Assembly (NCBI RefSeq): GCF_019343195.1
Contig: NZ_RPHB01000003.1
Coordinates: 248,001 to 312,000 of the forward strand
Reading direction: 5' to 3'
From: Arthrospiribacter ruber
GTDB taxonomy: Bacteria; Bacteroidota; Bacteroidia; Cytophagales; Cyclobacteriaceae
Length of the DNA: 64,000 nucleotides
Of this stretch, positions 1-64,000 are shown one piece after another. Below the pieces are notes generated by a model that worked only from the letters and a program-made list of their open reading frames with translations, had not been told where the DNA came from and did not search any database. The position numbers were made by a program, and so were the translations under genes. Numbering within the stretch: the first letter of the stretch is position 1; each line of letters opens with the position of its first letter.

Positions 1-555
1 TTTTGAGAAAAATCTGGTCAGTAGCTTTATGCTATAGTAGGCCAAAGGGTGCCGGTGAAGGTCATTGATGACCAGCCCAAGTTTGGCCTTATCTTTTAAT
101 GTTCGGAGTAGGGAAATAAGTTCCTCATCTGTAAAATGATGGGTAAAAAGCGTGAAATTGATGATGTCTACAGGTTCATGAAGGAAATCCTTGTCAAAAA
201 CATTGGCTACCTGAAATCTGATGTTAGGATAGTCGTAAAGCTTTTTTTGTGCGAGACTGATGATATTTTCATTGGCATCAATACCAATCAATGCGCAGGG
301 GATTTCTTTTCTATAGGCCCAATCAGCAATGATCTGAAGCATATCACCACCCCCACATCCAATATCGGCAATGGTATAATCTTCCTTAGGGTTTGACTTG
401 ATCAAATTCTTCATGCCAGCAATAGTCACATGATTCCCTCCCAGGAGTCTGTTGATGGTCCGGAGTTCCTTTAGGGTCTGCTCCAGTTCTTCTCCTCCTA
501 CCTTGAGGTCATCCATGATTTCTTTGCTTGTGCTACGGTGGGTAAATTTTCCCAT
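1..555 (-). CDS. SAM-dependent methyltransferase (partial, C-terminus off window)
   Basis: A class I S-adenosylmethionine methyltransferase; 185 residues are visible and the C-terminus lies beyond the left edge. Motif I is clear as ADIGCGGGDML near residues 58-68, followed by the acidic post-I loop GIDAN near residue 87, as in Rossmann-fold methyltransferases. The ATG at 555 overlaps the stop codon of the upstream polyketide synthase (TAATG), so the two are almost certainly translated from one mRNA. The context suggests it methylates the polyketide product or a derivative; that is inference, since small-molecule methyltransferases cannot be assigned a substrate from sequence alone. No signal peptide or membrane segment is seen, so it should act in the cytosol. 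Confidence 0.85.
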   Translation of the reverse strand, partial: MGKFTHRSTSKEIMDDLKVGGEELEQTLKELRTINRLLGGNHVTIAGMKNLIKSNPKEDYTIADIGCGGGDMLQIIADWAYRKEIPCALIGIDANENIISLAQKKLYDYPNIRFQVANVFDKDFLHEPVDIINFTLFTHHFTDEELISLLRTLKDKAKLGLVINDLHRHPLAYYSIKLLTRFFSK

Positions 556-1631
556 TATTTTTCCAATAACATAGTTTCTAAACTGAGGCCTGGACCAAAT
601 CCTAAGGCCAATATTTTAGCGGCATTTTCATTGTGATAAAGCCAGCTGGACAGAACAAATAAAATGGTAGCAGAGGACATGTTACCAAACTTGCTAAGGA
701 CCTCATGCGAAGCTTTGTTTTGGGATTCATCTATTTGGAAGGCAGTTTCTACTTTTTGTAGAATCTGCTTTCCTCCAGGGTGCACGGCGAAGTTTTTGAT
801 GGAAGAAAGGCCATATAGCTTTTCAAGGTGCTCGTTTACTTTTTCCAGGCCCTTTTGAAGAAGTTCTGGTACGTACTTACTCAGCTTCATCTCAAATCCA
901 AAATCCCCGATTTCCCAGGCCATGTCCTGTCTGCCTTCGGGAAACAGCATTGAATTGTACTTTGAAATTTTGAGTCCTGTGTCTGATTTGCATACCAATG
1001 CTGCAGCAGCTCCATCTCCGAAAATAGCATTGGCCAACAAGTTGTCTTCATTGTATTCTTTCTGAAAATGTAAGGTGCACAGTTCTACAGAAACAATCAA
1101 TACCTTGGACTCGGGGCTGGAGTCACAAATTCTATCGGCGAGCTTAAGCGCATTGAATGCCGCATAGCAGCCCATAAAGTGTATACAATAGCGCTCTACA
1201 TCTGAAGCAAAACCCATTTTGCTGATGATTTCCAGCTCCAGACCTGGGGCAAACATACCGGTGCAGGAAACCAACACCAAATGGGTGATCTCATTTGGAT
1301 AAGTCAGGGCATTTTGTAGGCATGTGGAGATGGCCTCTTTGGCCAGTGGAAAAGCACTATCCCGGAATTGGCCCATCCTTTTTTTTGTACTCGGAAAGGG
1401 CTCCAATGAGTGGTTGTCCGGGAAAAATCTGAATTTTGAAGGGTCGCTATGTTTAAAATCCTCCAAAACACTGTGCCGGCTTTCGATACCGGAATGCTTA
1501 TATATAAAATTTAGCTTTCTTGATTCTGTGGAATCCAGGCTATGTGCAATTTTCATAAATTCACCAATCTGCAACTGCGGAATGGCTTCGCCAGGGCTTG
1601 CAGTACCAATACTCACTATATGGTTGTTCAT
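555..1631 (-). CDS. type III polyketide synthase (chalcone/stilbene synthase family)
   Basis: A type III polyketide synthase of about 358 residues, the normal family length. The Cys-His-Asn catalytic triad is visible: Cys155 in FMGCYAAF, His284 in AVHPGGKQ and Asn317 in KFGNMSSAT, with the conserved GFGPG loop near the C-terminus. Such enzymes extend an acyl-CoA starter with malonyl-CoA and cyclise the product to pyrones, resorcinols or related aromatics. The ATG at 1631 is preferred to the in-frame TTG one codon upstream. It is the first gene of a leftward unit with the methyltransferase and is divergent from the UbiA-type prenyltransferase across 86 bp. Starter, chain length and product cannot be read from the sequence. 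Confidence 0.93.
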   Translation of the reverse strand: MNNHIVSIGTASPGEAIPQLQIGEFMKIAHSLDSTESRKLNFIYKHSGIESRHSVLEDFKHSDPSKFRFFPDNHSLEPFPSTKKRMGQFRDSAFPLAKEAISTCLQNALTYPNEITHLVLVSCTGMFAPGLELEIISKMGFASDVERYCIHFMGCYAAFNALKLADRICDSSPESKVLIVSVELCTLHFQKEYNEDNLLANAIFGDGAAAALVCKSDTGLKISKYNSMLFPEGRQDMAWEIGDFGFEMKLSKYVPELLQKGLEKVNEHLEKLYGLSSIKNFAVHPGGKQILQKVETAFQIDESQNKASHEVLSKFGNMSSATILFVLSSWLYHNENAAKILALGFGPGLSLETMLLEK

Positions 1632-1717
1632 CAAATTAAATTAAACTATTTTTTTCTAATTTAGACATTGAATTGTAAACATCAACAAGTTCTAAAAGTT
1701 AACAACAAAATTGAAAT

Positions 1718-2608
1718 ATGTTTGAAAGCTCTAGTTGGAAGCATCTTAGGATTCCCTTTTCCTTTTTCCTCCTCCCTATTTTCTTTTTTGCCCTTGCTTT
1801 GACCCCAAATCACAATGGAGAGCGGATTTTGTTGGTTTTGGTAGCCTTGCATCTTTTTCTTTATCCTTCCAGTAATGGATATAACAGTTACTTCGATAAA
1901 GATGAAAAAAGCATTGGGGGACTGAGAAACCCTCCAAGAGTCAGCAAAGGGCTATATTTTCTTTCCCTTGTGTTCTTTGCTATTTCCATAGCCATGGGCT
2001 GGGTAATCAATTTTCAGTTTGCCACGATGCTTTTGGTCTATGGATTGGTCTCTATGGCTTACAGCCACCCTTGGATCAGGCTCAAAAAGTATCCCTATAC
2101 GAGTTGGTTTATTGCAGGTTTATTTCAGGGAGCTTTCACTTTTTGTATGGCTTATGCGGGATTGAGCGATTTTGGTTGGGAAGTATTCCTGAAGCCTCAT
2201 GTTTTGCTGCCGGGGATGTTGACTTCTGTAATGCTTTGGGGTTCTTATCCCCTCACACAAGTGTACCAACATGAAGAAGACAGCAAGAGGGGCGACATCA
2301 CCCTCAGTCTCAAGCTTGGCATACAGGGAACATTCGTTTTTTCCGCAGTATGGTTTTTGCTGACCGGAGTATTGTTTAGTTGGTTTTTTCTCGACAGAAA
2401 TCAGGATCAGGCGTTGTGGGGCTTTTTGATGGCCATGCTTCCGGTGGTGCTTTATTTTATGGTGTGGTTTTATTTTGCTAAAAAAGATCCCGAAAAATAT
2501 GTCAATTATGACTGGGTAATGTGGATGAACAGAATTTCCGGTCTGGCATTGAACATCTTTTTCATCTGGTATTTTCTCGAAAACACCCAGATTCTTCAGG
2601 TACTGTAA
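1718..2608 (+). CDS. UbiA-family prenyltransferase-like membrane protein
   Basis: A polytopic membrane protein of 296 residues resembling UbiA prenyltransferases, which attach isoprenoid chains to aromatic or other acceptors in the membrane. The two Asp-rich regions are recognisable. The first is NSYFDKDEKS (about 56-65), where the usual ND is NS; the second is HEEDSKRGD (about 185-193). Several hydrophobic helices separate them. It is divergent from the type III PKS and convergent with the FAD oxidoreductase, overlapping its 3' end by 13 bp. A role prenylating the polyketide is plausible from context but not shown. The altered first motif leaves open a changed substrate or loss of diphosphate chemistry. 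Confidence 0.8.
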   Translation: MFESSSWKHLRIPFSFFLLPIFFFALALTPNHNGERILLVLVALHLFLYPSSNGYNSYFDKDEKSIGGLRNPPRVSKGLYFLSLVFFAISIAMGWVINFQFATMLLVYGLVSMAYSHPWIRLKKYPYTSWFIAGLFQGAFTFCMAYAGLSDFGWEVFLKPHVLLPGMLTSVMLWGSYPLTQVYQHEEDSKRGDITLSLKLGIQGTFVFSAVWFLLTGVLFSWFFLDRNQDQALWGFLMAMLPVVLYFMVWFYFAKKDPEKYVNYDWVMWMNRISGLALNIFFIWYFLENTQILQVL

Positions 2609-3729
2609 GACTTATCATGAATCGGACTTCCATGTGTTCTTTTCATGATTTGGGTGGCAAGGAAGGTTGAGTTTTTGATAAGGGAGACTGAGAGTTCCGA
2701 AAAAATGGAAGAACCAAAAAGCCACTGAACTTTTCTGCCAACCCAAAGCCGGTTTTTAAAATATTTGGTCCATTCTTGAAAATAAGCTTTTTCCAGATCT
2801 TGTCTATTCTTGTGCTGAAGTATGCAGTCAGCTAGAATTTTCCCTGAATGAATGGCCATGGCCATACCATTTCCGCAAAGGGGTGTAATCAAACCAGCAG
2901 CGTCTCCTATCATCAAAATATGATTTTCTATGAGTGGTTTTGGTCTGAAACTGATTTCGTTGATTACTTCCGGTTTGTCAAATAGGAATTCGGAGTTTTG
3001 AAAAATGGACTTCAATTGAGGATTTTGGAAAATGACATTTTCCTCCATGGCGGCTATGTTGCCGTACTTTTTTAGGTGGGAAGCATTTCCCAGGTAGCAG
3101 AGGTTGTACTTCTTCTGCTCTATCCGGTTGATCCCGCAGTAGCCTCCTTCGAAGTTATAAAGTGCAACGGTGTGGGGATCAAAGTCCGTACGGATGTGAT
3201 ATTTCACTCCAATAAAAGGACTTCTATGGTCCATAAAGTTGCGTTTGAGTTTTCGGTCTATTTTTGATCTTTTTCCAAAAGCTCCTATCACATGATGGGC
3301 AGTAACAGTCTGACCGTCATTGAGCCTCACTTCAAATTCTTCCCTTTCGGGATAATAATTGATTTCTTCTGCTTCTGTTTCCAAAAAAAACTCCACACCT
3401 ACTTTTTGACATTTTTTATAAATAAAATCGTCCAGCACATATCTGCTGATTCCAAACCCTCCCAAGTCTAAGGGCATCTTGGCGATTTTTCCCTTAATAG
3501 AACCAAGTTCAAAGTTTCGGATTTCTGTGGGATGGAAATACTCGGGAAAAAGGCCTTCTTCTATGAGGTAGCCACGCACTTCATTGGAAATATATTCACC
3601 GCACACCCGATGAAATGGGTACGACTTCTTTTCTACCAACAAGACCTGCCTGCCAGCTTTGGCAAGTCGGTGTGCCGCTGTCAGCCCGCCTAATCCCCCT
3701 CCTATAATGATGATTTCCTTGTGATCCAC
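2596..3729 (-). CDS. FAD-dependent oxidoreductase (geranylgeranyl reductase/halogenase-like fold)
   Basis: A flavoprotein of about 377 residues. It has an N-terminal dinucleotide-binding motif GGGLGGL close to the start and the second FAD motif IGDAAGLITPLCGNGMA about two thirds along, typical of the geranylgeranyl-reductase/PHBH superfamily. Members reduce isoprenoid chains or hydroxylate/oxidise aromatic substrates. No in-frame ATG exists before the FAD motif, and an in-frame stop lies just upstream. The start is therefore GTG at 3729 (chosen, giving a short typical N-terminus) or TTG at 3753. Its 3' end overlaps that of the convergent UbiA gene. With the PKS, methyltransferase and prenyltransferase it likely tailors the same metabolite; the exact reaction is unknown. 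Confidence 0.85.
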   Translation of the reverse strand: MDHKEIIIIGGGLGGLTAAHRLAKAGRQVLLVEKKSYPFHRVCGEYISNEVRGYLIEEGLFPEYFHPTEIRNFELGSIKGKIAKMPLDLGGFGISRYVLDDFIYKKCQKVGVEFFLETEAEEINYYPEREEFEVRLNDGQTVTAHHVIGAFGKRSKIDRKLKRNFMDHRSPFIGVKYHIRTDFDPHTVALYNFEGGYCGINRIEQKKYNLCYLGNASHLKKYGNIAAMEENVIFQNPQLKSIFQNSEFLFDKPEVINEISFRPKPLIENHILMIGDAAGLITPLCGNGMAMAIHSGKILADCILQHKNRQDLEKAYFQEWTKYFKNRLWVGRKVQWLFGSSIFSELSVSLIKNSTFLATQIMKRTHGSPIHDKSYST

Positions 3730-3899
3730 GTTTCTTTTTTGTGAAGATTGCAATAATTTTCCTTAGAATTTCATGAAAACAACTTTCAAGCTTTAATTAT
3801 GGTTTAAGTTTTTGGGAGTGGAAAGTCTGCTCTGCACCAAGACAAAGTTTCCATTCTCAAAATATTGGTTATTTTTACAAACGAAGAAACGTAAATGCC

Positions 3900-4319
3900 A
3901 TGTCTCCAAGTCCTGCCCAAATATTAAAAGACCATAATCTCAGAGTGACCAACTGCCGAAAGGCCGTATTGGATACTTTTTCAGAAAAACAAAGTGCCTT
4001 GTCCCATGCTGATCTGGAGGAAACTCTGAAAAAAAGCTATGACCGTGTGACCATCTACAGGACCTTGAAGACTTTTCTTGAAAGTGATCTGATACATAAG
4101 GTCTTGGACGACAGTGGGGCAACCAAGTATGCCTTATGTGGCCATCACGAGCATGGTACTCATTCCCACGACCATGATCATGTACATTTCAAATGTGAGG
4201 TCTGTGGCAAGACAAAATGTATAGAGGAGGCTTCATTGCCTAAAATCAGTTTACCAAAGGGATATGTCAACAAAGAGATGAGTTTGTTGGTGACTGGTGT
4301 TTGCGACGAATGCAACTAG
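3900..4319 (+). CDS. Fur-family transcriptional regulator
   Basis: A Fur-superfamily metalloregulator of 139 residues, normal length. The winged-helix part contains the recognition-helix signature DRVTIYRTLKTF. The dimerisation half has a His-rich stretch (HHEHGTHSHDHDHVHF, about 82-97) followed by CEVCGKTKC and a C-terminal CDEC, forming the two CxxC structural zinc sites. Such proteins repress metal-uptake or peroxide-response genes when metal-bound. The histidine richness suggests zinc or iron sensing, but the regulated metal cannot be decided here. The start is ATG at 3900; another ATG at 3896 is out of frame. It is convergent with the small membrane protein and overlaps its end by 4 bp. 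Confidence 0.9.
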   Translation: MSPSPAQILKDHNLRVTNCRKAVLDTFSEKQSALSHADLEETLKKSYDRVTIYRTLKTFLESDLIHKVLDDSGATKYALCGHHEHGTHSHDHDHVHFKCEVCGKTKCIEEASLPKISLPKGYVNKEMSLLVTGVCDECN

Positions 4320-4546
4320 ACTTCCAAAGGATCAGAGGGATTTTTTGTTTTAGGGCCGTCTGATGGCCAAATGATACCAGGTGGGAGATCGATTTTAGGC
4401 GGAGTCAGGTCTTCTATACCGCCATCACCATCATCATTGTTGTCACCTCTTTTGGAAATTTTCGGTTTTGTCAAGGTAGCAACAAAATATATCAGCACCA
4501 CATAGGCAACACCACACAAAACCAGATCTACTACCAAGCTACTCAT
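4316..4546 (-). CDS. small single-pass membrane protein, unknown function
   Basis: A 76-residue protein that I do not recognise. Residues about 5-26 form a hydrophobic helix, followed by a basic KPKISKR stop-transfer segment. The tail is rich in Asp and Gly (NNDDGDGG) and then Pro (PPKIDLPPG). The layout suggests a short membrane anchor with a soluble acidic, proline-rich tail. It is monocistronic, running convergently into fur with a 4-bp overlap of stop codons. Coding status rests on the coherent membrane/tail composition and a clean ATG, so it is less certain than its neighbours. Confidence 0.62.
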   Translation of the reverse strand: MSSLVVDLVLCGVAYVVLIYFVATLTKPKISKRGDNNDDGDGGIEDLTPPKIDLPPGIIWPSDGPKTKNPSDPLEV

Positions 4547-4714
4547 GTTACTAAAATTTCCTTTAAATTAATACTTTTCATTTTAGAAGTCAATGTATTA
4601 ACCTTTTAGCGTGCAGATTGATTTGATTTTTTCTTAAAAATTCATGTGCATTGGAGATCAATTTGTGAAATAGGGCAGATAATAGGATATTTGCGCTCTG
4701 AAAAAATTAAGCAG

Positions 4715-5188
4715 ATGATTGTAAAAACCAAAAAGTACCAACTAGAGACAGGTACCTATATCAAAATTGGATTGAGTAATATTTTAAAAGAGCAATGGTG
4801 GGTAGTCTTGATAGCCCTCGCTATAGCGAGTGGTTATTTTTGGATAGCATCGTGGTGGTGGATAAGCATGGCCATACTTGCATATGCTTTGTATTGGTTG
4901 TTTTGGGTGATACAGTTTGCCGGAGTTACCCAGATGGAGCAAAATAAAGTTATTTTTGAAAAAATGGCTTATGAAATAGACAGTAGGCAAGTCCTGATGA
5001 AAATCAACACCAAACAGGGAATGCCAGTGAAGTGGGATATGATCAAAAAAGCAGAAATAAAAAAAGATGCATTTATTTTTACCATGTCAAAGGCGCAGTT
5101 TATCCATCTGCCTTTCAAGATTTTTAATTCTGATAATGACAAAAAGTTCGTAGAAACTATCCTTAAAAGAAAAGGATATGTGGCATAA
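4715..5188 (+). CDS. YcxB-like membrane protein
   Basis: A 157-residue protein with a short N-terminal cytosolic part, two tightly spaced Trp-rich hydrophobic helices (about residues 28-68) and a C-terminal soluble domain ending in a KFVETILKRKG helix. This is the layout of YcxB-like proteins (DUF/YcxB C-terminal family), small membrane proteins of unknown role. I chose ATG at 4715 over a GTG 69 bases upstream. The downstream ATG begins with the usual charged segment (MIVKTKKYQLETG), while the extension has no family-like sequence. A strong terminator follows immediately. Confidence 0.72.
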   Translation: MIVKTKKYQLETGTYIKIGLSNILKEQWWVVLIALAIASGYFWIASWWWISMAILAYALYWLFWVIQFAGVTQMEQNKVIFEKMAYEIDSRQVLMKINTKQGMPVKWDMIKKAEIKKDAFIFTMSKAQFIHLPFKIFNSDNDKKFVETILKRKGYVA

Positions 5189-5223
5189 AAAAAGCCCTTT
5201 GCCACTAAGCAAAGGGCTTTTTT
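5187..5223. terminator. bidirectional intrinsic terminator
   Basis: A perfect hairpin with arms AAAAAGCCCTTTGC / GCAAAGGGCTTTTT and a 6-nt loop, flanked by A and T tracts, lies between the convergent YcxB-like and fasciclin genes. It serves both strands. Confidence 0.93.
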
Positions 5224-5239
5224 ATATGCTCATAAAGGA

Positions 5240-5740
5240 TTACATAGGTGGTAGAATCACTGTGTCGATGACATGAACCACTCCGTTAGAAGCTTCAATG
5301 TCAGCAGTAGTAACTGTGGCGTTGTTTACTTTAGCGCTTCCGTCTTTAAGAGAAATCGTTACTTCAGATCCCTGTGCAGTTTTTGCTTTCATTCCATCTT
5401 TAAGATCCTTGGAATATACTTTTCCAGGTACTACATGGTAGGTAAGGACAGCTACTAACTGGGACTTGTTTTCAGGCTTTAATAACTCATCAACAGTTCC
5501 GGCAGGAAGCTTTGCAAAAGCATCATTTGTAGGAGCAAAAACCGTAAAAGGTCCATCTCCCTTCAGTACATCTACTAAATCACCTGCTTGTACAGCAGCT
5601 ACCAGAGTGGATAGAAAATCAGTAGATGCAGCTAAGTCTACAATGTCATTTTCCTCGTAGATTGTAGCATTTTTGTTTGCGGTGAATGCAGTGGTCGTGA
5701 AAAATGCCACGAGCAATGCAAAAGTCAATAATTTTTTCAT
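5240..5740 (-). CDS. secreted fasciclin (FAS1) domain protein
   Basis: A 166-residue exported protein with one FAS1 domain. An N-terminal signal peptide ([21 protein letters not shown]) precedes the domain. The conserved FAS1 H1 motif is visible as [15 protein letters not shown] (about 84-98), the YHVVPG motif sits in the middle, and the H2-like [12 protein letters not shown] lies at the end. FAS1 domains mediate adhesion or matrix interactions. It is a single-domain protein of typical bacterial size with no lipobox or sorting tail, so it is probably periplasmic or released. It is monocistronic and ends at the shared bidirectional terminator. Confidence 0.93.
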
Positions 5741-5959
5741 GGAAATAATAGTTTTAGTTTGTGATATAAATCATAAAACCTATCCTATTGTTTTTCAAAA
5801 CATTAGGGATTTAAAACTTAAGTTTTTTCACTTTCTTTATTTTACAGCTTGTACCTGTTATTTGATGATTGACACATCTTTTTGACAAAAATTGTGATGA
5901 TCGGTAAGAGTTTTAAAGTGAAAAATACTGTAAGATTTTTAAGGATTGCACTTTGAGCG

Positions 5960-5967
5960 TAATTTTG
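5960..5967 (+). promoter_or_regulatory. candidate -7 promoter element of rlmH
   Basis: TAATTTTG matches the Bacteroidota -7 consensus TAnnTTTG and lies four bases before the rlmH ATG, which would place the transcript start at or next to the start codon. No convincing -33 box is seen. Confidence 0.5.
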
Positions 5968-5971
5968 GAAC

Positions 5972-6445
5972 ATGCAAATATCCTTACTGGCAGTCGGCAA
6001 GACAGACCACAGTGCCGTGCAGGCTTTGATCGATGAATACAGCAAAAGACTGGGGTTTTATGTGAAGTTCTCTTTGGATATCATCCCGGACCTGAAAAAC
6101 ACCAAAAACCTGGATGAAAAATCCCAGAAAGAAAAGGAAGGAGAGCTGATTCTCAAAAAATTACAAACTTCCGATCATGTCATACTTTTGGATGAAAATG
6201 GCAAGCAGCTTTCATCCATGGATTTTTCGGAATTTCTGCAGAAAAAAATGAATGCAGGCCTAAAACACCTTGTATTCGTGATTGGAGGACCTTACGGCTT
6301 TTCTGATGCTGTTTACCAAAGAACTGACGGTAAGCTTTCCCTATCTAAAATGACTTTTTCCCATCAAATGGTCAGGGCATTTTTTATTGAACAGCTGTAT
6401 AGAGGATTTACTATACTCAAAAACGAACCCTATCACCATCAGTAA
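5972..6445 (+). CDS. rlmH: 23S rRNA (pseudouridine1915-N3)-methyltransferase RlmH
   Basis: A 157-residue SPOUT-class methyltransferase that methylates pseudouridine 1915 in helix 69 of 23S rRNA on assembled 70S ribosomes. The SAM-binding trefoil-knot motif VFVIGGPYGFSDAVYQR (about 101-117) and the C-terminal FFIEQLYRGFTILKNEPYHH (about 136-155) are diagnostic. Full length. The ATG at 5972 is four bases after a TAATTTTG -7 element, suggesting a leaderless mRNA. The gene stands alone; the next gene begins 100 bp downstream, after a block of TAATGTTAA repeats. Confidence 0.96.
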   Translation: MQISLLAVGKTDHSAVQALIDEYSKRLGFYVKFSLDIIPDLKNTKNLDEKSQKEKEGELILKKLQTSDHVILLDENGKQLSSMDFSEFLQKKMNAGLKHLVFVIGGPYGFSDAVYQRTDGKLSLSKMTFSHQMVRAFFIEQLYRGFTILKNEPYHHQ

Positions 6446-6450
6446 ATATC

Positions 6451-6512
6451 TAATGTTAATTTAATGTTAACAAAAAACAATAATCACTTCTTTAATGTTA
6501 AATAATTGTTAA
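6451..6512 (+). repeat. phased TAATGTTAA direct repeats
   Basis: Three exact copies of TAATGTTAA begin at 6451, 6462 and 6493. A variant with one extra T (TAATTGTTAA) begins at 6503. The start-to-start spacings of 11, 31 and 10 bases put all copies on roughly the same helical face. They lie between rlmH and a secreted-protein gene, so an operator is possible. Confidence 0.6.
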
Positions 6513-6545
6513 CTTTAATCAGTTTTCAGTTATACATTACAAGAA

Positions 6546-7352
6546 GTGAAAAATGTAGGTTTACAAATACTGCTGTTGGCAATCTTCAGTGTGGAAGTCT
6601 GGAGCCAGGAGAGTAATGTATTGGCTGAACTGAGGATTTTTGAAAATGAGAAAGAAGAAGAATTGATTACCCGGTATCAATCAGATTATTTTTTGTTATT
6701 GCAGGCATTAGAACCGCGGGATAACTTACATTCACCCTCTTGGGCGAAACTTAACAAAAAACTTTTCCGGCAATCAAAACAACTTTCCAAGACAGACTCG
6801 CTTAGGTTTTTGGAGGATGTTTTTTTTCTGACCCAGCAGAATTTGTTCGTTAATTATGAGGAGCATGCAAACTTCTCTAAAACACTTCATGATGGAATTT
6901 TTGATTGTGTGACAGGCTCCGGGGTTTTTGCTATGTTATTGGAAAAATTTGGCTTTGATTTTAAGGTAATGGAAACAGACGCTCACGTGTACATAAAGGG
7001 AATGGTGTCCGGTCAACCTTTCATAATGGAGAGCACATTTCCTTTAAACGGGTTCTTGGTCGGTGATGAGCAGGTCAAAAAATTTGAATCCAACTTTCTT
7101 CCTGCAGGAGCAGACCTTCAGGATAAACTTCAGTACTTGGGGAAAATGGACGAATTTCCTATTCAAAATAGGACCTTCAATGAAATCGGCCTAAGAGAGC
7201 TTGGCGGCTTACAGTATTACAATGATGCCATCAAAAAGTTTTATGAGGAAGACTTTATAGGGGCCTACTCACAATTGCTAAAGGCTGAATTTTTATATCC
7301 CTCATCACGGATCAATAAATTCAAAGTCCAACTTTTAGCACTTTTGCGCTGA
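6546..7352 (+). CDS. secreted transglutaminase-like protein with C-terminal TPR-like helices
   Basis: A 268-residue exported protein beginning with GTG and a signal peptide (MKNVGLQILLLAIFSVEVWSQ). The middle has an order of conserved residues like a transglutaminase/papain-type core. A Cys occurs in FDCVTGSGVFAMLLEKFGF (about 118-136), a His in ETDAHVYIKG about 25 residues later, and an acidic residue in IMESTFPLNG. The C-terminus resembles a single tetratricopeptide hairpin. Such domains act as peptidases or amide-transfer enzymes in the periplasm. No close family is recognised and catalysis is unproven. Phased TAATGTTAA repeats lie just upstream. No ATG start is available that keeps the signal peptide. 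Confidence 0.65.
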   Translation: MKNVGLQILLLAIFSVEVWSQESNVLAELRIFENEKEEELITRYQSDYFLLLQALEPRDNLHSPSWAKLNKKLFRQSKQLSKTDSLRFLEDVFFLTQQNLFVNYEEHANFSKTLHDGIFDCVTGSGVFAMLLEKFGFDFKVMETDAHVYIKGMVSGQPFIMESTFPLNGFLVGDEQVKKFESNFLPAGADLQDKLQYLGKMDEFPIQNRTFNEIGLRELGGLQYYNDAIKKFYEEDFIGAYSQLLKAEFLYPSSRINKFKVQLLALLR

Positions 7353-7522
7353 TATAGGTTTCAATTCGAGTACTTCAACGCTTGTTAGCATGGACTCAGT
7401 CAAAGGATAAATAAGCTAAGATCTGAAGCATTATGAATTCTAGTGAGTCATGTCAGCAAGATTTTCAGATAGGATTTATTTTCCTTTCCCTCAAGGTCCT
7501 GCATTGACATGTCCCATGAATT

Positions 7523-8743
7523 TCAATTGGCAATTTTTTTGAGCCGGATTTTTTTGTTCGGAGCATTGTCATCTGTCCAGGCAACCCAAGAATCTTTCCC
7601 GTCAAATGCCAATTGAGGAAATCCACTTGAGCGTTTTTCTGAAGAGCTGGCAACTTCCATAGCTTTGCCCAATTTCCCTTCCAAATTAACAGTTCTTGCC
7701 ATGATACGGCTGTTTTCCATCCATGATATCATGACGTTTTGCTCATTGATAAACTGGAGTCCAATCCTACCAAGTGTATTTCCCAAATCAATCTTGATGG
7801 GAGGTTTAAGCGTTTTTCCTCCATCTTCCGAAAAAATCAGCTTGATTTCAGGATTTCCATTTGATACTGCATACCACGCAATTGCTGTTTTTTTACCCAA
7901 AGTACTGATTCTTGGACCATTTACGGGGCATGCTGCTATTTCCCAAAGATCCATGTAAACCGGTTCTGTTTCCAAAAATTCCTCTCCGTCCCATCTGACC
8001 ATTCCGATATCCCGGATTTCAGTATCTGACCTGTCTCTGAAAATAATGATGGGATGGTTATCGGCAACACCAATTCCTGTTTGGCAACAATCACAGACCC
8101 TGTCATCCAATAACCATTCCTGTGTTTTATTCCCTTCAGAATCAAACACTGCAGCCCTGAGAGACATTTGCCCTTGGTGTCCATGGTCTGAGTGCTGATG
8201 TGTACTGCCTGTATTTCGGCCATCCAGCCAGGAGACCAGCATCTTTTCACCCCAAGGCTTCATAGATATGAAACCATGTTCTGTCTGAGTGCCATCATCA
8301 TGTAGTACCTTTGGCGCGCTCCATTGTTTGCCATCTTCCGAAAAAGTGAGCATAATGTCATAAGAAAAAGTACCTGGCCCACTTTTCTGTAAGAAGGCTG
8401 CCATGAAAGTTCCGTTTTCAAATTGGGCGATCTGAGGATAGTCGGCCCAATTGACAAACCACTCCTCGCCTTCAGCGATAAGAATTTCGTCTTCCAGTTT
8501 CTCTCCATTCCATTTGGCATAAAAAAACCTGTTGATTTCAGCGGATTTTTCAATCCAAGAAAGCCACATTTCCCCATCATGATTCGCAAGCAAGAATGGC
8601 TCTTCAAGATCCAATCCCTCCCTTTTCAAGAGGAATTCAGCATTTGGTTCATCTTCCGGGTTTTTTGAGCTTGGATTTTCTGAACAAGCTGAGAAGAACA
8701 AGCAAAGCTGGATTCCAAAATAGAAAAGGAAGTGTCTCGTCAT
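7523..8743 (-). CDS. sialidase-like (BNR-type beta-propeller) lipoprotein
   Basis: A 406-residue lipoprotein with signal peptide and lipobox LFFSAC (Cys20), hence membrane-anchored. The body is built of Asp-box-like elements such as FSEDGKQWSAP and FSEDGGKTLKPP, as in sialidase-fold beta-propellers. A conspicuous CDCCQTGIG motif near residue 214 and a later AACPVNGPRI could form a metal or disulphide site. I see no full set of sialidase arginines, so true sialidase activity is doubtful. Its ATG overlaps the stop of the response regulator (ATGA), making it the third gene of a coupled kinase/regulator operon. A sensory or output partner role is possible. Confidence 0.78.
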   Translation of the reverse strand: MTRHFLFYFGIQLCLFFSACSENPSSKNPEDEPNAEFLLKREGLDLEEPFLLANHDGEMWLSWIEKSAEINRFFYAKWNGEKLEDEILIAEGEEWFVNWADYPQIAQFENGTFMAAFLQKSGPGTFSYDIMLTFSEDGKQWSAPKVLHDDGTQTEHGFISMKPWGEKMLVSWLDGRNTGSTHQHSDHGHQGQMSLRAAVFDSEGNKTQEWLLDDRVCDCCQTGIGVADNHPIIIFRDRSDTEIRDIGMVRWDGEEFLETEPVYMDLWEIAACPVNGPRISTLGKKTAIAWYAVSNGNPEIKLIFSEDGGKTLKPPIKIDLGNTLGRIGLQFINEQNVMISWMENSRIMARTVNLEGKLGKAMEVASSSEKRSSGFPQLAFDGKDSWVAWTDDNAPNKKIRLKKIAN

Positions 8744-9432
8744 CCGGTCACCACCATTTTGAAACCTTCTCCGTGAACTGTGATGATCTGTACTTTTGGG
8801 TCATCTTTTAGGATTTTCCTGATTTTACTGAGATAGACATCCATGCTTCTCGCATTGAAATAAGAATCATCTCCCCAAATCTGTTTCAGAGCGTGACTAC
8901 GGTTGACCAGCTTATTGATTTCGGAAGCCAAAAGTCTGAGCAGTTCATTTTCTTTTGAGGTCAGTTTATGATCTCCGTTTGGACCCTTGATGTATTGCTC
9001 GTCATAGTGTAGCTCAAAGTCTCCGAAGTTGTACACTTTTAAGGCCTGGATTTCATCACTTTTTTGGGTTCTTCTCAAAATGGCTCCGATTCTAAGCAGG
9101 AGTTCTTCCATGCTGAATGGCTTTGTCATGTAATCGTCTGCTCCGATTTTCAGTCCTTCAATGATATCTTCTTTGAGATTTTTGGCTGTGAGATATATCA
9201 CCGGAAGGTCTTCTTGTACCTTTTTGATTTCTTTACCAAGTGTAAAGCCATCTTTTTTAGGCATCATCACATCCAGAATAGCGAGGTCAAATTTGTCTTT
9301 TTTAAATTTGGACCAGCCTTCTTCACCGTCTCTACAGAGGGTTGTATCATAGCCTTTCATTGTCAGGTATTCATGGAGGATATCCCCCAGATTGGGGTCG
9401 TCTTCTACTACTAAAAGTTTGGCCTTGCTCAT
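8740..9432 (-). CDS. response regulator, OmpR/PhoB type
   Basis: A two-component response regulator of 230 residues. The receiver domain (about 1-120) has the acidic pocket ED(D), the phosphoacceptor Asp54 in LAILDVMMPKKDG, the switch Thr in YLTAKN and Lys in MTKPFSMEEL. The C-terminal winged-helix DNA-binding domain (about 132-228) includes LTSKENELLRLLA and RSMDVYLSKIRKIL. Its start overlaps the kinase stop by 4 bases (ATGA), and its stop overlaps the sialidase-like gene. It is therefore the cognate transcription factor of the upstream kinase. Targets are unknown; the co-transcribed lipoprotein may be one. Confidence 0.96.
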   Translation of the reverse strand: MSKAKLLVVEDDPNLGDILHEYLTMKGYDTTLCRDGEEGWSKFKKDKFDLAILDVMMPKKDGFTLGKEIKKVQEDLPVIYLTAKNLKEDIIEGLKIGADDYMTKPFSMEELLLRIGAILRRTQKSDEIQALKVYNFGDFELHYDEQYIKGPNGDHKLTSKENELLRLLASEINKLVNRSHALKQIWGDDSYFNARSMDVYLSKIRKILKDDPKVQIITVHGEGFKMVVTG

Positions 9433-11141
9433 TGTTTTTTGGGTAGTTTAATGGTGAATATACTTCCTTTTCCGAAATCACTTTCCACACTGATCTCTCC
9501 TTTATGGGCTTCCAGCATGGTTTTTACATAGGATAAACCCAGTCCAAAGCCTTTCACATCGTGGACATTGCCTGTTGGTACCCTATAAAATTTATCAAAT
9601 ATTTTTTTGACGGCATCTTTTGTCATTCCTATGCCATTGTCTTCTATAGAGACAAATACGCTGCCATTTTGGTCCCATGACTTGAGATGGATGACGGGTT
9701 TGTCCTTAGTGTACTTGATGGCATTATCCAGAAGGTTGTTGATGATATGCGTAAGGTGAAAGGCATCGGCTTCGATGATGGGTTCTTTTAATTTGGAATC
9801 CAAAGTAATCTTGCCCTCTTTGCTTTCTACTTGCAGTTCAATATGTTCTTTTGCAGAGTTCAGGACTTCTTCAAGATTAAGCTGTTCCATTTTCAATTTG
9901 AACTCCTTCTTATCCAAAGTGGCTGCCTGTAATACTTTTTCTACTTGTGTTCCCAGCCTCTTGTTTTCGTCCTTTATGATTCCCAAATACCTTTTTCTGA
10001 AAGAATCCTGGCTCATGAGTTCCGGGTCCTGCAAGGCTTCTATGGCCAGGCTTACAGTTGCTATCGGAGTTTTGAACTCATGCGTCATGTTATTGATAAA
10101 GTCATTTTTAATATCAGATAGGTTTTTTTGTCTGATGATCACTGTGATGGCATAGATAAAGCAAAATATTACTATTCCTATAAACATTACTGAGCTCAAA
10201 ACCGGTAGCCAGATCTGCTGTAGTATGTAGGTCCTTTTGTCGGGAAAGTTAATGATCAGATGGTTTTCCTTACCAAGGAAATCAGTAGGAAAAAGCCTTG
10301 CCTGTACCCCTTGCGTCTTGAGTGAAACAGAATCCTTAGTCCAAGAGATTGGGATAAGCTCATCTTTGTCATTTAGAATTGCAAGGTCAAACTTTTGGGA
10401 AATGCCCCTTTCCTTAAGGTGATTTTGCACAAGTTTTTTCACTTGGGAGGTATCTACCCTTGTTAGGATGTCTTTTTGTCCTTCCAGAAGCTCTTGCATA
10501 ACCTGGTTCATGGCTTCAATTTTCAGGTTGGTGTACCTGATTTTTTCAAAAGCATCTTTAGGTATATTATATTCTTCAACAAAATCCGGCTCGTTGCTGC
10601 TTTGCCTGTTTCGGAAATAGGCTTCTGTCTGACTGAGGTATTGCAGCTGTCTTTCCCTTTCCTGCAAGAGGATTTCCATTTCATCCGGGGTAAAGATTTT
10701 TCCGGCTATGTCGGCAGTGAGATAGGTAAAAAAATTGTCTAGACTCGTAAAAGCATCAAGATCCACCCCCTGGGCCTCTACCAGTCTTTTGAATCTCTGG
10801 CTGACCTGAGGCATGGGCTGCTTCATCATGGAATCCATCACAGATGGTCTCCGTCTGTTGCTGACTGGCCTTTGCCGTACCTGCACTTCTATGGGTTCAA
10901 TTTTCTGGAACAAGGACTTTTGAAGCGTGGTATCGGTATAGAGAATGGAAAGAAACATGTCACTGGTCTCATTATTCTCCATTTGGCTGATGGCAGAAGA
11001 AAGAGACTGATAGACATTTTGTTCAAATCTCTGCTCATTGATCCTTAAAGCATTGCTTACCCAATAGTACTGAAACCCTATCAATCCAAGACTTGCAAAG
11101 GACATGAGCAGGATAATTAATTTCATTTGGGTTTTAGACAT
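9429..11141 (-). CDS. membrane sensor histidine kinase
   Basis: A 570-residue histidine kinase. TM1 is at about 7-29 and TM2 at about 311-335; between them lies a periplasmic sensor region of roughly 280 residues with predicted helices and no recognised domain. The HisKA domain contains the phosphorylated His354 in NNMTHEFKTPI. The C-terminal HATPase has the N box (HIINNLLDNAIKYT), G1 (SIEDNGIGM) and G2 (GFGLGLSYVKTML). It heads a three-gene unit with a response regulator and a sialidase-like lipoprotein, each overlapping by ATGA. A TAAATTTG -7 element ends four bases before the ATG, suggesting a leaderless transcript. The input signal is unknown. Confidence 0.95.
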   Translation of the reverse strand: MSKTQMKLIILLMSFASLGLIGFQYYWVSNALRINEQRFEQNVYQSLSSAISQMENNETSDMFLSILYTDTTLQKSLFQKIEPIEVQVRQRPVSNRRRPSVMDSMMKQPMPQVSQRFKRLVEAQGVDLDAFTSLDNFFTYLTADIAGKIFTPDEMEILLQERERQLQYLSQTEAYFRNRQSSNEPDFVEEYNIPKDAFEKIRYTNLKIEAMNQVMQELLEGQKDILTRVDTSQVKKLVQNHLKERGISQKFDLAILNDKDELIPISWTKDSVSLKTQGVQARLFPTDFLGKENHLIINFPDKRTYILQQIWLPVLSSVMFIGIVIFCFIYAITVIIRQKNLSDIKNDFINNMTHEFKTPIATVSLAIEALQDPELMSQDSFRKRYLGIIKDENKRLGTQVEKVLQAATLDKKEFKLKMEQLNLEEVLNSAKEHIELQVESKEGKITLDSKLKEPIIEADAFHLTHIINNLLDNAIKYTKDKPVIHLKSWDQNGSVFVSIEDNGIGMTKDAVKKIFDKFYRVPTGNVHDVKGFGLGLSYVKTMLEAHKGEISVESDFGKGSIFTIKLPKKQ

Positions 11142-11145
11142 GATA

Positions 11146-11153
11146 CAAATTTA
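11146..11153 (-). promoter_or_regulatory. candidate -7 promoter element of the kinase operon
   Basis: On the minus strand TAAATTTG matches TAnnTTTG and is separated by only four bases (TATC) from the kinase ATG, the same spacing as at rlmH. No clear -33 box is seen. Confidence 0.45.
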
Positions 11154-11300
11154 GATGATAAATGGCCCTGTTTTAGCCACTTAACAATATTTAACAGCCA
11201 TTTGACCTCTCAGGCTTTCTTATAATGCGCTGGAGTTTTACCTTTATTCCATGATGTTTGTTTCTTGATTAAATACACCATTAATCACTTAAATGTAGCA

Positions 11301-11330
11301 AAAAAGGGAGGCTTAGGCTTCCCTTTTTTA
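11301..11330 (+). terminator. intrinsic terminator upstream of lysA
   Basis: A GGGAGGC / GCTTCCC stem with a TTAG loop (one G-T pair) is flanked by A and T runs. No gene reads into it from the left on the plus strand, so it may end a short upstream transcript or insulate lysA. Confidence 0.75.
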
Positions 11331-11345
11331 TTGGCGTGGTATCCT

Positions 11346-11353
11346 TATCTTTG
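11346..11353 (+). promoter_or_regulatory. candidate -7 promoter element of lysA
   Basis: TATCTTTG is an exact TAnnTTTG match 20 bases before the lysA ATG and just downstream of an insulating terminator. Confidence 0.6.
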
Positions 11354-11373
11354 TCGCTTAAATTTAAATTTTC

Positions 11374-12606
11374 ATGGAAATCAGAGATCAAAAATTTCAG
11401 ATTCAGGGCATTAGTCTTGTGGAATTGGCCAAAACTTATGGCAGTCCACTGTATGTGTATGATGGACAAAAAATCCAAGATCAGGTTAAACAACTTAAGG
11501 AAGCATTTTCTACTGTGAAGTTGAAGATCAAATATGCGACCAAGGCCTTGTCCAACATCAATATCCTGAAGCTGATGAAAAAGTCAGGCACAGGCGTGGA
11601 TGCCGTTTCCATTGAAGAGGTGAAGCTTTGCCTTCATGCGGGTTTTACACCTGAAGAAATCATGTATACTCCCAACAGCGTTTCTTTCGGTGAAATCAAA
11701 GAAGCGGTGGGACTCGGTGTAATGATCAATATCGACAATATTCCTATGCTGGAGCACTTTGGGACCGAATACGGCAACTCAGTTCCAGTCTGTATCCGTC
11801 TCAATCCGCATATTCTGGCAGGTGGCAATGCCAAGATCTCTGTGGGCCATATAGACAGTAAGTTTGGGATATCTATCCTTCAGCTGAAGCATGTACACAA
11901 AGTAGTAGAAGCGTATCAACTGGATGTGGCCGGCCTGCATGTACATACGGGATCTGATATTTTGGATGCCGAAGTTTTCCTTAAAGGGGCAGAGATACTT
12001 TTTGATGCGGCCAGGGAGTTTAGAGACCTTAGATTTTTGGACTTTGGTGGTGGTTTTAAAGTGGCCTACAAACCAGGTGATATATCTACTGACATGAAAG
12101 AAGTGGGAGAAAAAGTTTCCAAGGCTTTTAAATCTTTCTGTGATGAATACGGGAGAGAACTGGAGATTTGGTTTGAGCCGGGAAAATTTCTGGTTAGTGA
12201 GTCAGGGACCTTATTAGTAAAGGCCAACGTGATCAAGTCTACTCCAGCTTCGACTTTTGTGGGCGTGGACTCGGGCTTAAATCACCTTATCCGCCCAATG
12301 ATGTACGATGCCTATCATAGTGTGCTCAACGTGTCCAAGACGGAAGGTCCTGAGCGGGTGTACACCATAGTTGGATATATCTGTGAGACAGATACCATAG
12401 CAGCCGACAGAAAACTAAAAGAAGTCCAGGAAGGAGACATTATAGCGATCAAAAATGCAGGAGCTTATGGATTTAGCATGGCTTCCAATTACAACTCAAG
12501 GCTCAGACCGGCAGAAGTGCTTTTATTGGATGGAAAAGCACATTTGATCAGGGAAAGAGAGACTTTTGAGGACATTCTCAGGCATCAGATAGATATTGGA
12601 TTGTAA
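11374..12606 (+). CDS. lysA: diaminopimelate decarboxylase
   Basis: A 410-residue PLP enzyme catalysing the last step of lysine synthesis, meso-diaminopimelate to L-lysine plus CO2. It is a fold-type III alanine-racemase barrel. The PLP lysine is Lys57 in IKYATKALSN, the glycine loop is FLDFGGGFKV, EPGKFLVSESG is the phosphate/substrate region, and CETDT is the late cysteine motif. Full length for the family. It is preceded by its own TATCTTTG element and is monocistronic; a probable small RNA gene begins about 70 bp after its stop. Confidence 0.95.
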   Translation: MEIRDQKFQIQGISLVELAKTYGSPLYVYDGQKIQDQVKQLKEAFSTVKLKIKYATKALSNINILKLMKKSGTGVDAVSIEEVKLCLHAGFTPEEIMYTPNSVSFGEIKEAVGLGVMINIDNIPMLEHFGTEYGNSVPVCIRLNPHILAGGNAKISVGHIDSKFGISILQLKHVHKVVEAYQLDVAGLHVHTGSDILDAEVFLKGAEILFDAAREFRDLRFLDFGGGFKVAYKPGDISTDMKEVGEKVSKAFKSFCDEYGRELEIWFEPGKFLVSESGTLLVKANVIKSTPASTFVGVDSGLNHLIRPMMYDAYHSVLNVSKTEGPERVYTIVGYICETDTIAADRKLKEVQEGDIIAIKNAGAYGFSMASNYNSRLRPAEVLLLDGKAHLIRERETFEDILRHQIDIGL

Positions 12607-12647
12607 TTGTAAGCAGTTCATTATCAATTTTATAATTGTATAAAAAA

Positions 12648-12678
12648 TTGATTGGATAAGGATTAATAAGTACCTTTG
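12648..12678 (+). promoter_or_regulatory. Bacteroidota-type promoter of a predicted small RNA
   Basis: A TTG at 12648-12650 (-33 region) is followed by a 20-base spacer and the exact -7 element TACCTTTG at 12671-12678. This is the best spaced promoter in the window and no coding gene follows it directly. Confidence 0.65.
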
Positions 12679-12681
12679 CCA

Positions 12682-12763
12682 CAGGGAGAAAATCGAATAG
12701 CGGTAGACCCTAGTAGTAGTAATTATTTTCAAAAGACCCGGTCTTTGGCCGGGTCTTTTCATT
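12682..12763 (+). ncRNA. predicted small RNA with own promoter and terminator
   Basis: A transcript of about 80 nt is predicted between the promoter at 12648-12678 and a strong intrinsic terminator. The terminator hairpin at 12731-12759 has arms AAAAGACCCGG / CCGGGTCTTTT and a 7-nt loop. No ATG-initiated ORF lies between them. The 5' part is a purine-rich stretch followed by CCCTAGTAGTAGTAATT, a candidate single-stranded pairing region. The unit lies between lysA and the PorP/SprF gene and I do not recognise its family. It could instead be a leader attenuator for the downstream surface-protein locus, although 240 bp still separate it from that gene. Confidence 0.6.
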
Positions 12764-13001
12764 GGCATGAAATTGGTGTTAGAGGGCCTGAGCGTATAGT
12801 TATACAAATATTCCTTAGAAAAATCCCTCAATTTCTAAAAAACGCTTTATATTCACGCTTGAATGTGAAGTCTGATAAGATTGTGTTTGGAAAATACCCT
12901 TTGTATAAGCCCATACCTCGCCCTAGTAATTACAAGATTATCTACGCATTTAGATTTAAGTATATGTTGTTGAAAAGCAGCTAAAAAAGGCAGAGGCTAT
13001 T
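12764..13001. other. intergenic region without recognisable gene
   Basis: This is the rest of the 395-bp lysA-PorP gap. It is AT-rich and reading frames here are short and compositionally unlike the flanking genes. The only promoter-like string is TACCCTTTG near 12897, one base too long for TAnnTTTG. Confidence 0.5.
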
Positions 13002-13994
13002 ATGGCTAAGAATTACCTCAAGTTATTATTGGTACTGTTCTTAGGAATTTTGAGTACAAGAGCTATTCATGCTCAGGATATTCAATTTTCCCAGTTTTAT
13101 GCTGCCCCAATTTTTTTGAACCCTGCCATGACAGGTGCTACTGAACTCACCCGTGTTGGAATCAATTATAGAAACCAATGGCCCGGACTTAACCACTCTT
13201 TCAACTCCTATTCTGCTTACATAGACCATTATGTTTTTGACTACAACAGTGGTATTGGTTTGATTGTCAATGGTAACAGGGAAAGCTTGGCACAATTGGC
13301 TACCAATGAAGTTGGAATTGCTTACAGTTACAATTTGAAGATTTCTGAAGACATCAATTGGAGATTTGGAGGACAGGCCAGCTTTATTACCAGGGATGCA
13401 TACTTTGGAGGATTGATTTTCGGTTCTATGATTGACATTGGAAGTGGTACCATCGGTGACATTACCGATGAATTGTCCGGTATCGCACTGGATTATAATC
13501 ACCGATTCATGAATTACCATTTCGGGACCATGTTCACCTCACGCAATGCCTGGTTGGGACTTTCGGCTCATAATGTTACCGAGCCCAATGTATCCTTTGT
13601 GGATGAAGGGATCAGCGTTCTTCCGGTCAAATATTCCGCACATGGTGGTTACAGGTTTATGTTGGGATATGGAGGTATCAACAATACTTTCACCAATACT
13701 TATCAGGAAAGGTCACTTTCTATAGGTTTTAACTACAAACAACAAGCCCCTTTTAATCAATTGGATGTAGGAGCCCAGCTTTTTTTAGATCCCTTGGTGG
13801 TCGGAGTCTGGTACAGAGGGCTTCCTACCAAATACCGTCTTCCTAATAATGAAGCCATTATAGGCTTGGTTGGAGTGTCACTCCCAAGCGGGATTGATAT
13901 AGGTTATAGCTATGATTTTACCATTTCTAAACTCAATCTTAGAAACAGCGGAGGTGCGCACGAAATCTCCATGCGGTATTCATTTTTGTGGTGA
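13002..13994 (+). CDS. PorP/SprF-family outer-membrane protein (1)
   Basis: A 330-residue type IX secretion-associated outer-membrane barrel. A signal peptide (cleaved near HAQDIQFSQF) is followed by the family hallmark QFSQFYAAPIFLNPAMTG at the mature N-terminus, then alternating beta-strands and a C-terminal aromatic strand ending MRYSFLW. In Flavobacterium johnsoniae SprF is needed for secretion or surface attachment of SprB, and PorP-like proteins accompany cargos with type B C-termini. This gene precedes such a cargo and is clearly paralogous to the PorP/SprF immediately after it (shared YRNQWPGL and GGAHEISMRYSFL segments). The ATG lies directly before a standard signal peptide. Confidence 0.93.
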   Translation: MAKNYLKLLLVLFLGILSTRAIHAQDIQFSQFYAAPIFLNPAMTGATELTRVGINYRNQWPGLNHSFNSYSAYIDHYVFDYNSGIGLIVNGNRESLAQLATNEVGIAYSYNLKISEDINWRFGGQASFITRDAYFGGLIFGSMIDIGSGTIGDITDELSGIALDYNHRFMNYHFGTMFTSRNAWLGLSAHNVTEPNVSFVDEGISVLPVKYSAHGGYRFMLGYGGINNTFTNTYQERSLSIGFNYKQQAPFNQLDVGAQLFLDPLVVGVWYRGLPTKYRLPNNEAIIGLVGVSLPSGIDIGYSYDFTISKLNLRNSGGAHEISMRYSFLW

Positions 13995-14384
13995 GATCCC
14001 AAGAACAGGAATCAAAGGGCCAGAAGAATTCCTTGCTTCCATTATTAAATTTTTTTCACTGAATTTCTCATCATTTATTTTGGCTTGATACTTTTATATC
14101 AAGGAAAACGCCACTTAAAATCCGAATTTTGGATTTTATGATATTTTTTATAAAAATATGATTATTCTCATATTTTTCCATGATTAGAATTTTTATCAGA
14201 ACACTTGCGAAGCACTATTTTATTTTATTAATTACTTGTATATGGTAGAAAATAAAAAGATCATTTTGTTTTATACCTTTAACAAAAAATAATATTTTAA
14301 AATATTAAAAACGTTATTTCAGATTTGAAATACATAATTGAGAGGTCAAAGTGAGTCGAGATCCTATCAGGAAACCAATAAGTA
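13995..14384. promoter_or_regulatory. long intergenic region with hairpins and a palindrome
   Basis: A very AT-rich 390-bp gap between PorP(1) and the cargo, with no gene seen. It holds a CTTGATA/TATCAAG hairpin (14084-14103) and an AAAATCC/GGATTTT hairpin (14117-14137) followed by T-rich sequence. A 10-bp perfect inverted repeat AAAAATATGA/TCATATTTTT lies at 14152-14177. An 18-bp palindrome, TAATATTTTAAAATATTA, lies at 14290-14307. The hairpins may terminate the PorP transcript and the palindrome may be an operator for the cargo gene. Confidence 0.5.
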
Positions 14385-16235
14385 ATGAAACCACAAAATC
14401 TACATCTGCCAACTTTTATGCTGCTTTTGATGAGCATATGGGCTATGTTTTTTGTGGAAGAAACAATGGCCCAAGAAAAAGGGGACAATCAAAACGTCCT
14501 TTCGACACTGAGAACTGAAAACGTCCCCTCTGGAAAAATTTCTGTCAAAATATCAGGAAAATTGGCTTTATGTTCCCATGAAGACAGAGGGCATATCATT
14601 TTGGATGTAAATGGAGGTACTGCCCCATATACTTTTAGGTGGAATAACAACGACACTGTCCAAAACAGGTATAACCTTCTTTCAGGCACTTACACTGTTT
14701 TTATCAAAGACAAGGATGGACGTGAACATACCGAAAGGATAGTTATCCAACCTCCATTTCCATTGATAGCTGAGCTGGTCAGTAAAAAGGATGCAACATG
14801 TGGTAGCAGTGCTGATGGGAGTGCAAAAATCGAAATTAAATTTGGAAGGGGGGAGCCTTATGCGATAGACTGGTCTCATGGTCTAAAGGACAAGCTCGAG
14901 GCAGATGATCTTTTACCCGGTACTTATACGGTCACCGTTGCAGATCAATTTCACTGTGAAACCAGCATCACTTTCGTAATAGGAGGTGGTTCGGATGCCA
15001 TTGACGCTTCTGCTAATATTGACCATATCGATTGTTTCAATGAGAAAGGGGCTATCAAGCTTAATGTGAAAGGTGGTTCAGGAAATTATTCTTTTGAATG
15101 GTCCAATGGCCAAACAAGTAAAGACCTCACAGGCCTGAATGCAGGAGTCTATGAAGTACTGATCAAAGACAATGAAGGATGCAGTGTATTCCAATCCTTT
15201 GAAGTTTTTGCGGAACCTTCTGACTTGGAAGTAATGGTAAACAGGGTCCAGCACAATTTCTGTGGCGGAAGCGAAGATGGAGAAATAGACCTTGGAATCA
15301 CCGGGGGATCTGCGCCTTATAATATAGAATGGAGTAATGGTGATAAAGGCGCAAGCATAAACGGGTTGAAAGCAGGAACCTATACCGCAAAAATCACTGA
15401 TGCCAGTGGATGCACTGTGTCGCAAAGTATTCAGATAGAAGAACCTCAAAAATTGACGGCTAGGCTTCAGTCCACCGTCGAAATGGACTGCGCTTCAGGA
15501 GAATCAAGCGCTACCGTTTGGGTGAAAATTGAAGGAGGAAAAGCCCCTTATTCTATCAACTGGTCTGAGGGATCCAAAGATATTCAGGAAATTGAAGTTC
15601 GGAATGTACAAGAGGTTAAAGTCGAAGTAGTGGATGCTGATGGATGCAGGGTAGAAGAGAGGGTCAGAATTAATTCATTCGACGTCAATTCCAATTCCAG
15701 AGTAGATTTCCAGGTACGCAAACTTCAGATCAATTCTCTTGAGGAGGTATTCACTTCAGAGCCTTTGCTATTTGAAAGCGAAATTTCAGAGGATTTTATT
15801 GCCTGGGAGTGGGAATTTGGTGATGGAAAAGTTTCTTCAGACAAGGATCCAGTGCACATCTTCAATGAAGCGGGCAGCTATGAGGTAACCCTCAAAGCTT
15901 ATGATATCTACGGATGCTTTGCAGTAGAGACCAAATCAGTGAACGTGGTAGAATTGGAAGAGTGGGTGACTGTCCCAACAGCATTTACACCAAATGGCGA
16001 CGGATTGAATGATGAGTTCAAACCTGTCCTAAAGGGTGTCAACAATTTCCAAATGAATGTTTTCAATAACTGGGGAGAGCAGATGTTTGCCGCCTCAGGT
16101 TTGGAATTTCAAGGTTGGGATGGTACATACAAAGGCAAGTTACTTCCTCGGGGCAGCTATGTATATCAGATCTCCTACACTACTTTCCAAGGGGACAAGA
16201 TGCAAAAAACCGGTACAGTCACATTGATCAGATGA
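14385..16235 (+). CDS. T9SS type B cargo with SprB-like repeats and PKD domain
   Basis: A 616-residue secreted surface protein. A signal peptide ends near residue 30 (ETMAQ). Five SprB-type repeats of 60-80 residues follow (about 58-430), each with the pattern GG.APY.I.WS.G then AGTYT..ITDA.GC. A PKD domain (about 444-522, WEWEFGDG and YEVTLKAYDIYGC) comes next, and the gliding-motility CHU_C C-terminus begins at VPTAFTPNGDGLNDEF (about 529) with GQ-free WGEQMF and GWDGTYKG motifs. CHU_C is the type B T9SS signal, which uses SprF-like partners. PorP(2) starts one base after the stop and PorP(1) lies upstream. It is probably an adhesin or gliding-related surface protein. Confidence 0.92.
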   Translation: MKPQNLHLPTFMLLLMSIWAMFFVEETMAQEKGDNQNVLSTLRTENVPSGKISVKISGKLALCSHEDRGHIILDVNGGTAPYTFRWNNNDTVQNRYNLLSGTYTVFIKDKDGREHTERIVIQPPFPLIAELVSKKDATCGSSADGSAKIEIKFGRGEPYAIDWSHGLKDKLEADDLLPGTYTVTVADQFHCETSITFVIGGGSDAIDASANIDHIDCFNEKGAIKLNVKGGSGNYSFEWSNGQTSKDLTGLNAGVYEVLIKDNEGCSVFQSFEVFAEPSDLEVMVNRVQHNFCGGSEDGEIDLGITGGSAPYNIEWSNGDKGASINGLKAGTYTAKITDASGCTVSQSIQIEEPQKLTARLQSTVEMDCASGESSATVWVKIEGGKAPYSINWSEGSKDIQEIEVRNVQEVKVEVVDADGCRVEERVRINSFDVNSNSRVDFQVRKLQINSLEEVFTSEPLLFESEISEDFIAWEWEFGDGKVSSDKDPVHIFNEAGSYEVTLKAYDIYGCFAVETKSVNVVELEEWVTVPTAFTPNGDGLNDEFKPVLKGVNNFQMNVFNNWGEQMFAASGLEFQGWDGTYKGKLLPRGSYVYQISYTTFQGDKMQKTGTVTLIR

Positions 16236-16236
16236 T

Positions 16237-17265
16237 ATGAAAGGCCTTTTTACCATATTGTTTGTATTGGTGTTGGGTTTTGCTTCCAAGGCGCAGGATG
16301 TGCAGTTTTCCCAGTTTTATGCTGCACCGATATACCTTAACCCTGCTTTTGCAGGCTCATCTGAAATGACCCGCTTTGGAGTCAATTACAGAAACCAATG
16401 GCCTGGACTGGATCACTCACTCAATGCCTATTCGGCTTATTTTGATCATTACTTTTTCGGTGCCAACAGTGGCGTAGGACTTATTGTAAACGGAATGAAC
16501 GAAACCATGTCGGGCTTGAGTACCTCTGAAGTTGGATTGGCCTATTCTTACAGGTTACGTTTGGGTTTTGGAAGCTTCCTCAGGTTTGGAGCGCAAGCTT
16601 CATTTGTTTCCAGAGATGCCAACCTGAATCATTTGGTGTTTGGAAGTCAGATTGACCCAAACACTGGGGCCATAGGAGACCATAGTGGAGAATCCTTTGC
16701 CATGGACATGAGACATAGGTATGCGGATTTCCATTTTGGAATGCTTTATAATAATGAATGGGGATGGTTTGGACTTTCAGCTCATCATATTACACAGCCC
16801 AATATTGCTTTTATAGATGATCAGATTTCCCAATGGCCTATGAAACTCTCTGCACATGGGGGAGTTAAAGTTGACCTTTCACAGGGAGGAGTAAGAAATT
16901 ATATGAACAATACCCAAGACGCAAGGGAATTGGTCTTTGCTTTTAACTACAAGCACCAAGATCCATTTAATCAGCTAGACCTTGGCGTACAGGCCAATCT
17001 TCAGCCTTTGGTATTAGGAGTCTGGTACAGAGGCCTGCCTACCATGGGTACTGCCATGCCAAATACCGAGTCAATCATTGGACTGGTAGGGGTATCCCTT
17101 GGTGGAGGAATAGACATTGGATACAGCTATGACTTTACTTTGTCCCAACTTGGACAGGCCAATACAGGTGGGGCCCATGAGATATCCATGCGGTACTCCT
17201 TTTTGATAGGTAACAATGCCGGAGCAGGAAGAAAATCCAGCATGATGCCATGCTTTAAATACTAG
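16237..17265 (+). CDS. PorP/SprF-family outer-membrane protein (2)
   Basis: A 342-residue PorP/SprF barrel starting one base after the cargo stop, so certainly in the same operon. The signal peptide runs to SKAQDVQFSQF, and the FSQFYAAPIYLNPAFAG hallmark is present. It is a close paralogue of PorP(1) with matching landmarks throughout (YRNQWPGL, HAGG-like loops, VLGVWYRGLPT, GIDIGYSYDFT). It differs in its C-terminus, which has a short extra Gly/Ala-rich and basic tail after MRYSFL. By analogy with SprF it should bind or export the preceding type B cargo at the outer membrane. The transcript ends at the terminator at 17285-17322. Confidence 0.93.
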   Translation: MKGLFTILFVLVLGFASKAQDVQFSQFYAAPIYLNPAFAGSSEMTRFGVNYRNQWPGLDHSLNAYSAYFDHYFFGANSGVGLIVNGMNETMSGLSTSEVGLAYSYRLRLGFGSFLRFGAQASFVSRDANLNHLVFGSQIDPNTGAIGDHSGESFAMDMRHRYADFHFGMLYNNEWGWFGLSAHHITQPNIAFIDDQISQWPMKLSAHGGVKVDLSQGGVRNYMNNTQDARELVFAFNYKHQDPFNQLDLGVQANLQPLVLGVWYRGLPTMGTAMPNTESIIGLVGVSLGGGIDIGYSYDFTLSQLGQANTGGAHEISMRYSFLIGNNAGAGRKSSMMPCFKY

Positions 17266-17284
17266 ATTTGTTTGATCACCCTTA

Positions 17285-17322
17285 GCCCTGCTTCTGTCAT
17301 TTCATGAGCGGGGCATTTTTTT
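17285..17322 (+). terminator. intrinsic terminator after PorP/SprF (2)
   Basis: An eight-pair stem GCCCTGCT / AGCGGGGC (one T-G pair) with a 14-nt loop is followed by A and seven Ts. Confidence 0.82.
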
Positions 17323-17354
17323 GAACATAATCCTGCAAAAATGATTTTCTATGC

Positions 17355-18884
17355 ATGGCAAAAACACTTAGATTGATATTGGGAGATCAGCTGAACAGCA
17401 GGCATTCTTGGTTTGAAAAAAAGGATGATGATATTTTTTACCTGATGATGGAAATGCGTCAGGAAACCGATTATGTAAAACACCATATTCAAAAAGTTGT
17501 AGCCTTTTTTCTGGCCATGAGGACTTTTTCGGAGGAACTTTTGGATAAGGGGCATCAGGTAATCTATTACCGCTTGGATGATAAGCATAATGAACAAAAC
17601 CTTCAAAAAAACCTTCAAAAGATCATTAAGGAAAAGAAGATTGAAAAATTTGAATACCAGCTGCCTGACGAACACAGATTGGACAAACAGCTGAAGGAGA
17701 TCTGTGATGGAATATCAATAGATTCAGAAGCATTTGATTCAGAGCATTTTCTTACGGAGAGAATCTTTCTCAAAGAATTTTTTAAGGGGAAAAAAAGCTA
17801 TCTCATGGAATCATTTTACCGGGAAATGCGGAAAAAATACGATATCCTCATGGATGGTAAGGAGCCTCTGACCGGCAAATGGAATTATGACCATGCCAAT
17901 AGAAACAAGCTGAAAAGTACGGATATCCTAGAACCGCAGCTGCTCAAAAGTAGAGATGTTTCTGATATTGTGGCCATGATCAAAAAATCCGGGGTGGAAA
18001 CCATTGGCAGTATTGATGAGGAAAATTTTATTTGGCCTTACTCAAGAAGAGAAAGCTTGGCTTTGGTAGATTACTTCTGTAAACATCTCTTGGCCAATTT
18101 TGGTAAATATCAGGATGCCATGCATACCGATGATCCTTTTTTGTTTCATAGCAGGCTCAGCTTTAGCATGAACAGTAAGATGATAGCTCCATTAGAGGTA
18201 GTGGAAAAAGTGGAGAAGTACTGGTATGAGTATCAGGACGAAATTGATATTGCTCAGGTGGAGGGTTTTATCCGCCAGATTATTGGTTGGAGAGAATACA
18301 TGAGGGGGATTTATTGGGCGAAAATGCCTGATTTTGCCAACTTGAATTTTTTTGGAAACAGAAGAAAATTGCCGGAGTTTTTTTGGACAGGTGATACCAA
18401 AATGAACTGCCTCAAGCATGCCATAGGCCAATCTTTGGAGCAAGCTTATGCCCATCACATTCAAAGGCTGATGGTGACAGGTAATTTTGCCATGCTGGCA
18501 GGAATCAAGCCTGATGAAGTAGATGCTTGGTACCTTGGGATTTACATTGATGCCATAGAATGGGTAGAGATTACCAATACACGGGGTATGAGCCAGTTTG
18601 CCGATGGGGGAATAGTAGGCACCAAGCCTTATGCTTCTTCTTCCAACTATATCGACAAAATGAGCAATTACTGCGGAACTTGCCATTATTCCAAAAGCAA
18701 AAAGACGGGAGACAAAGCCTGTCCTTTCAATAGCTTGTATTGGCATTTTTACCACCGCAATGAAGACAAGCTTGCCAAAAATCCTAGAATCGGGATGGTC
18801 TACCGGACACTTGCCAAAATGAAAGATAAAGAAGCCATCCTAGATCAGGCCGAAAAATATTTAAAGAACTTGGATGCATTATAA
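17355..18884 (+). CDS. FeS-BCP photolyase/cryptochrome (PhrB-type, (6-4) photolyase class)
   Basis: A 509-residue member of the iron-sulphur bacterial photolyase/cryptochrome group, which uses FAD, a lumazine antenna and a [4Fe-4S] cluster to repair (6-4) photoproducts. The N-terminal antenna domain begins LRLILGDQLN. The four predicted cluster ligands are Cys352, Cys440, Cys443 and Cys456, with spacing identical to Agrobacterium PhrB (350, 438, 441, 454). His368 in AHHIQRLMVTGNF matches the PhrB active-site His366. Full length, cytosolic and monocistronic. Whether it repairs DNA or signals light cannot be decided from sequence. Confidence 0.94.
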   Translation: MAKTLRLILGDQLNSRHSWFEKKDDDIFYLMMEMRQETDYVKHHIQKVVAFFLAMRTFSEELLDKGHQVIYYRLDDKHNEQNLQKNLQKIIKEKKIEKFEYQLPDEHRLDKQLKEICDGISIDSEAFDSEHFLTERIFLKEFFKGKKSYLMESFYREMRKKYDILMDGKEPLTGKWNYDHANRNKLKSTDILEPQLLKSRDVSDIVAMIKKSGVETIGSIDEENFIWPYSRRESLALVDYFCKHLLANFGKYQDAMHTDDPFLFHSRLSFSMNSKMIAPLEVVEKVEKYWYEYQDEIDIAQVEGFIRQIIGWREYMRGIYWAKMPDFANLNFFGNRRKLPEFFWTGDTKMNCLKHAIGQSLEQAYAHHIQRLMVTGNFAMLAGIKPDEVDAWYLGIYIDAIEWVEITNTRGMSQFADGGIVGTKPYASSSNYIDKMSNYCGTCHYSKSKKTGDKACPFNSLYWHFYHRNEDKLAKNPRIGMVYRTLAKMKDKEAILDQAEKYLKNLDAL

Positions 18885-18928
18885 CATCTTGGATGACAGA
18901 GGAATTTTCAGGGTTGGAAATATGCTTT

Positions 18929-20059
18929 TCAATCCTGTTTCTTAATGAATTCCATTACCTTATCTTTTGGTAGGGCTTTGATTTGGTTGCCATTTCTCCC
19001 GACCATATCTTCCGCAGCCCAGAGTGAATTGATGATGGCCTCTTCGGTAGCTTCAATAGTAGCCAAAAACAAAGCAGTCATATCGTCATTTCTCAGAAAC
19101 GTTCCTTTGGTTTTTTCCAATGCAGGAGCTTGATGGGGGATAAGATTGTCGGCATGGTTAGAGAAAGCGATGACATAATCCCCTGATCCATTGGAAGCTA
19201 TTCCTCCTGTTTTTCCTAAGCCCAGCATGGCTCTTTTTGCCATCCTTTGTAGATTTCTTTCATCCACAGGAGCATCAGTAGCAACTACAATCATGCAGGA
19301 TCCGTCTACGGATTCCAATTGGTTTTTGAAGCTATATTGTCCCAGTTCCTTGCCTATTGGAGTACCGTTGATCTCCAGCACGCCACCGAAATTGGTCTGT
19401 ACCAGCACGCCAATGGTATACCCTCCCAGGCTTTCAGGTAGCTTTCTTGAGGCTGTTCCTATACCACCTTTAAATCCAAAACATACGGTGCCTGTTCCTG
19501 CACCAACATTTCCTTCCTGTAAGTTGGGGCTATGTGCTTCCTGAATGGCAAACAATACTTCCTCGGGGCTAATATGTTGACCGCGGATGTCGTTTAAGTA
19601 ACCATCGTTGGTTTCTCCGACAAGTGCATTGACGGATTGTACTGATTCATTACCTTCCTGATTCAATGTGTATTTTATTACACCGGCTATGCCAGAAGCC
19701 ACGCTTAAAGTGTTTGTCAGAATTATAGGGCTTTCCATGTTTCCCAGCTCTTCTACTTGAGTACTGCCGGCCAGTTTACCAAAGCCATTCCCGACATAGA
19801 TCGCTGCAGGAATTTTCTGCTGGATTAGGTTTCCTTCGTGGGGCAGTATTGCCGTGACTCCCGTACGGATATGTTCCCCTTCGATTTTGGTAAAATGACC
19901 GACCTGTACTCCCTTGACATCGGTGATACTGTTGCCTGGTCCGGTTGGAAGTACACCTATGACAATTCCCATTTCCCTTGGCCTTTGTTGGGAAAATGCT
20001 GTAGAAAATTCAAGTGACATGATTAAAGCTAGAAGGACTTTGATGGTATATCTTAACAT
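18929..20059 (-). CDS. P1-family (DmpA-like) self-processing aminopeptidase, exported
   Basis: A 376-residue Ntn-type hydrolase of the DmpA/BapA peptidase family S58/P1, which autocleaves before its nucleophile to give an active alpha/beta heteromer that removes N-terminal residues. The predicted cleavage point is Gly253-Ser254 in VDGSCMIVVATDAP, close to DmpA Gly249/Ser250. Other conserved parts are GNSITDVKGVQVGHFT and CFGFKGGIGTASR. A signal peptide ending near AFSQQ indicates periplasmic location. It follows the RND gene by 35 bp in the same direction, so it probably ends the efflux operon. The link to export is contextual only. Confidence 0.9.
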   Translation of the reverse strand: MLRYTIKVLLALIMSLEFSTAFSQQRPREMGIVIGVLPTGPGNSITDVKGVQVGHFTKIEGEHIRTGVTAILPHEGNLIQQKIPAAIYVGNGFGKLAGSTQVEELGNMESPIILTNTLSVASGIAGVIKYTLNQEGNESVQSVNALVGETNDGYLNDIRGQHISPEEVLFAIQEAHSPNLQEGNVGAGTGTVCFGFKGGIGTASRKLPESLGGYTIGVLVQTNFGGVLEINGTPIGKELGQYSFKNQLESVDGSCMIVVATDAPVDERNLQRMAKRAMLGLGKTGGIASNGSGDYVIAFSNHADNLIPHQAPALEKTKGTFLRNDDMTALFLATIEATEEAIINSLWAAEDMVGRNGNQIKALPKDKVMEFIKKQD

Positions 20060-20094
20060 GAATTCTGAAGGATTTTTCCGAAGATAAAGAAAAA

Positions 20095-23000
20095 TCAGGA
20101 TTCATTTTTTGTCTTGAGTTTTTTCAGTTCATCCTCCGAGTAAGCCCAGCCCGTGATCAGTACGAATAGGACCGGAACGATGAAAATTGTCATCAAGGTA
20201 GCAGTAGTCATCCCGCCAAAGACTGTCCAGCCAATAGTCTGCCTGGCCAGGGCCCCTGCACCTCCGGCAAACATCAAAGGCATAATCCCCAAAATAAAGG
20301 CAAGGGAAGTCATGATAATTGGACGCAGCCTGATTTTGGAAGCCTCAATGACCGCTTCCTTGATGCCCATGCCATCATCTACCCTTTCTTTGGCATATTC
20401 TACTATAAGGATGGCATTTTTGGCTGCCAAGCCAATAAGTGTCAACAAGCCTATCTGAGCATAAACATTATTTTCAAGTCTTGGAATCAGCAGCAAGGTG
20501 ATAATAGCTCCAAATGCACCAGTAGGTACTGCCATCAAAACAGAAAATGGTACTGACCAGCTTTCGTACAATGCTGTCAGGCAGAGGAAAACAAAGATTA
20601 CCGATAGTGCAAAAATCAGGTAAGTGCTGCTTCCTGTGGCCACTTCTTCTCTGGTGATGCCGGAGTATTCGAAGCTATATCCTGAGGGAAGACTGCTTTC
20701 GGCTACCTCTTCCAGCGCCCTTATGGCATCTCCCGAACTTTTTCCCGAAGCGGCTTCACCATTGATCGTCGCCGAGCGGAAAAGGTTGAAATGACTTATC
20801 AGAGGGGCGTTTTCGATCAATTTTACCTCGGTAAGGTTGCTCAAAGGTGTGAGCCCTCCATCCTGGTTTCTCAAAAAGAACTGGCTGAGTGCCTCTGGGC
20901 TTTCCCTATATGCTGAATCTGCCTGTGCCAAGACCCTGAAATTTCTGTTATAAAGGATGAAATCATTGACATAAAAACTCCCCAAATAAGTCTGTAAGGT
21001 CTGATAGGCTTCTCCTATATTGACCCCTAGCCTAGCGGTTTTCTCTCTGTCCAGGTCAATCTTGAAAGCAGGGGTACTGGCACTGAAAAAACTAAAGGCT
21101 GAGCCTATGTCTTCATGTGCATTGAGGTCTCCGATAAATGATTTTAAGTTGGTCTCAAAATCCTTAATGCTTCCGCTATTGTCCAGTTCCTGTAAAATAA
21201 ATGTAAAACCGGATGTGCTCCCAAGTCCGGGGATGGCAGGAGGAGCAATGATGACCACTTCTGCCTCCGGGATTTCTTCTTTGAGCATTTTTTCAAGCCT
21301 GTCTCTGACTTCAAAAGCACTTTGCCCTGAGCCTTTTCTTTCATCCCATGGCGTAAGCTGGGTAAAAACCGTTCCGCTGTTTGATTTGGTGGCAAAATTG
21401 ACTGCATTCAAGCCTGTTACCCCCGAAAAGTGAAGAATTTCTTCCTGCTCGTTGAGGATCTCCATGAGCTTGTTGATCGTCCGCTTGGTGCGGTTGGTGG
21501 AAGATCCTTCCGGCAATTCAAAGGTGACGAAAAGCCTTCCCTCATCTTCGGTAGGGATAAACCCTGTTGACTTCATTTGAAACATCAGAAAGGTTGCCAC
21601 TCCAAGCAGAAGTAAGCCCGTAATGAAAAATTTGATCTTTCCCAGACTCCACTTGACACCTCTGTCATATTTTTCCTGAAGCCTGTCAAATAACCTGTTG
21701 AAATGATGGAAGAAGCGGTCCAGACCTTTGGATTTTTCACTGATATTGCTGGGTTTGAGCAATAGTGAGCAAAGGGCAGGAGTCAGTGAAAGCGCTACAA
21801 ATCCGGAAATAAGTCCTGAGACTGCAACTGCCATAGCAAACTGTTGGTAGAGTCTTCCAATAATTCCGGGAATAAATCCAACCGGTACAAATACCGAAGC
21901 CACGATCAATGACATGGCGATTACAGGACCTGATATTTGTTTCATGGCCTCTGTGACGGCTTCTTTGGCAGAAACGCCTTTTTTCTCCATGATTGCGGAA
22001 GTTGCTTCCACGACTACAATGGCATCATCCACCACGATTCCTATAGCCAACACAAATCCAAATAGGGTGAGGGTATTGATAGTAAAACCCAAAGGTATAA
22101 ACAATGCGAAAGTACCGATAATAGAGACTGGAATAATGAGGATAGGAATTAGGGTAGCTCTCCAGTTTTGGAGAAATAAAAACACCACCAAGATCACCAA
22201 GCCCAGAGCGATGAAGAGGGTTTTGACCACCTCACTTATGGATTCGGAAACCACGGATGCAGACTCAAAAGGGATAATGTAATCCAAGTCTGAAGGAAAG
22301 TTGGCTTTGAGTTTTTCCATGGTGTCACGTATTCCCTGTTCCGTATCAAGAATATTGCTTTCCGGGGTTTGATAGACCAAGAGATATGCTGCCGGATATC
22401 CATCCGTAAAATTATTGGTGGCATAATCAAAACGGCCCAACTCAACCCTTGCAACATCCCTTAGATAAACCAAGGCATTGTTTTCAGGGTTGGTTTTCAG
22501 GATCACATTTTCAAATTCCTCTACAGTCTGTAGCCTACCATTGGTGAATACAGTATATTCAAAAGCCTGAAAGTCAGTCTGAGGCGGTGCTCCGATACGG
22601 CCAGCAGCGATCTGGAGATTTTGCTCCTGAAGGGCTGCAATGGCTTCATTTGCCGTGATGCCCAATTGAGAAAGTCTGTCAGGCTTGAGCCATATTCTCA
22701 TGCTGAAATCTTCCGCCCTGGCAAAAATATCCCCAACCCCGGGAACCCTCAGCAATTCATCTTTGACGAAGATATTGGTATAGTTATTCAAAAAATCCAC
22801 CCCATGGGTACCATTGGGACTGAAAATGGAGACGATAAGTAAAATGCTCGGGTTTCTTTTCCTCACTACAATCCCCAATCTTCTGACTTCTTCAGGGAGC
22901 AGGGGTTCTGCCACTGAAATTCTATTTTGAACTTCCACGGCAGCGACATCTATATCCGTACCTACCTCAAAGGTGATATTCATGGTCAGCCGGCCTTCAC

Positions 23001-23253
23001 TACTGGCAGTGCTTTCTATGTAGGCCATCCCGGGAGTTCCGTTGATCTCCGTTTCCAAAGGAGTCATGACAGTCTGCTCTATGGTCTCTGCATCAGCACC
23101 CGTATATGTAGCCGTTACCTGTATCACAGGTGGTGTAATGTTGGGATATTGGGATACAGGCAGGGTATTGATGGCCAAGATGCCCAAAAGCAAAATAAAA
23201 ATGGAAATAACTATGGCCGTATTTGGCCTTCGGATAAAAGTATCTGCTATCAT
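20095..23253 (-). CDS. RND efflux transporter, HAE1 (AcrB-like) family
   Basis: A 1052-residue inner-membrane RND pump, standard length for AcrB relatives. It begins FIRRPNTAIVISIFILLLG (TM1). It carries the proton-relay pair Asp409-Asp410 in GIVVDDAIVVVE on TM4 and the matching Lys in GLAAKNAILIVEY on TM10. The two large periplasmic porter loops follow TM1 and TM7. It drives drug or metabolite export using the proton gradient as a trimer, with the upstream MFP and TolC proteins. Its ATG overlaps the MFP stop by 4 bases. The spectrum of substrates is unknown. Confidence 0.97.
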   Translation of the reverse strand: MIADTFIRRPNTAIVISIFILLLGILAINTLPVSQYPNITPPVIQVTATYTGADAETIEQTVMTPLETEINGTPGMAYIESTASSEGRLTMNITFEVGTDIDVAAVEVQNRISVAEPLLPEEVRRLGIVVRKRNPSILLIVSIFSPNGTHGVDFLNNYTNIFVKDELLRVPGVGDIFARAEDFSMRIWLKPDRLSQLGITANEAIAALQEQNLQIAAGRIGAPPQTDFQAFEYTVFTNGRLQTVEEFENVILKTNPENNALVYLRDVARVELGRFDYATNNFTDGYPAAYLLVYQTPESNILDTEQGIRDTMEKLKANFPSDLDYIIPFESASVVSESISEVVKTLFIALGLVILVVFLFLQNWRATLIPILIIPVSIIGTFALFIPLGFTINTLTLFGFVLAIGIVVDDAIVVVEATSAIMEKKGVSAKEAVTEAMKQISGPVIAMSLIVASVFVPVGFIPGIIGRLYQQFAMAVAVSGLISGFVALSLTPALCSLLLKPSNISEKSKGLDRFFHHFNRLFDRLQEKYDRGVKWSLGKIKFFITGLLLLGVATFLMFQMKSTGFIPTEDEGRLFVTFELPEGSSTNRTKRTINKLMEILNEQEEILHFSGVTGLNAVNFATKSNSGTVFTQLTPWDERKGSGQSAFEVRDRLEKMLKEEIPEAEVVIIAPPAIPGLGSTSGFTFILQELDNSGSIKDFETNLKSFIGDLNAHEDIGSAFSFFSASTPAFKIDLDREKTARLGVNIGEAYQTLQTYLGSFYVNDFILYNRNFRVLAQADSAYRESPEALSQFFLRNQDGGLTPLSNLTEVKLIENAPLISHFNLFRSATINGEAASGKSSGDAIRALEEVAESSLPSGYSFEYSGITREEVATGSSTYLIFALSVIFVFLCLTALYESWSVPFSVLMAVPTGAFGAIITLLLIPRLENNVYAQIGLLTLIGLAAKNAILIVEYAKERVDDGMGIKEAVIEASKIRLRPIIMTSLAFILGIMPLMFAGGAGALARQTIGWTVFGGMTTATLMTIFIVPVLFVLITGWAYSEDELKKLKTKNES

Positions 23254-24356
23254 GAATCTTTTTCTTCAATGATTTCTACCTTGTCCCCATCTTGTACTTT
23301 CTGAAGTCCCTTTACGATAACTTTCTGTCCCGGCTCAAGCCCCTCTTCTATGACCCTATAGTCTTGGAAGTTTCTTCCTGTTTTTACTTTTACTTGCTTT
23401 ACTTCATCATTTTCAACCACAAAAACTGAAAATTCACCCATTTGCTCTTTGATGGCAGATTGTGGCACCAAGCGTACATTGTCTTTTTGGGTGTCCTTCA
23501 CAATAAGGGTGGCACTCATTCCCGGTCTAAGCTTTTTATCACTGTTGTCGAATTTCAGCCGGATTTGAACCGTTCCTGTATTTCTATTAACAGCCCTATC
23601 GAGTATTTCTATCTCACCTGGTTTTGGGTATTCTGTCCCATCAGTAAGGCGGAGGAGAAAAATAGAGTCAGCCAGAGCATCTTCATAGTTGGCGAGTTCC
23701 TGAAATTTGGTCAGGTACCTTTCTTCCGGGAAAAAATCCGCTCCCATTGGATTGTCTCTGGAGATGATGTTCAATAGACTTTCCCCAGGATTGACAAGGC
23801 TGCCCATCCTTACCATGCTAAAGCCAATAGTGCCATCAAACGGAGCATATATGCTGGCATACTGTAGGTCAATACTGGTGTTTTCCAGTTCCGATTTTGC
23901 TGCATTCAGCTCCTGTTCGGCATTCCGTAATTCGATGAGGGCATTGTCGTAGATCTGTGAAGCAATGGCATCTTCGGCTTTTAATCTTTCATAGCGCTCA
24001 AAGTCCTTTTTGATCCTTTCAAAATTGCCTTCAGCAATAGACACTGCTGCAGCGGCCTGTTCTTTTCTTGCCTGATAGCGGGTCGGATCTATTTGATAGA
24101 GCAACTGTCCCTTACGTACCTGCTGGCCTTCTTTGATAAAAATCCCTGTCACATAGCCGACCACATCGGCCCTGAGCTCCACTTCTTCCAATGCTACTGT
24201 AGTGGCAGGAAAGGTCCTCGAAAAACTGATTTCCTTTTCCAGGACTTCTGCTACGGTTACCTTCTCTTTTTGCTCTTCTTTCTCTTCCTGACCACAGGAA
24301 AAAACCGACAGTGCAGGAAGCAGAATAATTATGTGGATATATCTTTTTAATTTCAT
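23250..24356 (-). CDS. membrane-fusion (periplasmic adaptor) lipoprotein of the RND pump
   Basis: A 368-residue adaptor protein with a lipoprotein signal (ALSVFSCGQ, Cys21) and an acidic N-terminal linker. The two lipoyl half-motifs flank a coiled-coil hairpin: VVGYVTGIFIKEGQQVRKGQ on the ascending side and ASIYAPFDGTIGFSMVRMGS on the descending side. The barrel and membrane-proximal domains follow. It bridges the RND pump and the TolC channel. Start and stop both overlap the neighbouring operon genes in ATGA form, so the three are translationally coupled. Confidence 0.95.
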   Translation of the reverse strand: MKLKRYIHIIILLPALSVFSCGQEEKEEQKEKVTVAEVLEKEISFSRTFPATTVALEEVELRADVVGYVTGIFIKEGQQVRKGQLLYQIDPTRYQARKEQAAAAVSIAEGNFERIKKDFERYERLKAEDAIASQIYDNALIELRNAEQELNAAKSELENTSIDLQYASIYAPFDGTIGFSMVRMGSLVNPGESLLNIISRDNPMGADFFPEERYLTKFQELANYEDALADSIFLLRLTDGTEYPKPGEIEILDRAVNRNTGTVQIRLKFDNSDKKLRPGMSATLIVKDTQKDNVRLVPQSAIKEQMGEFSVFVVENDEVKQVKVKTGRNFQDYRVIEEGLEPGQKVIVKGLQKVQDGDKVEIIEEKDS

Positions 24357-25690
24357 AATTCCTCGGTTTGAACTTCACCTCTGGCCCTAAGGAGATCCAT
24401 TTTGCTGGCCATTACCCTAAAAAGGGCATTGATGTAATTGATCCTGCTGGTTCTTAAGTCAGTTTCTGCCTGAATTACCTCCAGAAAATTTTTAATTCCT
24501 TCCTCGTATTGGAGACTGACCGTTTGGTATATTTCTTCAGCGGTTGTTTTGACATCTTCCTGGATTTTCCACTCGTATAGGTAAGCTTTGTAAGCACTTA
24601 GTGCCTCCTGATGTTCCCGACTAATAAGAAGTTGAAGTTCATTTTGAGCGGCCTCTAGCTGCCTGAGTTGCAAGTCTGCTACACGGATTTCGTAATTTCT
24701 TCTACCCCCTTGGAAAATAGGTAAGGACATCCTGAATCCTGCCAAAGAGTTGGGGAAACCTCTATTGAAAAGCTCGCCTGCCATGGGGGTCTGATAAATG
24801 ATGTTGTAATTGAAAAAGGCGTCCAAAGTGGGCAAATAAGCCCTTCTGGAAAAGGCAAGCTCTGCTTCCTGTATATTTTTTTGACTGATCAGGTATTTGG
24901 TTTCGTACCTGTTTTCATAATCAAATTGTTGCAGCGTATCCACTTCTGCCTTAGAAATCAGTTCTTCCAGGTCATATTCGAGTTCCATTTGTGTATTTCT
25001 GGGAATCCCGGCCAGCTCTTTGAGCCTGGAAATGCTCACCTGATAGTTTTCTTTGGCTTGAAATAGGGCCGATCGTGAATTTTGTAGCGCAATGCTCGCC
25101 CTCTTATAATCAATATTATCAGTGATACCCGCTTCGTAAAGGGCACGGGCATCTTTGAGCTGCCTTTCCTGCCGCTGAATGTCCTCTTCCCTAATACGTA
25201 TTTCTTCCTGGCTCAGCAGGGCTTCGTAAAATGCCTTGCTGGTATTTACAGTGAGGTCGATTTTGACCAACTCCAGATTTTGTTCAGCAGAAGCTTTCAG
25301 GTAATTCGCCTGGCCCTTGGCCCTAAAGAGGTTGTTGTTGATGAGCGATTGGTTGACAAAAAAATTGAGGTTGGAATTGAAGGGTACGCCTGTTCTGACT
25401 TCCTGAAAAGCCCCCGACTCGGGATTGTTGAAATCGGGAAATATAGCCACAGGCTGCTCAAAATACCTGAAATAATCCGCTTCCAGGCCTGCTTGGGGAA
25501 GCCAGCCGGAAAGCGAGGATCTTACGTTATTTTCTATTATTTCCCTTTCCAGAACTGAAATCTGCAAAGCAGGCTGATTTTTGTAGGCTGTTTCTAAAAG
25601 CTCAGTCAAGCTAAACTTTTGGCTTTCCTGGGCCAAAAGAGTTACAGGAAGTAGGAGCCAAATAAAAATTGTCGTTTTCTTCAATGCCAT
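24353..25690 (-). CDS. TolC-family outer-membrane efflux protein
   Basis: A 445-residue outer-membrane factor, first gene of the efflux operon. A signal peptide (to about LLAQESQKF) is followed by two OEP repeats rich in long heptad helices. The first covers about residues 35-215 and the second about 225-430, with the family-typical NVRSSLSGWLPQAGLE, LPTLDAFFNYNI and SLPIFQGGRRNYEI segments. It forms the trimeric exit duct. The last residues overlap the start of the adaptor gene. A gap of 80 bp separates it from the upstream aldehyde dehydrogenase, so a promoter should lie there; none with an exact TAnnTTTG was seen. Confidence 0.94.
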   Translation of the reverse strand: MALKKTTIFIWLLLPVTLLAQESQKFSLTELLETAYKNQPALQISVLEREIIENNVRSSLSGWLPQAGLEADYFRYFEQPVAIFPDFNNPESGAFQEVRTGVPFNSNLNFFVNQSLINNNLFRAKGQANYLKASAEQNLELVKIDLTVNTSKAFYEALLSQEEIRIREEDIQRQERQLKDARALYEAGITDNIDYKRASIALQNSRSALFQAKENYQVSISRLKELAGIPRNTQMELEYDLEELISKAEVDTLQQFDYENRYETKYLISQKNIQEAELAFSRRAYLPTLDAFFNYNIIYQTPMAGELFNRGFPNSLAGFRMSLPIFQGGRRNYEIRVADLQLRQLEAAQNELQLLISREHQEALSAYKAYLYEWKIQEDVKTTAEEIYQTVSLQYEEGIKNFLEVIQAETDLRTSRINYINALFRVMASKMDLLRARGEVQTEEL

Positions 25691-25770
25691 GGGTCAGGTG
25701 ATGGATGTTGAAAAATGGAAATTCACACCATAATTCAACATTTCATCCCTGTTTTTGTTCAATTTTTAAT

Positions 25771-27204
25771 TTAAAACCATTTCAATAGACTATCAATGAT
25801 TTTTTTTCCGGCAAAGCCGTAGGGAGGATAAAGGGGTTTGGAAGCTGTCAACCCGACCCTTTGGTGCATCACGGCTTTTTGGTTACTGAATGCCAAAAAC
25901 CCAAAATGGCCATGCGCCTTTCCTATCCCGGAGTTGTTCACTCCTCCAAACGGGAGTTCATTTTGAAGAAAATGCAATACACAATCATTGGCTACAGCTC
26001 CTCCCGAGGAAGTTTCCTGAAAGACCCTTTTTATATTGTCATCATCATTGGAAAACATGTAAAGAGCAAGGGGCTTGGGTTTCATATTGATGTACTGTAT
26101 GGCTTCTTCCAGATCACCGAATGAAAGTACAGGCAAGAGCGGTCCAAATATTTCTTCCTGCATGATGTCCATATCTTCACTGAGTTCGGTCAGGACGGTA
26201 GGTTCAAAAAACATCTCCTCTTCATCCACATAGCCTCCAAAATACTTTTCAGCCCCCTTGAGTTCCGCATCTGCAAGTAGGTTTTTCAGTCTTTTGAGGT
26301 GTTTGCCATTTACAATACGGGCATAGTCTTTGGATTTTTCTATTCCTTTTCCAGAAGGATCATACATTTTTTCCAGCTCATTTTTCAGCGCTGTAAGAAA
26401 AGCCTCTTTGACAGAATGATGAACCAGGACATAATCCGGTGCGATGCAGGTTTGTCCACAGTTGACAAATTTACCCCAGATGATCTTTGCGGCAGCATCC
26501 TTTAGATCAGAGTTAAAATCTATGATTGCAGGGGATTTGCCTCCTAGTTCCAATGTAACAGAACTGAGATTTTCAGCGGCCGCCTTCATGATGATTTTAC
26601 CGACAGCTGGACTTCCGGTAAAAAATATATGGTCAAAAGGCTTGTCAAGTAGAAGTTGGGCCACTTCTACTTCCCCTTCAAAAAGGGCCACCTGACTTTT
26701 ATCAAATGTCTCAGCTACCAATCTTCTCAATAAGGCAGAAGTGTGAGGGGTAAGCTCAGAAGGTTTGATGATGGCGGTACAGCCAGCAGCAATGGCTGAA
26801 ACCAAAGGTCCTATTGCAAGATTGAAAGGATAATTCCATGGTGCTATGATGAGACTGGTGCCTTTGGGTTCGTATTGGACGTGGGATTTTGTACCGAGCA
26901 TGGGCAGAGGTGTGGAGACTTTTTGTGGTTTTATCCACTTGTCGATATTTTTAAGCGCATGCTTGATTTCTGAGGTCACCACAAAGATCTCTGAGAGGTC
27001 TATTTCCAGATAAGGCTTTTTGAAATCAGCGTGGATGGCTTTTCTGATATCACCCTGATTGTTTTTGATCCAGGCCAACAGTTTTTCCAACAGGGCTTTT
27101 CTCTCTTTGATGGATTGGGTCCTGTTGAGGATGGACTGTCTTTTATGTACCAAAAAGGTCCTATCAATTTCAGATTGTATATTTTCCTGTATAATGGTTT
27201 CCAT
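25771..27204 (-). CDS. aldehyde dehydrogenase (class 3-like)
   Basis: A 477-residue NAD(P)-dependent aldehyde dehydrogenase. The catalytic Cys253 lies in NCGQTC and the general-base Glu219 in VTLELGGKSP. The cofactor-binding FFTGSPAVGK loop and the ending KKIIDSLLKWF resemble the class 3/fatty-aldehyde subgroup, whose members oxidise medium and long aliphatic or aromatic aldehydes. The short hydrophobic C-terminus could associate with membrane. Full length and apparently monocistronic. Substrate is not determinable. Confidence 0.94.
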   Translation of the reverse strand: METIIQENIQSEIDRTFLVHKRQSILNRTQSIKERKALLEKLLAWIKNNQGDIRKAIHADFKKPYLEIDLSEIFVVTSEIKHALKNIDKWIKPQKVSTPLPMLGTKSHVQYEPKGTSLIIAPWNYPFNLAIGPLVSAIAAGCTAIIKPSELTPHTSALLRRLVAETFDKSQVALFEGEVEVAQLLLDKPFDHIFFTGSPAVGKIIMKAAAENLSSVTLELGGKSPAIIDFNSDLKDAAAKIIWGKFVNCGQTCIAPDYVLVHHSVKEAFLTALKNELEKMYDPSGKGIEKSKDYARIVNGKHLKRLKNLLADAELKGAEKYFGGYVDEEEMFFEPTVLTELSEDMDIMQEEIFGPLLPVLSFGDLEEAIQYINMKPKPLALYMFSNDDDNIKRVFQETSSGGAVANDCVLHFLQNELPFGGVNNSGIGKAHGHFGFLAFSNQKAVMHQRVGLTASKPLYPPYGFAGKKIIDSLLKWF

Positions 27205-27338
27205 ATCGGTTTGTCTTTATGAATAGGGAATATACTATATATAATCAACTAAGAAAATGGATGTTTCATAAATACAGGTAAAACTTATTGAGATAATAGG
27301 GCGTTATGATATCATCACCCACTAATCAAAAATAAAGT
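27205..27338. other. intergenic region, first part
   Basis: The first 134 bases of a 446-bp gap between the aldehyde dehydrogenase and the second T9SS cargo are AT-rich. I see no gene and no exact TAnnTTTG promoter element in them. Confidence 0.5.
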
Positions 27339-27455
27339 ATGGATTGGAGTTTGGAAAGGATTATTCCCAAAGGGATTTTGGGGAATAATCAAAAGATGAG
27401 GGTTATTAAGGAATATCTTAAAAACCTGAAATCAACAAAGCAAGTAAACAAGTGA
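27339..27455 (+). other. small ORF or structured RNA candidate (38 codons)
   Basis: An ATG-initiated 38-codon ORF begins MDWSLERIIPKGILGNNQ and ends KSTKQVNK. It is basic, with no signal peptide or membrane segment, and its TGA touches the start of a strong terminator hairpin. Inside it, 27359-27390 forms a near-perfect hairpin: GATTATTCCC pairs with GGGAATAATC, plus AAA/TTT with one bulged G. That points as much to a structured small RNA as to a peptide. The sequence is not related to anything I recognise. Choosing between peptide and RNA needs conservation data. Confidence 0.4.
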
Positions 27456-27478
27456 GGAGGCTTAGGCCTCCTTTTTTT
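27455..27478 (+). terminator. intrinsic terminator after the small element
   Basis: A perfect AGGAGGC / GCCTCCT stem with a TTAG loop is followed by a run of Ts. It has the same loop as the terminator before lysA. It indicates a short transcript ending here, well upstream of the cargo gene. Confidence 0.85.
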
Positions 27479-27650
27479 GTGCTTCAAACCTTATAAAATG
27501 TTTTTCAAATAAAAAAAATTGCATTTCAAAATAAATTTTTTGCTGTTTCTCTTGTATATGAAAAACAAATTAATGTATTTTTACAGCAGATAGTTTATGT
27601 CTTCATAAATTGTTCAGCTTAATCACCCAAGCAAACACTCTAATCAGGCT
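27479..27650. other. leader region of the second T9SS cargo
   Basis: 172 AT-rich bases precede the cargo ATG. The nearest promoter-like string, TATTTTTA, matches TAnnTTTG in 7 of 8 positions. No gene is seen. Confidence 0.4.
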
Positions 27651-30600
27651 ATGAAGCACTTTTACAACAGCTATACCACCTCTTTCTGTACAGGCTTGTT
27701 ACAGGCAAGGTATGGTGTTGTTTGTATTCTTTTTTTGGCCTTGATTTTTTTTACTTTTTCTGCACTGGGACAATCAAGGGTTTATGTTGATAAAAACAAT
27801 AACAGTGAGGGCATAAAAGAAGTGACGCTGATTGTAGATAAAGGCGGAGCACAGGAATCCAGAATTGTTCAGACTGCGCAAGGTCAGGAGAACCCAATGC
27901 CTGAAAATGTTTCTGTGGAGGTGGAGTCGATTTTATTGGAAAATGGGCAGAGGATATTTGCTACTTCCAGGTTTCCAAAAGTAAAAAGTGCCAACCCTCT
28001 TTTGGGAAGCGATCTCACTCCAAATGCTGTCAGGGTCATCAAGTATGATCATGCTGAGAGTTCAGAGCACATTTCCCATGCAAACAACCTTGCTAATTTC
28101 CTTAGGGCTATGGAGGAAGTGGTTTCCATTCCTGACCTTAGATCCTACTGGGATATCAGTCCTACTCCTATTTTTGAAGAAAACAATGCATTCGTAGATA
28201 TCATTTACCCCAATCAGATTCCAAGCTCGGGGTACATGCTCATCACCGAAAGGAATGGCAATTCCGGAATGGATTTGATGCCCTTAGATGTGGATGGGAA
28301 TGTGATCCAAAATGCATCTCTTGTAAACGTAATGCCTGATTATACTTGGAATACAGGGGTCAACCATCAAATTGATATCCCTGAGCAGAAGCAATGGCTT
28401 ACCATTATCAATGCCGGTATTTTCAACACTTCCACTCCGATTTATGGTTTTAGGGTTTTTGATATCATGGAAGCCGATGGGAAGTTTGTATTTTTTGCCA
28501 GGGAAGTATCAGCTGTTCCGGACAATGCAGGACCTGTATTTGGTTTCTCCGGAGGAAATGACATTATCAATATTTTTGAAAATGATGAGCTTGATGGAAA
28601 GGTCCTAAATCCACAGGACGTTAGTTTGGTGGTTTTTGATAATAATGGCGCTTTGGCTTCTGGATTCATTATTTTAAATCAGGACCCTAATTCCAAAAAC
28701 TTTGGAAGTGTCTCTGTGGCTCCGGGAACGCCTGCGGGGATTTATACTTTCGACTATGAAATCACGGACAAACTGGATGGAAGGACAGACAGGACCACAG
28801 TTACCATTAGGGTGGCAGATCCGATTGATCCCGAGTTTACAGATTGTAGAGATGAAGGGCTAGTGTCTTGTTCAGGTGATGAATTTGCCTATGGGGCAGT
28901 TTTTTTAAGTGACCAGTCAGGTAAGAGAATAGAGGAATCAGCATGCAGATTCGGTACTTCATCTGAAGTCTATATCTCTGTAGATCTTCCTTCAGACTTT
29001 TCAGGAAGCAGGTACGAGAGCAGACTATTAGCAGATTTATTTATCGGTCAGAGCTCTGTTCCTGTTAAGGTCAGTGCATTTTTGGGGACTTTGCATGGTG
29101 GGAGTGAAAGCAACACTGTCCGTGTGATATCGGAAAAATTCATCTGGAACTGTGGTGATGAACTCAGGCTGGAAAATGTGATGCTGATGTGGAGAGAAGA
29201 CGACGACCTTTCTGGGCAGGCTTCATGCGAAGATTATGAATCAGCGCTTACCCAATGTACAGATACAATTTCTATACAAACCCCACAAGTAGATATCGAA
29301 TCTTGTAAGGATTCAGGTAGGATTTCGGGAAGGGTAATTCATGACATCAATGGCGAGCCCATTAGTGGTGTGCCTGTCATGTTGATTTCTAAGAATCCGC
29401 AAAACGACTTGGTTTACATAAGCGTGACCGGAACAAATGGACGTTACATTTTCGACAATATCGTATTTGGAGAATATGAGGTCAAGGTCAATGATGCCAA
29501 TCTAAATGCAGTCAGAGATCTTTTTGCATCGGGTGTTTCTTCTTACTCTATCATGGTAGACAAGTGTCTGAGTGAAGTCAATGACTTCAAATATGGCCCT
29601 AGCAATGATCTTTACCTTGGAGGGATAGTGTGGTATGATGCCAATGGAAATGGTGTACAGGATGAATGGTACGATGCCAATGATGATGGGAAAGTTACCT
29701 TAAACGATCCAACGAAAGGGGCCATTGACATCAATAAATGGGAATGGTTTGACCTCAACGGGGACGGCAGGTACGATGGTCCGGAAAACTTCGGTGAATT
29801 GAATATTGCAGGGTTTGGAAATTCAAGGTCTTCCAACATCAGTGTGAATGGTCCGCAAGGATTTGAAAAGAGCATCAAAATTTCAGAAACAGGATACTGG
29901 AGTGTGCAGGTAAGTCCTTCAGATGCCTTTGGTGATTACACTGCCCAATTGACCATGGACCGTAACCTGAACGATCAGGCTTCCATAAAAGGGGAAAGTG
30001 GATTGATCAAGACTTTGCCAAACTTGCGAGTGGCATTTCTGGAGGATAATATCCGCTTTGCTATAGAATGTGGGCTCACGACACCAGAGATACTGGATAG
30101 AACCCTGAGCCGATCTGTACAAGTTCATAAAGATCTGCACTTTGGAATCAGGTGTCACGAAGGCTTTGTGGAGATAATTGCCAATGATGATGAGTTTGGT
30201 GAGCAGTATGTAAGCTACGTCGGTAGCCTGGGAAATATCCTTGATAATGACCTATTGAATGGCAAGGCAGTGAATCCAGAGGATGTCAACTTTGAGTTTA
30301 CCGAATTGGATGGGCTTATTGGTCTGGGAATTGAAGAAAATGGTGAAGTCAGTCTTTTGATCCCTGAAATCAACGAACCGCGAACTTACACTTTGAAGTA
30401 TATCTTAAGAGAAGTTGGCTATCCGGATAATTTTGATGAGGCTTCTGTAACTTTTACTTTGCTTTCTGACAATGTTGACTTGGCTATAGAGAAAACCTCC
30501 AATCAAGCAGAAGTTTACGAAGGGGATGAGTTTGAATATGTGATTAAAGTAAGCAACATTGGAGAGACCAATGCTACCAATGTGCAGATTGTAGACCTCC

Positions 30601-31130
30601 TTCCTCCAGGATTGAGCTATGTGAGCAGTGTTTATTTTTCCAGTGACAACTCTATCAATCTTGACATTCAGGTGAATGGCAGTAGAATCACCTATTCTGC
30701 GCCAAGATTTAATTCAGGTGTGGTACTTACCATCTCGGTCTTTGTGACAGCGGATCCATTGGTCGGTGGAATTCCTCTTTCCATCACCAATCAGGCTACG
30801 GTTAGTTCATCGGAAGAAGATATTGATCCTTCCAATAACATAGCTACTGATGAAAATCTCGTCAATCCCTTTTTTATCCCTAATATAATTACACCAAATG
30901 GGGACAATAAAAATGACAGGTTCGAAATAAAAGGCTTGAGCAAATTTACAGGGAATGATATTGTGATTTTCAACAGGTACGGAGACCACGTGTTCCAGAC
31001 AGAAAATTATGATAACAATTGGGATGCATCAGGGCAGGTAGCAGGAACATACTTCTACATATTGAATGGTACAGATAGGACTGGAAGAAAGCATGAGTTT
31101 AAGGGTTGGATTCAGGTTATAAAAGATTAA
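27651..31130 (+). CDS. large T9SS type B cargo with DUF11, SdrD-B-like and Ca-loop segments
   Basis: A 1159-residue secreted multidomain surface protein. A long signal peptide (hydrophobic about 23-40, ending SALGQ) is followed by a long unassigned region. A carboxypeptidase-regulatory/SdrD B-like domain starts near ISGRVIHDINGEPISG. A cluster of Ca-binding-type DxNxDG loops follows (DANGNGVQDE, DANDDGKV, DLNGDGRYDG). A DUF11 repeat (VDLAIEKTSNQAEVYEGDEF and LPPGLSYV) and the CHU_C gliding C-terminus (IPNIITPNGDNKNDRFEIKG to the end) complete it. CHU_C marks it for T9SS. The PorP/SprF gene begins 12 bp after the stop, then the PorE-like gene, so the three form one functional unit. Confidence 0.9.
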   Translation: MKHFYNSYTTSFCTGLLQARYGVVCILFLALIFFTFSALGQSRVYVDKNNNSEGIKEVTLIVDKGGAQESRIVQTAQGQENPMPENVSVEVESILLENGQRIFATSRFPKVKSANPLLGSDLTPNAVRVIKYDHAESSEHISHANNLANFLRAMEEVVSIPDLRSYWDISPTPIFEENNAFVDIIYPNQIPSSGYMLITERNGNSGMDLMPLDVDGNVIQNASLVNVMPDYTWNTGVNHQIDIPEQKQWLTIINAGIFNTSTPIYGFRVFDIMEADGKFVFFAREVSAVPDNAGPVFGFSGGNDIINIFENDELDGKVLNPQDVSLVVFDNNGALASGFIILNQDPNSKNFGSVSVAPGTPAGIYTFDYEITDKLDGRTDRTTVTIRVADPIDPEFTDCRDEGLVSCSGDEFAYGAVFLSDQSGKRIEESACRFGTSSEVYISVDLPSDFSGSRYESRLLADLFIGQSSVPVKVSAFLGTLHGGSESNTVRVISEKFIWNCGDELRLENVMLMWREDDDLSGQASCEDYESALTQCTDTISIQTPQVDIESCKDSGRISGRVIHDINGEPISGVPVMLISKNPQNDLVYISVTGTNGRYIFDNIVFGEYEVKVNDANLNAVRDLFASGVSSYSIMVDKCLSEVNDFKYGPSNDLYLGGIVWYDANGNGVQDEWYDANDDGKVTLNDPTKGAIDINKWEWFDLNGDGRYDGPENFGELNIAGFGNSRSSNISVNGPQGFEKSIKISETGYWSVQVSPSDAFGDYTAQLTMDRNLNDQASIKGESGLIKTLPNLRVAFLEDNIRFAIECGLTTPEILDRTLSRSVQVHKDLHFGIRCHEGFVEIIANDDEFGEQYVSYVGSLGNILDNDLLNGKAVNPEDVNFEFTELDGLIGLGIEENGEVSLLIPEINEPRTYTLKYILREVGYPDNFDEASVTFTLLSDNVDLAIEKTSNQAEVYEGDEFEYVIKVSNIGETNATNVQIVDLLPPGLSYVSSVYFSSDNSINLDIQVNGSRITYSAPRFNSGVVLTISVFVTADPLVGGIPLSITNQATVSSSEEDIDPSNNIATDENLVNPFFIPNIITPNGDNKNDRFEIKGLSKFTGNDIVIFNRYGDHVFQTENYDNNWDASGQVAGTYFYILNGTDRTGRKHEFKGWIQVIKD

Positions 31131-31142
31131 TCCGAAGAAGAG

Positions 31143-32108
31143 ATGAAAAGGATAGCATTCATATTGATCTTTATTATAGCAACATTGCCGACTTGGTCAG
31201 CCTATGCTCAACAACTCCCCCAATTCAGTCAATACATCTTCAACGGCCTGCACATCAACCCAGGCTATGCCGGGTACAAAAACCAAGGCTACATTCAAAG
31301 TACTTACAGAGATCAGTGGGTCAATTTTCCAGGTGCACCTCAGACTTTTACGGTCACAGCTGACCTCAGCGCCAATGAAGGATTGATGGGGTTTGGAGTA
31401 TCCGTGATGTCTGATAAGATCGGACCGACCAGTACAAACTCCGGTTTACTTACTTATGCCTACAGGATCCAAACAGGTAGGCAGAGCTTTTTTTCTCTCG
31501 GAGTAAGTGCCGGAGCAAGTCAGTACAGCATAGACGGGGAATGGGCTTACAACGACCCAAATGATCCCGAAATACCCGAAGGTAGAATCAACATGTTTAC
31601 CCCAAATATGAATGCCGGGTTGTTTTTTCATACAGACAGGTTTTATGCAGGTGTCAGCGCATTTAACTTGGTAGGGAAAAAGGCGCTGGAACGTGAAGAT
31701 ATTGCGCTGGCCTTCCATGATTTCCACTTTTACCTTACTGCCGGACTGCTTGTACCTGTGAGTGACAATGTGTCTTTCAAGCCTAGCTTTCTCATCCGTG
31801 AAGTTCAGGGAGCACCAATGAGCTATGATATCAATGGCATGTTTTTGTTTATGGAAAGGCTTTGGCTGGGGGCTTCTTACAGGTCAAATATGAATTTGGG
31901 TAATGAACATCTTATGGGCAACCTCAATAACAGGACAGCAGTAGCCTTGATTGCAGAGATATTTGCTACCGAAAACCTCAGAATTGGTTATGCCTATGAC
32001 CATAATCTCAATGCACTTGAAAATTACAGGAATTCTTCCCATGAAATTTCTATAGGCTACTACCTGACTTCAAGAACGGCTAAAATCAAAAACCCAAGAT
32101 GGTTCTGA
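31143..32108 (+). CDS. PorP/SprF-family outer-membrane protein (3)
   Basis: A 321-residue PorP/SprF barrel with a signal peptide ending near AYAQQL. The hallmark is present as PQFSQYIFNGLHINPGYAGYKNQ. It belongs to a different subgroup from the two PorP/SprF proteins at 13-17 kb, sharing only the general pattern (QFSQ and INPGYAG) and not the YRNQWPGL landmarks. It lies 12 bp after a type B cargo, and its 3' end overlaps the PorE-like gene by 10 bp. It is therefore the likely dedicated outer-membrane partner of that cargo. Confidence 0.92.
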   Translation: MKRIAFILIFIIATLPTWSAYAQQLPQFSQYIFNGLHINPGYAGYKNQGYIQSTYRDQWVNFPGAPQTFTVTADLSANEGLMGFGVSVMSDKIGPTSTNSGLLTYAYRIQTGRQSFFSLGVSAGASQYSIDGEWAYNDPNDPEIPEGRINMFTPNMNAGLFFHTDRFYAGVSAFNLVGKKALEREDIALAFHDFHFYLTAGLLVPVSDNVSFKPSFLIREVQGAPMSYDINGMFLFMERLWLGASYRSNMNLGNEHLMGNLNNRTAVALIAEIFATENLRIGYAYDHNLNALENYRNSSHEISIGYYLTSRTAKIKNPRWF

Positions 32109-34135
32109 CATTAGATATACATCATCTGCTGAAGAGGCTTTTTCTACTCCTGTTCTTTGGGACATTGGCCGGTCATTTGTCAGCTCAAAACTCACTGCTG
32201 AGATATGCAGATAAGCAATACGCAATCGGTAATTATGCCCATGCGGCCGAAGTATATGAAAATGCCTTTAGCAAAAAGGAAAAATATGCTTCAGCTGTAA
32301 AGCTTGCAGAAGTCTACAGTCAAATCAAAGATTACGAAAAAGCTTATCAGTGGAGCAAGCAGGTAATCGATTTTGATGAAGCAGAGAGAAGGGATTACTT
32401 GAGGTACCTTGTAGCTGCGATGCAGGTTGATCAAAATTCAGAACCTGAAGACTTATTGGCTGGGTCAGGATTTGAAGAGTTTGATTTTCCGGAACTTGAT
32501 TTCGGCAGGATTGCATTTCTGAAATCTCTTCCGTCCTCATTTCGGCTTGAACCTTTGGCAGTTGTCAATTCCGAGGACTCAGATTTTGGCTACAGCGCTG
32601 ATAGCAAAGGAAATGTGTTTTTCACAAGTGATCGGGGCCCCTTATTGAATCCGGAAAAGGCCAGTGTAAGATTGGACGCCAAAAACAATATTTTCAGTAA
32701 AGATGGAAGTGATTTCAATAATAGAAATTATTTTTCTCTATTCAGAAAGGACAAAGACGGAGAAACGGTACAGCTTCAAGTAGATCTTCCAGGCGCATTG
32801 CATGTTTCGGATCCCCATGTGACAAGGGATGGGAAAAAGATTTTTTATACGGCGGTATTGGGCAAAACCAGAGGGGCCAAAAGGGAAGATATAGCCAATC
32901 AACCGGGAATCTATCTTGCTGATTTGGATAAAGAGGGTAATCTGAGCAACTCCAAAGGACTTCCTTTCAATAGTTCCTTTGCTTATGGGGTAATGCATCC
33001 TTTTTTGGATGAAAATGAAAGCCGGTTGTATTTTGCATCGGATATGCCCGGAGGTGTAGGCGGCTATGACATTTATTATGTCGAATACGATGAAAAAATG
33101 GTCTTTGGCAAGCCGGTTAATCTAGGGCCAGAAATAAATACTTCAGGTAATGAAAGCCACCCTTCTAAGAATGGGGAAAAGTTTTACTTTTCTTCATCTG
33201 GCCATTCGGGATTAGGAGGTTTGGACATTTTTTCTGCGGACTACAGGGAAGGAATTTTTACCGAAGTTAAAAATATGGGTGCTCCTTTCAACAGTCCAAG
33301 AGATGATTTTGCTTTTAGAATAAATGATGAAGGTATTTCGTACCTGTCCTCAGATCGTGAAGGAGGATTAGGCCAAGATGATATTTATTTGATTAAACCT
33401 CTTCAGAAATTTTTGCTTGCCAAGCTATGGGATTGTGAAGGGGTACCTTTCGAAGATGATTATGAAGCCATGCTCATCAAAAGGACTCAAGGGGTCAAAA
33501 TCCCAACAACAAGGGGAAGTCAGAATGAACTTTTGGCCGAACTTGATCCTGAAGAGCAGTTTGAGCTGAAAATTGAAATCCCTGGATTTTTCACTATAGA
33601 GGACCAATCACTGAGTTCAGTTGGAATGGATGCAGATACGTTGCGAAGGGATTATACTTTGATGCAGGTACCTTATAATCTGACCATCTTGACTGATACC
33701 ATTTATTATGATTTGGATAAGTTTGAGATAAGAAAGGATGCTGTTGAAGTTTTGGAAAGTCTTGGTGAAGTGATGAAAAAATACGATTTCATAGAGCTTG
33801 TGGTATCCAGTCATACGGATTCCAGGGCGAGTCATGCTTACAATGAAAAGTTGAGTGAAAGAAGGGCAGATGCGGTTAGAGAATATGTTTCCAAGTTTGG
33901 TATAGGTCCGGACAGGGTAAAGCTAAGGTGGTTTGGTGAAGAGAAGTTGATCAATGACTGTGGTGATGGCGTGAAGTGTCCCGAACAAAGCCATCAGATG
34001 AACAGAAGGTCCGAAATGATCTTGGAAGCGTTTTCAGATTCGGACAAAATCTACTTCTTGCCAAAAGGCTGGATCAGTGGAAGTGCTGAAAAGTGTAATA
34101 AGGAAGATCTCAAAAATTTAATTCTTGAGAAATAG
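32099..34135 (+). CDS. PorE-like OmpA/PD40 periplasmic protein
   Basis: A 678-residue protein with the domain order of PorE, the T9SS component that links PorP to the PorKLMN machinery and peptidoglycan. The order is: signal peptide, a TPR-like N-terminal region (YADKQYAIGNYAHAAEVYE and following), five PD40/WD40-like propeller blades (for example GNVFFTSDRGP, RLYFASDMPGGVGGYDIYY and KFYFSSSGHSGLGGLDIF), a small carboxypeptidase-regulatory-like domain, and a C-terminal OmpA domain. In the OmpA domain, YYDLDKFEIRKDAVEVL and SHTDSRASHAYNEKLSERRA match the peptidoglycan-binding motif. It overlaps PorP(3) by 10 bp and ends at a strong terminator. Whether it is the general PorE or a locus-specific paralogue is not known. 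Confidence 0.9.
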   Translation: MVLTLDIHHLLKRLFLLLFFGTLAGHLSAQNSLLRYADKQYAIGNYAHAAEVYENAFSKKEKYASAVKLAEVYSQIKDYEKAYQWSKQVIDFDEAERRDYLRYLVAAMQVDQNSEPEDLLAGSGFEEFDFPELDFGRIAFLKSLPSSFRLEPLAVVNSEDSDFGYSADSKGNVFFTSDRGPLLNPEKASVRLDAKNNIFSKDGSDFNNRNYFSLFRKDKDGETVQLQVDLPGALHVSDPHVTRDGKKIFYTAVLGKTRGAKREDIANQPGIYLADLDKEGNLSNSKGLPFNSSFAYGVMHPFLDENESRLYFASDMPGGVGGYDIYYVEYDEKMVFGKPVNLGPEINTSGNESHPSKNGEKFYFSSSGHSGLGGLDIFSADYREGIFTEVKNMGAPFNSPRDDFAFRINDEGISYLSSDREGGLGQDDIYLIKPLQKFLLAKLWDCEGVPFEDDYEAMLIKRTQGVKIPTTRGSQNELLAELDPEEQFELKIEIPGFFTIEDQSLSSVGMDADTLRRDYTLMQVPYNLTILTDTIYYDLDKFEIRKDAVEVLESLGEVMKKYDFIELVVSSHTDSRASHAYNEKLSERRADAVREYVSKFGIGPDRVKLRWFGEEKLINDCGDGVKCPEQSHQMNRRSEMILEAFSDSDKIYFLPKGWISGSAEKCNKEDLKNLILEK

Positions 34136-34156
34136 CAGACAATTATAAAGGAACAA

Positions 34157-34194
34157 AAAACAAAAGACCTCCCGGCCGGGAGGTCTTTTGTTTT
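34157..34194. terminator. bidirectional terminator, perfect 19-bp palindrome
   Basis: Perfect inverted repeat with 19-bp arms (AAAACAAAAGACCTCCCGG and its complement) and no loop bases between the two halves. It lies between the convergent PorE-like and M23 peptidase genes and is flanked by A and T tracts. Confidence 0.93.
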
Positions 34195-34196
34195 GC

Positions 34197-35474
34197 TTAA
34201 TTTTCAGCCAACAGCTTTTTTTCTTCTTCTTGGACCAGAATCCCAGCAATCTGATGGATTTTTTCCTGCTTGATCCTTTCAAATGCTTCCCTGTTTTCTT
34301 TGGAAATAGGATCAGCTGGAGGAAGCTTCTCTGCCAGCCAGTCCACCTGCTTACCGTTTTTCCAGAATCTGAAGCAAAGGTGAGGACCTGTAGCCAAACC
34401 GGTACTGCCCACAAACCCGATGACCTGACCTTGTTTTACTCTGGTACCAGGTTTCATGCCCGAGGCTATTTTGGACATGTGCAAATACTGGGTGGTGTAG
34501 GTATCATTGTGCTTGATCTTTACAAAATTTCCATTGGCACTCGTAAATCTTGCTTCCACCACGGTACCGTCTCCCACAGTCCTGATTTCAGTACCTGGCT
34601 GAGCTGCGTAATCAGTCCCAAGATGGGGTTTGTACCTTTTTTGTACGGGGTGAAAACGTCTTAGATTATACTTGGAACTGATTCTGGTGTATTTCACCGG
34701 GTCTCTTAAAAATGACTTCTTGAAGCTGTTTCCTTCCTGGTCAAAGAAATTCACCTCTCCGTTTTGTTCAAATGGAATGGCATGGTATTCCTGCCCTTTG
34801 TGCTGAAAATATGCGGCTTCAATGTCAGTGATTCCAACGACTTGATCTTCTATCACTTTTTCCTTGTAAACCACCTTGAAAACATCACCTTTTTGAAGTC
34901 CCTGGAAGTTGACGTACCAGCCAAAAAGATCTGCAAACTGGTCAATCATGTCATTTGTGATTCCCAGTCTGTTCATGTTGAAGGAAAGGTTATCCGTAAT
35001 GACTCCGCCTTTTTCTACATGTCTCAATTCCACTGGTTTTTCTTCCTTGTAGATTTCCAGGTCGTCGAGCTTGAAGACCACATATTCAGAAGGATTGGGT
35101 TCGTAAATAAAAAATTGGGCTTGTGAAGAGTCTTCAGGAGTAAGTACGGTGAATTTTTTGTTGAAAGCGATTTTGCGGACATCAAAAACGTCTTTGGATT
35201 TTCTGGCGATCTGATCTATGATCTCATAAGGGACATTGAATGGACTGAGAATGGAAGACAGGGTTTGGTTTTTTCCTACGATTCCTTCGGTTATCTGTAG
35301 ACCGTTGATGTTGATTCCGAAAAGCAGGTTCTCCTCTTCCTGAATTTCGAACTCTTCTATTTCAATTTCTTCGGCTAACAATTCGGGGGCCTCTGAAAAC
35401 TTATTTTCGACTATAAAGTAGCCACCTACCAATACTGCTACCAAGGCACTTACGCCTATCCATTTTTTCACCAT
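34197..35474 (-). CDS. M23 (LytM) peptidoglycan endopeptidase-like protein
   Basis: A 425-residue envelope protein with one N-terminal membrane helix (about 5-25), an extended linker and OapA/LysM-like regions. A C-terminal M23 domain follows. The zinc/catalytic motif HLGTD (HxxxD) is present, as are QYLHM (catalytic His) and GPHLCFRFW. In the last motif the usual HxH is HxC, so the third zinc ligand His is replaced by Cys. Family members cleave peptide crosslinks in the cell wall or regulate amidases. This Cys variant may be usual in Bacteroidota, and activity cannot be read from it. Confidence 0.88.
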   Translation of the reverse strand: MVKKWIGVSALVAVLVGGYFIVENKFSEAPELLAEEIEIEEFEIQEEENLLFGININGLQITEGIVGKNQTLSSILSPFNVPYEIIDQIARKSKDVFDVRKIAFNKKFTVLTPEDSSQAQFFIYEPNPSEYVVFKLDDLEIYKEEKPVELRHVEKGGVITDNLSFNMNRLGITNDMIDQFADLFGWYVNFQGLQKGDVFKVVYKEKVIEDQVVGITDIEAAYFQHKGQEYHAIPFEQNGEVNFFDQEGNSFKKSFLRDPVKYTRISSKYNLRRFHPVQKRYKPHLGTDYAAQPGTEIRTVGDGTVVEARFTSANGNFVKIKHNDTYTTQYLHMSKIASGMKPGTRVKQGQVIGFVGSTGLATGPHLCFRFWKNGKQVDWLAEKLPPADPISKENREAFERIKQEKIHQIAGILVQEEEKKLLAEN

Positions 35475-35752
35475 TATTTATTTCAATTTTTTTGATTTGG
35501 GCTGAATACTCAAAGAAATTTAAATTCGGGTCAAATTGCAAGGATTGTTGAGTCAATCTGAAAATTTTAACATTTCGAAGCTTCAAAGTTCTAACGCCCA
35601 GAATGGGAAATCTTGTCTTCGACACTGTTCAATTTTTCAAAAAAACTTGAAGAACGGTACATTATTGATACTTGACTATTGAAAAATCTGAAGAAAAGAC
35701 AAATTACCTGCAATCTTATGAAGGCTACATAGCATACTCTGCAAGGTTTGTT
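35475..35752. other. divergent intergenic region
   Basis: An AT-rich gap holding the upstream regions of the M23 peptidase (minus) and aspS (plus). No ORF with coherent composition and no RNA structure is seen. The only promoter element is the TATCTTTG next to aspS. Confidence 0.5.
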
Positions 35753-35760
35753 TATCTTTG
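35753..35760 (+). promoter_or_regulatory. candidate -7 promoter element of aspS
   Basis: TATCTTTG, an exact TAnnTTTG match, lies 26 bases before the chosen aspS ATG. It also explains why the upstream in-frame start at 35748 is not used, since that codon would precede the transcript start. Confidence 0.6.
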
Positions 35761-35786
35761 TCCACTTTAAAAAAATACCAAAAAAC

Positions 35787-37541
35787 ATGCATAGAACTCA
35801 TACTTGCGGACAGCTAAGGATAGAGAATGTCAACGAAAAAGTGACTTTAGCCGGATGGGTACAAAGGGTCCGAAACAAAGGAGGATTGATCTGGGTAGAT
35901 CTGCGCGACCGTTATGGTGTCACCCAATTGATATTTGAAGAAGGCTCCACCCAAGCAGAATTGTTGGAAAAAGCAGCTTCCTTGGGTAGAGAGTATGTGG
36001 TGAAGGCAACTGGTACTGTGATAGAAAGAACTTCAAAGAATGATAAAATCCCTACGGGTCATATTGAAATCAAAGTAGATCAGCTTGAGATCTTAAATGC
36101 TGCCAAAGTGCCTCCATTTATTATTGAGGATGAGACGGATGGCGGAGATGACCTCAGGATGAAATACCGTTACCTGGATTTGCGTAGAGGTGTAGTCAGG
36201 GAAAAACTACAGCTCCGTCACAGGATGATGCAGGAAACCAGAAAATACATGGATGCCCAGGACTTTATAGAGGTGGAAACACCTGTATTGATCAAATCCA
36301 CACCAGAAGGTGCCCGTGATTTTGTGGTGCCGAGCAGGGTCAACCCGGGCGAATTTTATGCTTTGCCTCAGTCACCGCAGACTTTTAAGCAGCTTTTGAT
36401 GGTATCGGGATTTGACAGGTATTTTCAAATAGTCAAGTGTTTCAGGGATGAAGATCTCAGAGCAGACAGACAACCTGAATTTACACAGATTGACTGCGAA
36501 ATGTCATTTGTGGATCAAGAGGATATACTCAGCACTTTTGAAGGACTGGTAAGACATCTTTTCAAGAATGTCAAAGGTATAGAGCTGGAAGAGGTCCAAA
36601 GAATGACTTTTGCAGACGCCATGAAGTACTATGGCAATGACAAGCCTGACCTGAGGTTTGATATGAAGTTTGCTGAACTCAATGACCTTGCCCAGAATAA
36701 GGGTTTTGCGATTTTTGACCATGCTGAAATCGTTTTGGGTATCTGTGCAAAAGGTGCCGGAGAATACACACGAAAGCAGTTAGATGAATTGACCAATTGG
36801 GTAAAGAGACCACAGATAGGAGCCAAAGGACTTGTGTATGTCAAATGCAATGCTGACGGGTCTTTCAAATCATCTGTAGACAAGTTTTATGGTCAGGAAG
36901 ATCTCAAAGCTTGGGCCGACCTCATGGGCGCTGAGCCAGGAGACTTGTTGCTTGTATTGAGCGGAGAAGAAAAAGCTACCCGCAAGCAGATGTCTGAGCT
37001 TCGTCTTAAAATGGGTGAAGAACTTGGTCTAAGAGACAGGAATGTGTTCAAGCCACTTTGGGTGGTTGACTTCCCATTATTGGAGTGGGATGAGGAAACA
37101 GAACGCTTTCATGCTATGCACCATCCATTTACTTCACCGAAGAAAGAAGATATTCCACTTTTGGAGACGGATCCAGGTTCAGTAAGGGCCAATGCCTATG
37201 ACCTTGTCATCAATGGTGTGGAAATCGGAGGAGGATCTATCAGGATTCATGACAGGCCTACACAGCAGTTGATGTTCAAGCACCTTGGGTTTTCTGATGA
37301 AGAAGCGCAGAAGCAGTTTGGCTTCCTGATGGAAGCATTTGAATACGGAGCACCCCCCCATGGAGGAATAGCCTTTGGGTTTGACCGGTTCTGTGCGATA
37401 TTCGGCGGATCTGATTCTATTCGAGATTACATTGCATTCCCCAAAAACAATTCAGGAAGGGATGTGATGATAGACTCACCGAGTACCGTGTCCGAGGATC
37501 AGCTCAAAGAGCTTTCCATACGAGTAGAATTAAAAGATTAA
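35787..37541 (+). CDS. aspS: aspartyl-tRNA synthetase
   Basis: A 584-residue class IIb synthetase charging tRNA-Asp. The N-terminal OB anticodon-binding domain ([25 protein letters not shown]) is followed by the catalytic core. Motif 2 is [18 protein letters not shown], the bacterial GAD insertion is near residues 280-420, and motif 3 is [12 protein letters not shown]. The bacterial-type GAD domain marks it as AspRS and not AsnRS. The ATG at 35787 is preferred over one 39 bases upstream, because it gives the standard MHRTHTCG start and lies after the TATCTTTG element. A terminator follows at 37562. Confidence 0.97.
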
Positions 37542-37561
37542 TTTATATACAGCACCACCAT

Positions 37562-37595
37562 GCCGGAAGAGCTCTTAGTTCTTCTGGCTTTTTTT
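37562..37595 (+). terminator. intrinsic terminator of aspS
   Basis: A stem GCCGGAAGA / TCTTCTGGC (one G-T pair) with a 9-nt loop is followed by seven Ts. Confidence 0.87.
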
Positions 37596-37726
37596 GTTCT
37601 CATTTCAAGTTAAAATTGTTTTTTGACCTTTTAGCCTCACTTTTTATCCTTTTAAAATTTCCCCATTAAGTGCCTTAAACTTTTTGTATCCAGTGAAGGT
37701 CTAAAAGTGAATTCAAACCAACAGCT

Positions 37727-40600
37727 ATGCGTATAATTTTACTTTGTTTGATGTTTTTCACGCTTTCCATTTTATCCTTGAAGGAAGCCAATGCTCAGCG
37801 TCGGGATGGAAATGATTTGATTCTCAAGGGAAAAGTGCTTGAAGGGGGCACCAATGAGGCTATGATAGGAGCTAATGTTCTGGTCAAGACCGTAACTGAT
37901 TCCCTGCTGACTTCAACAGTTACTGGAGTGAGCGGATCATTCGAAGTAAGGCGCCCCGATATTCCTGATGTATTGATAGAGATTTCTTATTTAGGTTATC
38001 AGAGAATCACCAAAAACCACAATATCAGCGAGCGTCTGGATCTGGGTACATTTACCATGGTAGAAGACAGCAAGCTATTGGGCGAAGTGGTTATCGAGGG
38101 CCAGATTCCTGTGGGCGAGGTAAAAGGTGATACTACATCTTTTAATGCCAATGCCTTTAAAACCAGGGAAAATGCTGATGCAGAAGATCTTGTGCGAAAA
38201 ATTCCAGGGGTTACCATCCAAAATGGAGAAATACAGGCAAAGGGAGAACAAGTAGAAAAAGTTTTGGTAGATGGCAGGGAGTTTTTTGGAAGTGATCCAT
38301 TTGTGGCTCTGAGGAATTTACCGGCGGATGTAATAGATAGGGTTGAAATCCTGGACCAAAGGTCTGACCAATCAAGGCTTACTGGCTTTGATGATGGGAA
38401 CTACTCCAGAACCATCAATATTGTGACCAGGCCTGATAAAAGAAGCGGTCAGTTTGGACGTGTATATGCTGGGGGCGGAACGGATGATCGCTACTCAGCA
38501 GGAGGAAGCTTTAATATCTTTAAAGGAGATAAAAGGATCTCGATTATTGGGCTATTTAACAATATCAACCAACAAAACTTTTCTTCTCAGGATCTGGTAG
38601 GCGTAACAGGTGGTCAGGGTGGCGGAGGCCGTGGAGGTGGAGGAGGTAGACCCGGCGGTGGAGGCTGGGGTGGCGGCGGAGCAGGAAGTAATTTTCTGGT
38701 GCCGCAAGACAATGGTATCATAACTACCAATAGCTTGGGATTGAACTACAGTGACAAAGTAGGAAGCAAAATGAACCTCACAGCATCTTATTTTTTTAAT
38801 TCCACCAATAACAACATCTTCAGACTGACCAACAGGGAGACTATACTTTCAGAACAAAACAGTCAGTTTTATGATGAAACCCTTATCAATACGGTACGCA
38901 ACAACAACCACAGAATCAATAGCCGTATTGAATATGATGTAAATGAAAAAAATGCTTTGATTATCAGTCCGTCTCTCAATTTTCAAAACAATAGGACCTT
39001 TTTGGACAGAGATGGAATCAATTTCTCGGGATCCAGAGATCCATTGAGTGGCACCAGAAATATTTCTGATGCCACTACGGAAGGGTACAACCTGTCCAAT
39101 AACCTGGTGTACAGGTATAAGTTTGACAAAAAGGGAAGGACCTTATCCACCACTGTATTTACAGCTTGGAACAAAAGGGACCAACTATCCGAACTCATTG
39201 CTGCCAATAGGGATTTTATCCGGGACATCCGGGATACCTTGGAGCAGGAAACCATTGGACTATCAGATGGATTCAATTATAGGACGACATTACAGTTTAC
39301 GGAGGCCTTAAATGACAAATCCTTATTGACCCTTTCTTATCAGGTGGGCAATAATAAGACCTCAGCCGATCAACAGACCTTTGCTTTGGTTCCTGAAATC
39401 GGGATGATGGTCTTGGATACTGCTTTGAGTAACGTTTTTGACAATAGGTTTGTCATCCAAAGACCCAGTGCGGGATATAGCTACAACTTCAAAAACTGGA
39501 ATATCAATGCCAATCTGGATTACCAGTATGCAGCTCAGGACAATGAAAGTCTTTTCCCTTTTGAGCAGTCATTCAACAGAACATTCAGCAACTTCCTTCC
39601 GGGGATGAATGCATTTTATAGAAACCGTGAAAAAGGAACCTCTTTCAGGCTAAGGTACAGAACCAATACTCAGGAGCCCGCTGTCAATCAGCTTCAGAAT
39701 GTAATCAATAACCAAAACCCGCTGCAGCTTTTCGTGGGTAATCCTGATCTAGGACAGGCTTACAGCCATTCGGTATTTACTAATTTTTCTAAAATCAACA
39801 TGGAGAAATCCAGAACTTTCTTTTCGTTCCTGTTTTTCTCTATGACCGAAAATTTTATCGGCAATAGCATATTTGTCGCTCAGTCAGATACCTTGATCAA
39901 TGGAGATGTGCTTTTGAGGCCAGGAGCACAAATCAGCAGACCTGAAAATATCTCAGGTCAGTTTAGGTCCAGATTGTTTGTCACCTATGGTGCACCTGTC
40001 AAAAAACTGAAATCACAGTTCAATTCAAACTCCAGTATTTCTCTTAACAGGACACCAGGTATCATCAATGGGCAGAGAAACTTCAATGATAATCTGGACC
40101 TGAGCCAAGGACTTACCCTTACCAGTAATATCAGTAAGGATTTTGACTTTACCCTTGCCACGACTGGAACTTACACCATTGTCAACAGCAGTTTACAGAC
40201 TAACCTGAACAATAATTTTTATATCCAAAACTCAAATGTCAGGCTCTATTACAGTCCAAATAATGGAAAGCTCTTTGTGTCCAATGTGGTCAATAATGCG
40301 CTTTACCGTGGAATCTCAGCAGAGTTGGACCAATCTGTTTGGCTTTGGAATATTGAGGCAGGGTATAGGTTTCTCAAAGACAATAAAGGTGAGTTGAAGT
40401 TGAGTATTTTTGACCTGCTCAATCAAAACAATGCCATTGGCAGAGCAGTGAATGATGTGGCCATAGAGGATACATTTACAAGGGTGCTTACCAGATACGG
40501 GTTGATTTCATTTACCTACATTATTGGCAATTTCAAACAGCAGGAAGAACCTCAGGGAGGAAGACCCTGGAGAGGAGGGGGAGGAAGCAGAACTTGGTAA
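37727..40600 (+). CDS. TonB-dependent-receptor-like outer-membrane beta-barrel with Gly-rich insert
   Basis: A 957-residue outer-membrane barrel of the OMP_b-brl/TonB-receptor-like type. A signal peptide ends near KEANAQRRD. A carboxypeptidase-regulatory-like domain follows (LKGKVLEGGTNEAMIGANVLV, about 32-105), then a plug-like region (ADAEDLVRKIPGVTI and VDGREFFGSDPF). The rest is a large barrel with strand pairs to the C-terminus. A long Gly-rich insert (about 296-325, rich in GGGG, GRGG and GGWGGG) sits at the first barrel loop, and a smaller Gly/Arg tail ends the protein. Family members import or process nutrients, but no substrate can be named. A terminator follows. Confidence 0.85.
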   Translation: MRIILLCLMFFTLSILSLKEANAQRRDGNDLILKGKVLEGGTNEAMIGANVLVKTVTDSLLTSTVTGVSGSFEVRRPDIPDVLIEISYLGYQRITKNHNISERLDLGTFTMVEDSKLLGEVVIEGQIPVGEVKGDTTSFNANAFKTRENADAEDLVRKIPGVTIQNGEIQAKGEQVEKVLVDGREFFGSDPFVALRNLPADVIDRVEILDQRSDQSRLTGFDDGNYSRTINIVTRPDKRSGQFGRVYAGGGTDDRYSAGGSFNIFKGDKRISIIGLFNNINQQNFSSQDLVGVTGGQGGGGRGGGGGRPGGGGWGGGGAGSNFLVPQDNGIITTNSLGLNYSDKVGSKMNLTASYFFNSTNNNIFRLTNRETILSEQNSQFYDETLINTVRNNNHRINSRIEYDVNEKNALIISPSLNFQNNRTFLDRDGINFSGSRDPLSGTRNISDATTEGYNLSNNLVYRYKFDKKGRTLSTTVFTAWNKRDQLSELIAANRDFIRDIRDTLEQETIGLSDGFNYRTTLQFTEALNDKSLLTLSYQVGNNKTSADQQTFALVPEIGMMVLDTALSNVFDNRFVIQRPSAGYSYNFKNWNINANLDYQYAAQDNESLFPFEQSFNRTFSNFLPGMNAFYRNREKGTSFRLRYRTNTQEPAVNQLQNVINNQNPLQLFVGNPDLGQAYSHSVFTNFSKINMEKSRTFFSFLFFSMTENFIGNSIFVAQSDTLINGDVLLRPGAQISRPENISGQFRSRLFVTYGAPVKKLKSQFNSNSSISLNRTPGIINGQRNFNDNLDLSQGLTLTSNISKDFDFTLATTGTYTIVNSSLQTNLNNNFYIQNSNVRLYYSPNNGKLFVSNVVNNALYRGISAELDQSVWLWNIEAGYRFLKDNKGELKLSIFDLLNQNNAIGRAVNDVAIEDTFTRVLTRYGLISFTYIIGNFKQQEEPQGGRPWRGGGGSRTW

Positions 40601-40604
40601 AAGT

Positions 40605-40634
40605 AAAAGCCTGGTAAAAATTGCCGGGCTTTTT
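40605..40634 (+). terminator. intrinsic terminator after the barrel gene
   Basis: AAAAGCCTGG pairs with CCGGGCTTTT (one T-G pair) around a 9-nt loop, followed by a T tract. Confidence 0.85.
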
Positions 40635-40819
40635 AATTAAAACTCTGCTTATAATTACAGATCCTTTCCGAAACTTTAAATTTCATGGTTCAAAATGGAT
40701 TAATTTTAGTCTCCATGAGATTTTTTTTAGGTATTTTTTGGAAAATTCAAAATGAATGAATTAATTGAGGCTATCTTAGTGTAAGTTCTACCTCACCCTA
40801 TCACCCAACTTAAGGCCAA

Positions 40820-41905
40820 ATGAGCTTATTTCACCTTCAAACCAAAATCGGTCGACAAATTATCAGAGACAATAAAGAATATTTGTATTTCAGTGGTACA
40901 GATTATTTAGGAATGGGAACCTCCAAAGAGTTTGAGGACTTGGTTATCCGGGGAATCAAAAATTTGGGTCTTAATCATGGATTAAGCAGAATCAATAATG
41001 TTCGACTGAATATATTTGATCAGTTTGAGAACTATTTCGCGGAAAAATCAGGAGCCGATAAGGCCATGGTCTGGAGCAGCGGCTACCTGGCTGGTTATGC
41101 TACTGTCAATTACTTGCTGGATTTTACAGATTATATATTTATTGCACCTGATACACATCCGGCGATACTTCCTGAGGAATTGAACCCGGATCCTAATCAG
41201 ACTTTTGAAGACTGGAAAGAGCATGTCAAGGAAATGTGCGAGACGCTTAAATCGCAGAGGATTCTTATTCTGGCCAATGCTGTAGACCCTTTGAAGCCAT
41301 CTGTACACGACTTCAGCTGGATTGGTTACCTTCCAAGGAAACATCAATACACTTTTTTGGTCGATGACAGCCATGCTTTCGGTACTGTGGGAGAAGATAT
41401 ATACGGGACTTATAACAGGTGGAAGTTTTTGCCTGTAGAGCTAGTGGTATCAGGGTCACTTGGCAAGGGCCTCGGAATGCCTGCAGGGATCACATTGGGG
41501 CCTGTGCAGCAGTTGATAGGTATTGGAAACAGAAAAATATTCCGTTCGGCATCTCCTCCTCCTCAGGCTTATCTATGGGCTTTTTTGCAAGCACAGGATC
41601 TCTTTAGGGAACGCTTTCAGACCTTACAGAAAAACAAATCATACTTTAACTCTGTAATCAATAAGATTTCAGGATTAGAAAATGATGCAAACTTTCCTGT
41701 ATACGCTTTCAAAAATAGGAGGTGGGTCAGTCAGTTAGAAGAGGAAGGGATTATCATCAGTTCTTTCCCATATCCAGAACCTACTGATCCTTGGATCAAT
41801 AGGATTGTATTGTCTGCCCATCATGAACAGGAGGACTTGGAAAGATTGTATAGAATTTTGGAAAAGATTCAGGGGCAGCTGCAAAAGTCCACTATTCTCA
41901 CTTGA
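40820..41905 (+). CDS. alpha-oxoamine synthase-like PLP enzyme (BioF/KBL fold)
   Basis: A 361-residue fold-type I PLP enzyme related to 8-amino-7-oxononanoate synthase and 2-amino-3-ketobutyrate CoA ligase. Visible landmarks are YLYFSGTDYLGMG near the N-terminus, the PLP-aspartate region VDDSHAFGTVG (about 181-191) and the Schiff-base Lys216 in SGSLGKGLGMPAG. It is 20-30 residues shorter than typical BioF and the motifs around the Lys are atypical, so a different acyl or amino substrate is likely. It is followed 17 bp later by the beta-lactamase-fold lipoprotein, suggesting co-transcription. Confidence 0.8.
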   Translation: MSLFHLQTKIGRQIIRDNKEYLYFSGTDYLGMGTSKEFEDLVIRGIKNLGLNHGLSRINNVRLNIFDQFENYFAEKSGADKAMVWSSGYLAGYATVNYLLDFTDYIFIAPDTHPAILPEELNPDPNQTFEDWKEHVKEMCETLKSQRILILANAVDPLKPSVHDFSWIGYLPRKHQYTFLVDDSHAFGTVGEDIYGTYNRWKFLPVELVVSGSLGKGLGMPAGITLGPVQQLIGIGNRKIFRSASPPPQAYLWAFLQAQDLFRERFQTLQKNKSYFNSVINKISGLENDANFPVYAFKNRRWVSQLEEEGIIISSFPYPEPTDPWINRIVLSAHHEQEDLERLYRILEKIQGQLQKSTILT

Positions 41906-41922
41906 AATTTAAATAGGTAATT

Positions 41923-43158
41923 ATGCGTTTTCTTGGATTTTTTTCACTTCTACTAGTGTACTTTTTGGTGAGTTGTAATCAAAAAGATGCCGGAATTTTC
42001 AAAAACGTTTCTGAAGAATACCCTATTCTGAAGGAAGTTTTGGAAAACGCGGACAAGTATCAGGTACAGATTAAATACACCCAAATAGACCGTAGTGAGA
42101 GCAATGACCCTGTTTTTAAGCATTTTGAATTTAACCTTGACGACGGTCGGTATTTTTACCCTGCTTCTACCGTGAAGCTTCCTGTTGCAGTATTGGCTCT
42201 TGAGTGGCTTTCCGAGCAAGATGTTTTTGGGCTATCAAAAGAGAGTGCCATGGTCACAGATTCGATAAGGGAATCACAGGTGCCAGCCTTCGCTGATAGT
42301 ACTTCTGCCAATCTCATGCCCAGCATTGCTCATTATATTAAGAAAATCCTTTTGGTAAGTGATAATGATGCCTATAACAGACTCTATGAGCTTTTGGGTC
42401 AGGATTATATCAATCATAAAATGAAGGAAAAAGGTCTGAATCACACAGTGATCAACCATCGTTTGAGTATGCCAATGAGCCCTGAAGAGAACCGTCATTT
42501 TAATCCTATAAAGTTTGTGGATTTTGAAGGTCAGGTGATTTTGGAATTGCCGGGCAGGGAAGCATCAAATGCCTATTCTGTAGAAGGGAATCCAAGTATA
42601 GGAAAAGCATATGTGAGCGGAGGTGAAAAGGTCTCAGAACCCATGGATTTTACTTTCAAAAACAAGTATGCGCTTTCGGATTTTCATGGCACTGTGATGC
42701 GGTTGGTTTTTCCTGAAAAGTTTGATTCGGCACAGCGTTTTCATATCTCGGAAGAGGACAGGCTATTTGTGCTGAAATATATGTCCATGCTTCCCGGAGA
42801 AAGTGATTATCCCAAATATGAATTGCCGGAGTTTTATGACAGTTATTCGAAGTTTGTGAAGTTTGGAACCGATAAAAATCCTATTCCTGACAACTTTAGG
42901 ATCTTCAACAAGACAGGCATGGCTTATGGGCATTTATTGGACGGGGTGTACTTTGTGGACTTCGAAAACAAGGTGGAGTTTTTTGTTTCGGCGGTCATTT
43001 ATGTCAATGCTAACGAAACCCTCAATGACAACGAGTATGAATTTGAAGAAATAGCATTTCCCTTTTATGCTGAACTGGGAGAATACCTTTATCAGCGGGA
43101 GTTGAAAAGAGAAAGAAAGGTAAAACCTGACCTGAGCGAATTTTTATTTTCTTATTGA
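41923..43158 (+). CDS. serine hydrolase lipoprotein with class A beta-lactamase motifs
   Basis: A 411-residue lipoprotein (lipobox FLVSC, Cys18) of the beta-lactamase/transpeptidase fold. All three active-site motifs are present: Ser82-x-x-Lys85 (STVK), Ser146-Asp-Asn148 (SDN) and Lys330-Thr-Gly332 (KTG). The order and spacing match class A serine beta-lactamases. However, the protein is about 120 residues longer, with inserted segments, and I cannot identify an equivalent of the deacylation Glu166. It may be a penicillin-binding or D-amino-peptidase-type enzyme rather than an antibiotic-resistance enzyme. It probably shares a transcript with the upstream PLP enzyme. Confidence 0.83.
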   Translation: MRFLGFFSLLLVYFLVSCNQKDAGIFKNVSEEYPILKEVLENADKYQVQIKYTQIDRSESNDPVFKHFEFNLDDGRYFYPASTVKLPVAVLALEWLSEQDVFGLSKESAMVTDSIRESQVPAFADSTSANLMPSIAHYIKKILLVSDNDAYNRLYELLGQDYINHKMKEKGLNHTVINHRLSMPMSPEENRHFNPIKFVDFEGQVILELPGREASNAYSVEGNPSIGKAYVSGGEKVSEPMDFTFKNKYALSDFHGTVMRLVFPEKFDSAQRFHISEEDRLFVLKYMSMLPGESDYPKYELPEFYDSYSKFVKFGTDKNPIPDNFRIFNKTGMAYGHLLDGVYFVDFENKVEFFVSAVIYVNANETLNDNEYEFEEIAFPFYAELGEYLYQRELKRERKVKPDLSEFLFSY

Positions 43159-43218
43159 AAAATATTTTTTCTCCCGCAGATTACGCGGACGGATCCAGAA
43201 AAATAGTAAAAAGGTATA

Positions 43219-43275
43219 AGTTCTCGAGTCTTTGTGATTTTAATAGTATAAAAATTCGACAAAGACCCGAGAACT
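43219..43275. repeat. long imperfect inverted repeat
   Basis: Two 17-base arms (AGTTCTCGAGTCTTTGT and ACAAAGACCCGAGAACT) pair at 16 of 17 positions around a 23-base loop. The repeat lies between convergent genes, just after a CGCAGATTACGC-like string at 43177-43188. It has no T tract on either strand, so it is more like an interspersed palindromic element than a terminator. Confidence 0.65.
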
Positions 43276-43286
43276 GAATAGATTGA

Positions 43287-44033
43287 TCAGTTTCCGTGTT
43301 CAGCCATGAACTTGTCCAAGTCTTTCAATGTGATTATTCCTTCATAATAGGCCCTACCAAACACCACAGAAGTGACTCCTGCTTCTTTTAGCTTGATGAA
43401 ATCATCCGTATTTCTCACACCTCCACTAGCTGCCAGACGGATACCCTGAAATTTGTCCACAATTTCCTTGTAAAGATCAAGGTTGGGGCCTTCCATTACC
43501 CCATCACGGGTCACATCAGAGCATTTTAGGTACTTTAATCCTCTTTCATAGAAAAATTCTATATGGTCAAAAAGGTCAATTTCGGTTTTTTTCTGCCATC
43601 CTCTGACTTTGATTTTGTGGTCGGCAGGATTGGTGTCAGCTGCCATGAAGATTTTTTCACGGCCATAGGACATGATCCACTGGGAGAACCTTTCAGGATA
43701 TGCAGCAGCTACAGATGCGGCTGTAATGGCATTTGCACCATTTTCCAATGCCTTTAATACGTCACCATCAGTTGAAATACCTCCAGTGAAATCCACTTTG
43801 AGGTTGGTATATCCGGTAATGGCTTCCAGGATGTGGTAATTTTTCGGTTCACCTCTCCTTGCACCATCCAGATCCACTAAATGAAGCCAGCGGATTCCAT
43901 GATCTTCAAAAGCCTGTGCAATTTCTACAGGGTTGTTGGAAATGACTTCCTGTGTCGCAAAGTCGCCTCTTTTGAGACGGACACATTTGCCGTCAATCAG
44001 CCATATTGAGGGTATGATATCAAATGTTTCCAT
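43287..44033 (-). CDS. HisA-like TIM barrel lacking the first catalytic Asp
   Basis: A 248-residue TIM barrel clearly related to HisA, the ProFAR isomerase of histidine synthesis. Retained features are LIDGKCVRL, HLVDLDGA, DVTRDGVMEGPN and the C-terminal phosphate motif ASGGVRNTDDF with VVFGRAYYEG. The N-terminal catalytic aspartate of the PAIDL motif is replaced: the sequence reads PSIWLIDG, with Trp11 in the Asp position. The second catalytic Asp (Asp133 in AADTNP) remains. The other phosphate site is altered (TAAS for the usual IGT). It stands alone, outside any his operon. It is probably a divergent paralogue with another function, not the histidine enzyme. Confidence 0.82.
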   Translation of the reverse strand: METFDIIPSIWLIDGKCVRLKRGDFATQEVISNNPVEIAQAFEDHGIRWLHLVDLDGARRGEPKNYHILEAITGYTNLKVDFTGGISTDGDVLKALENGANAITAASVAAAYPERFSQWIMSYGREKIFMAADTNPADHKIKVRGWQKKTEIDLFDHIEFFYERGLKYLKCSDVTRDGVMEGPNLDLYKEIVDKFQGIRLAASGGVRNTDDFIKLKEAGVTSVVFGRAYYEGIITLKDLDKFMAEHGN

Positions 44034-44056
44034 TAGGGTAAGATGTGGTCTAGAGT

Positions 44057-44064
44057 CAAATATA
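44057..44064 (-). promoter_or_regulatory. candidate -7 promoter element of the HisA-like gene
   Basis: On the minus strand TATATTTG, an exact TAnnTTTG match, lies 23 bases before the ATG. Confidence 0.5.
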
Positions 44065-44234
44065 GAGCTGACAATATAACTAAAATAATAAAATCTGTTT
44101 TGTCAGGGTACTAAATATAATAGAGAATACGTGGATTTGGTAATTCTCTTCCGAATAGTTTGAAAATTAAAATTTCAAAATAGTGATATTCATGTCAATA
44201 ACTTAATTTTGAGGAGTTAACTTTTGATGAAGAT

Positions 44235-45269
44235 TCAATAATCAAGTCTTGCAATTTTTCCTTTTGCACCTGAAGCCCAGATGCTACTTTGAGCTTTGTC
44301 TCTGAATACTGCATGGAATCCTTCATCTGAAAATTTTTGCCAATTATGTCCTCCATCTTTAGAAAAATCCGATCCGCTTGGACCCACACTGATCAGCCAA
44401 TGATGAAAAGGAAAATAGGCAACACCAGATTTGTATCCATTAGGTAAATTTCCCTGGGCCAAGTGCCATTCCAACCCTCCGTTTTGAGAAATGACCACGT
44501 TTTTTTCTGAAAGGTCTTGCTGAAGATAGTCTCCACCTACTGCAACAAGTACATTACTGCTGATTTTTGCTAAAGAAAATATTCCCTGGGAAGGCTCACC
44601 TTGCAAAATCGGAGTGGAAATTTTTCTCCAATGCATTCCTCCATCAGGGGAGAAGTATATGTTGCTTTCTTCTCCGCCTGAGGCAAACCAAATTCTGTTT
44701 TCATCTTTGAGTATGGTACTGCCACTGGCCGCAAATGATCCGGCTCCTGATTTAGCTTCCGGGCCCCTTTCACTGACCGTCCAGGTTTCTCCAAGATCAT
44801 TGGAAGTGATTATTTTCCATGTGTTATTGGCTGGATCTCCTATGAGAACTCCTTTTTTTCTTTGAAAAAACATACCGTCGAAAAAGTCTTCGTCAGTCCC
44901 TTCAAATTTTTTCTCCCAGCTTTTCCCTCCATCTTTAGTCTTCAGTATCAACGCAGGCTGACCAGAGGACATGATGATCGCTGTAGAAGCATCTATTCCT
45001 TCAATGTCTCTAAAATCTAAAGTGTCAAAACCATTGACTTTTCCGTGTTCCCATGTTTTTCCACCGTCTATAGTCTTTAGCCAAGTGCCTTCTGATCCAC
45101 TGGCCCAGACCAGGTTTTCAGTCACAGGAGATAGACCTCTCAGAGAAGCTTGCACAGGTGTTTCAAAAACGATCCATCCCTTTGGTGCCTCTATTATGGA
45201 GGTTTTTCTGTTTTCCTGACAGGAAAGCAATAAAAACAACATTCCAAGCCAAATCATTTGGATCTTCAT
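44235..45269 (-). CDS. YCF48-like beta-propeller lipoprotein
   Basis: A 344-residue lipoprotein (lipobox FLLLSC, Cys17). It is made of YCF48/BNR-type repeats of the form TKDGGKSWEKKFEG, SNDLGETWTVSERG, SPDGGMHWRKIS and SKDGGHNWQKFS. This gives a single propeller domain with no sorting tail. YCF48-type proteins act as assembly or binding scaffolds, and in non-photosynthetic Bacteroidota their role is unknown. The ATG at 45269 (MKIQMIWLG) is chosen because it starts the signal peptide directly; an upstream start adds 12 residues that would disrupt it. Confidence 0.85.
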   Translation of the reverse strand: MKIQMIWLGMLFLLLSCQENRKTSIIEAPKGWIVFETPVQASLRGLSPVTENLVWASGSEGTWLKTIDGGKTWEHGKVNGFDTLDFRDIEGIDASTAIIMSSGQPALILKTKDGGKSWEKKFEGTDEDFFDGMFFQRKKGVLIGDPANNTWKIITSNDLGETWTVSERGPEAKSGAGSFAASGSTILKDENRIWFASGGEESNIYFSPDGGMHWRKISTPILQGEPSQGIFSLAKISSNVLVAVGGDYLQQDLSEKNVVISQNGGLEWHLAQGNLPNGYKSGVAYFPFHHWLISVGPSGSDFSKDGGHNWQKFSDEGFHAVFRDKAQSSIWASGAKGKIARLDY

Positions 45270-45383
45270 AGCCTTTAGGTTTGTATGGTCAAAATATAAA
45301 CACATACAAATTATGGATTTTTGGAAAGGAAGCCAAAACCTGACAATCTCGACTTATTTATTTGAAGGTTCTAATTTGCTTTT

Positions 45384-46301
45384 TTATTTAAAACTATCTG
45401 CTTTTCTATAGGCTTCTATCAATGCTTTTTCACCTTCTTTGCCTGAGTTGGCAAGACCATGCTCCATTCCCATCACACCTTGGTACCCCTTATTGTGGAT
45501 AAACTCAAATACCTTTAGGTAATTGATTTCTCCTGTTCCCGGTTCTTTTCTGCCCGGGTTATCTCCGATCTGAATGTAAGCGATTTCTTCCCAGCACTTT
45601 TCCATATTAGGGATGATATTGCCTTCATTTCGCTGCATGTGGTATACGTCGTAGAGGATTTTGCAGGAAGGGCTATCCACTGCTTTGCAGACAGCATAGG
45701 ACTGGTCAGAATGGCGCAAAAACAAATCCGGCGTATCACTCAATGGCTCAAGCACCATGGTCAAGCCGTGTGGTTCAAAGATTTCGGCTCCTCTTTTCAG
45801 TGCTTCGATCACATTCCCCGTCTGAATGCCAATCGGGAGGTTTCTTTCAAAAAAGCCCGGCACTACGGTTGCCCATTTGGCATTGACTCTTTTGGCGGCT
45901 TCTACCGAAGCCTCGCAGGTCTTGACAAAGGTGTCTACAAATTCTTTCTTCCCGGTAGTCAAAGAGACCTTCCAATTGTCCCCGCCATCTACTACAAATA
46001 CTCCCATTCTCATCCCCAGCCTTTCAAGCTCCTTACCGATTTTTGTCTGCACTTCTTTGGGCCGGCCAAGAAGTCCATTGTCCTCCAAGGAGCGAAAACC
46101 CTGATCTGCCATAAATTTGAGCTGGTCCATCAGGTCATCTCCCGCATGGGCTTTGAACATGCCAAAGTGAGGGGCATAGTCCAAGTTGAAAGTCTTTTCA
46201 GGGTTATTTGATAGGGCATAAGCAGAAAGGCTGCTTCCACCTGCAATACTTGCAATGGCTCCGCTTAAGCTAAGATTTTTGATAAAATTCCTTCTTTTCA
46301 T
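45384..46301 (-). CDS. exported sugar-phosphate-isomerase-like TIM barrel (Hyi/IolE type)
   Basis: A 305-residue TIM barrel of the xylose-isomerase-like/hydroxypyruvate-isomerase superfamily. A twin-arginine-type N-terminus (MKRRNFIKNLSLSG) implies periplasmic export in folded form. Predicted metal ligands are the Glu in TMVLEPLS, the Asp in ILYDVYHMQ and the late Glu in GMEHG, with IQIGDNPGRKEPGTGEINY as the typical substrate loop. It starts 2 bp after the Gfo/Idh gene, the last of a three-gene operon with a SUMF1-like protein. An isomerase or epimerase on a sugar or inositol derivative is likely; the substrate is unknown. Confidence 0.88.
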   Translation of the reverse strand: MKRRNFIKNLSLSGAIASIAGGSSLSAYALSNNPEKTFNLDYAPHFGMFKAHAGDDLMDQLKFMADQGFRSLEDNGLLGRPKEVQTKIGKELERLGMRMGVFVVDGGDNWKVSLTTGKKEFVDTFVKTCEASVEAAKRVNAKWATVVPGFFERNLPIGIQTGNVIEALKRGAEIFEPHGLTMVLEPLSDTPDLFLRHSDQSYAVCKAVDSPSCKILYDVYHMQRNEGNIIPNMEKCWEEIAYIQIGDNPGRKEPGTGEINYLKVFEFIHNKGYQGVMGMEHGLANSGKEGEKALIEAYRKADSFK

Positions 46302-46303
46302 TT

Positions 46304-47623
46304 TCAGAATACTTTTGATTTTCCTGGAATTGCATAAGGATAATACCCGTCATCTTTTGGAAGCAATTTTGGGTTGGCGTCCCAAGCCAATGTTTCTGGC
46401 ATAAGGTCCACTTCAGAATTGATGGCTTCGTCCCAAGTGACGACTTTACCGGAATAGGTGGCATACCTTCCCAAGATAGAGGTCATGGTGCTGTTGGCGG
46501 CATTTTCAGCATCGGCAAACTTGTATTCTCCATTTACGATTGCAGCCCAGAGTTCATCATGCTCCACCTGATAAGGGTTTCGGTTGTTTTGTCGGTCATG
46601 GTTGTACAGCTCTTTGCCGTTCCGGTCAGTCAGAATACCGTGGTTTCCGGCACTTAGGAATACTGACCCCTTGGTACCCTGAAAACTTTCATCTACTCTG
46701 TTTGCTGCTCCCGGGAAGTGCCGGCATTCACTGAAAATCACGGTTCCGTCATCGTAGGTAAAAGTTACAGAATGATGGTCAAAAATTTCTCCATGGTCCT
46801 TTCCGGTCCTTACCTGTCTCCCGCCTGTGCCATATGCTTTTACAGGATGGCTTTTTTTGACCCAGTTGGCTACATCAATATTGTGTACGTGTTGTTCTAC
46901 AATATGGTCTCCGCACAGCCAGTTGAAGTAATACCAGTTTCTCATTTGATATTCCATTTCAGTCTGCCCTGGTTGACGGGCATTGACCCATACTCCTCCG
47001 TCATTCCAGTAGACTTGTCCACCTACTATATCTCCGATCTGACCATCATGTATTCTTTTGATGGTCTCCCGATAATTGTCCTGATAGTGTCTTTGAAGCC
47101 CGACTACTACATTGAGTTTTTTTCTTTTTGCTTCTTCAGCCGCTGCCAATACTTTCCTGATGCCCACCGCATCGGTTGCTACGGGCTTTTCCATAAAAAT
47201 CTGCTTGTTTTGTTTTACAGATTCCTCAAAATGAGCAGGTCTGAATCCTGGAGGTGCTGCAAGGATGACCACGTCGGCCATTTTGATTGCTTCTTTGTAA
47301 GCATCAAAACCTACGAACTTCCTCTCTTCAGGAACATCTACCTTGTCGGCTCCATATTTATCAAAGATAGGCTGATAGCTTTTGTCAATTCTATCCCGAA
47401 AGGCGTCTGCCATAGCCACCAGTTTGATGTTGTGGCCGGTATCGAATGCCTGAAATACAGCTCCTGTACCTCTTCCGCCACATCCAATGACGGCAAGCTT
47501 GATTTCATCGGTGCCTGAGGCGTAAGCTCCCGGAATGTTCCAGGGCTGAAGAAAAAGACCTCCTGTAGCCAATGCTGAGGCTTTTAAGAAGTCTCTTCTT
47601 TTTTTTGGGTTTTGGTTATTCAT
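46304..47623 (-). CDS. exported Gfo/Idh/MocA-family oxidoreductase
   Basis: A 439-residue NAD(P)-dependent oxidoreductase with a twin-arginine signal (KKRRDFLKASALATGG). The Rossmann fold starts with AVIGCGGRGTGAV (about 45-57), and the family catalytic EKP motif is present as MEKPVATDA. C-terminal substrate-domain features follow. Members oxidise or reduce sugars and inositols. It is flanked at 2 bp by the TIM-barrel gene and at 17 bp by the SUMF1-like gene. All three carry export signals or an N-terminal hydrophobic segment, consistent with a periplasmic sugar pathway. Confidence 0.93.
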   Translation of the reverse strand: MNNQNPKKRRDFLKASALATGGLFLQPWNIPGAYASGTDEIKLAVIGCGGRGTGAVFQAFDTGHNIKLVAMADAFRDRIDKSYQPIFDKYGADKVDVPEERKFVGFDAYKEAIKMADVVILAAPPGFRPAHFEESVKQNKQIFMEKPVATDAVGIRKVLAAAEEAKRKKLNVVVGLQRHYQDNYRETIKRIHDGQIGDIVGGQVYWNDGGVWVNARQPGQTEMEYQMRNWYYFNWLCGDHIVEQHVHNIDVANWVKKSHPVKAYGTGGRQVRTGKDHGEIFDHHSVTFTYDDGTVIFSECRHFPGAANRVDESFQGTKGSVFLSAGNHGILTDRNGKELYNHDRQNNRNPYQVEHDELWAAIVNGEYKFADAENAANSTMTSILGRYATYSGKVVTWDEAINSEVDLMPETLAWDANPKLLPKDDGYYPYAIPGKSKVF

Positions 47624-47640
47624 GGTTTTGTTGTTATTGG

Positions 47641-48615
47641 TTAATAATCTGCAATAGGTGCTTTGTTGTAATATGCCCAGATGTCTTGCTCCGAGGGTGT
47701 CTTGAGAGGCCTCACTACTCTAAGTCCTACAAAAGGCGCTTCGGGAAACCACCACTGGCTTTTTGGGATCTGGGGATCTATCCTTTTCCACTCAGGAGTG
47801 GAAGCAAATCTCTTTGACATTCTCAAGTCTTCAGCTGGACTTTGGTAGTGGCCTCCCCTGATGGAAGAGGGGTACAACTTTTCATGAGGTACAATCGGGT
47901 TTACATGGTCAGTCCTATTCTGATAGGCATCTGGAAGGTACTGGTCAGAAGTCCACTCCATTACATTCCCTAATATATCATATAATCCCCAAGGATTGGC
48001 TTTTTTTAGTCCGACTTTTTGTGTGGACTGGGCACTGTTTTCAGCATACCAGGCATATTCTGTTAGTTTGCTTTCGTCATTGCCGAAAAAATACTTGGTA
48101 CTACTGCCCGCTCTGGCAGCGTATTCCCACTCCGCTTCAGTAGGAAGTCTGTAAAATATTCCTGTTTTCAGGTATAGCCATTTACAAAACTGAATGGCGC
48201 CATATTGGGTCATTCCTATGGCAGGCATACTTTCTTTGCCCATCCCAAAGGTCATGTCCAGATAAGGGATACTTGGCCGGGTGAGGCCGTCCACACCTTC
48301 TGGGAGTGGCTTATCTGCTATTGCTTCTTCATAGTTTTTGTCCAAAAACAGTTCAAAAATATCCCATGTTATTTCATGTGTTCCCATCCAAAAAGGCGAA
48401 ATTTCAACTGTATGGCTGGGTTTTTCATCATCCAATTCTTCACTGCCCATTATATAGCTACCTGCGGGGATGGGGACCAAGTCGAAACTGACTTCTGAAT
48501 CAGGTATATGCTGGGTGTAAGGGTCAAAATTGCTGACCATCGTTTTCCATCCGAAAAAAGGGAAGAGAAGTACTCCGATAAAAAGAATAATGCTGAATTT
48601 ACTTTTGGGTTTCAT
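47641..48615 (-). CDS. SUMF1/FGE-fold protein lacking the catalytic cysteines
   Basis: A 324-residue protein with an N-terminal hydrophobic helix and an FGE-sulfatase (SUMF1) domain. The fold landmarks are clear: GSYIMGSEE, RLPTEAEWEYAARAG, GLYDILGNVMEW and SIRGGHYQSP near the C-terminus, ending VGLRVVRP. True formylglycine-generating enzymes carry an active-site cysteine pair just after the RGG motif. Here that segment (RGGHYQSPAEDLRMSKR) has no Cys, so it should not make formylglycine. It is the first gene of the operon with the Gfo/Idh and TIM-barrel proteins. The fold is also used in other roles, so its function is open. Confidence 0.87.
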   Translation of the reverse strand: MKPKSKFSIILFIGVLLFPFFGWKTMVSNFDPYTQHIPDSEVSFDLVPIPAGSYIMGSEELDDEKPSHTVEISPFWMGTHEITWDIFELFLDKNYEEAIADKPLPEGVDGLTRPSIPYLDMTFGMGKESMPAIGMTQYGAIQFCKWLYLKTGIFYRLPTEAEWEYAARAGSSTKYFFGNDESKLTEYAWYAENSAQSTQKVGLKKANPWGLYDILGNVMEWTSDQYLPDAYQNRTDHVNPIVPHEKLYPSSIRGGHYQSPAEDLRMSKRFASTPEWKRIDPQIPKSQWWFPEAPFVGLRVVRPLKTPSEQDIWAYYNKAPIADY

Positions 48616-48718
48616 GTCGGGAATTATTAGACTGAAAAATAGCCCATTCCCAAGAATTTGTAAAGGTTTTACCCCAAATAGAACAAAAAGCCGAGGCTAA
48701 TGCAAAGAAAGTATGTGA

Positions 48719-49384
48719 TCATGACCCCATTTTTTTCACCACCTCTTTTTTAGGAAATCTAATGCTCCACATACCTCTCAGATCACCCATACTGTGACCG
48801 GTTGCCCTGTCTTCCGGATATAACTCATTGATTTTTTCAAGGGTTTTGGGATCGATATCCTGATCTGGTTTCCCATGGCAATTGAGGCAGAGTGCACTTG
48901 GGATCTTGATCGCTCTTGAATAAAGCAGTGTTTCCCCATTGTCAAATTTTTGGACGCTTGGTTCGCTTTCTAAGTCATTCTCCATATTGTATACATAAGT
49001 GTCCAATATTCCTTCCTCTTCTTCTCTCGGGGCATCCTCCGGATTTCTATAATCAAAAGATACTCTCCTAATCTCAACTTTGTACTTTTCCGACACTTGT
49101 TTGAGTATTGGCAAAGCCTCAACATTGCAGAATTCTACCGCTCCGGGGAAGCCTTTTTCAGAGATGGCCTGCTGTAGTGTTCCGATCAACTCTTCCTGGG
49201 CTTCTTGGCTTATCTGATTGCCCCATTTGATCGCCGTTTCGATCAGCTCAGCTTCATTGACCTTGGTCACCTTCATGCTTTTGTTGACTTCCTCAAATAC
49301 CTCTCGGCTTACTCTTTCATTGGAGTTGCATGAGAAAAGGGTGAAAATTACAGGAAATAAGTAAAATATTTTTTTCATGTCCAT
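48719..49384 (-). CDS. DUF3365/Tll0287-like haem lipoprotein
   Basis: A 221-residue lipoprotein (FTLFSC, Cys19 with the ATG at 49384; a second ATG at 49378 is possible). It has the DUF3365 (Tll0287-like) pattern: GFPGAVEFCNVEALPIL near the middle, RRVSFDYRNPEDAP, and a single c-type haem motif CLNCH about 170 residues in. A C-terminal MGDLRGMWSIRFPK follows. Family members bind one haem c and may sense redox or ligands, or carry electrons in the periplasm. It lies 103 bp upstream of the SUMF1-like gene in the same direction, so co-transcription is possible but not certain. Confidence 0.87.
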   Translation of the reverse strand: MDMKKIFYLFPVIFTLFSCNSNERVSREVFEEVNKSMKVTKVNEAELIETAIKWGNQISQEAQEELIGTLQQAISEKGFPGAVEFCNVEALPILKQVSEKYKVEIRRVSFDYRNPEDAPREEEEGILDTYVYNMENDLESEPSVQKFDNGETLLYSRAIKIPSALCLNCHGKPDQDIDPKTLEKINELYPEDRATGHSMGDLRGMWSIRFPKKEVVKKMGS

Positions 49385-49522
49385 TTGCTTAGATTCCTAA
49401 AAATAAGGCTTAATCAGGAGTTTCTTCAGAGAATTTTGCTCTTTGTAAGATTATTCGGTTAAGTGTTTAGTTTACAATTTCTTCAACTGACAAGAATCAG
49501 TTTCATTTTACCTAATTAATCT

Positions 49523-49530
49523 TATTTTTG
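49523..49530 (+). promoter_or_regulatory. candidate -7 promoter element of the YCF48 T9SS gene
   Basis: TATTTTTG, an exact TAnnTTTG match, lies 22 bases before the ATG. Confidence 0.5.
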
Positions 49531-49552
49531 TACGTGTCACTCATCTAAACCC

Positions 49553-52360
49553 ATGAAGAAAGCTTTTTGTCTCCTGCTTGTGTTTCTTTTTTTCAAAGAA
49601 GTAGTAACGGCTCAATCCTGGAGAAGAGTGGGAGGTTGGGGCAATCAATTTACAGGAATAGTTTGGGTCAATGAAGAGGTCGGGTATATTTCCGGCAATC
49701 AGGTTATACTCAAATCCATAGATGGAGGACTCAGCTGGACTGAACAGGAAGCCCCTACCAAAAACAGGATGCTTGCTGTGGATTTTGTCAATGAGACGCT
49801 TGGTCTGATGGTTGGTGAAAATGGGCAGGTATACAGGACTACCAATGGGGGCAGCTCATGGCAATTGGTGAATATTGGGACAAGTGTCAGATTGAACAAA
49901 GTCAAATTCCTTACTGCAAGTAGGGCATACATTATTGGTGAGGGTGGCGAAACCTACAGATCCACCAATGGCGGGCAATCCTGGGCTAGGCAAAACATAG
50001 GCACTAACGCTGACCTTCATGGGCTGTATTTTGCTAATGCCGATACAGGTTATGTAGCTGCCGCAAATGGACAAGTGATCCGGACTTTTAATGGGGGAAA
50101 TAACTGGTCAAGCAGCAATACCGGTCAAAATATGCCACTGAATGATGTTTATTTTGTAAATGGAAATACCGGGTATGTGGTGGGCAACCAAGGGACCATT
50201 CTCAAGACAGTCAATGCCGGCAACAATTGGGAAAGAATCAATTCTGGTACTGAGAGAAACCTGCTTTCTGTGGCATTTAACCGCTCAAACACTAATTTGG
50301 GTGTGATTACAGGTGAAAATGCCACGCTGATGAGGACCACCAATGCAGGTCTTACTTTTGATGGTATCAACATCAATAATACCGAAAGTTATGTAGATGT
50401 AGCATTTAGGACCAATTCGAATCTTGTTTTTGGGGTAGGGACCAATGGATTTTTGATTTCTTCTACCAATTCAGGACAAAGTTGGTCTCTGAGGCTTTCG
50501 GGAAGGGAGATAGATTATACAGGAACTCAATTCAGGACAGCTACTTTAGGTTATATCATAGGGCCAAACGGCAGGGTTTTTTCCACCAACAATGGGGGAA
50601 ACACTTTGGTGGATAGGTCAAGGCCACTTTCTATTACTTTTAACGGGTTGTTTTTTACCACCAATGCATTCGGTTATATCGCCGGAGACAATGGCAATAT
50701 CCTGCGTACTACCAATTCTGGCGGCAACTGGACTTCTCTGAATCCAGGTACCAACCAGAATATCAATGGGCTGTTCTTTTTCAACAATAACCTAGGATAT
50801 GCAGTGGGGAATGCTGGGTTTCTGACGAAAACTGAAAATGCCGGGGTCAATTGGGAAGTCATCAATATTGGAAATACTTCTTTTAATTTTCGTTCTATAG
50901 CTTTCTTTGATCAGGAATCCGGCTTACTTACCGGATCGGGTGGTTTTGTGGCCAGAATGGAAAATGACAGCTGGTCGAGGATTGCTTCAGGGACCAATGA
51001 AAACCTGAATGCCCTGGCTATTTTGGATGAAACTTCTGCCATCGCAATAGGCAATCGTGGCACCATCATCAAGACTTCTGATAAAGGTGCAAGCTGGAGC
51101 AGGATCAATACTTCTTTTAACCAAAATCTCAATGATGTGGAGTTTTTGGACGAATCGGTAGGGTTTATCGCCGGTGAAAGAGGGCTGATTATTCAGACAA
51201 AAGATGGTGGAGAAACATGGGAAAGATTGGTGACCTCTACATTTCAGGATTTTACCGGAATCAGCTTCGGTACCTTAAGCAATGGTTTTGCAGTAGGAGA
51301 AAAAGGGAGTTTATTCAATTACGACTGTCAGGTTCCGGAGACCCCGACTGTGATTTTTGGTGAAAATAATATATGTCTGAGCCAGCAGGTTTACACAGTA
51401 CAGGAAGCATTGGAATTGGATACTGAATTTGAGTGGAGAGTAGATGGGGGGAGTATACTTGAGGGCCAGGGAACGTCCAGAATTGTAGTGGAGTGGGATG
51501 TCCCGGGAAGAAATGCGGTTTTGGTGAGAGGAAGGAATTTCTGTGGAAATGGAGGCACTACCGGGCTGGAAGTGCTGGTTTCTACAGAGCCAAGAGATAT
51601 CCCTGAGATTGAAGGGGAAGGAGCCGTATGCTTGGAGAGTTTTATGGAATACAGCGTCCCGGATGTGCCGGGTACCACATTTATCTGGGAAGTCGACGGA
51701 GGTCTGATCACCGAGGGGCAGGGCACAAACAGCATCGTAGTGCGATGGATCAATGTCAATCAGCAAAATGTACGGGTTACTCCTTCGAATCCCTGCGGAA
51801 ACGGAGAAGTTTCGCTCAAAGAAATCATGGTGCAGACTCCGCCTCAGTTGCCTTCTGTCATTGAAGGTCCGGATATGGTAGGATTGACCGAAGAAGTGTA
51901 TACTGTTACCAATGTAGCGGATGTCAATTATCAGTGGAGAATAAGTGGCCAAGGGGGCAGAATTCTTGATGGCCAAGGAAGCAATTCCATACGGGTGCAA
52001 TGGGAAAGGGAAGGAGATTTTACGATCACTGTAACACCTGAAAACGGTTGTGACCAAGGGGAGGCACAAACTCTAGCTGTCAACGTCAACTTGATCACTT
52101 CTATCATCGAAAGACCAATAGAACAAGCCTCAGTTTCTGTTTACCCCAATCCTTCCAGCGGTGATTTTCACCTTAGTATTAAGGGCATACATGGCGTGAG
52201 GAAGATCAGCGTGTACAATGCACTTGGACAGACATTGAATGAAATAAGCCCAAGCGAGGGAGTGGAGCAGTTTAAATTTGAAAATATGCCGAAAGGTCTG
52301 CATACCATCAGTATTCAGACCCGTGAGCAGGAGATTTTCAAAAAAATACTTGTAAAATAA
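49553..52360 (+). CDS. YCF48-repeat T9SS cargo with type A sorting tail
   Basis: A 935-residue secreted protein. The signal peptide ends near EVVTAQSW. Twelve or so YCF48-type repeats (about 25-590) follow, each with a variant of GNNWE..NSGT...N....F.N...GYVVG.QG.I. Next come three PKD/Ig-like repeats (about 600-840) built around EFEWRVDGGSILEGQGTS-type strands. The C-terminus is a type A sorting domain starting SVYPNPSSGDFHLSI and ending KKILVK. It is thus a T9SS substrate using the type A pathway, unlike the two type B cargos. The propeller may bind protein or polysaccharide. Monocistronic, with its own TATTTTTG element. Confidence 0.9.
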   Translation: MKKAFCLLLVFLFFKEVVTAQSWRRVGGWGNQFTGIVWVNEEVGYISGNQVILKSIDGGLSWTEQEAPTKNRMLAVDFVNETLGLMVGENGQVYRTTNGGSSWQLVNIGTSVRLNKVKFLTASRAYIIGEGGETYRSTNGGQSWARQNIGTNADLHGLYFANADTGYVAAANGQVIRTFNGGNNWSSSNTGQNMPLNDVYFVNGNTGYVVGNQGTILKTVNAGNNWERINSGTERNLLSVAFNRSNTNLGVITGENATLMRTTNAGLTFDGININNTESYVDVAFRTNSNLVFGVGTNGFLISSTNSGQSWSLRLSGREIDYTGTQFRTATLGYIIGPNGRVFSTNNGGNTLVDRSRPLSITFNGLFFTTNAFGYIAGDNGNILRTTNSGGNWTSLNPGTNQNINGLFFFNNNLGYAVGNAGFLTKTENAGVNWEVINIGNTSFNFRSIAFFDQESGLLTGSGGFVARMENDSWSRIASGTNENLNALAILDETSAIAIGNRGTIIKTSDKGASWSRINTSFNQNLNDVEFLDESVGFIAGERGLIIQTKDGGETWERLVTSTFQDFTGISFGTLSNGFAVGEKGSLFNYDCQVPETPTVIFGENNICLSQQVYTVQEALELDTEFEWRVDGGSILEGQGTSRIVVEWDVPGRNAVLVRGRNFCGNGGTTGLEVLVSTEPRDIPEIEGEGAVCLESFMEYSVPDVPGTTFIWEVDGGLITEGQGTNSIVVRWINVNQQNVRVTPSNPCGNGEVSLKEIMVQTPPQLPSVIEGPDMVGLTEEVYTVTNVADVNYQWRISGQGGRILDGQGSNSIRVQWEREGDFTITVTPENGCDQGEAQTLAVNVNLITSIIERPIEQASVSVYPNPSSGDFHLSIKGIHGVRKISVYNALGQTLNEISPSEGVEQFKFENMPKGLHTISIQTREQEIFKKILVK

Positions 52361-52449
52361 TTCTCCGTAATTTATTGTACCAAGGGTGGGTTTAAAATCT
52401 CCTCAACAGAATAATATACACTATTTTTCTATTATACAGATTAATATTC

Positions 52450-52484
52450 TGACTAAAAAAAATATAACTAAAGTATTTTAGTCA
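52450..52484. promoter_or_regulatory. 9-bp inverted repeat upstream of the methionine gamma-lyase-like gene
   Basis: TGACTAAAA and TTTTAGTCA form a perfect inverted repeat with 17 bases between, 81 bases before the downstream ATG. It has no T tract. It could be an operator, or part of the 3' end of the upstream transcript. Confidence 0.4.
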
Positions 52485-52564
52485 TATTCAAAATTATATT
52501 TCACTACTAGTGTTGTTTTAATTTGGGGATTTATGCTGATTTGCAGTATATAAACCCAAATACG

Positions 52565-53815
52565 ATGAACGATAGATATTTTCATCCAGAAAGCCTGATG
52601 ATGTCGCATGGTTATAAGCCAGCATTGTCAGAAGGGGCAATTAAATGCCCGATATTCCAGACTTCCACTTTTGTATTTAATTCTGCCGAGGAGGGGAAAG
52701 CCTTCTTTGAAGTAGCATACGGACAGCGGGAAAAGCAGCCCAATGAGGAATTGGGTTTGATTTATTCCCGCTTGAATAATCCGGATCTTCAGATTTTAGA
52801 GGAAAGGCTTTGTCTTTGGGATGAAGCGGATGAGTGTGCTGTATTCGAGAGTGGGATGTCTGCTATTTCTACAGTAATGTTGGAATTCCTACGGCCCGGT
52901 GATGTGATTCTCTATAGTAAGCCGGTATATGGAGGGACGGATCATTTTATCAACAAGGTACTTCCCCAGTATGGCATTCAAGGTCATGGTTTTACCAATT
53001 CCCAATCTGAGGAGGAAATAGTGGGTGGACTCAAGGAAAAAGGTTGGGATGAAAAAGTAAAACTGGTGTATGTGGAGACTCCGGCCAATCCTACAAATGC
53101 ACTTTTTGATCTGGATATTTGCAGAAAAGTAGCCAATAGGCTGAGCCATTCTGAAAAGGAAGTCGTGGTCTGTGTGGACAATACTTACATGGGTCCATTA
53201 TGGCAACATCCACTGAAGCATGGGGCTGATTTGGTAGTTTATTCCGCCACAAAATACATTGGAGGGCATTCTGATCTTATTGCTGGGGCGGTGTTGGGCA
53301 AGGCTCCATTTATGCAAAGGGTGAGGACTTTGAGGACATTTCTTGGAAATATGGCCGGTCCTTGGACAGGATGGCTGCTGATGCGGAGCTTGGAGACATT
53401 GAAAGTGAGGATGAGCAAGCAGGCTGAAAACACTGTACAAGTGGCTGATTACCTGGCCAAACACCCTAAAGTTGAAAAAGTGTATTACTTGGGCCATCTG
53501 GAAGAGGATACAGATCAGTACCGAACATTCAAAAAACAATTGTCCTGTGCAGGTGCCATGCTTTCTTTTGATATTAAAGGAGGAGAAGCTGAGGCTTTCA
53601 GATTTTTGAACCACCTCAAGCTTATTAAATTGGCAGTGTCCCTGGGAAGTACGGAGTCATTGGCAGAGCATCCTGCCACCATGACCCATAGTGATGTGTC
53701 CAGGGAGGACAAAGAAAGTATTGGAATAACGGAAAAACTGGTCCGCCTTTCTATTGGGGTGGAGCACCCTTCCGATATAATTTGGGATATAGAACAGGCC
53801 CTCGAACACTGTTAA
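52565..53815 (+). CDS. cystathionine gamma-synthase/methionine gamma-lyase family enzyme
   Basis: A 416-residue PLP enzyme of the Cys/Met metabolism family. The Schiff-base Lys230 lies in VVYSATKYIGGHSD, and the N-terminal cofactor/substrate features include YSRLNNPDLQILE and FESGMSAIST. Members catalyse alpha,gamma or alpha,beta replacement or elimination (methionine gamma-lyase, cystathionine gamma-synthase/lyase); which one applies cannot be fixed here. The ATG at 52565 (MNDRYFHPESL) is preferred to an in-frame start 42 bases upstream, since it matches the usual family N-terminus. Monocistronic; it ends at the bidirectional terminator at 53817. Confidence 0.9.
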   Translation: MNDRYFHPESLMMSHGYKPALSEGAIKCPIFQTSTFVFNSAEEGKAFFEVAYGQREKQPNEELGLIYSRLNNPDLQILEERLCLWDEADECAVFESGMSAISTVMLEFLRPGDVILYSKPVYGGTDHFINKVLPQYGIQGHGFTNSQSEEEIVGGLKEKGWDEKVKLVYVETPANPTNALFDLDICRKVANRLSHSEKEVVVCVDNTYMGPLWQHPLKHGADLVVYSATKYIGGHSDLIAGAVLGKAPFMQRVRTLRTFLGNMAGPWTGWLLMRSLETLKVRMSKQAENTVQVADYLAKHPKVEKVYYLGHLEEDTDQYRTFKKQLSCAGAMLSFDIKGGEAEAFRFLNHLKLIKLAVSLGSTESLAEHPATMTHSDVSREDKESIGITEKLVRLSIGVEHPSDIIWDIEQALEHC

Positions 53816-53816
53816 A

Positions 53817-53852
53817 ACAAAAAAGGCCCCAAATCAGGGGCCTTGTTTTTTT
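53817..53852. terminator. bidirectional intrinsic terminator
   Basis: A stem AACAAAAAAGGCCCC / GGGGCCTTGTTTTTTT with a 6-nt loop, with A and T tracts on both sides, lies between the convergent PLP-enzyme and GNAT genes. Confidence 0.92.
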
Positions 53853-54390
53853 AGTCAAATTTTTCTACTTCTTCCCTAATGATAACATATTGGAAGAGGT
53901 CTCCGACTTTCCCGTTTTTAATGTAACCATGACGGATGATGGCTTCAGGTTCGAAGCCGGCATTTTCCAATACTTTCATACATCCGATGTTGGAGTCATA
54001 TACTTGCGCATAGATCCTTTTGATCTCCGGGAATTTTTCCAGGGCATACTCTGTAAAAAGGGTAACTGCTTCAGTAGCTATTCCTTTTCCCCAAAAGAGT
54101 TCTCCCAACCAGAAGCCAATTTCCATATTGGTCCGGAGTTCATCTTTTCCGATTTCGGAGCCTATTGAGCCTGCCAGCTGACCTTCGTACTCGATCGCAA
54201 AATTCTGTGGTGGATTGAACTTTTGATTGTGTTCTATCCAATGCCTTGCATCATGTATGGTGTAGGGTGAAGGGAAGCTGTCGCGGAGATTTTTGGCAAT
54301 ATTGGGGTTGTTTGCCAAGGGATACAAATGATGAAAATGCCCGTCATTCCAAGTGACGAGTTCTATATTTTTTTTTCCGCGTATCTTCAT
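53851..54390 (-). CDS. GNAT-family acetyltransferase (RimJ/RimL type)
   Basis: A 179-residue N-acetyltransferase. The acetyl-CoA-binding motif A is seen as GFWLGELFWGKGIATEAV, with the preceding strand GSIGSEIGK. The C-terminal NIGCMKVLENAGFEPE is the RimJ-like NxxSxxxxEKxGF equivalent. It probably acetylates a protein N-terminus or a small molecule; the target is unknown. The stop is within the terminator shared with the convergent gene. Apparently monocistronic. Confidence 0.9.
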   Translation of the reverse strand: MKIRGKKNIELVTWNDGHFHHLYPLANNPNIAKNLRDSFPSPYTIHDARHWIEHNQKFNPPQNFAIEYEGQLAGSIGSEIGKDELRTNMEIGFWLGELFWGKGIATEAVTLFTEYALEKFPEIKRIYAQVYDSNIGCMKVLENAGFEPEAIIRHGYIKNGKVGDLFQYVIIREEVEKFD

Positions 54391-54473
54391 GTAAAAGTTG
54401 GATTTATTAACCTTAAGTTAACGTCCTTTTTATGAGAATTCATAAAAATCTCTGTGGTTTTTTATAAAATGCT

Positions 54474-55550
54474 TCAATCCTCCATTCCGGATGATTTCAT
54501 TTTTTCGAGATTTTCTGCCAATCTAAGTGCCGAGATAAATTCTTCAATGTTTCCATCCATGACGTCAGGAAGGTTGTAGACCGTTCTATTGATTCTGTGG
54601 TCAGTTACCCGGCTCTGAGGATAATTGTATGTTCTGATTTTATCCGACCGGTCTCCCGAGCCTACCATGGACCTGCGTTGTGCGCCTACAGATTCGTTGT
54701 GTTTGGCAAGCTCAATTTCGTAAAGTCTGGAGCGAAGTACTTTCAGGGCTTTTTCGAAGTTCTTGATCTGCGACTTTTCATCCTGACAGGTCACAACCAA
54801 TCCTGATGGATTGTGGGTAAGACGTACTGCAGAATAAGTAGTATTCACCGATTGTCCACCTGGACCGGAGGAGCAGAAAGTATCTTTTCTGATATCATTC
54901 ATATTGATATCCACCTCGACTTCGTCCATTTCGGGAAGTACTGCCACAGATGCAGCAGAAGTATGTACCCTTCCCTGTGTTTCCGTGGTGGGTACCCTTT
55001 GAACCCTGTGTACGCCTGATTCATATTTCATCATGCCATAGACATCCGCTCCGGTGATGGTACTGATGATTTCCTTATATCCTCCCGAGGATCCAAAAGT
55101 GAGGTCAAGAACAGTCAATTTCCAACCTTGTTTTTCACAGAACCTCTCATACATTCTGAAAAGGTCCCCAGCAAATATTGCAGCCTCGTCACCTCCGGTT
55201 CCTCCTCTTATTTCAAGGATACAATCCTTGGAGTCGTTGGGATCTTTGGGAATAAGTTGTTGCTTAAGCTGCTCCTCAAGTTTTGTCTCTTTTTTCTTCA
55301 GTTCATCCAGCTCTGATTTGGCCATCTCCCTGAAGTCCGGGTCTTTTTCTTTTTCAAGGATCTCTTTTGTACTACTGATATTTTCCAGAACCAGTTTGTA
55401 TTCATCATACAGCTCCACCACTTTTTCCAAATCTTTGTATTCTTTGGTAAGCTTGGTATATTTACTCATGTCCGACATGGCGTCAGGCTGTATGATGAGT
55501 TGTCCTACTTCTATAAATCTATCTTTGAGTGCCTGGAGTTTATCAAGCAT
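54474..55550 (-). CDS. prfA: peptide chain release factor 1
   Basis: Class I release factor reading UAA and UAG, 358 residues. The anticodon-like PxT motif is seen as RVPTTETQ (Pro187-Thr-Thr189), distinguishing RF1 from RF2. The catalytic GGQ is at 231-233 in [14 protein letters not shown] and contacts the peptidyl-transferase centre. Full length. A minus-strand TAATTTTG element lies 22 bases upstream of the ATG. Confidence 0.97.
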
Positions 55551-55572
55551 AATGGTTTAAATTTTAGGTTGG

Positions 55573-55580
55573 CAAAATTA
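55573..55580 (-). promoter_or_regulatory. candidate -7 promoter element of prfA
   Basis: On the minus strand TAATTTTG matches TAnnTTTG and lies 22 bases before the prfA ATG. Confidence 0.5.
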
Positions 55581-55689
55581 GCAAAATTTCCGGGAAGGCT
55601 GTTTGAGGCCCGGAGAAAAGAAAGTAATGGGAAAAATGTAGCATTCAGTTTGGCATTCACGTCTTAGGGGTAAATTCAATACAAGTGCA

Positions 55690-55935
55690 ATGAAAAAATC
55701 AGTGGTATTGTTCGTTTTACTAGCAGGTTTGTGCTTTTCTGCATTTCAATGTGAAGAATTAGAACCAAGGGAAATAGTCGATAATAACTGCATTGATGAA
55801 TCAAAAATCAATTCTGTAAGATTTTGTTATGATGTGTATCAACCTGTATGCGGTTGCGATGGAAAAACTTATGGGAATGATTGTTATGCCAAGGTAAATG
55901 GAGTGTTGAATTTTACGGAAGGGGAGTGCAAATAA
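55690..55935 (+). CDS. small secreted Kazal-domain protein
   Basis: An 81-residue exported protein with a signal peptide (MKKSVVLFVLLAGLCFSAF) and a Cys at position 21 that might be a weak lipobox. The mature part is a single Kazal-type domain with the six-cysteine pattern, including YQPVCGCDGKTYGNDCYAK. Kazal domains bind and inhibit serine proteases in animals; bacterial versions may protect against or regulate proteases. It is small but coherent, with a clean ATG, and its stop abuts the convergent acylphosphatase stop. Confidence 0.85.
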   Translation: MKKSVVLFVLLAGLCFSAFQCEELEPREIVDNNCIDESKINSVRFCYDVYQPVCGCDGKTYGNDCYAKVNGVLNFTEGECK

Positions 55936-56202
55936 TTATTGAAGTATCAAAAAATCTTCGTAATTCCTTTCTTCACCCGTAATGATTTCCAACTCTTCCA
56001 CTTCTGCTTGAGGAGGACCTAAACGCAACCAACTTTGCATTGCCAGGATGGAATGCAAATCTCCCTCAATCTCTACCAGAACGGTACCGTCCGGTTCATT
56101 TTTTACCCAGCCCTTCAATCCCAGCTCAAGTGCTTTCTGTTGAGTGCTTTTCCTGAAAAACACCCCCTGCACTTTCCCACACACTCTAATTTGCCGGTTC
56201 AT
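55936..56202 (-). CDS. acylphosphatase
   Basis: An 88-residue acylphosphatase, the normal length, hydrolysing acyl phosphates such as acetyl or carbamoyl phosphate in the cytosol. The active-site loop CGKVQGVFFRKST contains the catalytic Arg (about 17), and the catalytic Asn occurs in LKGWVKNEPDGTVLVEIEG. The C-terminal beta-strand ends FLIL. Its stop is immediately next to that of the convergent Kazal gene; no terminator is visible between them. Confidence 0.94.
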   Translation of the reverse strand: MNRQIRVCGKVQGVFFRKSTQQKALELGLKGWVKNEPDGTVLVEIEGDLHSILAMQSWLRLGPPQAEVEELEIITGEERNYEDFLILQ

Positions 56203-56365
56203 TTGGAAATTGATTTTTGTTTAAATGTACTTTATGCAAATAGAATTTGTTTATTACTATACTTATTCGGTAAGTACAATTTATGGACGGGATAAATTCG
56301 TTTTGTAACATTGAATCTTAAAGGTTTTGTGGAGGACTCTTTTAGATCATTTACATCAGGAATTG

Positions 56366-56572
56366 TTACCTGTCCTCGTACCATTTCTCTTCGAAGGTAT
56401 CTTTTACCTCCACATCAGTTTTAAGCACCTTTATGACCATCCAAATGACAATTGCCGGAGAAATACCAAACATGAACATTACTATTGCCGGATGCAATCC
56501 TGCAAAAACTGAGGTCACAAATACGAGCAGAAAGGCAGTTGAAATAGCGACTGGAAATAAGAAACTTTTCAT
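56366..56572 (-). CDS. small two-helix membrane protein, unknown function
   Basis: A 68-residue protein that I do not recognise. Two hydrophobic helices (about 5-24 and 30-49) are joined by a short AGLHP turn and followed by a charged cytosolic tail (KTDVEVKDTFEEKWYEDR). The coherent membrane layout supports coding. It is divergent from the VWA gene across about 60 bp. Confidence 0.6.
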   Translation of the reverse strand: MKSFLFPVAISTAFLLVFVTSVFAGLHPAIVMFMFGISPAIVIWMVIKVLKTDVEVKDTFEEKWYEDR

Positions 56573-56635
56573 AAACTCAGGTATTTAGTGATATTCAGTA
56601 AACCACCTTGGCTGACATATTGTTATGATGCTAAT

Positions 56636-57736
56636 ATGAAAGGATTTCGATTTACCAAATACATACCCCCCAAAGATCCGGAGAAAAATACCTTCGAAAA
56701 CCTGCTTAATATTTTTATGCAGCTGGTCACCATGACAGGTGGAGATGTGGCTGAGGCATTGAGTTGGTTGAGCAATTTGGACAAGCGCTACAATCTCACC
56801 AACCCCGGCTATGGAATAGGTGACTTTATAGAAGACCTTAAAGCTAAGGGTTATCTAACTGAAGAGAATGCCAAAGGTGAAATCAAGATTACTGGAAAAG
56901 CAGAACAGGCCATAAGGAAAAATGCGCTGGAGGAAATCTTTGGTAAGCTCAAGCGTGGAAAAGGTGGCTCACACAAAACTACCCACTCAGGACCAGGAGA
57001 TGAAAAGGGCACAGATCGAAGACCTTATGCCTTTGGAGATGGTTTGGATCAGATTGCTCTTACTGATTCTATCCGCAATGCCCAGATCAATCATGGTTTT
57101 GGTGGGGACTACCTGCTCACAGAGGATGACCTGGAGGTGGTAGAGAATGAATACAGGACCCAGACTTCCACAGTATTGATGATTGACATCAGCCATTCCA
57201 TGATCCTATACGGTGAAGATAGGATCACCCCTGCCAAAAAAGTAGCTATGGCTCTGGCAGAGCTGATCAAAACCCGCTATCCGAAAGATACGCTAGATGT
57301 GATAGTTTTTGGAAATGATGCATGGCAGATAGAGATCAAGGACCTTCCTTATTTGCAAGTGGGTCCTTATCATACCAATACGGTAGCGGGTCTGGAGCTT
57401 GCCATGGACTTGCTGAGGAGGAGAAAAAATCCCAACAAGCAGATTTTCATGATCACTGATGGAAAGCCTACTTGTCTGAAAGTAGGCATTAAATATTACA
57501 AAAATGCTTTTGGAATTGATAGTAAAATCCTTTCCGAAACCTTGAAATTGGCTGCACAGTGCAGGAAATTAAAGATTCCGGTAACCACATTTATGATTGC
57601 TTCAGACCCATACTTAAAAGAGTTTGTTAAAGAGTTTACCAAAGTCAATAATGGCAACGCCTATTATAGCAGCCTCAAAGGATTAGGGCATTTGATTTTT
57701 GAAGATTACAGGAAAAACCGTACTAAAAAATTTTAA
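56636..57736 (+). CDS. von Willebrand factor A domain protein partnered with an AAA ATPase
   Basis: A 366-residue protein. Its N-terminal half is helical (about 1-170) and contains a predicted linker rich in Gly and Lys. The C-terminal VWA domain has the metal-ion site DxSxS at Asp184-Ser186-Ser188 (MIDISHSM) and a late TDG loop (MITDGKPT). VWA proteins next to AAA+ ATPases often form chaperone-like pairs that insert metals or remodel complexes. The ATPase gene starts 2 bp after the stop. The ATG at 56636 (MKGFRFTKYIPP) is preferred to an in-frame start 48 bases upstream, which adds an unlikely extension. The target of the pair is unknown. Confidence 0.88.
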   Translation: MKGFRFTKYIPPKDPEKNTFENLLNIFMQLVTMTGGDVAEALSWLSNLDKRYNLTNPGYGIGDFIEDLKAKGYLTEENAKGEIKITGKAEQAIRKNALEEIFGKLKRGKGGSHKTTHSGPGDEKGTDRRPYAFGDGLDQIALTDSIRNAQINHGFGGDYLLTEDDLEVVENEYRTQTSTVLMIDISHSMILYGEDRITPAKKVAMALAELIKTRYPKDTLDVIVFGNDAWQIEIKDLPYLQVGPYHTNTVAGLELAMDLLRRRKNPNKQIFMITDGKPTCLKVGIKYYKNAFGIDSKILSETLKLAAQCRKLKIPVTTFMIASDPYLKEFVKEFTKVNNGNAYYSSLKGLGHLIFEDYRKNRTKKF

Positions 57737-57738
57737 AC

Positions 57739-59262
57739 ATGAATTACGAAAAGCTGACTACTGAGGAATTGTTGAAAATAAAAAACCTGGGAGAGTTAAA
57801 AGAGAGTGGCTACCAGCCCAAAAGCATAAAGGAGGAGCTGCGGCTAAATCTGATCAAAAAAATCAGCCAGAAGCTAAATGTTTTTGAGGGGATATGGGGA
57901 TTTGAGGAGACCGTAATCCCTGATATAGAAAGGGCGATTTTGTCCCGTCACAATATCAATTTTCTAGGCCTAAGGGGTCAGGCAAAAACCAGAATCGCCA
58001 GAATGATGACCAAGCTCCTGGATGAATACATACCAGTGGTTGCCGGTTCAGAACTCAATGATGATCCTTTGGCACCATTGAGCAGCTATGCCAAAGAGCT
58101 GATAGCCCAAGAAGGGGACAATACCCCTATCACTTGGTGGCACAGAGATGACAGGTATACGGAAAAATTGGCAACACCTGATGTATCCGTGGCTGACCTG
58201 ATCGGGGATGTGGATCCGATCAAGGCTGCTACGATGAAGTTGTCTTATAATGACGAAAAAGTGATTCATTATGGCCTGGTACCAAGGTCACACAGATCGA
58301 TTTTTGTAATCAATGAGTTGCCCGATTTGCAGGCAAGGATACAGGTCGCCCTGTTCAATATTTTACAGGAAGGGGACATTCAGATCCGTGGTTTTAAGCT
58401 GAGGCTACCTTTGGATATACAGTTTGTGTTTACGGCCAATCCTGAAGATTATACCAATCGGGGTTCTATTGTGACGCCTTTGAAAGATAGGATTGAGAGC
58501 CAGATCATCACACACTATCCAAAATCCATTGAAATAGGGAAAAGAATCACTTCTCAAGAAGCCAGGCTTGAAGGAAAGCCCATTGAAAAAATCCATGTGC
58601 CCGAATTGCTAAAAGACCTGATAGAGCAGATCGCAGTGGAAGCCAGAAGCAGTGAGTATGTGGATGAGAAAAGTGGGGTGTCTGCAAGGTTAACTATTTC
58701 TGCGTATGAAAATTTGGTTTCTGCTGCTGAAAGGAGGCTTTATCTCAATCAGGAAGAGAATACCGTTGCCCGGATCTCAGATCTCATAGGGGTGATTCCT
58801 GCCATTACAGGAAAGGTAGAATTGGTGTATGAAGGAGAGCAGGAAGGGGCTGGATTAGTCGCCTACAATCTGATCGGGAAAGCTATTCGATCGCAATTTG
58901 TAAATTACTTTCCTTCTCCTGAGCAAAAGAAGAAGGACAAAGAAGGCAATCCTTATGTTTTGCCTTTGTCCTGGTTTGGGGAAGGAAATGAGCTTGATGT
59001 TTTGGCTTCTCAATCTGACAAAGAATTCAAGACAGCACTGCATCAAGTACCGGGCTTGGAGGATTTGGTGACCAAGATGGTCAAAGAATTACCTGAAAAA
59101 GAAAGGGAGTTTTTCATGGAATTTTTGCTTCATGGTTTGGCTGAATACAGTCAACTGAGCAAAAAACTGCTGGATACAGGTTTGAAGTTTAAGGACCTGT
59201 TCAGCAGTATGTTTGACATGGGCGCTCCGGATGAGGAGGATTTTGATGAGGATGATATGTGA
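57739..59262 (+). CDS. AAA+ ATPase (magnesium-chelatase/MoxR-like) partnered with the VWA protein
   Basis: A 507-residue AAA+ ATPase. Walker A is GLRGQAKT (77-84), the family form with Ala in place of the last Gly. Walker B has the NE form (FVINELPDLQARIQVALF), followed by an insert ILQEGDIQIRGFK typical of chelatase/MoxR ATPases. Sensor 1 (VFTANPEDYTNRG) and a C-terminal helical region complete it, with an acidic tail. Coupled to the VWA gene (2-bp gap), it probably uses ATP to remodel or activate a substrate complex with that partner. A terminator follows at 59306. Confidence 0.9.
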   Translation: MNYEKLTTEELLKIKNLGELKESGYQPKSIKEELRLNLIKKISQKLNVFEGIWGFEETVIPDIERAILSRHNINFLGLRGQAKTRIARMMTKLLDEYIPVVAGSELNDDPLAPLSSYAKELIAQEGDNTPITWWHRDDRYTEKLATPDVSVADLIGDVDPIKAATMKLSYNDEKVIHYGLVPRSHRSIFVINELPDLQARIQVALFNILQEGDIQIRGFKLRLPLDIQFVFTANPEDYTNRGSIVTPLKDRIESQIITHYPKSIEIGKRITSQEARLEGKPIEKIHVPELLKDLIEQIAVEARSSEYVDEKSGVSARLTISAYENLVSAAERRLYLNQEENTVARISDLIGVIPAITGKVELVYEGEQEGAGLVAYNLIGKAIRSQFVNYFPSPEQKKKDKEGNPYVLPLSWFGEGNELDVLASQSDKEFKTALHQVPGLEDLVTKMVKELPEKEREFFMEFLLHGLAEYSQLSKKLLDTGLKFKDLFSSMFDMGAPDEEDFDEDDM

Positions 59263-59305
59263 TGATTTGTATTTCAGTTATTCCACCAGTTAACAATAAA
59301 AAAGT

Positions 59306-59335
59306 AAGGGTCAGTAGTTTTAGCTGCTGACCCTT
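59306..59335. terminator. intrinsic terminator between the ATPase and Gly-rich genes
   Basis: A 12-pair stem AAGGGTCAGTAG / CTGCTGACCCTT (one T-G pair) with a TTTTAG loop is followed by TTTT on the plus strand. It lies just downstream of both convergent genes. Confidence 0.85.
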
Positions 59336-59354
59336 TTAATCATATCTGTTAACA

Positions 59355-61319
59355 TTAATTTTTCAGAACTTTTAGGTATTCTCTTTTTTGTCCCCAATGT
59401 ACTTCTATGACATAGATGCCATTTGGGGAAGTTTGGAGTTTATTGCCAAGTTTTTCGGAAACCTCTTGAATAGTGCTGCCCTCAATCAATACGCTTCCCA
59501 CCAAAGAAGAAACCAGCCTTGCTGTAATGGGTTCTTCGGAATATTCCTGAGAGTTCACCAAGTCAATGTTTAGCTTATTACCTTTGGTTGGATTGGGGTA
59601 TGCGCGCCAGATGCCATTGGTAATAGCCATTGATGGTATTCTTACACCAATGATGTCGCTGTAGGAAAAGGATCCTGAAAAGTCTACTTGCTTCAATCTG
59701 TAATATGCCATTCCACCATTCAATGGAAGACTTTTGTCATTAAAATTATAATCTGATCTTTCATCGGTGTAGCCAATACCTTCAACTTCACCTATCTTTT
59801 CAAAGGATTTCACATTATCAATTGACCTTTCTATTTCAAAGTGAGAGTTTTCCCATTCTTTTGCAATAGCCCAGGCTACGGAAATGTTTCTGCTTTCTTC
59901 AGAAAATTCGGCAGATACATGTATAAATTCTACTGGCAGAATTTTAAAAGTTTGGCTGATTATAACAATGCCATTGGCGCCATTTCCACCTCTTGTAGAT
60001 CCTGCACCTCCGGCAGAACCTGGGGTGGTGCCATTTCCACCTGCGCCAGAATTGTTTCCATTGCCTCCTACACCAGAACCACCAGATCCAGCAGAATTCT
60101 GACCATTCCCACCTGTTGCTGTACCCCCACCGCCAGCTGAATAAACTATATTAGTGCCAGAAATTAAATTTGCTATTCCTGGCCCCCCATCTCCTCCAAT
60201 TGATTGACCCTGACCCTGATTATTTCCAACTGATCCTGGACCTCCCGCTCCACCACCACCTGCTCCCTGAACAGTAGATCCTTGGCTTGATCTTCCATTG
60301 CCTCCAATATTTCCTTGAGCAGCTGTTCTGCCACCTCCATTCCCTTCATTACCCTGCCAAGCACCTCCACCACCAGATCCCCCTGGATTACCGTTTCTAG
60401 CACCATTATTATTTGATCCACCACCACCGCCACCGACCGCAGTAAAATTTAAAAAACTGGAATTCGTCCCATTCTGACCTCTTGCATTTGTATTTGTGGA
60501 TCCTGCTCCACCAAAACCTCTTATTACCATTAAAGTGGAACCAAGCGCCAAGACTGTGTCTTTTTCGATTAAGCCTCCAGCACCTCCACCCCCAGCACTA
60601 GATCCTATTCCACCACCACCACCACCCGCAACGACAAGGAATTCTACCGCATCTACCAACTCTTCCGTTTCTGTATTATTGGGAACAGTCCAATAAGTAC
60701 TACACGTGAAAACATACATCCTATCAATAAACTCCTCTCCACCCTGTTGATAAGGGTTATTTTGGCTAGTTGTAACGCAATTTGAGCCATTATTAAAATA
60801 TCCCCCGGAATTAACCTGTAGATTCCCTGTTATATTATTCACTCCGAAGGAATCGAGATTTCCATTAACAACGAAGTTGCCAGTTTTATTAAATGTTCCT
60901 GCACTAACAATTGTTTTATTCGAATTGAGATTTTCGAAATTGACAGTCATTGTACCAAAGTTATACATGACCCAATTTCCATTATAATCTGCTCGAGCCG
61001 TAAAAGTCCCTAAGTTATTGAGGGTAGATAAGCTTGAAAGGCTGTTAAAGTCTGCATTGACAGTAACTCCTTCAGCAATGCATACGGTTACATTTTGAGC
61101 ATTATTAAAATTTATAGCACTTGTTCTGTTTGCATTGATGCAAACAGTGATCCCATTGGCATTATTAGGTATTGCTGGGCTTGGCCCGCCTGTTGCTCCA
61201 ATGGTATGGTTACATGAATTGCATGTTTGCCCAACGGCCATTCCATAGGAAAAGACAAGAAGAGAGATGAAAAGAAGAGTGTTTGCCTTCAATTGCAATC
61301 TAACAAAAGCTAAGTTCAT
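59355..61319 (-). CDS. Gly-rich T9SS cargo with type A sorting tail
   Basis: A 654-residue secreted protein. The signal peptide ends near GMAVGQTC. The N-terminal part has strand-rich repeats such as NVTVCIAEGVTVNADFN and a few Cys pairs. A long glycine-rich domain (about 235-455) has many GGGG runs separated by N, S and A, as in Gly_rich-type phage-tail and surface domains. A fibronectin/VWA-like linker follows (VEFIHVSAEFSEESRNISV). The C-terminus is a type A sorting domain (AYPNPTKGNKLNIDL and the end REYLKVLKN). It is probably a surface or matrix protein. Confidence 0.88.
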   Translation of the reverse strand: MNLAFVRLQLKANTLLFISLLVFSYGMAVGQTCNSCNHTIGATGGPSPAIPNNANGITVCINANRTSAINFNNAQNVTVCIAEGVTVNADFNSLSSLSTLNNLGTFTARADYNGNWVMYNFGTMTVNFENLNSNKTIVSAGTFNKTGNFVVNGNLDSFGVNNITGNLQVNSGGYFNNGSNCVTTSQNNPYQQGGEEFIDRMYVFTCSTYWTVPNNTETEELVDAVEFLVVAGGGGGGIGSSAGGGGAGGLIEKDTVLALGSTLMVIRGFGGAGSTNTNARGQNGTNSSFLNFTAVGGGGGGSNNNGARNGNPGGSGGGGAWQGNEGNGGGRTAAQGNIGGNGRSSQGSTVQGAGGGGAGGPGSVGNNQGQGQSIGGDGGPGIANLISGTNIVYSAGGGGTATGGNGQNSAGSGGSGVGGNGNNSGAGGNGTTPGSAGGAGSTRGGNGANGIVIISQTFKILPVEFIHVSAEFSEESRNISVAWAIAKEWENSHFEIERSIDNVKSFEKIGEVEGIGYTDERSDYNFNDKSLPLNGGMAYYRLKQVDFSGSFSYSDIIGVRIPSMAITNGIWRAYPNPTKGNKLNIDLVNSQEYSEEPITARLVSSLVGSVLIEGSTIQEVSEKLGNKLQTSPNGIYVIEVHWGQKREYLKVLKN

Positions 61320-61364
61320 AGTTGAATCAGGGTGATTAGAGGCCTATCTCTCTAAGTAACAGGA

Positions 61365-61372
61365 CAAAAGTA
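61365..61372 (-). promoter_or_regulatory. candidate -7 promoter element of the Gly-rich gene
   Basis: On the minus strand TACTTTTG matches TAnnTTTG; the gene starts 45 bases downstream. Confidence 0.4.
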
Positions 61373-61520
61373 CTCCAAAGAATTATTATAAAAAAATATT
61401 TATGTTTTTTACATAAAAAAAAATGTATTTTAAATCAATGATTGATATTGGATAAAGTATTTCTAATTATTCATTAATTATTTGTTTTGTTAAAAGGGTA
61501 AAATATTATTCTATGGAAAC

Positions 61521-61549
61521 AAAAAAAGCCGAACTTTCGAACGGCTTTT
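61521..61549 (-). terminator. intrinsic terminator of rho
   Basis: On the minus strand AAAAGCCG pairs with CGGCTTTT around a 10-nt loop, followed by a run of Ts, 25 bases after the rho stop. Confidence 0.88.
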
Positions 61550-61573
61550 GTGTGCATTTGGAATATCGGGAGT

Positions 61574-63382
61574 CTATCCATTCATCGATATCAGAAACTC
61601 GGTGTTGTCTCTGGTACCTTTCATTCTTTGAAGTAAGAATTCCATGGCCTCCTGTGAAGTCATATCTGACATCAGCTTGCGTAGTATCCATACCCTTTGC
61701 ATTTCTTCTTTGTCCATCAATAGATCTTCTCTTCTTGTGCCTGATCCAGGTACATCGATGGCAGGGTAAATCCGTCTGTTGGAGAGTTTTCTGTCCAAGG
61801 CCAATTCCATGTTGCCTGTACCTTTGAACTCTTCAAAGATCACTTCATCCATTTTGGATCCTGTTTCTACCAAGGCTGTAGCAATGATGGTCAATGAACC
61901 TCCGTTTTCTACGTTTCTTGCTGCACCGAAAAATCTTTTCGGCTTGTGAAGGGCATTGGCATCCACACCGCCAGAAAGGATTTTTCCAGAGGATGGTACT
62001 ACTGTGTTGTAAGCCCTGGCAAGTCTGGTGATTGAATCCAATAGGATGACTACATCATGCCCGCATTCCACCATTCTCTTTGCTTTTTCCAAAACAATCG
62101 TAGCTACCTTGACATGACGCTCAGCTTGCTCATCAAAAGTAGAAGAAATCACTTCTGCCTTTACCGAACGGGCCATATCCGTCACTTCTTCAGGTCTTTC
62201 ATCTACAAGAAGGATCATCAGGTGAACTTCTGGGTGGTTTTCAGCGATGGCATTGGCAATCTGCTGTAATAGAACCGTCTTACCTGTCTTAGGCTGCGCC
62301 ACGATCATTCCCCTTTGACCTTTTCCTATAGGTGCAAAAAGGTCCAATATCCTGGTGGAGTAATTGTCAGCCTTTGTGGAAAGGTTCAGTCTTTCTTCAG
62401 GGAAAAGTGGAGTAAGGTATTCAAATGGAATCCTATCTCTGATTTCTTCGGTAGTTTTTCCGTTGACTGTAATGACTTTGAGAAGGGCAAAATATTTTTC
62501 ACCTTCTTTTGGAGGACGGATAGATCCTTTGATATGATCACCTGTCTTGAGTCCAAAAAGTTTGATCTGTGAAGGAGAGACATAAATGTCATCCGGTGAA
62601 GCAAGGTAATTGTAATCCAAAGACCTCATGAAGCCATATCCTTCAGACATGATTTCCAATACTCCCTCGTTTTCTATTATTCCTTCAAATTCCTTAGGGC
62701 TGACATAGGTTTTTTTTCTGGAAGGAACTACCTCAGCTGTTGGAATGTGTGCTTCTTCAGCATCTCTGAAGTTTTTCCTTCTTGGAAGTTCGACTTCCTG
62801 CTCCTGAGGTTTTTCCGAAGGGGCTACCGGCTCCACTTCCACTACTTTTCTTCTTGGCCTGATGAATTTCGGTTTTTCTTCGGCTTCAGGTGAATTGGTG
62901 TCCTGTTTCTTCTCTTTGACTTCCTTCACTTCTTTTGCTTCAGGTGCTTTGGCCGGTTCTTCTTTTCTTGGATTCGGCTTGCTGGGGTTTTCCCTTTTTC
63001 CTTTCGGTGCTTCTTTTGAAGCTGCTTTAGGATTCTCTTTTGGAGTTTCTTTGGATTTTTCTTTAGGGGTTTCTTCCTTTGGCGCTTCTTTAGGCAGTTC
63101 TGTCACATTCTGTCTTTTGAATTTGGATTGATTTTCCTGGGATTCTGCCTTGGGTGAAGAAGCTTTTTCCTCTTTGGGCTTTTCTTCTTTTTTTGACTCT
63201 TCTTCTGTTACTGAAGGTTTCTTTTTGGGGAGGGCTTGCTCAGGAGTGATGGCTTGCTGATCGAGGATGGCATAGATCAGGTCATCTTTTTTGAGGTTTT
63301 TGAAGTTTTTGACTCCCAATTCCTCAGCGATCTCCTTCAACTCTGACAGAAGTCTGATCCTTAATTCTTCTATGTTATACAT
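61574..63382 (-). CDS. rho: transcription termination factor Rho with long charged insert
   Basis: A 602-residue hexameric RNA helicase for factor-dependent termination. Rho_N helices (about 1-45) are followed by a disordered insert of some 185 residues (about 50-235) dominated by Lys, Glu and Pro, with blocks like [10 protein letters not shown] and [10 protein letters not shown]. After it come the cold-shock RNA-binding domain (EGYGFMRSL) and the ATPase. Walker A is AQPKTGKT (362-369) and Walker B is [16 protein letters not shown]. Bacteroidota Rho is known for such inserts; in Bacteroides thetaiotaomicron the insert drives condensate formation. A strong terminator follows. Confidence 0.96.
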
Positions 63383-63628
63383 AAAAAGCTTACGAAATTA
63401 ATTAATGATAAGATGTAAATTGAAATGATGGTGTATTGATTACTATTGGTCTGAAGTAAAAAGATATTCAGGATAGTCAAAATCCCCGGGGAGAGGATTC
63501 GTCAAATACTGCATTGGCACAATATTAATGTTTCAATCCTTAATACGCAAACTTTTGAGCCTTTTACCTACATAAAGGCCATTAATTTTTATAGTTTTCT
63601 CAAATTCATTGATTTATGGCTTGATTTT
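63383..63628. other. intergenic region between recO and rho
   Basis: 246 bases hold the 5' leader of rho. A weak GCCTTT/AAAGGC hairpin at about 63567-63587 on the recO side has no T tract. No gene or clear promoter element is seen. Confidence 0.4.
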
Positions 63629-64000
63629 TCAGTGCATAAGCTGCCTAAGCACCTTGACTGATTTCCACTCACCTTGGAAGTCCAAATGTTTGTTGTACAA
63701 AATCAACATGTGATCCAAAAGATCCCTACGGATTTTAGCTGGGATCTTTTCACGGCAGCCGAAGGAATCCCTTATGATATGGCCCAGCATCTGCATTTCG
63801 ATTTCCCAATCTATCTGCATGGTGATGTCCTCCTGAATTTCTTCGAAGAATGAGCGGGCATTGTCAGGTGAGAAGCCCAGGTATTTGGATGTTTCCCAAA
63901 GAAAAGCAAGAGGAAAATGGCTGAGAAGTACCTCATCGCTGTCGAGATAGACAAGACTGTGCACCAGAAAATCATAGAGGGATTCATTTTGGTAATTGTC
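63629..64000 (-). CDS. recO: DNA repair protein RecO (3' part)
   Basis: The last 123 codons of recO; the start lies beyond the right edge. The visible part matches the helical C-terminal domain of Bacteroidota RecO, with the pattern YDFLVHSLVYLDSDEVLLSH and FLWETSKYLGFSP. It ends HLDFQGEWKSVKVLRQL. RecO anneals SSB-coated DNA and loads RecA with RecR. The zinc-binding part of other RecO proteins is not visible here, consistent with the Bacteroidota form. Confidence 0.82.
   Translation of the reverse strand, partial: DNYQNESLYDFLVHSLVYLDSDEVLLSHFPLAFLWETSKYLGFSPDNARSFFEEIQEDITMQIDWEIEMQMLGHIIRDSFGCREKIPAKIRRDLLDHMLILYNKHLDFQGEWKSVKVLRQLMH

Follow-up and report, generated by a model that had tools for sequence, protein, structure and literature searches.

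A gene of the HisA family in Arthrospiribacter ruber that encodes tryptophan where HisA has its first catalytic aspartate raises the question of whether its product is still a ProFAR isomerase and, if it is not, what else it might do. The gene, called HisA2 here, lies in a 64,000-nucleotide stretch of contig NZ_RPHB01000003.1 that is referred to as the window. Its open reading frame is on the minus strand and runs from 44033 to 43287, an orientation that the preliminary description of the locus had omitted:

43287..44033, minus strand: HisA-family paralogue (HisA2), 248 amino acids with an ATG start, from the open reading frame and its translation

HisA2 has both the domain and the fold of the HisA/HisF-type barrel superfamily (PF00977). 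A full-length His_biosynth domain covers residues 6-235 (PF00977, E 2.2e-61, Pfam), and the AlphaFold2 model is a barrel (pLDDT 93.2, pTM 0.90) whose top Foldseek match is Salmonella enterica HisA, with a TM score of 0.91. Against the NCBIfam HisA equivalog, TIGR00007, the protein scores 206.6 bits, below the cut-off of 228.95; other paralogues score 190-218 bits, and the canonical HisA proteins of the window genome and of three others tested pass with 245-264 bits. Scores against HisF-type families are 60-70 bits (cut-offs near 300), that against the PriA model TIGR01919 is 136.6 bits (cut-off 306.45), and that against the DeoC family is 23.1 bits (cut-off 117.3). A Pfam scan of HisA2 found no match to the TrpF domain, PF00697.

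The window genome (100% complete) contains three HisA/HisF-like genes, namely HisA2, hisA and hisF. The canonical hisA, a gene that the preliminary description had proposed to look for in the his operon, was found between hisH and hisF on a different contig (G000:C16:416343-417056), and its product is 46% identical to HisA2; HisA2 is outside any his operon, as had been stated. The trpF gene, with trpC adjoining, is at C1:495121, and the PRAI matches of this genome are on C1 and C16, not at the HisA2 locus on C14. Since canonical hisA and trpF are both present elsewhere in the genome, HisA2 is a true paralogue of HisA and replaces neither gene. A second, distant TrpF-like (PRAI) gene, scoring 29.6 bits, occurs at G000:C16:234718-235302, and weak second PRAI matches of this sort recur elsewhere in the order, in several genomes.

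The residues that distinguish HisA2 from HisA, and those that the two share, are located as follows, with S. enterica numbering taken from the alignment:

44001..44003, minus strand: codon 11, TGG (Trp), at the first catalytic aspartate (S. enterica Asp7), strand 1; from the DNA and the alignment
43785..43787, minus strand: codon 83, Thr, at the first glycine of the phosphate 2 (distal) motif (Gly79), end of strand 3; from the alignment
43716..43718, minus strand: codon 106, Ala, at S. enterica Gly102, phosphate 2 site; from the alignment
43659..43661, minus strand: codon 125, Arg, typical of the paralogues (76 of 86) and different from the canonical HisA residue
43635..43637, minus strand: codon 133, Asp, equivalent to S. 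enterica Asp129, in 84 of 86 paralogues; from the alignment
43524..43526, minus strand: codon 170, Lys, strand 6, equivalent to S. enterica Leu169; from the alignment and the model
43503..43505, minus strand: codon 177, Asp, equivalent to S. enterica Asp176, the second catalytic aspartate; from the alignment

Asp7 of S. enterica HisA is taken here to be the general base, in line with the D7N structures among the Foldseek matches. We aligned 86 paralogous loci, to which two genomes contribute two each, with a canonical set of 66 sequences that includes one HisF. The strand-1 catalytic aspartate of HisA (Asp7/Asp8), replaced by Trp11 in the window copy, is present in all 66 canonical sequences and in none of the paralogues, where position 11 is Ser (32 loci), Trp (14), Thr (13), Ala (12), Tyr (5) or another residue. 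Lys170, which sits in strand 6 (residues 168-171) of the AlphaFold model, is found in 86 of 86 paralogues, a set chosen by this lysine itself, versus none of the 66 canonical sequences; in a smaller alignment, whose group was picked by the absence of Asp11, it is present in 57 of 57, and no aligned sequence is without both Lys170 and Asp11. The variability of position 11, which is never Asp, and the constancy of Lys170 argue that Trp11 is incidental, that loss of the aspartate is general to the clade, and that the gained Lys170 is its hallmark, as judged from the alignments. The distal phosphate motif has diverged as well: position 83 is Thr, Ser or Ala in 70 of the paralogues and Gly in the other 16, position 106 is Ala or Ser in 69 of 86, and each is Gly in 65 of the 66 canonical sequences. 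The second catalytic aspartate of HisA, in the loop after strand 6, is retained in the window copy as Asp177; it is present in 72 of the 86 paralogues and lost in 14. Glycines 204 and 205 of the proximal phosphate site are invariant in the paralogues, and the window copy carries the proximal SGG/GR motifs at 204-205 and 226-227. Thus, of the two phosphate sites of HisA, the proximal one appears to be retained in HisA2 and the distal one to be changed, at positions 83 and 106.

Much of this had been anticipated. Translation and alignment confirm PSIW in the place of PAID, with the TGG of codon 11 at 44003-44001, and the features reported as retained, namely Asp133, the DVTRDG loop containing Asp177 and the C-terminal SGG/GR motifs, are indeed there. 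The reported TAAS for IGT holds in substance, but the corresponding motif of relatives is TGGS and the change at the site itself is Gly to Ala at 106; the change of Gly to Thr at 83 had been missed. Two corrections apply: Trp, which the preliminary description had singled out, is one of several residues at this position, and the hallmark is Lys170; neither the lysine nor the lack of conservation of Trp among relatives had been recognized. The proposal that HisA2 has lost ProFAR isomerase activity and acquired another role is supported, at the level of sequence, by the canonical hisA elsewhere in the genome, by the loss of the first catalytic Asp from all 86 paralogues and of the second from some, by their forming a clade, by purifying selection and by retention of the gene in genomes that lack the pathway.

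A copy of the HisA2 type is present in 32 of 37 genomes of the same family, and in one of these, G022, no other type occurs. A paralogue profile, run against 291 genomes of the order, found HisA2 in all same-family genomes among the matches listed and in further families (f4, f5, f6, f9, f15, f16, f19 and one of f21), but not in families such as f2, f11 and f13. In the calibration set this profile parts the two types, paralogues scoring at least 343 bits and canonical HisA at most 320, and in the whole order, where the two score ranges touch near 320-330 bits, types were assigned by score and, for those loci that were fetched, by residues also. A class-wide sample of 395 genomes, few of them from this order, contained HisA2 in the same family only. 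Named loci include those of Belliella, Aquiflexum, Algoriphagus, Litoribacter, Roseivirga and Chryseolinea. In a tree built from 42 paralogues together with 34 canonical sequences, by a quick method and with its root unsure, the HisF outgroup being on a long branch, the paralogues form one clade (SH-aLRT 100) within which most families cluster; on this topology a recent local duplication is rejected. Three canonical HisA sequences (L222, L225 and L226, from G014, G036 and G050) fall outside the main Cytophagales HisA group, a placement that may reflect gene transfer. Close paralogue pairs have pN of 0.015-0.024 versus pS of 0.33-0.60. HisA2 is under strong purifying selection and is an old, retained gene; a decaying copy is ruled out by the low pN/pS and by the intact frame in almost all members. 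HisA2 is a HisA-derived subfamily that is widespread in one order, among Cytophagales/Cyclobacteriaceae-type organisms; its origin in one old duplication is part of the explanation that we favor, which as a whole we hold with slightly less than even confidence.

Several genomes retain HisA2 and lack the pathways in which HisA and TrpF act. G022 (94% complete) has HisA2 and is without canonical hisA, hisF, hisB, hisD, trpC and trpF; G478 (100% complete) and G614 (96%) keep it without canonical hisA, any hisF above the cut-off, or trpC, the sole PRAI match of G614 being marginal (23 bits). G520 and G041 are also without canonical hisA, and their HisF-like genes are all below the HisF cut-off. 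HisA2 occurs without TrpC in G022, G478, G493, G520 and G614, in which TrpF is either absent or represented by the marginal match of G614. These are draft assemblies in which a single absence is uncertain, but the pattern across several genes and genomes is not. An imidazoleglycerol-phosphate dehydratase domain is encoded in G041 at C72:4388-4807 (L210), and neither hisD nor canonical hisA was found in that genome. The favored explanation, with the same near-even but incomplete confidence, places the reaction of HisA2 outside histidine and tryptophan synthesis. HisA2 is very probably no longer a ProFAR isomerase, because the aspartate base is gone from all members, a canonical hisA is present, and the gene is kept where the pathway is missing; the loss of the residues for this isomerization is well supported by the alignments.

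The explanation that we consider best, although we would put its chances just short of even, is that HisA2 is a neofunctionalized HisA-derived barrel that uses a mono-phosphorylated ligand by means of Lys170. ProFAR isomerization would have been given up, with the general base gone and the distal phosphate site eroded in most members. The proximal site, formed by strands 7 and 8, probably still holds one phosphate, and Lys170 is predicted to be a new key residue that lies next to Asp133 and is directed from strand 6 toward the barrel interior; we hold both points with moderate confidence. The ligand would then be smaller and mono-phosphorylated, and Lys170 would act on it together with Asp133. 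By analogy with class I aldolases, Lys170 might form an imine or serve in acid/base chemistry on a small compound, a carbonyl or an amino sugar, that carries one phosphate. Alternatively, it might bind a carboxylate, as does Arg169 of evolved Salmonella HisA, which in simulations contacts Asp129 and the substrate carboxylate, in a study that treats Asp176 as a catalytic aspartate (PMC9088769). Our confidence that Lys170 is a catalytic or ligand-binding residue is moderate, and in its chemistry weak; the lysine could equally be structural or serve in binding alone. Against this explanation, an enzyme would not usually show the variation seen at position 11 and at Asp177, unless neither residue takes part, and no neighboring gene is common to all HisA2 lineages among the 86 loci.

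In the window, HisA2 follows a YCF48/BNR-repeat gene and faces a beta-lactamase-like gene (41923-43158), and no HisH-type amidotransferase gene is linked to it. The gap upstream is:

44034..44234, minus strand: 201-bp gap between the same-strand YCF48/BNR-repeat gene and HisA2

From its length and position this gap probably holds a promoter of HisA2's own; a scan of it for consensus promoters gave matches at chance level. Adjoining the beta-lactamase-like gene is a gene for a short BioF/KBL-like PLP enzyme (40820-41905, 361 amino acids), which scores well under the bioF cut-off. Elsewhere in the window, 49553-52360 encodes a predicted secreted protein of 935 amino acids with repeated YCF48/BNR-like units, recognized by eye; its C-terminal end reads like a sorting tail, and its repeat type resembles that of the gene upstream of HisA2.

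Gene neighborhoods in other lineages bear on what else HisA2 might be. At 24 of the 86 loci HisA2 lies directly downstream of an RprY-like response regulator gene on the same strand, itself preceded by a kinase gene. Together with the variation of both HisA catalytic positions within the clade, and with the fact that the best-kept features are the binding glycines, Asp133 and Lys170, this arrangement would suit a non-catalytic barrel that binds a phosphorylated metabolite, through one phosphate and a carboxylate that Lys170 would hold, and that serves as a sensor or partner, for example of the neighboring two-component system. We judge this unlikely, though not negligibly so. The kinase/regulator pair occurs in only some of the lineages, that of the window not among them, and because the neighborhood is lineage-specific, partnership with a two-component system is not taken as the general function and is kept as a rival only; furthermore, a charged residue that never varies, deep within the barrel, suits catalysis at least as well. 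Where the pair occurs (L039, L040, L043 and 21 others), murF-alr and csaA are often close.

A role in tryptophan synthesis, with HisA2 as a binder of PRA or CdRP or as an auxiliary phosphoribosylanthranilate isomerase of the TrpF type, is suggested by the laboratory evolution of S. enterica HisA, in which single changes that confer TrpF activity include L169R and G79R, each with loss of HisA activity, and later changes recur at the distal-phosphate residues 80, 81, 83 and 102 (PMC7591586). Lys170 occupies the position of L169R, the phosphate 2 site of HisA2 is eroded as in evolved HisA, and in two f16 genera HisA2 ends a trp operon of trpD/C-F-B-A, 22-25 nt after trpA (L196, L197 and L198, in G519, G532 and G556). 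A true TrpF, however, is encoded by the window genome and by the f16 operons just named, HisA2 is kept in five genomes without TrpC, and the aspartate base of the laboratory variants is missing, so that we consider the role improbable; outright replacement of TrpF is ruled out by these trpF genes and by the survival of HisA2 without trp genes. A tie to lysine or peptidoglycan metabolism through neighboring lysA is more doubtful still: lysA is directly upstream at nine loci from at least four families, divergently in eight of the nine (L206, L059, L199, L207, L209, L071, L057, L086 and L055), and within four genes at 17 of 86, but most loci, that of the window included, have no lysA nearby, a conserved gene order can be passed on without any link in function, and HisA2 has no sequence feature of diaminopimelate chemistry. 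Finally, the window copy has an intact HisA fold, an intact proximal phosphate site and both Asp133 and Asp177, as would a back-up HisA that is still a ProFAR isomerase. We give this reading almost no credence, as the base is missing in all members, a canonical hisA is present and HisA2 persists in genomes that lack the histidine pathway; it was rejected on the residues, the equivalog score and this retention.

We therefore continue to favor a neofunctionalized barrel that uses a mono-phosphorylated ligand. Its most specific form, in which HisA after duplication exchanged its aspartate-based Amadori chemistry for a lysine-based reaction, by way of an imine or of acid/base catalysis, on a mono-phosphorylated metabolite, in a pathway retained without histidine or tryptophan synthesis, is possible but on balance unlikely. 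Retention of HisA2 without these syntheses points to an unrecognized metabolic step, for which Lys170 is a clear first target, and in many Cytophagales genomes annotation is likely to label the protein a second HisA.

No description of the HisA2 paralogue was found in the literature searched, with respect to which it is a widespread and new HisA-derived subfamily within a known kind of protein; a survey of his genes in the superphylum, in the part of its text available, notes extra copies of hisH and hisF and no such copy of hisA (PMC8305728). Its closest likeness is to HisA itself (TIGR00007/PF00977; 5a5w, 5ahe), with which it shares the whole-length fold, the proximal phosphate motifs and, in the window copy, Asp133, Trp146 (S. 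enterica Trp145) and Asp177; it differs in the replaced first aspartate, Thr83 and Ala106 at the distal site, the invariant Lys170, a score below the equivalog cut-off and a location outside the his operon. HisF and HisF2/WbuZ/AglZ belong to the same superfamily and have the same double phosphate-site design, but HisA2 scores far below their cut-offs and has no linked HisH-type gene. PriA, the bifunctional HisA/TrpF of Actinomycetota, is likewise a HisA-family barrel of altered specificity; it keeps its Asp11 base, however, and serves genomes without trpF, whereas the HisA2 genome has trpF.

The likeness to the class I aldolases DeoC and LsrF is one of analogy, a strand-6 lysine near a phosphate site at strands 7 and 8, and the sequence relation of HisA2 to DeoC is marginal. 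An hhalign alignment of canonical HisA to DeoC placed the DeoC lysine on the Lys170 column. The match was weak (probability 18-21%), and it was not reproduced with the paralogue profile, which put DeoC on the other half-barrel; the idea that homology to DeoC proves a lysine mechanism was rejected on these weak and inconsistent alignments. The lysine of LsrF is on strand 6. In class I aldolases the lysine is structurally conserved, and LsrF holds phosphate at strands 7-8 (PMC2728841). The L169R and other laboratory-evolved TrpF variants of HisA (5g2h, PMC7591586) resemble HisA2 in the basic residue at 169/170, the altered phosphate 2 site and the loss of HisA function, but they keep Asp7, whereas HisA2 has lost the aspartate and has a separate TrpF in its genome. 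HisA is a textbook model of a barrel enzyme that changes substrate after duplication, mostly through laboratory evolution, and the HisA2 clade is a natural, long-lived counterpart in which the same sites, Leu169 and phosphate 2, have changed and the aspartate base has been dropped as well.
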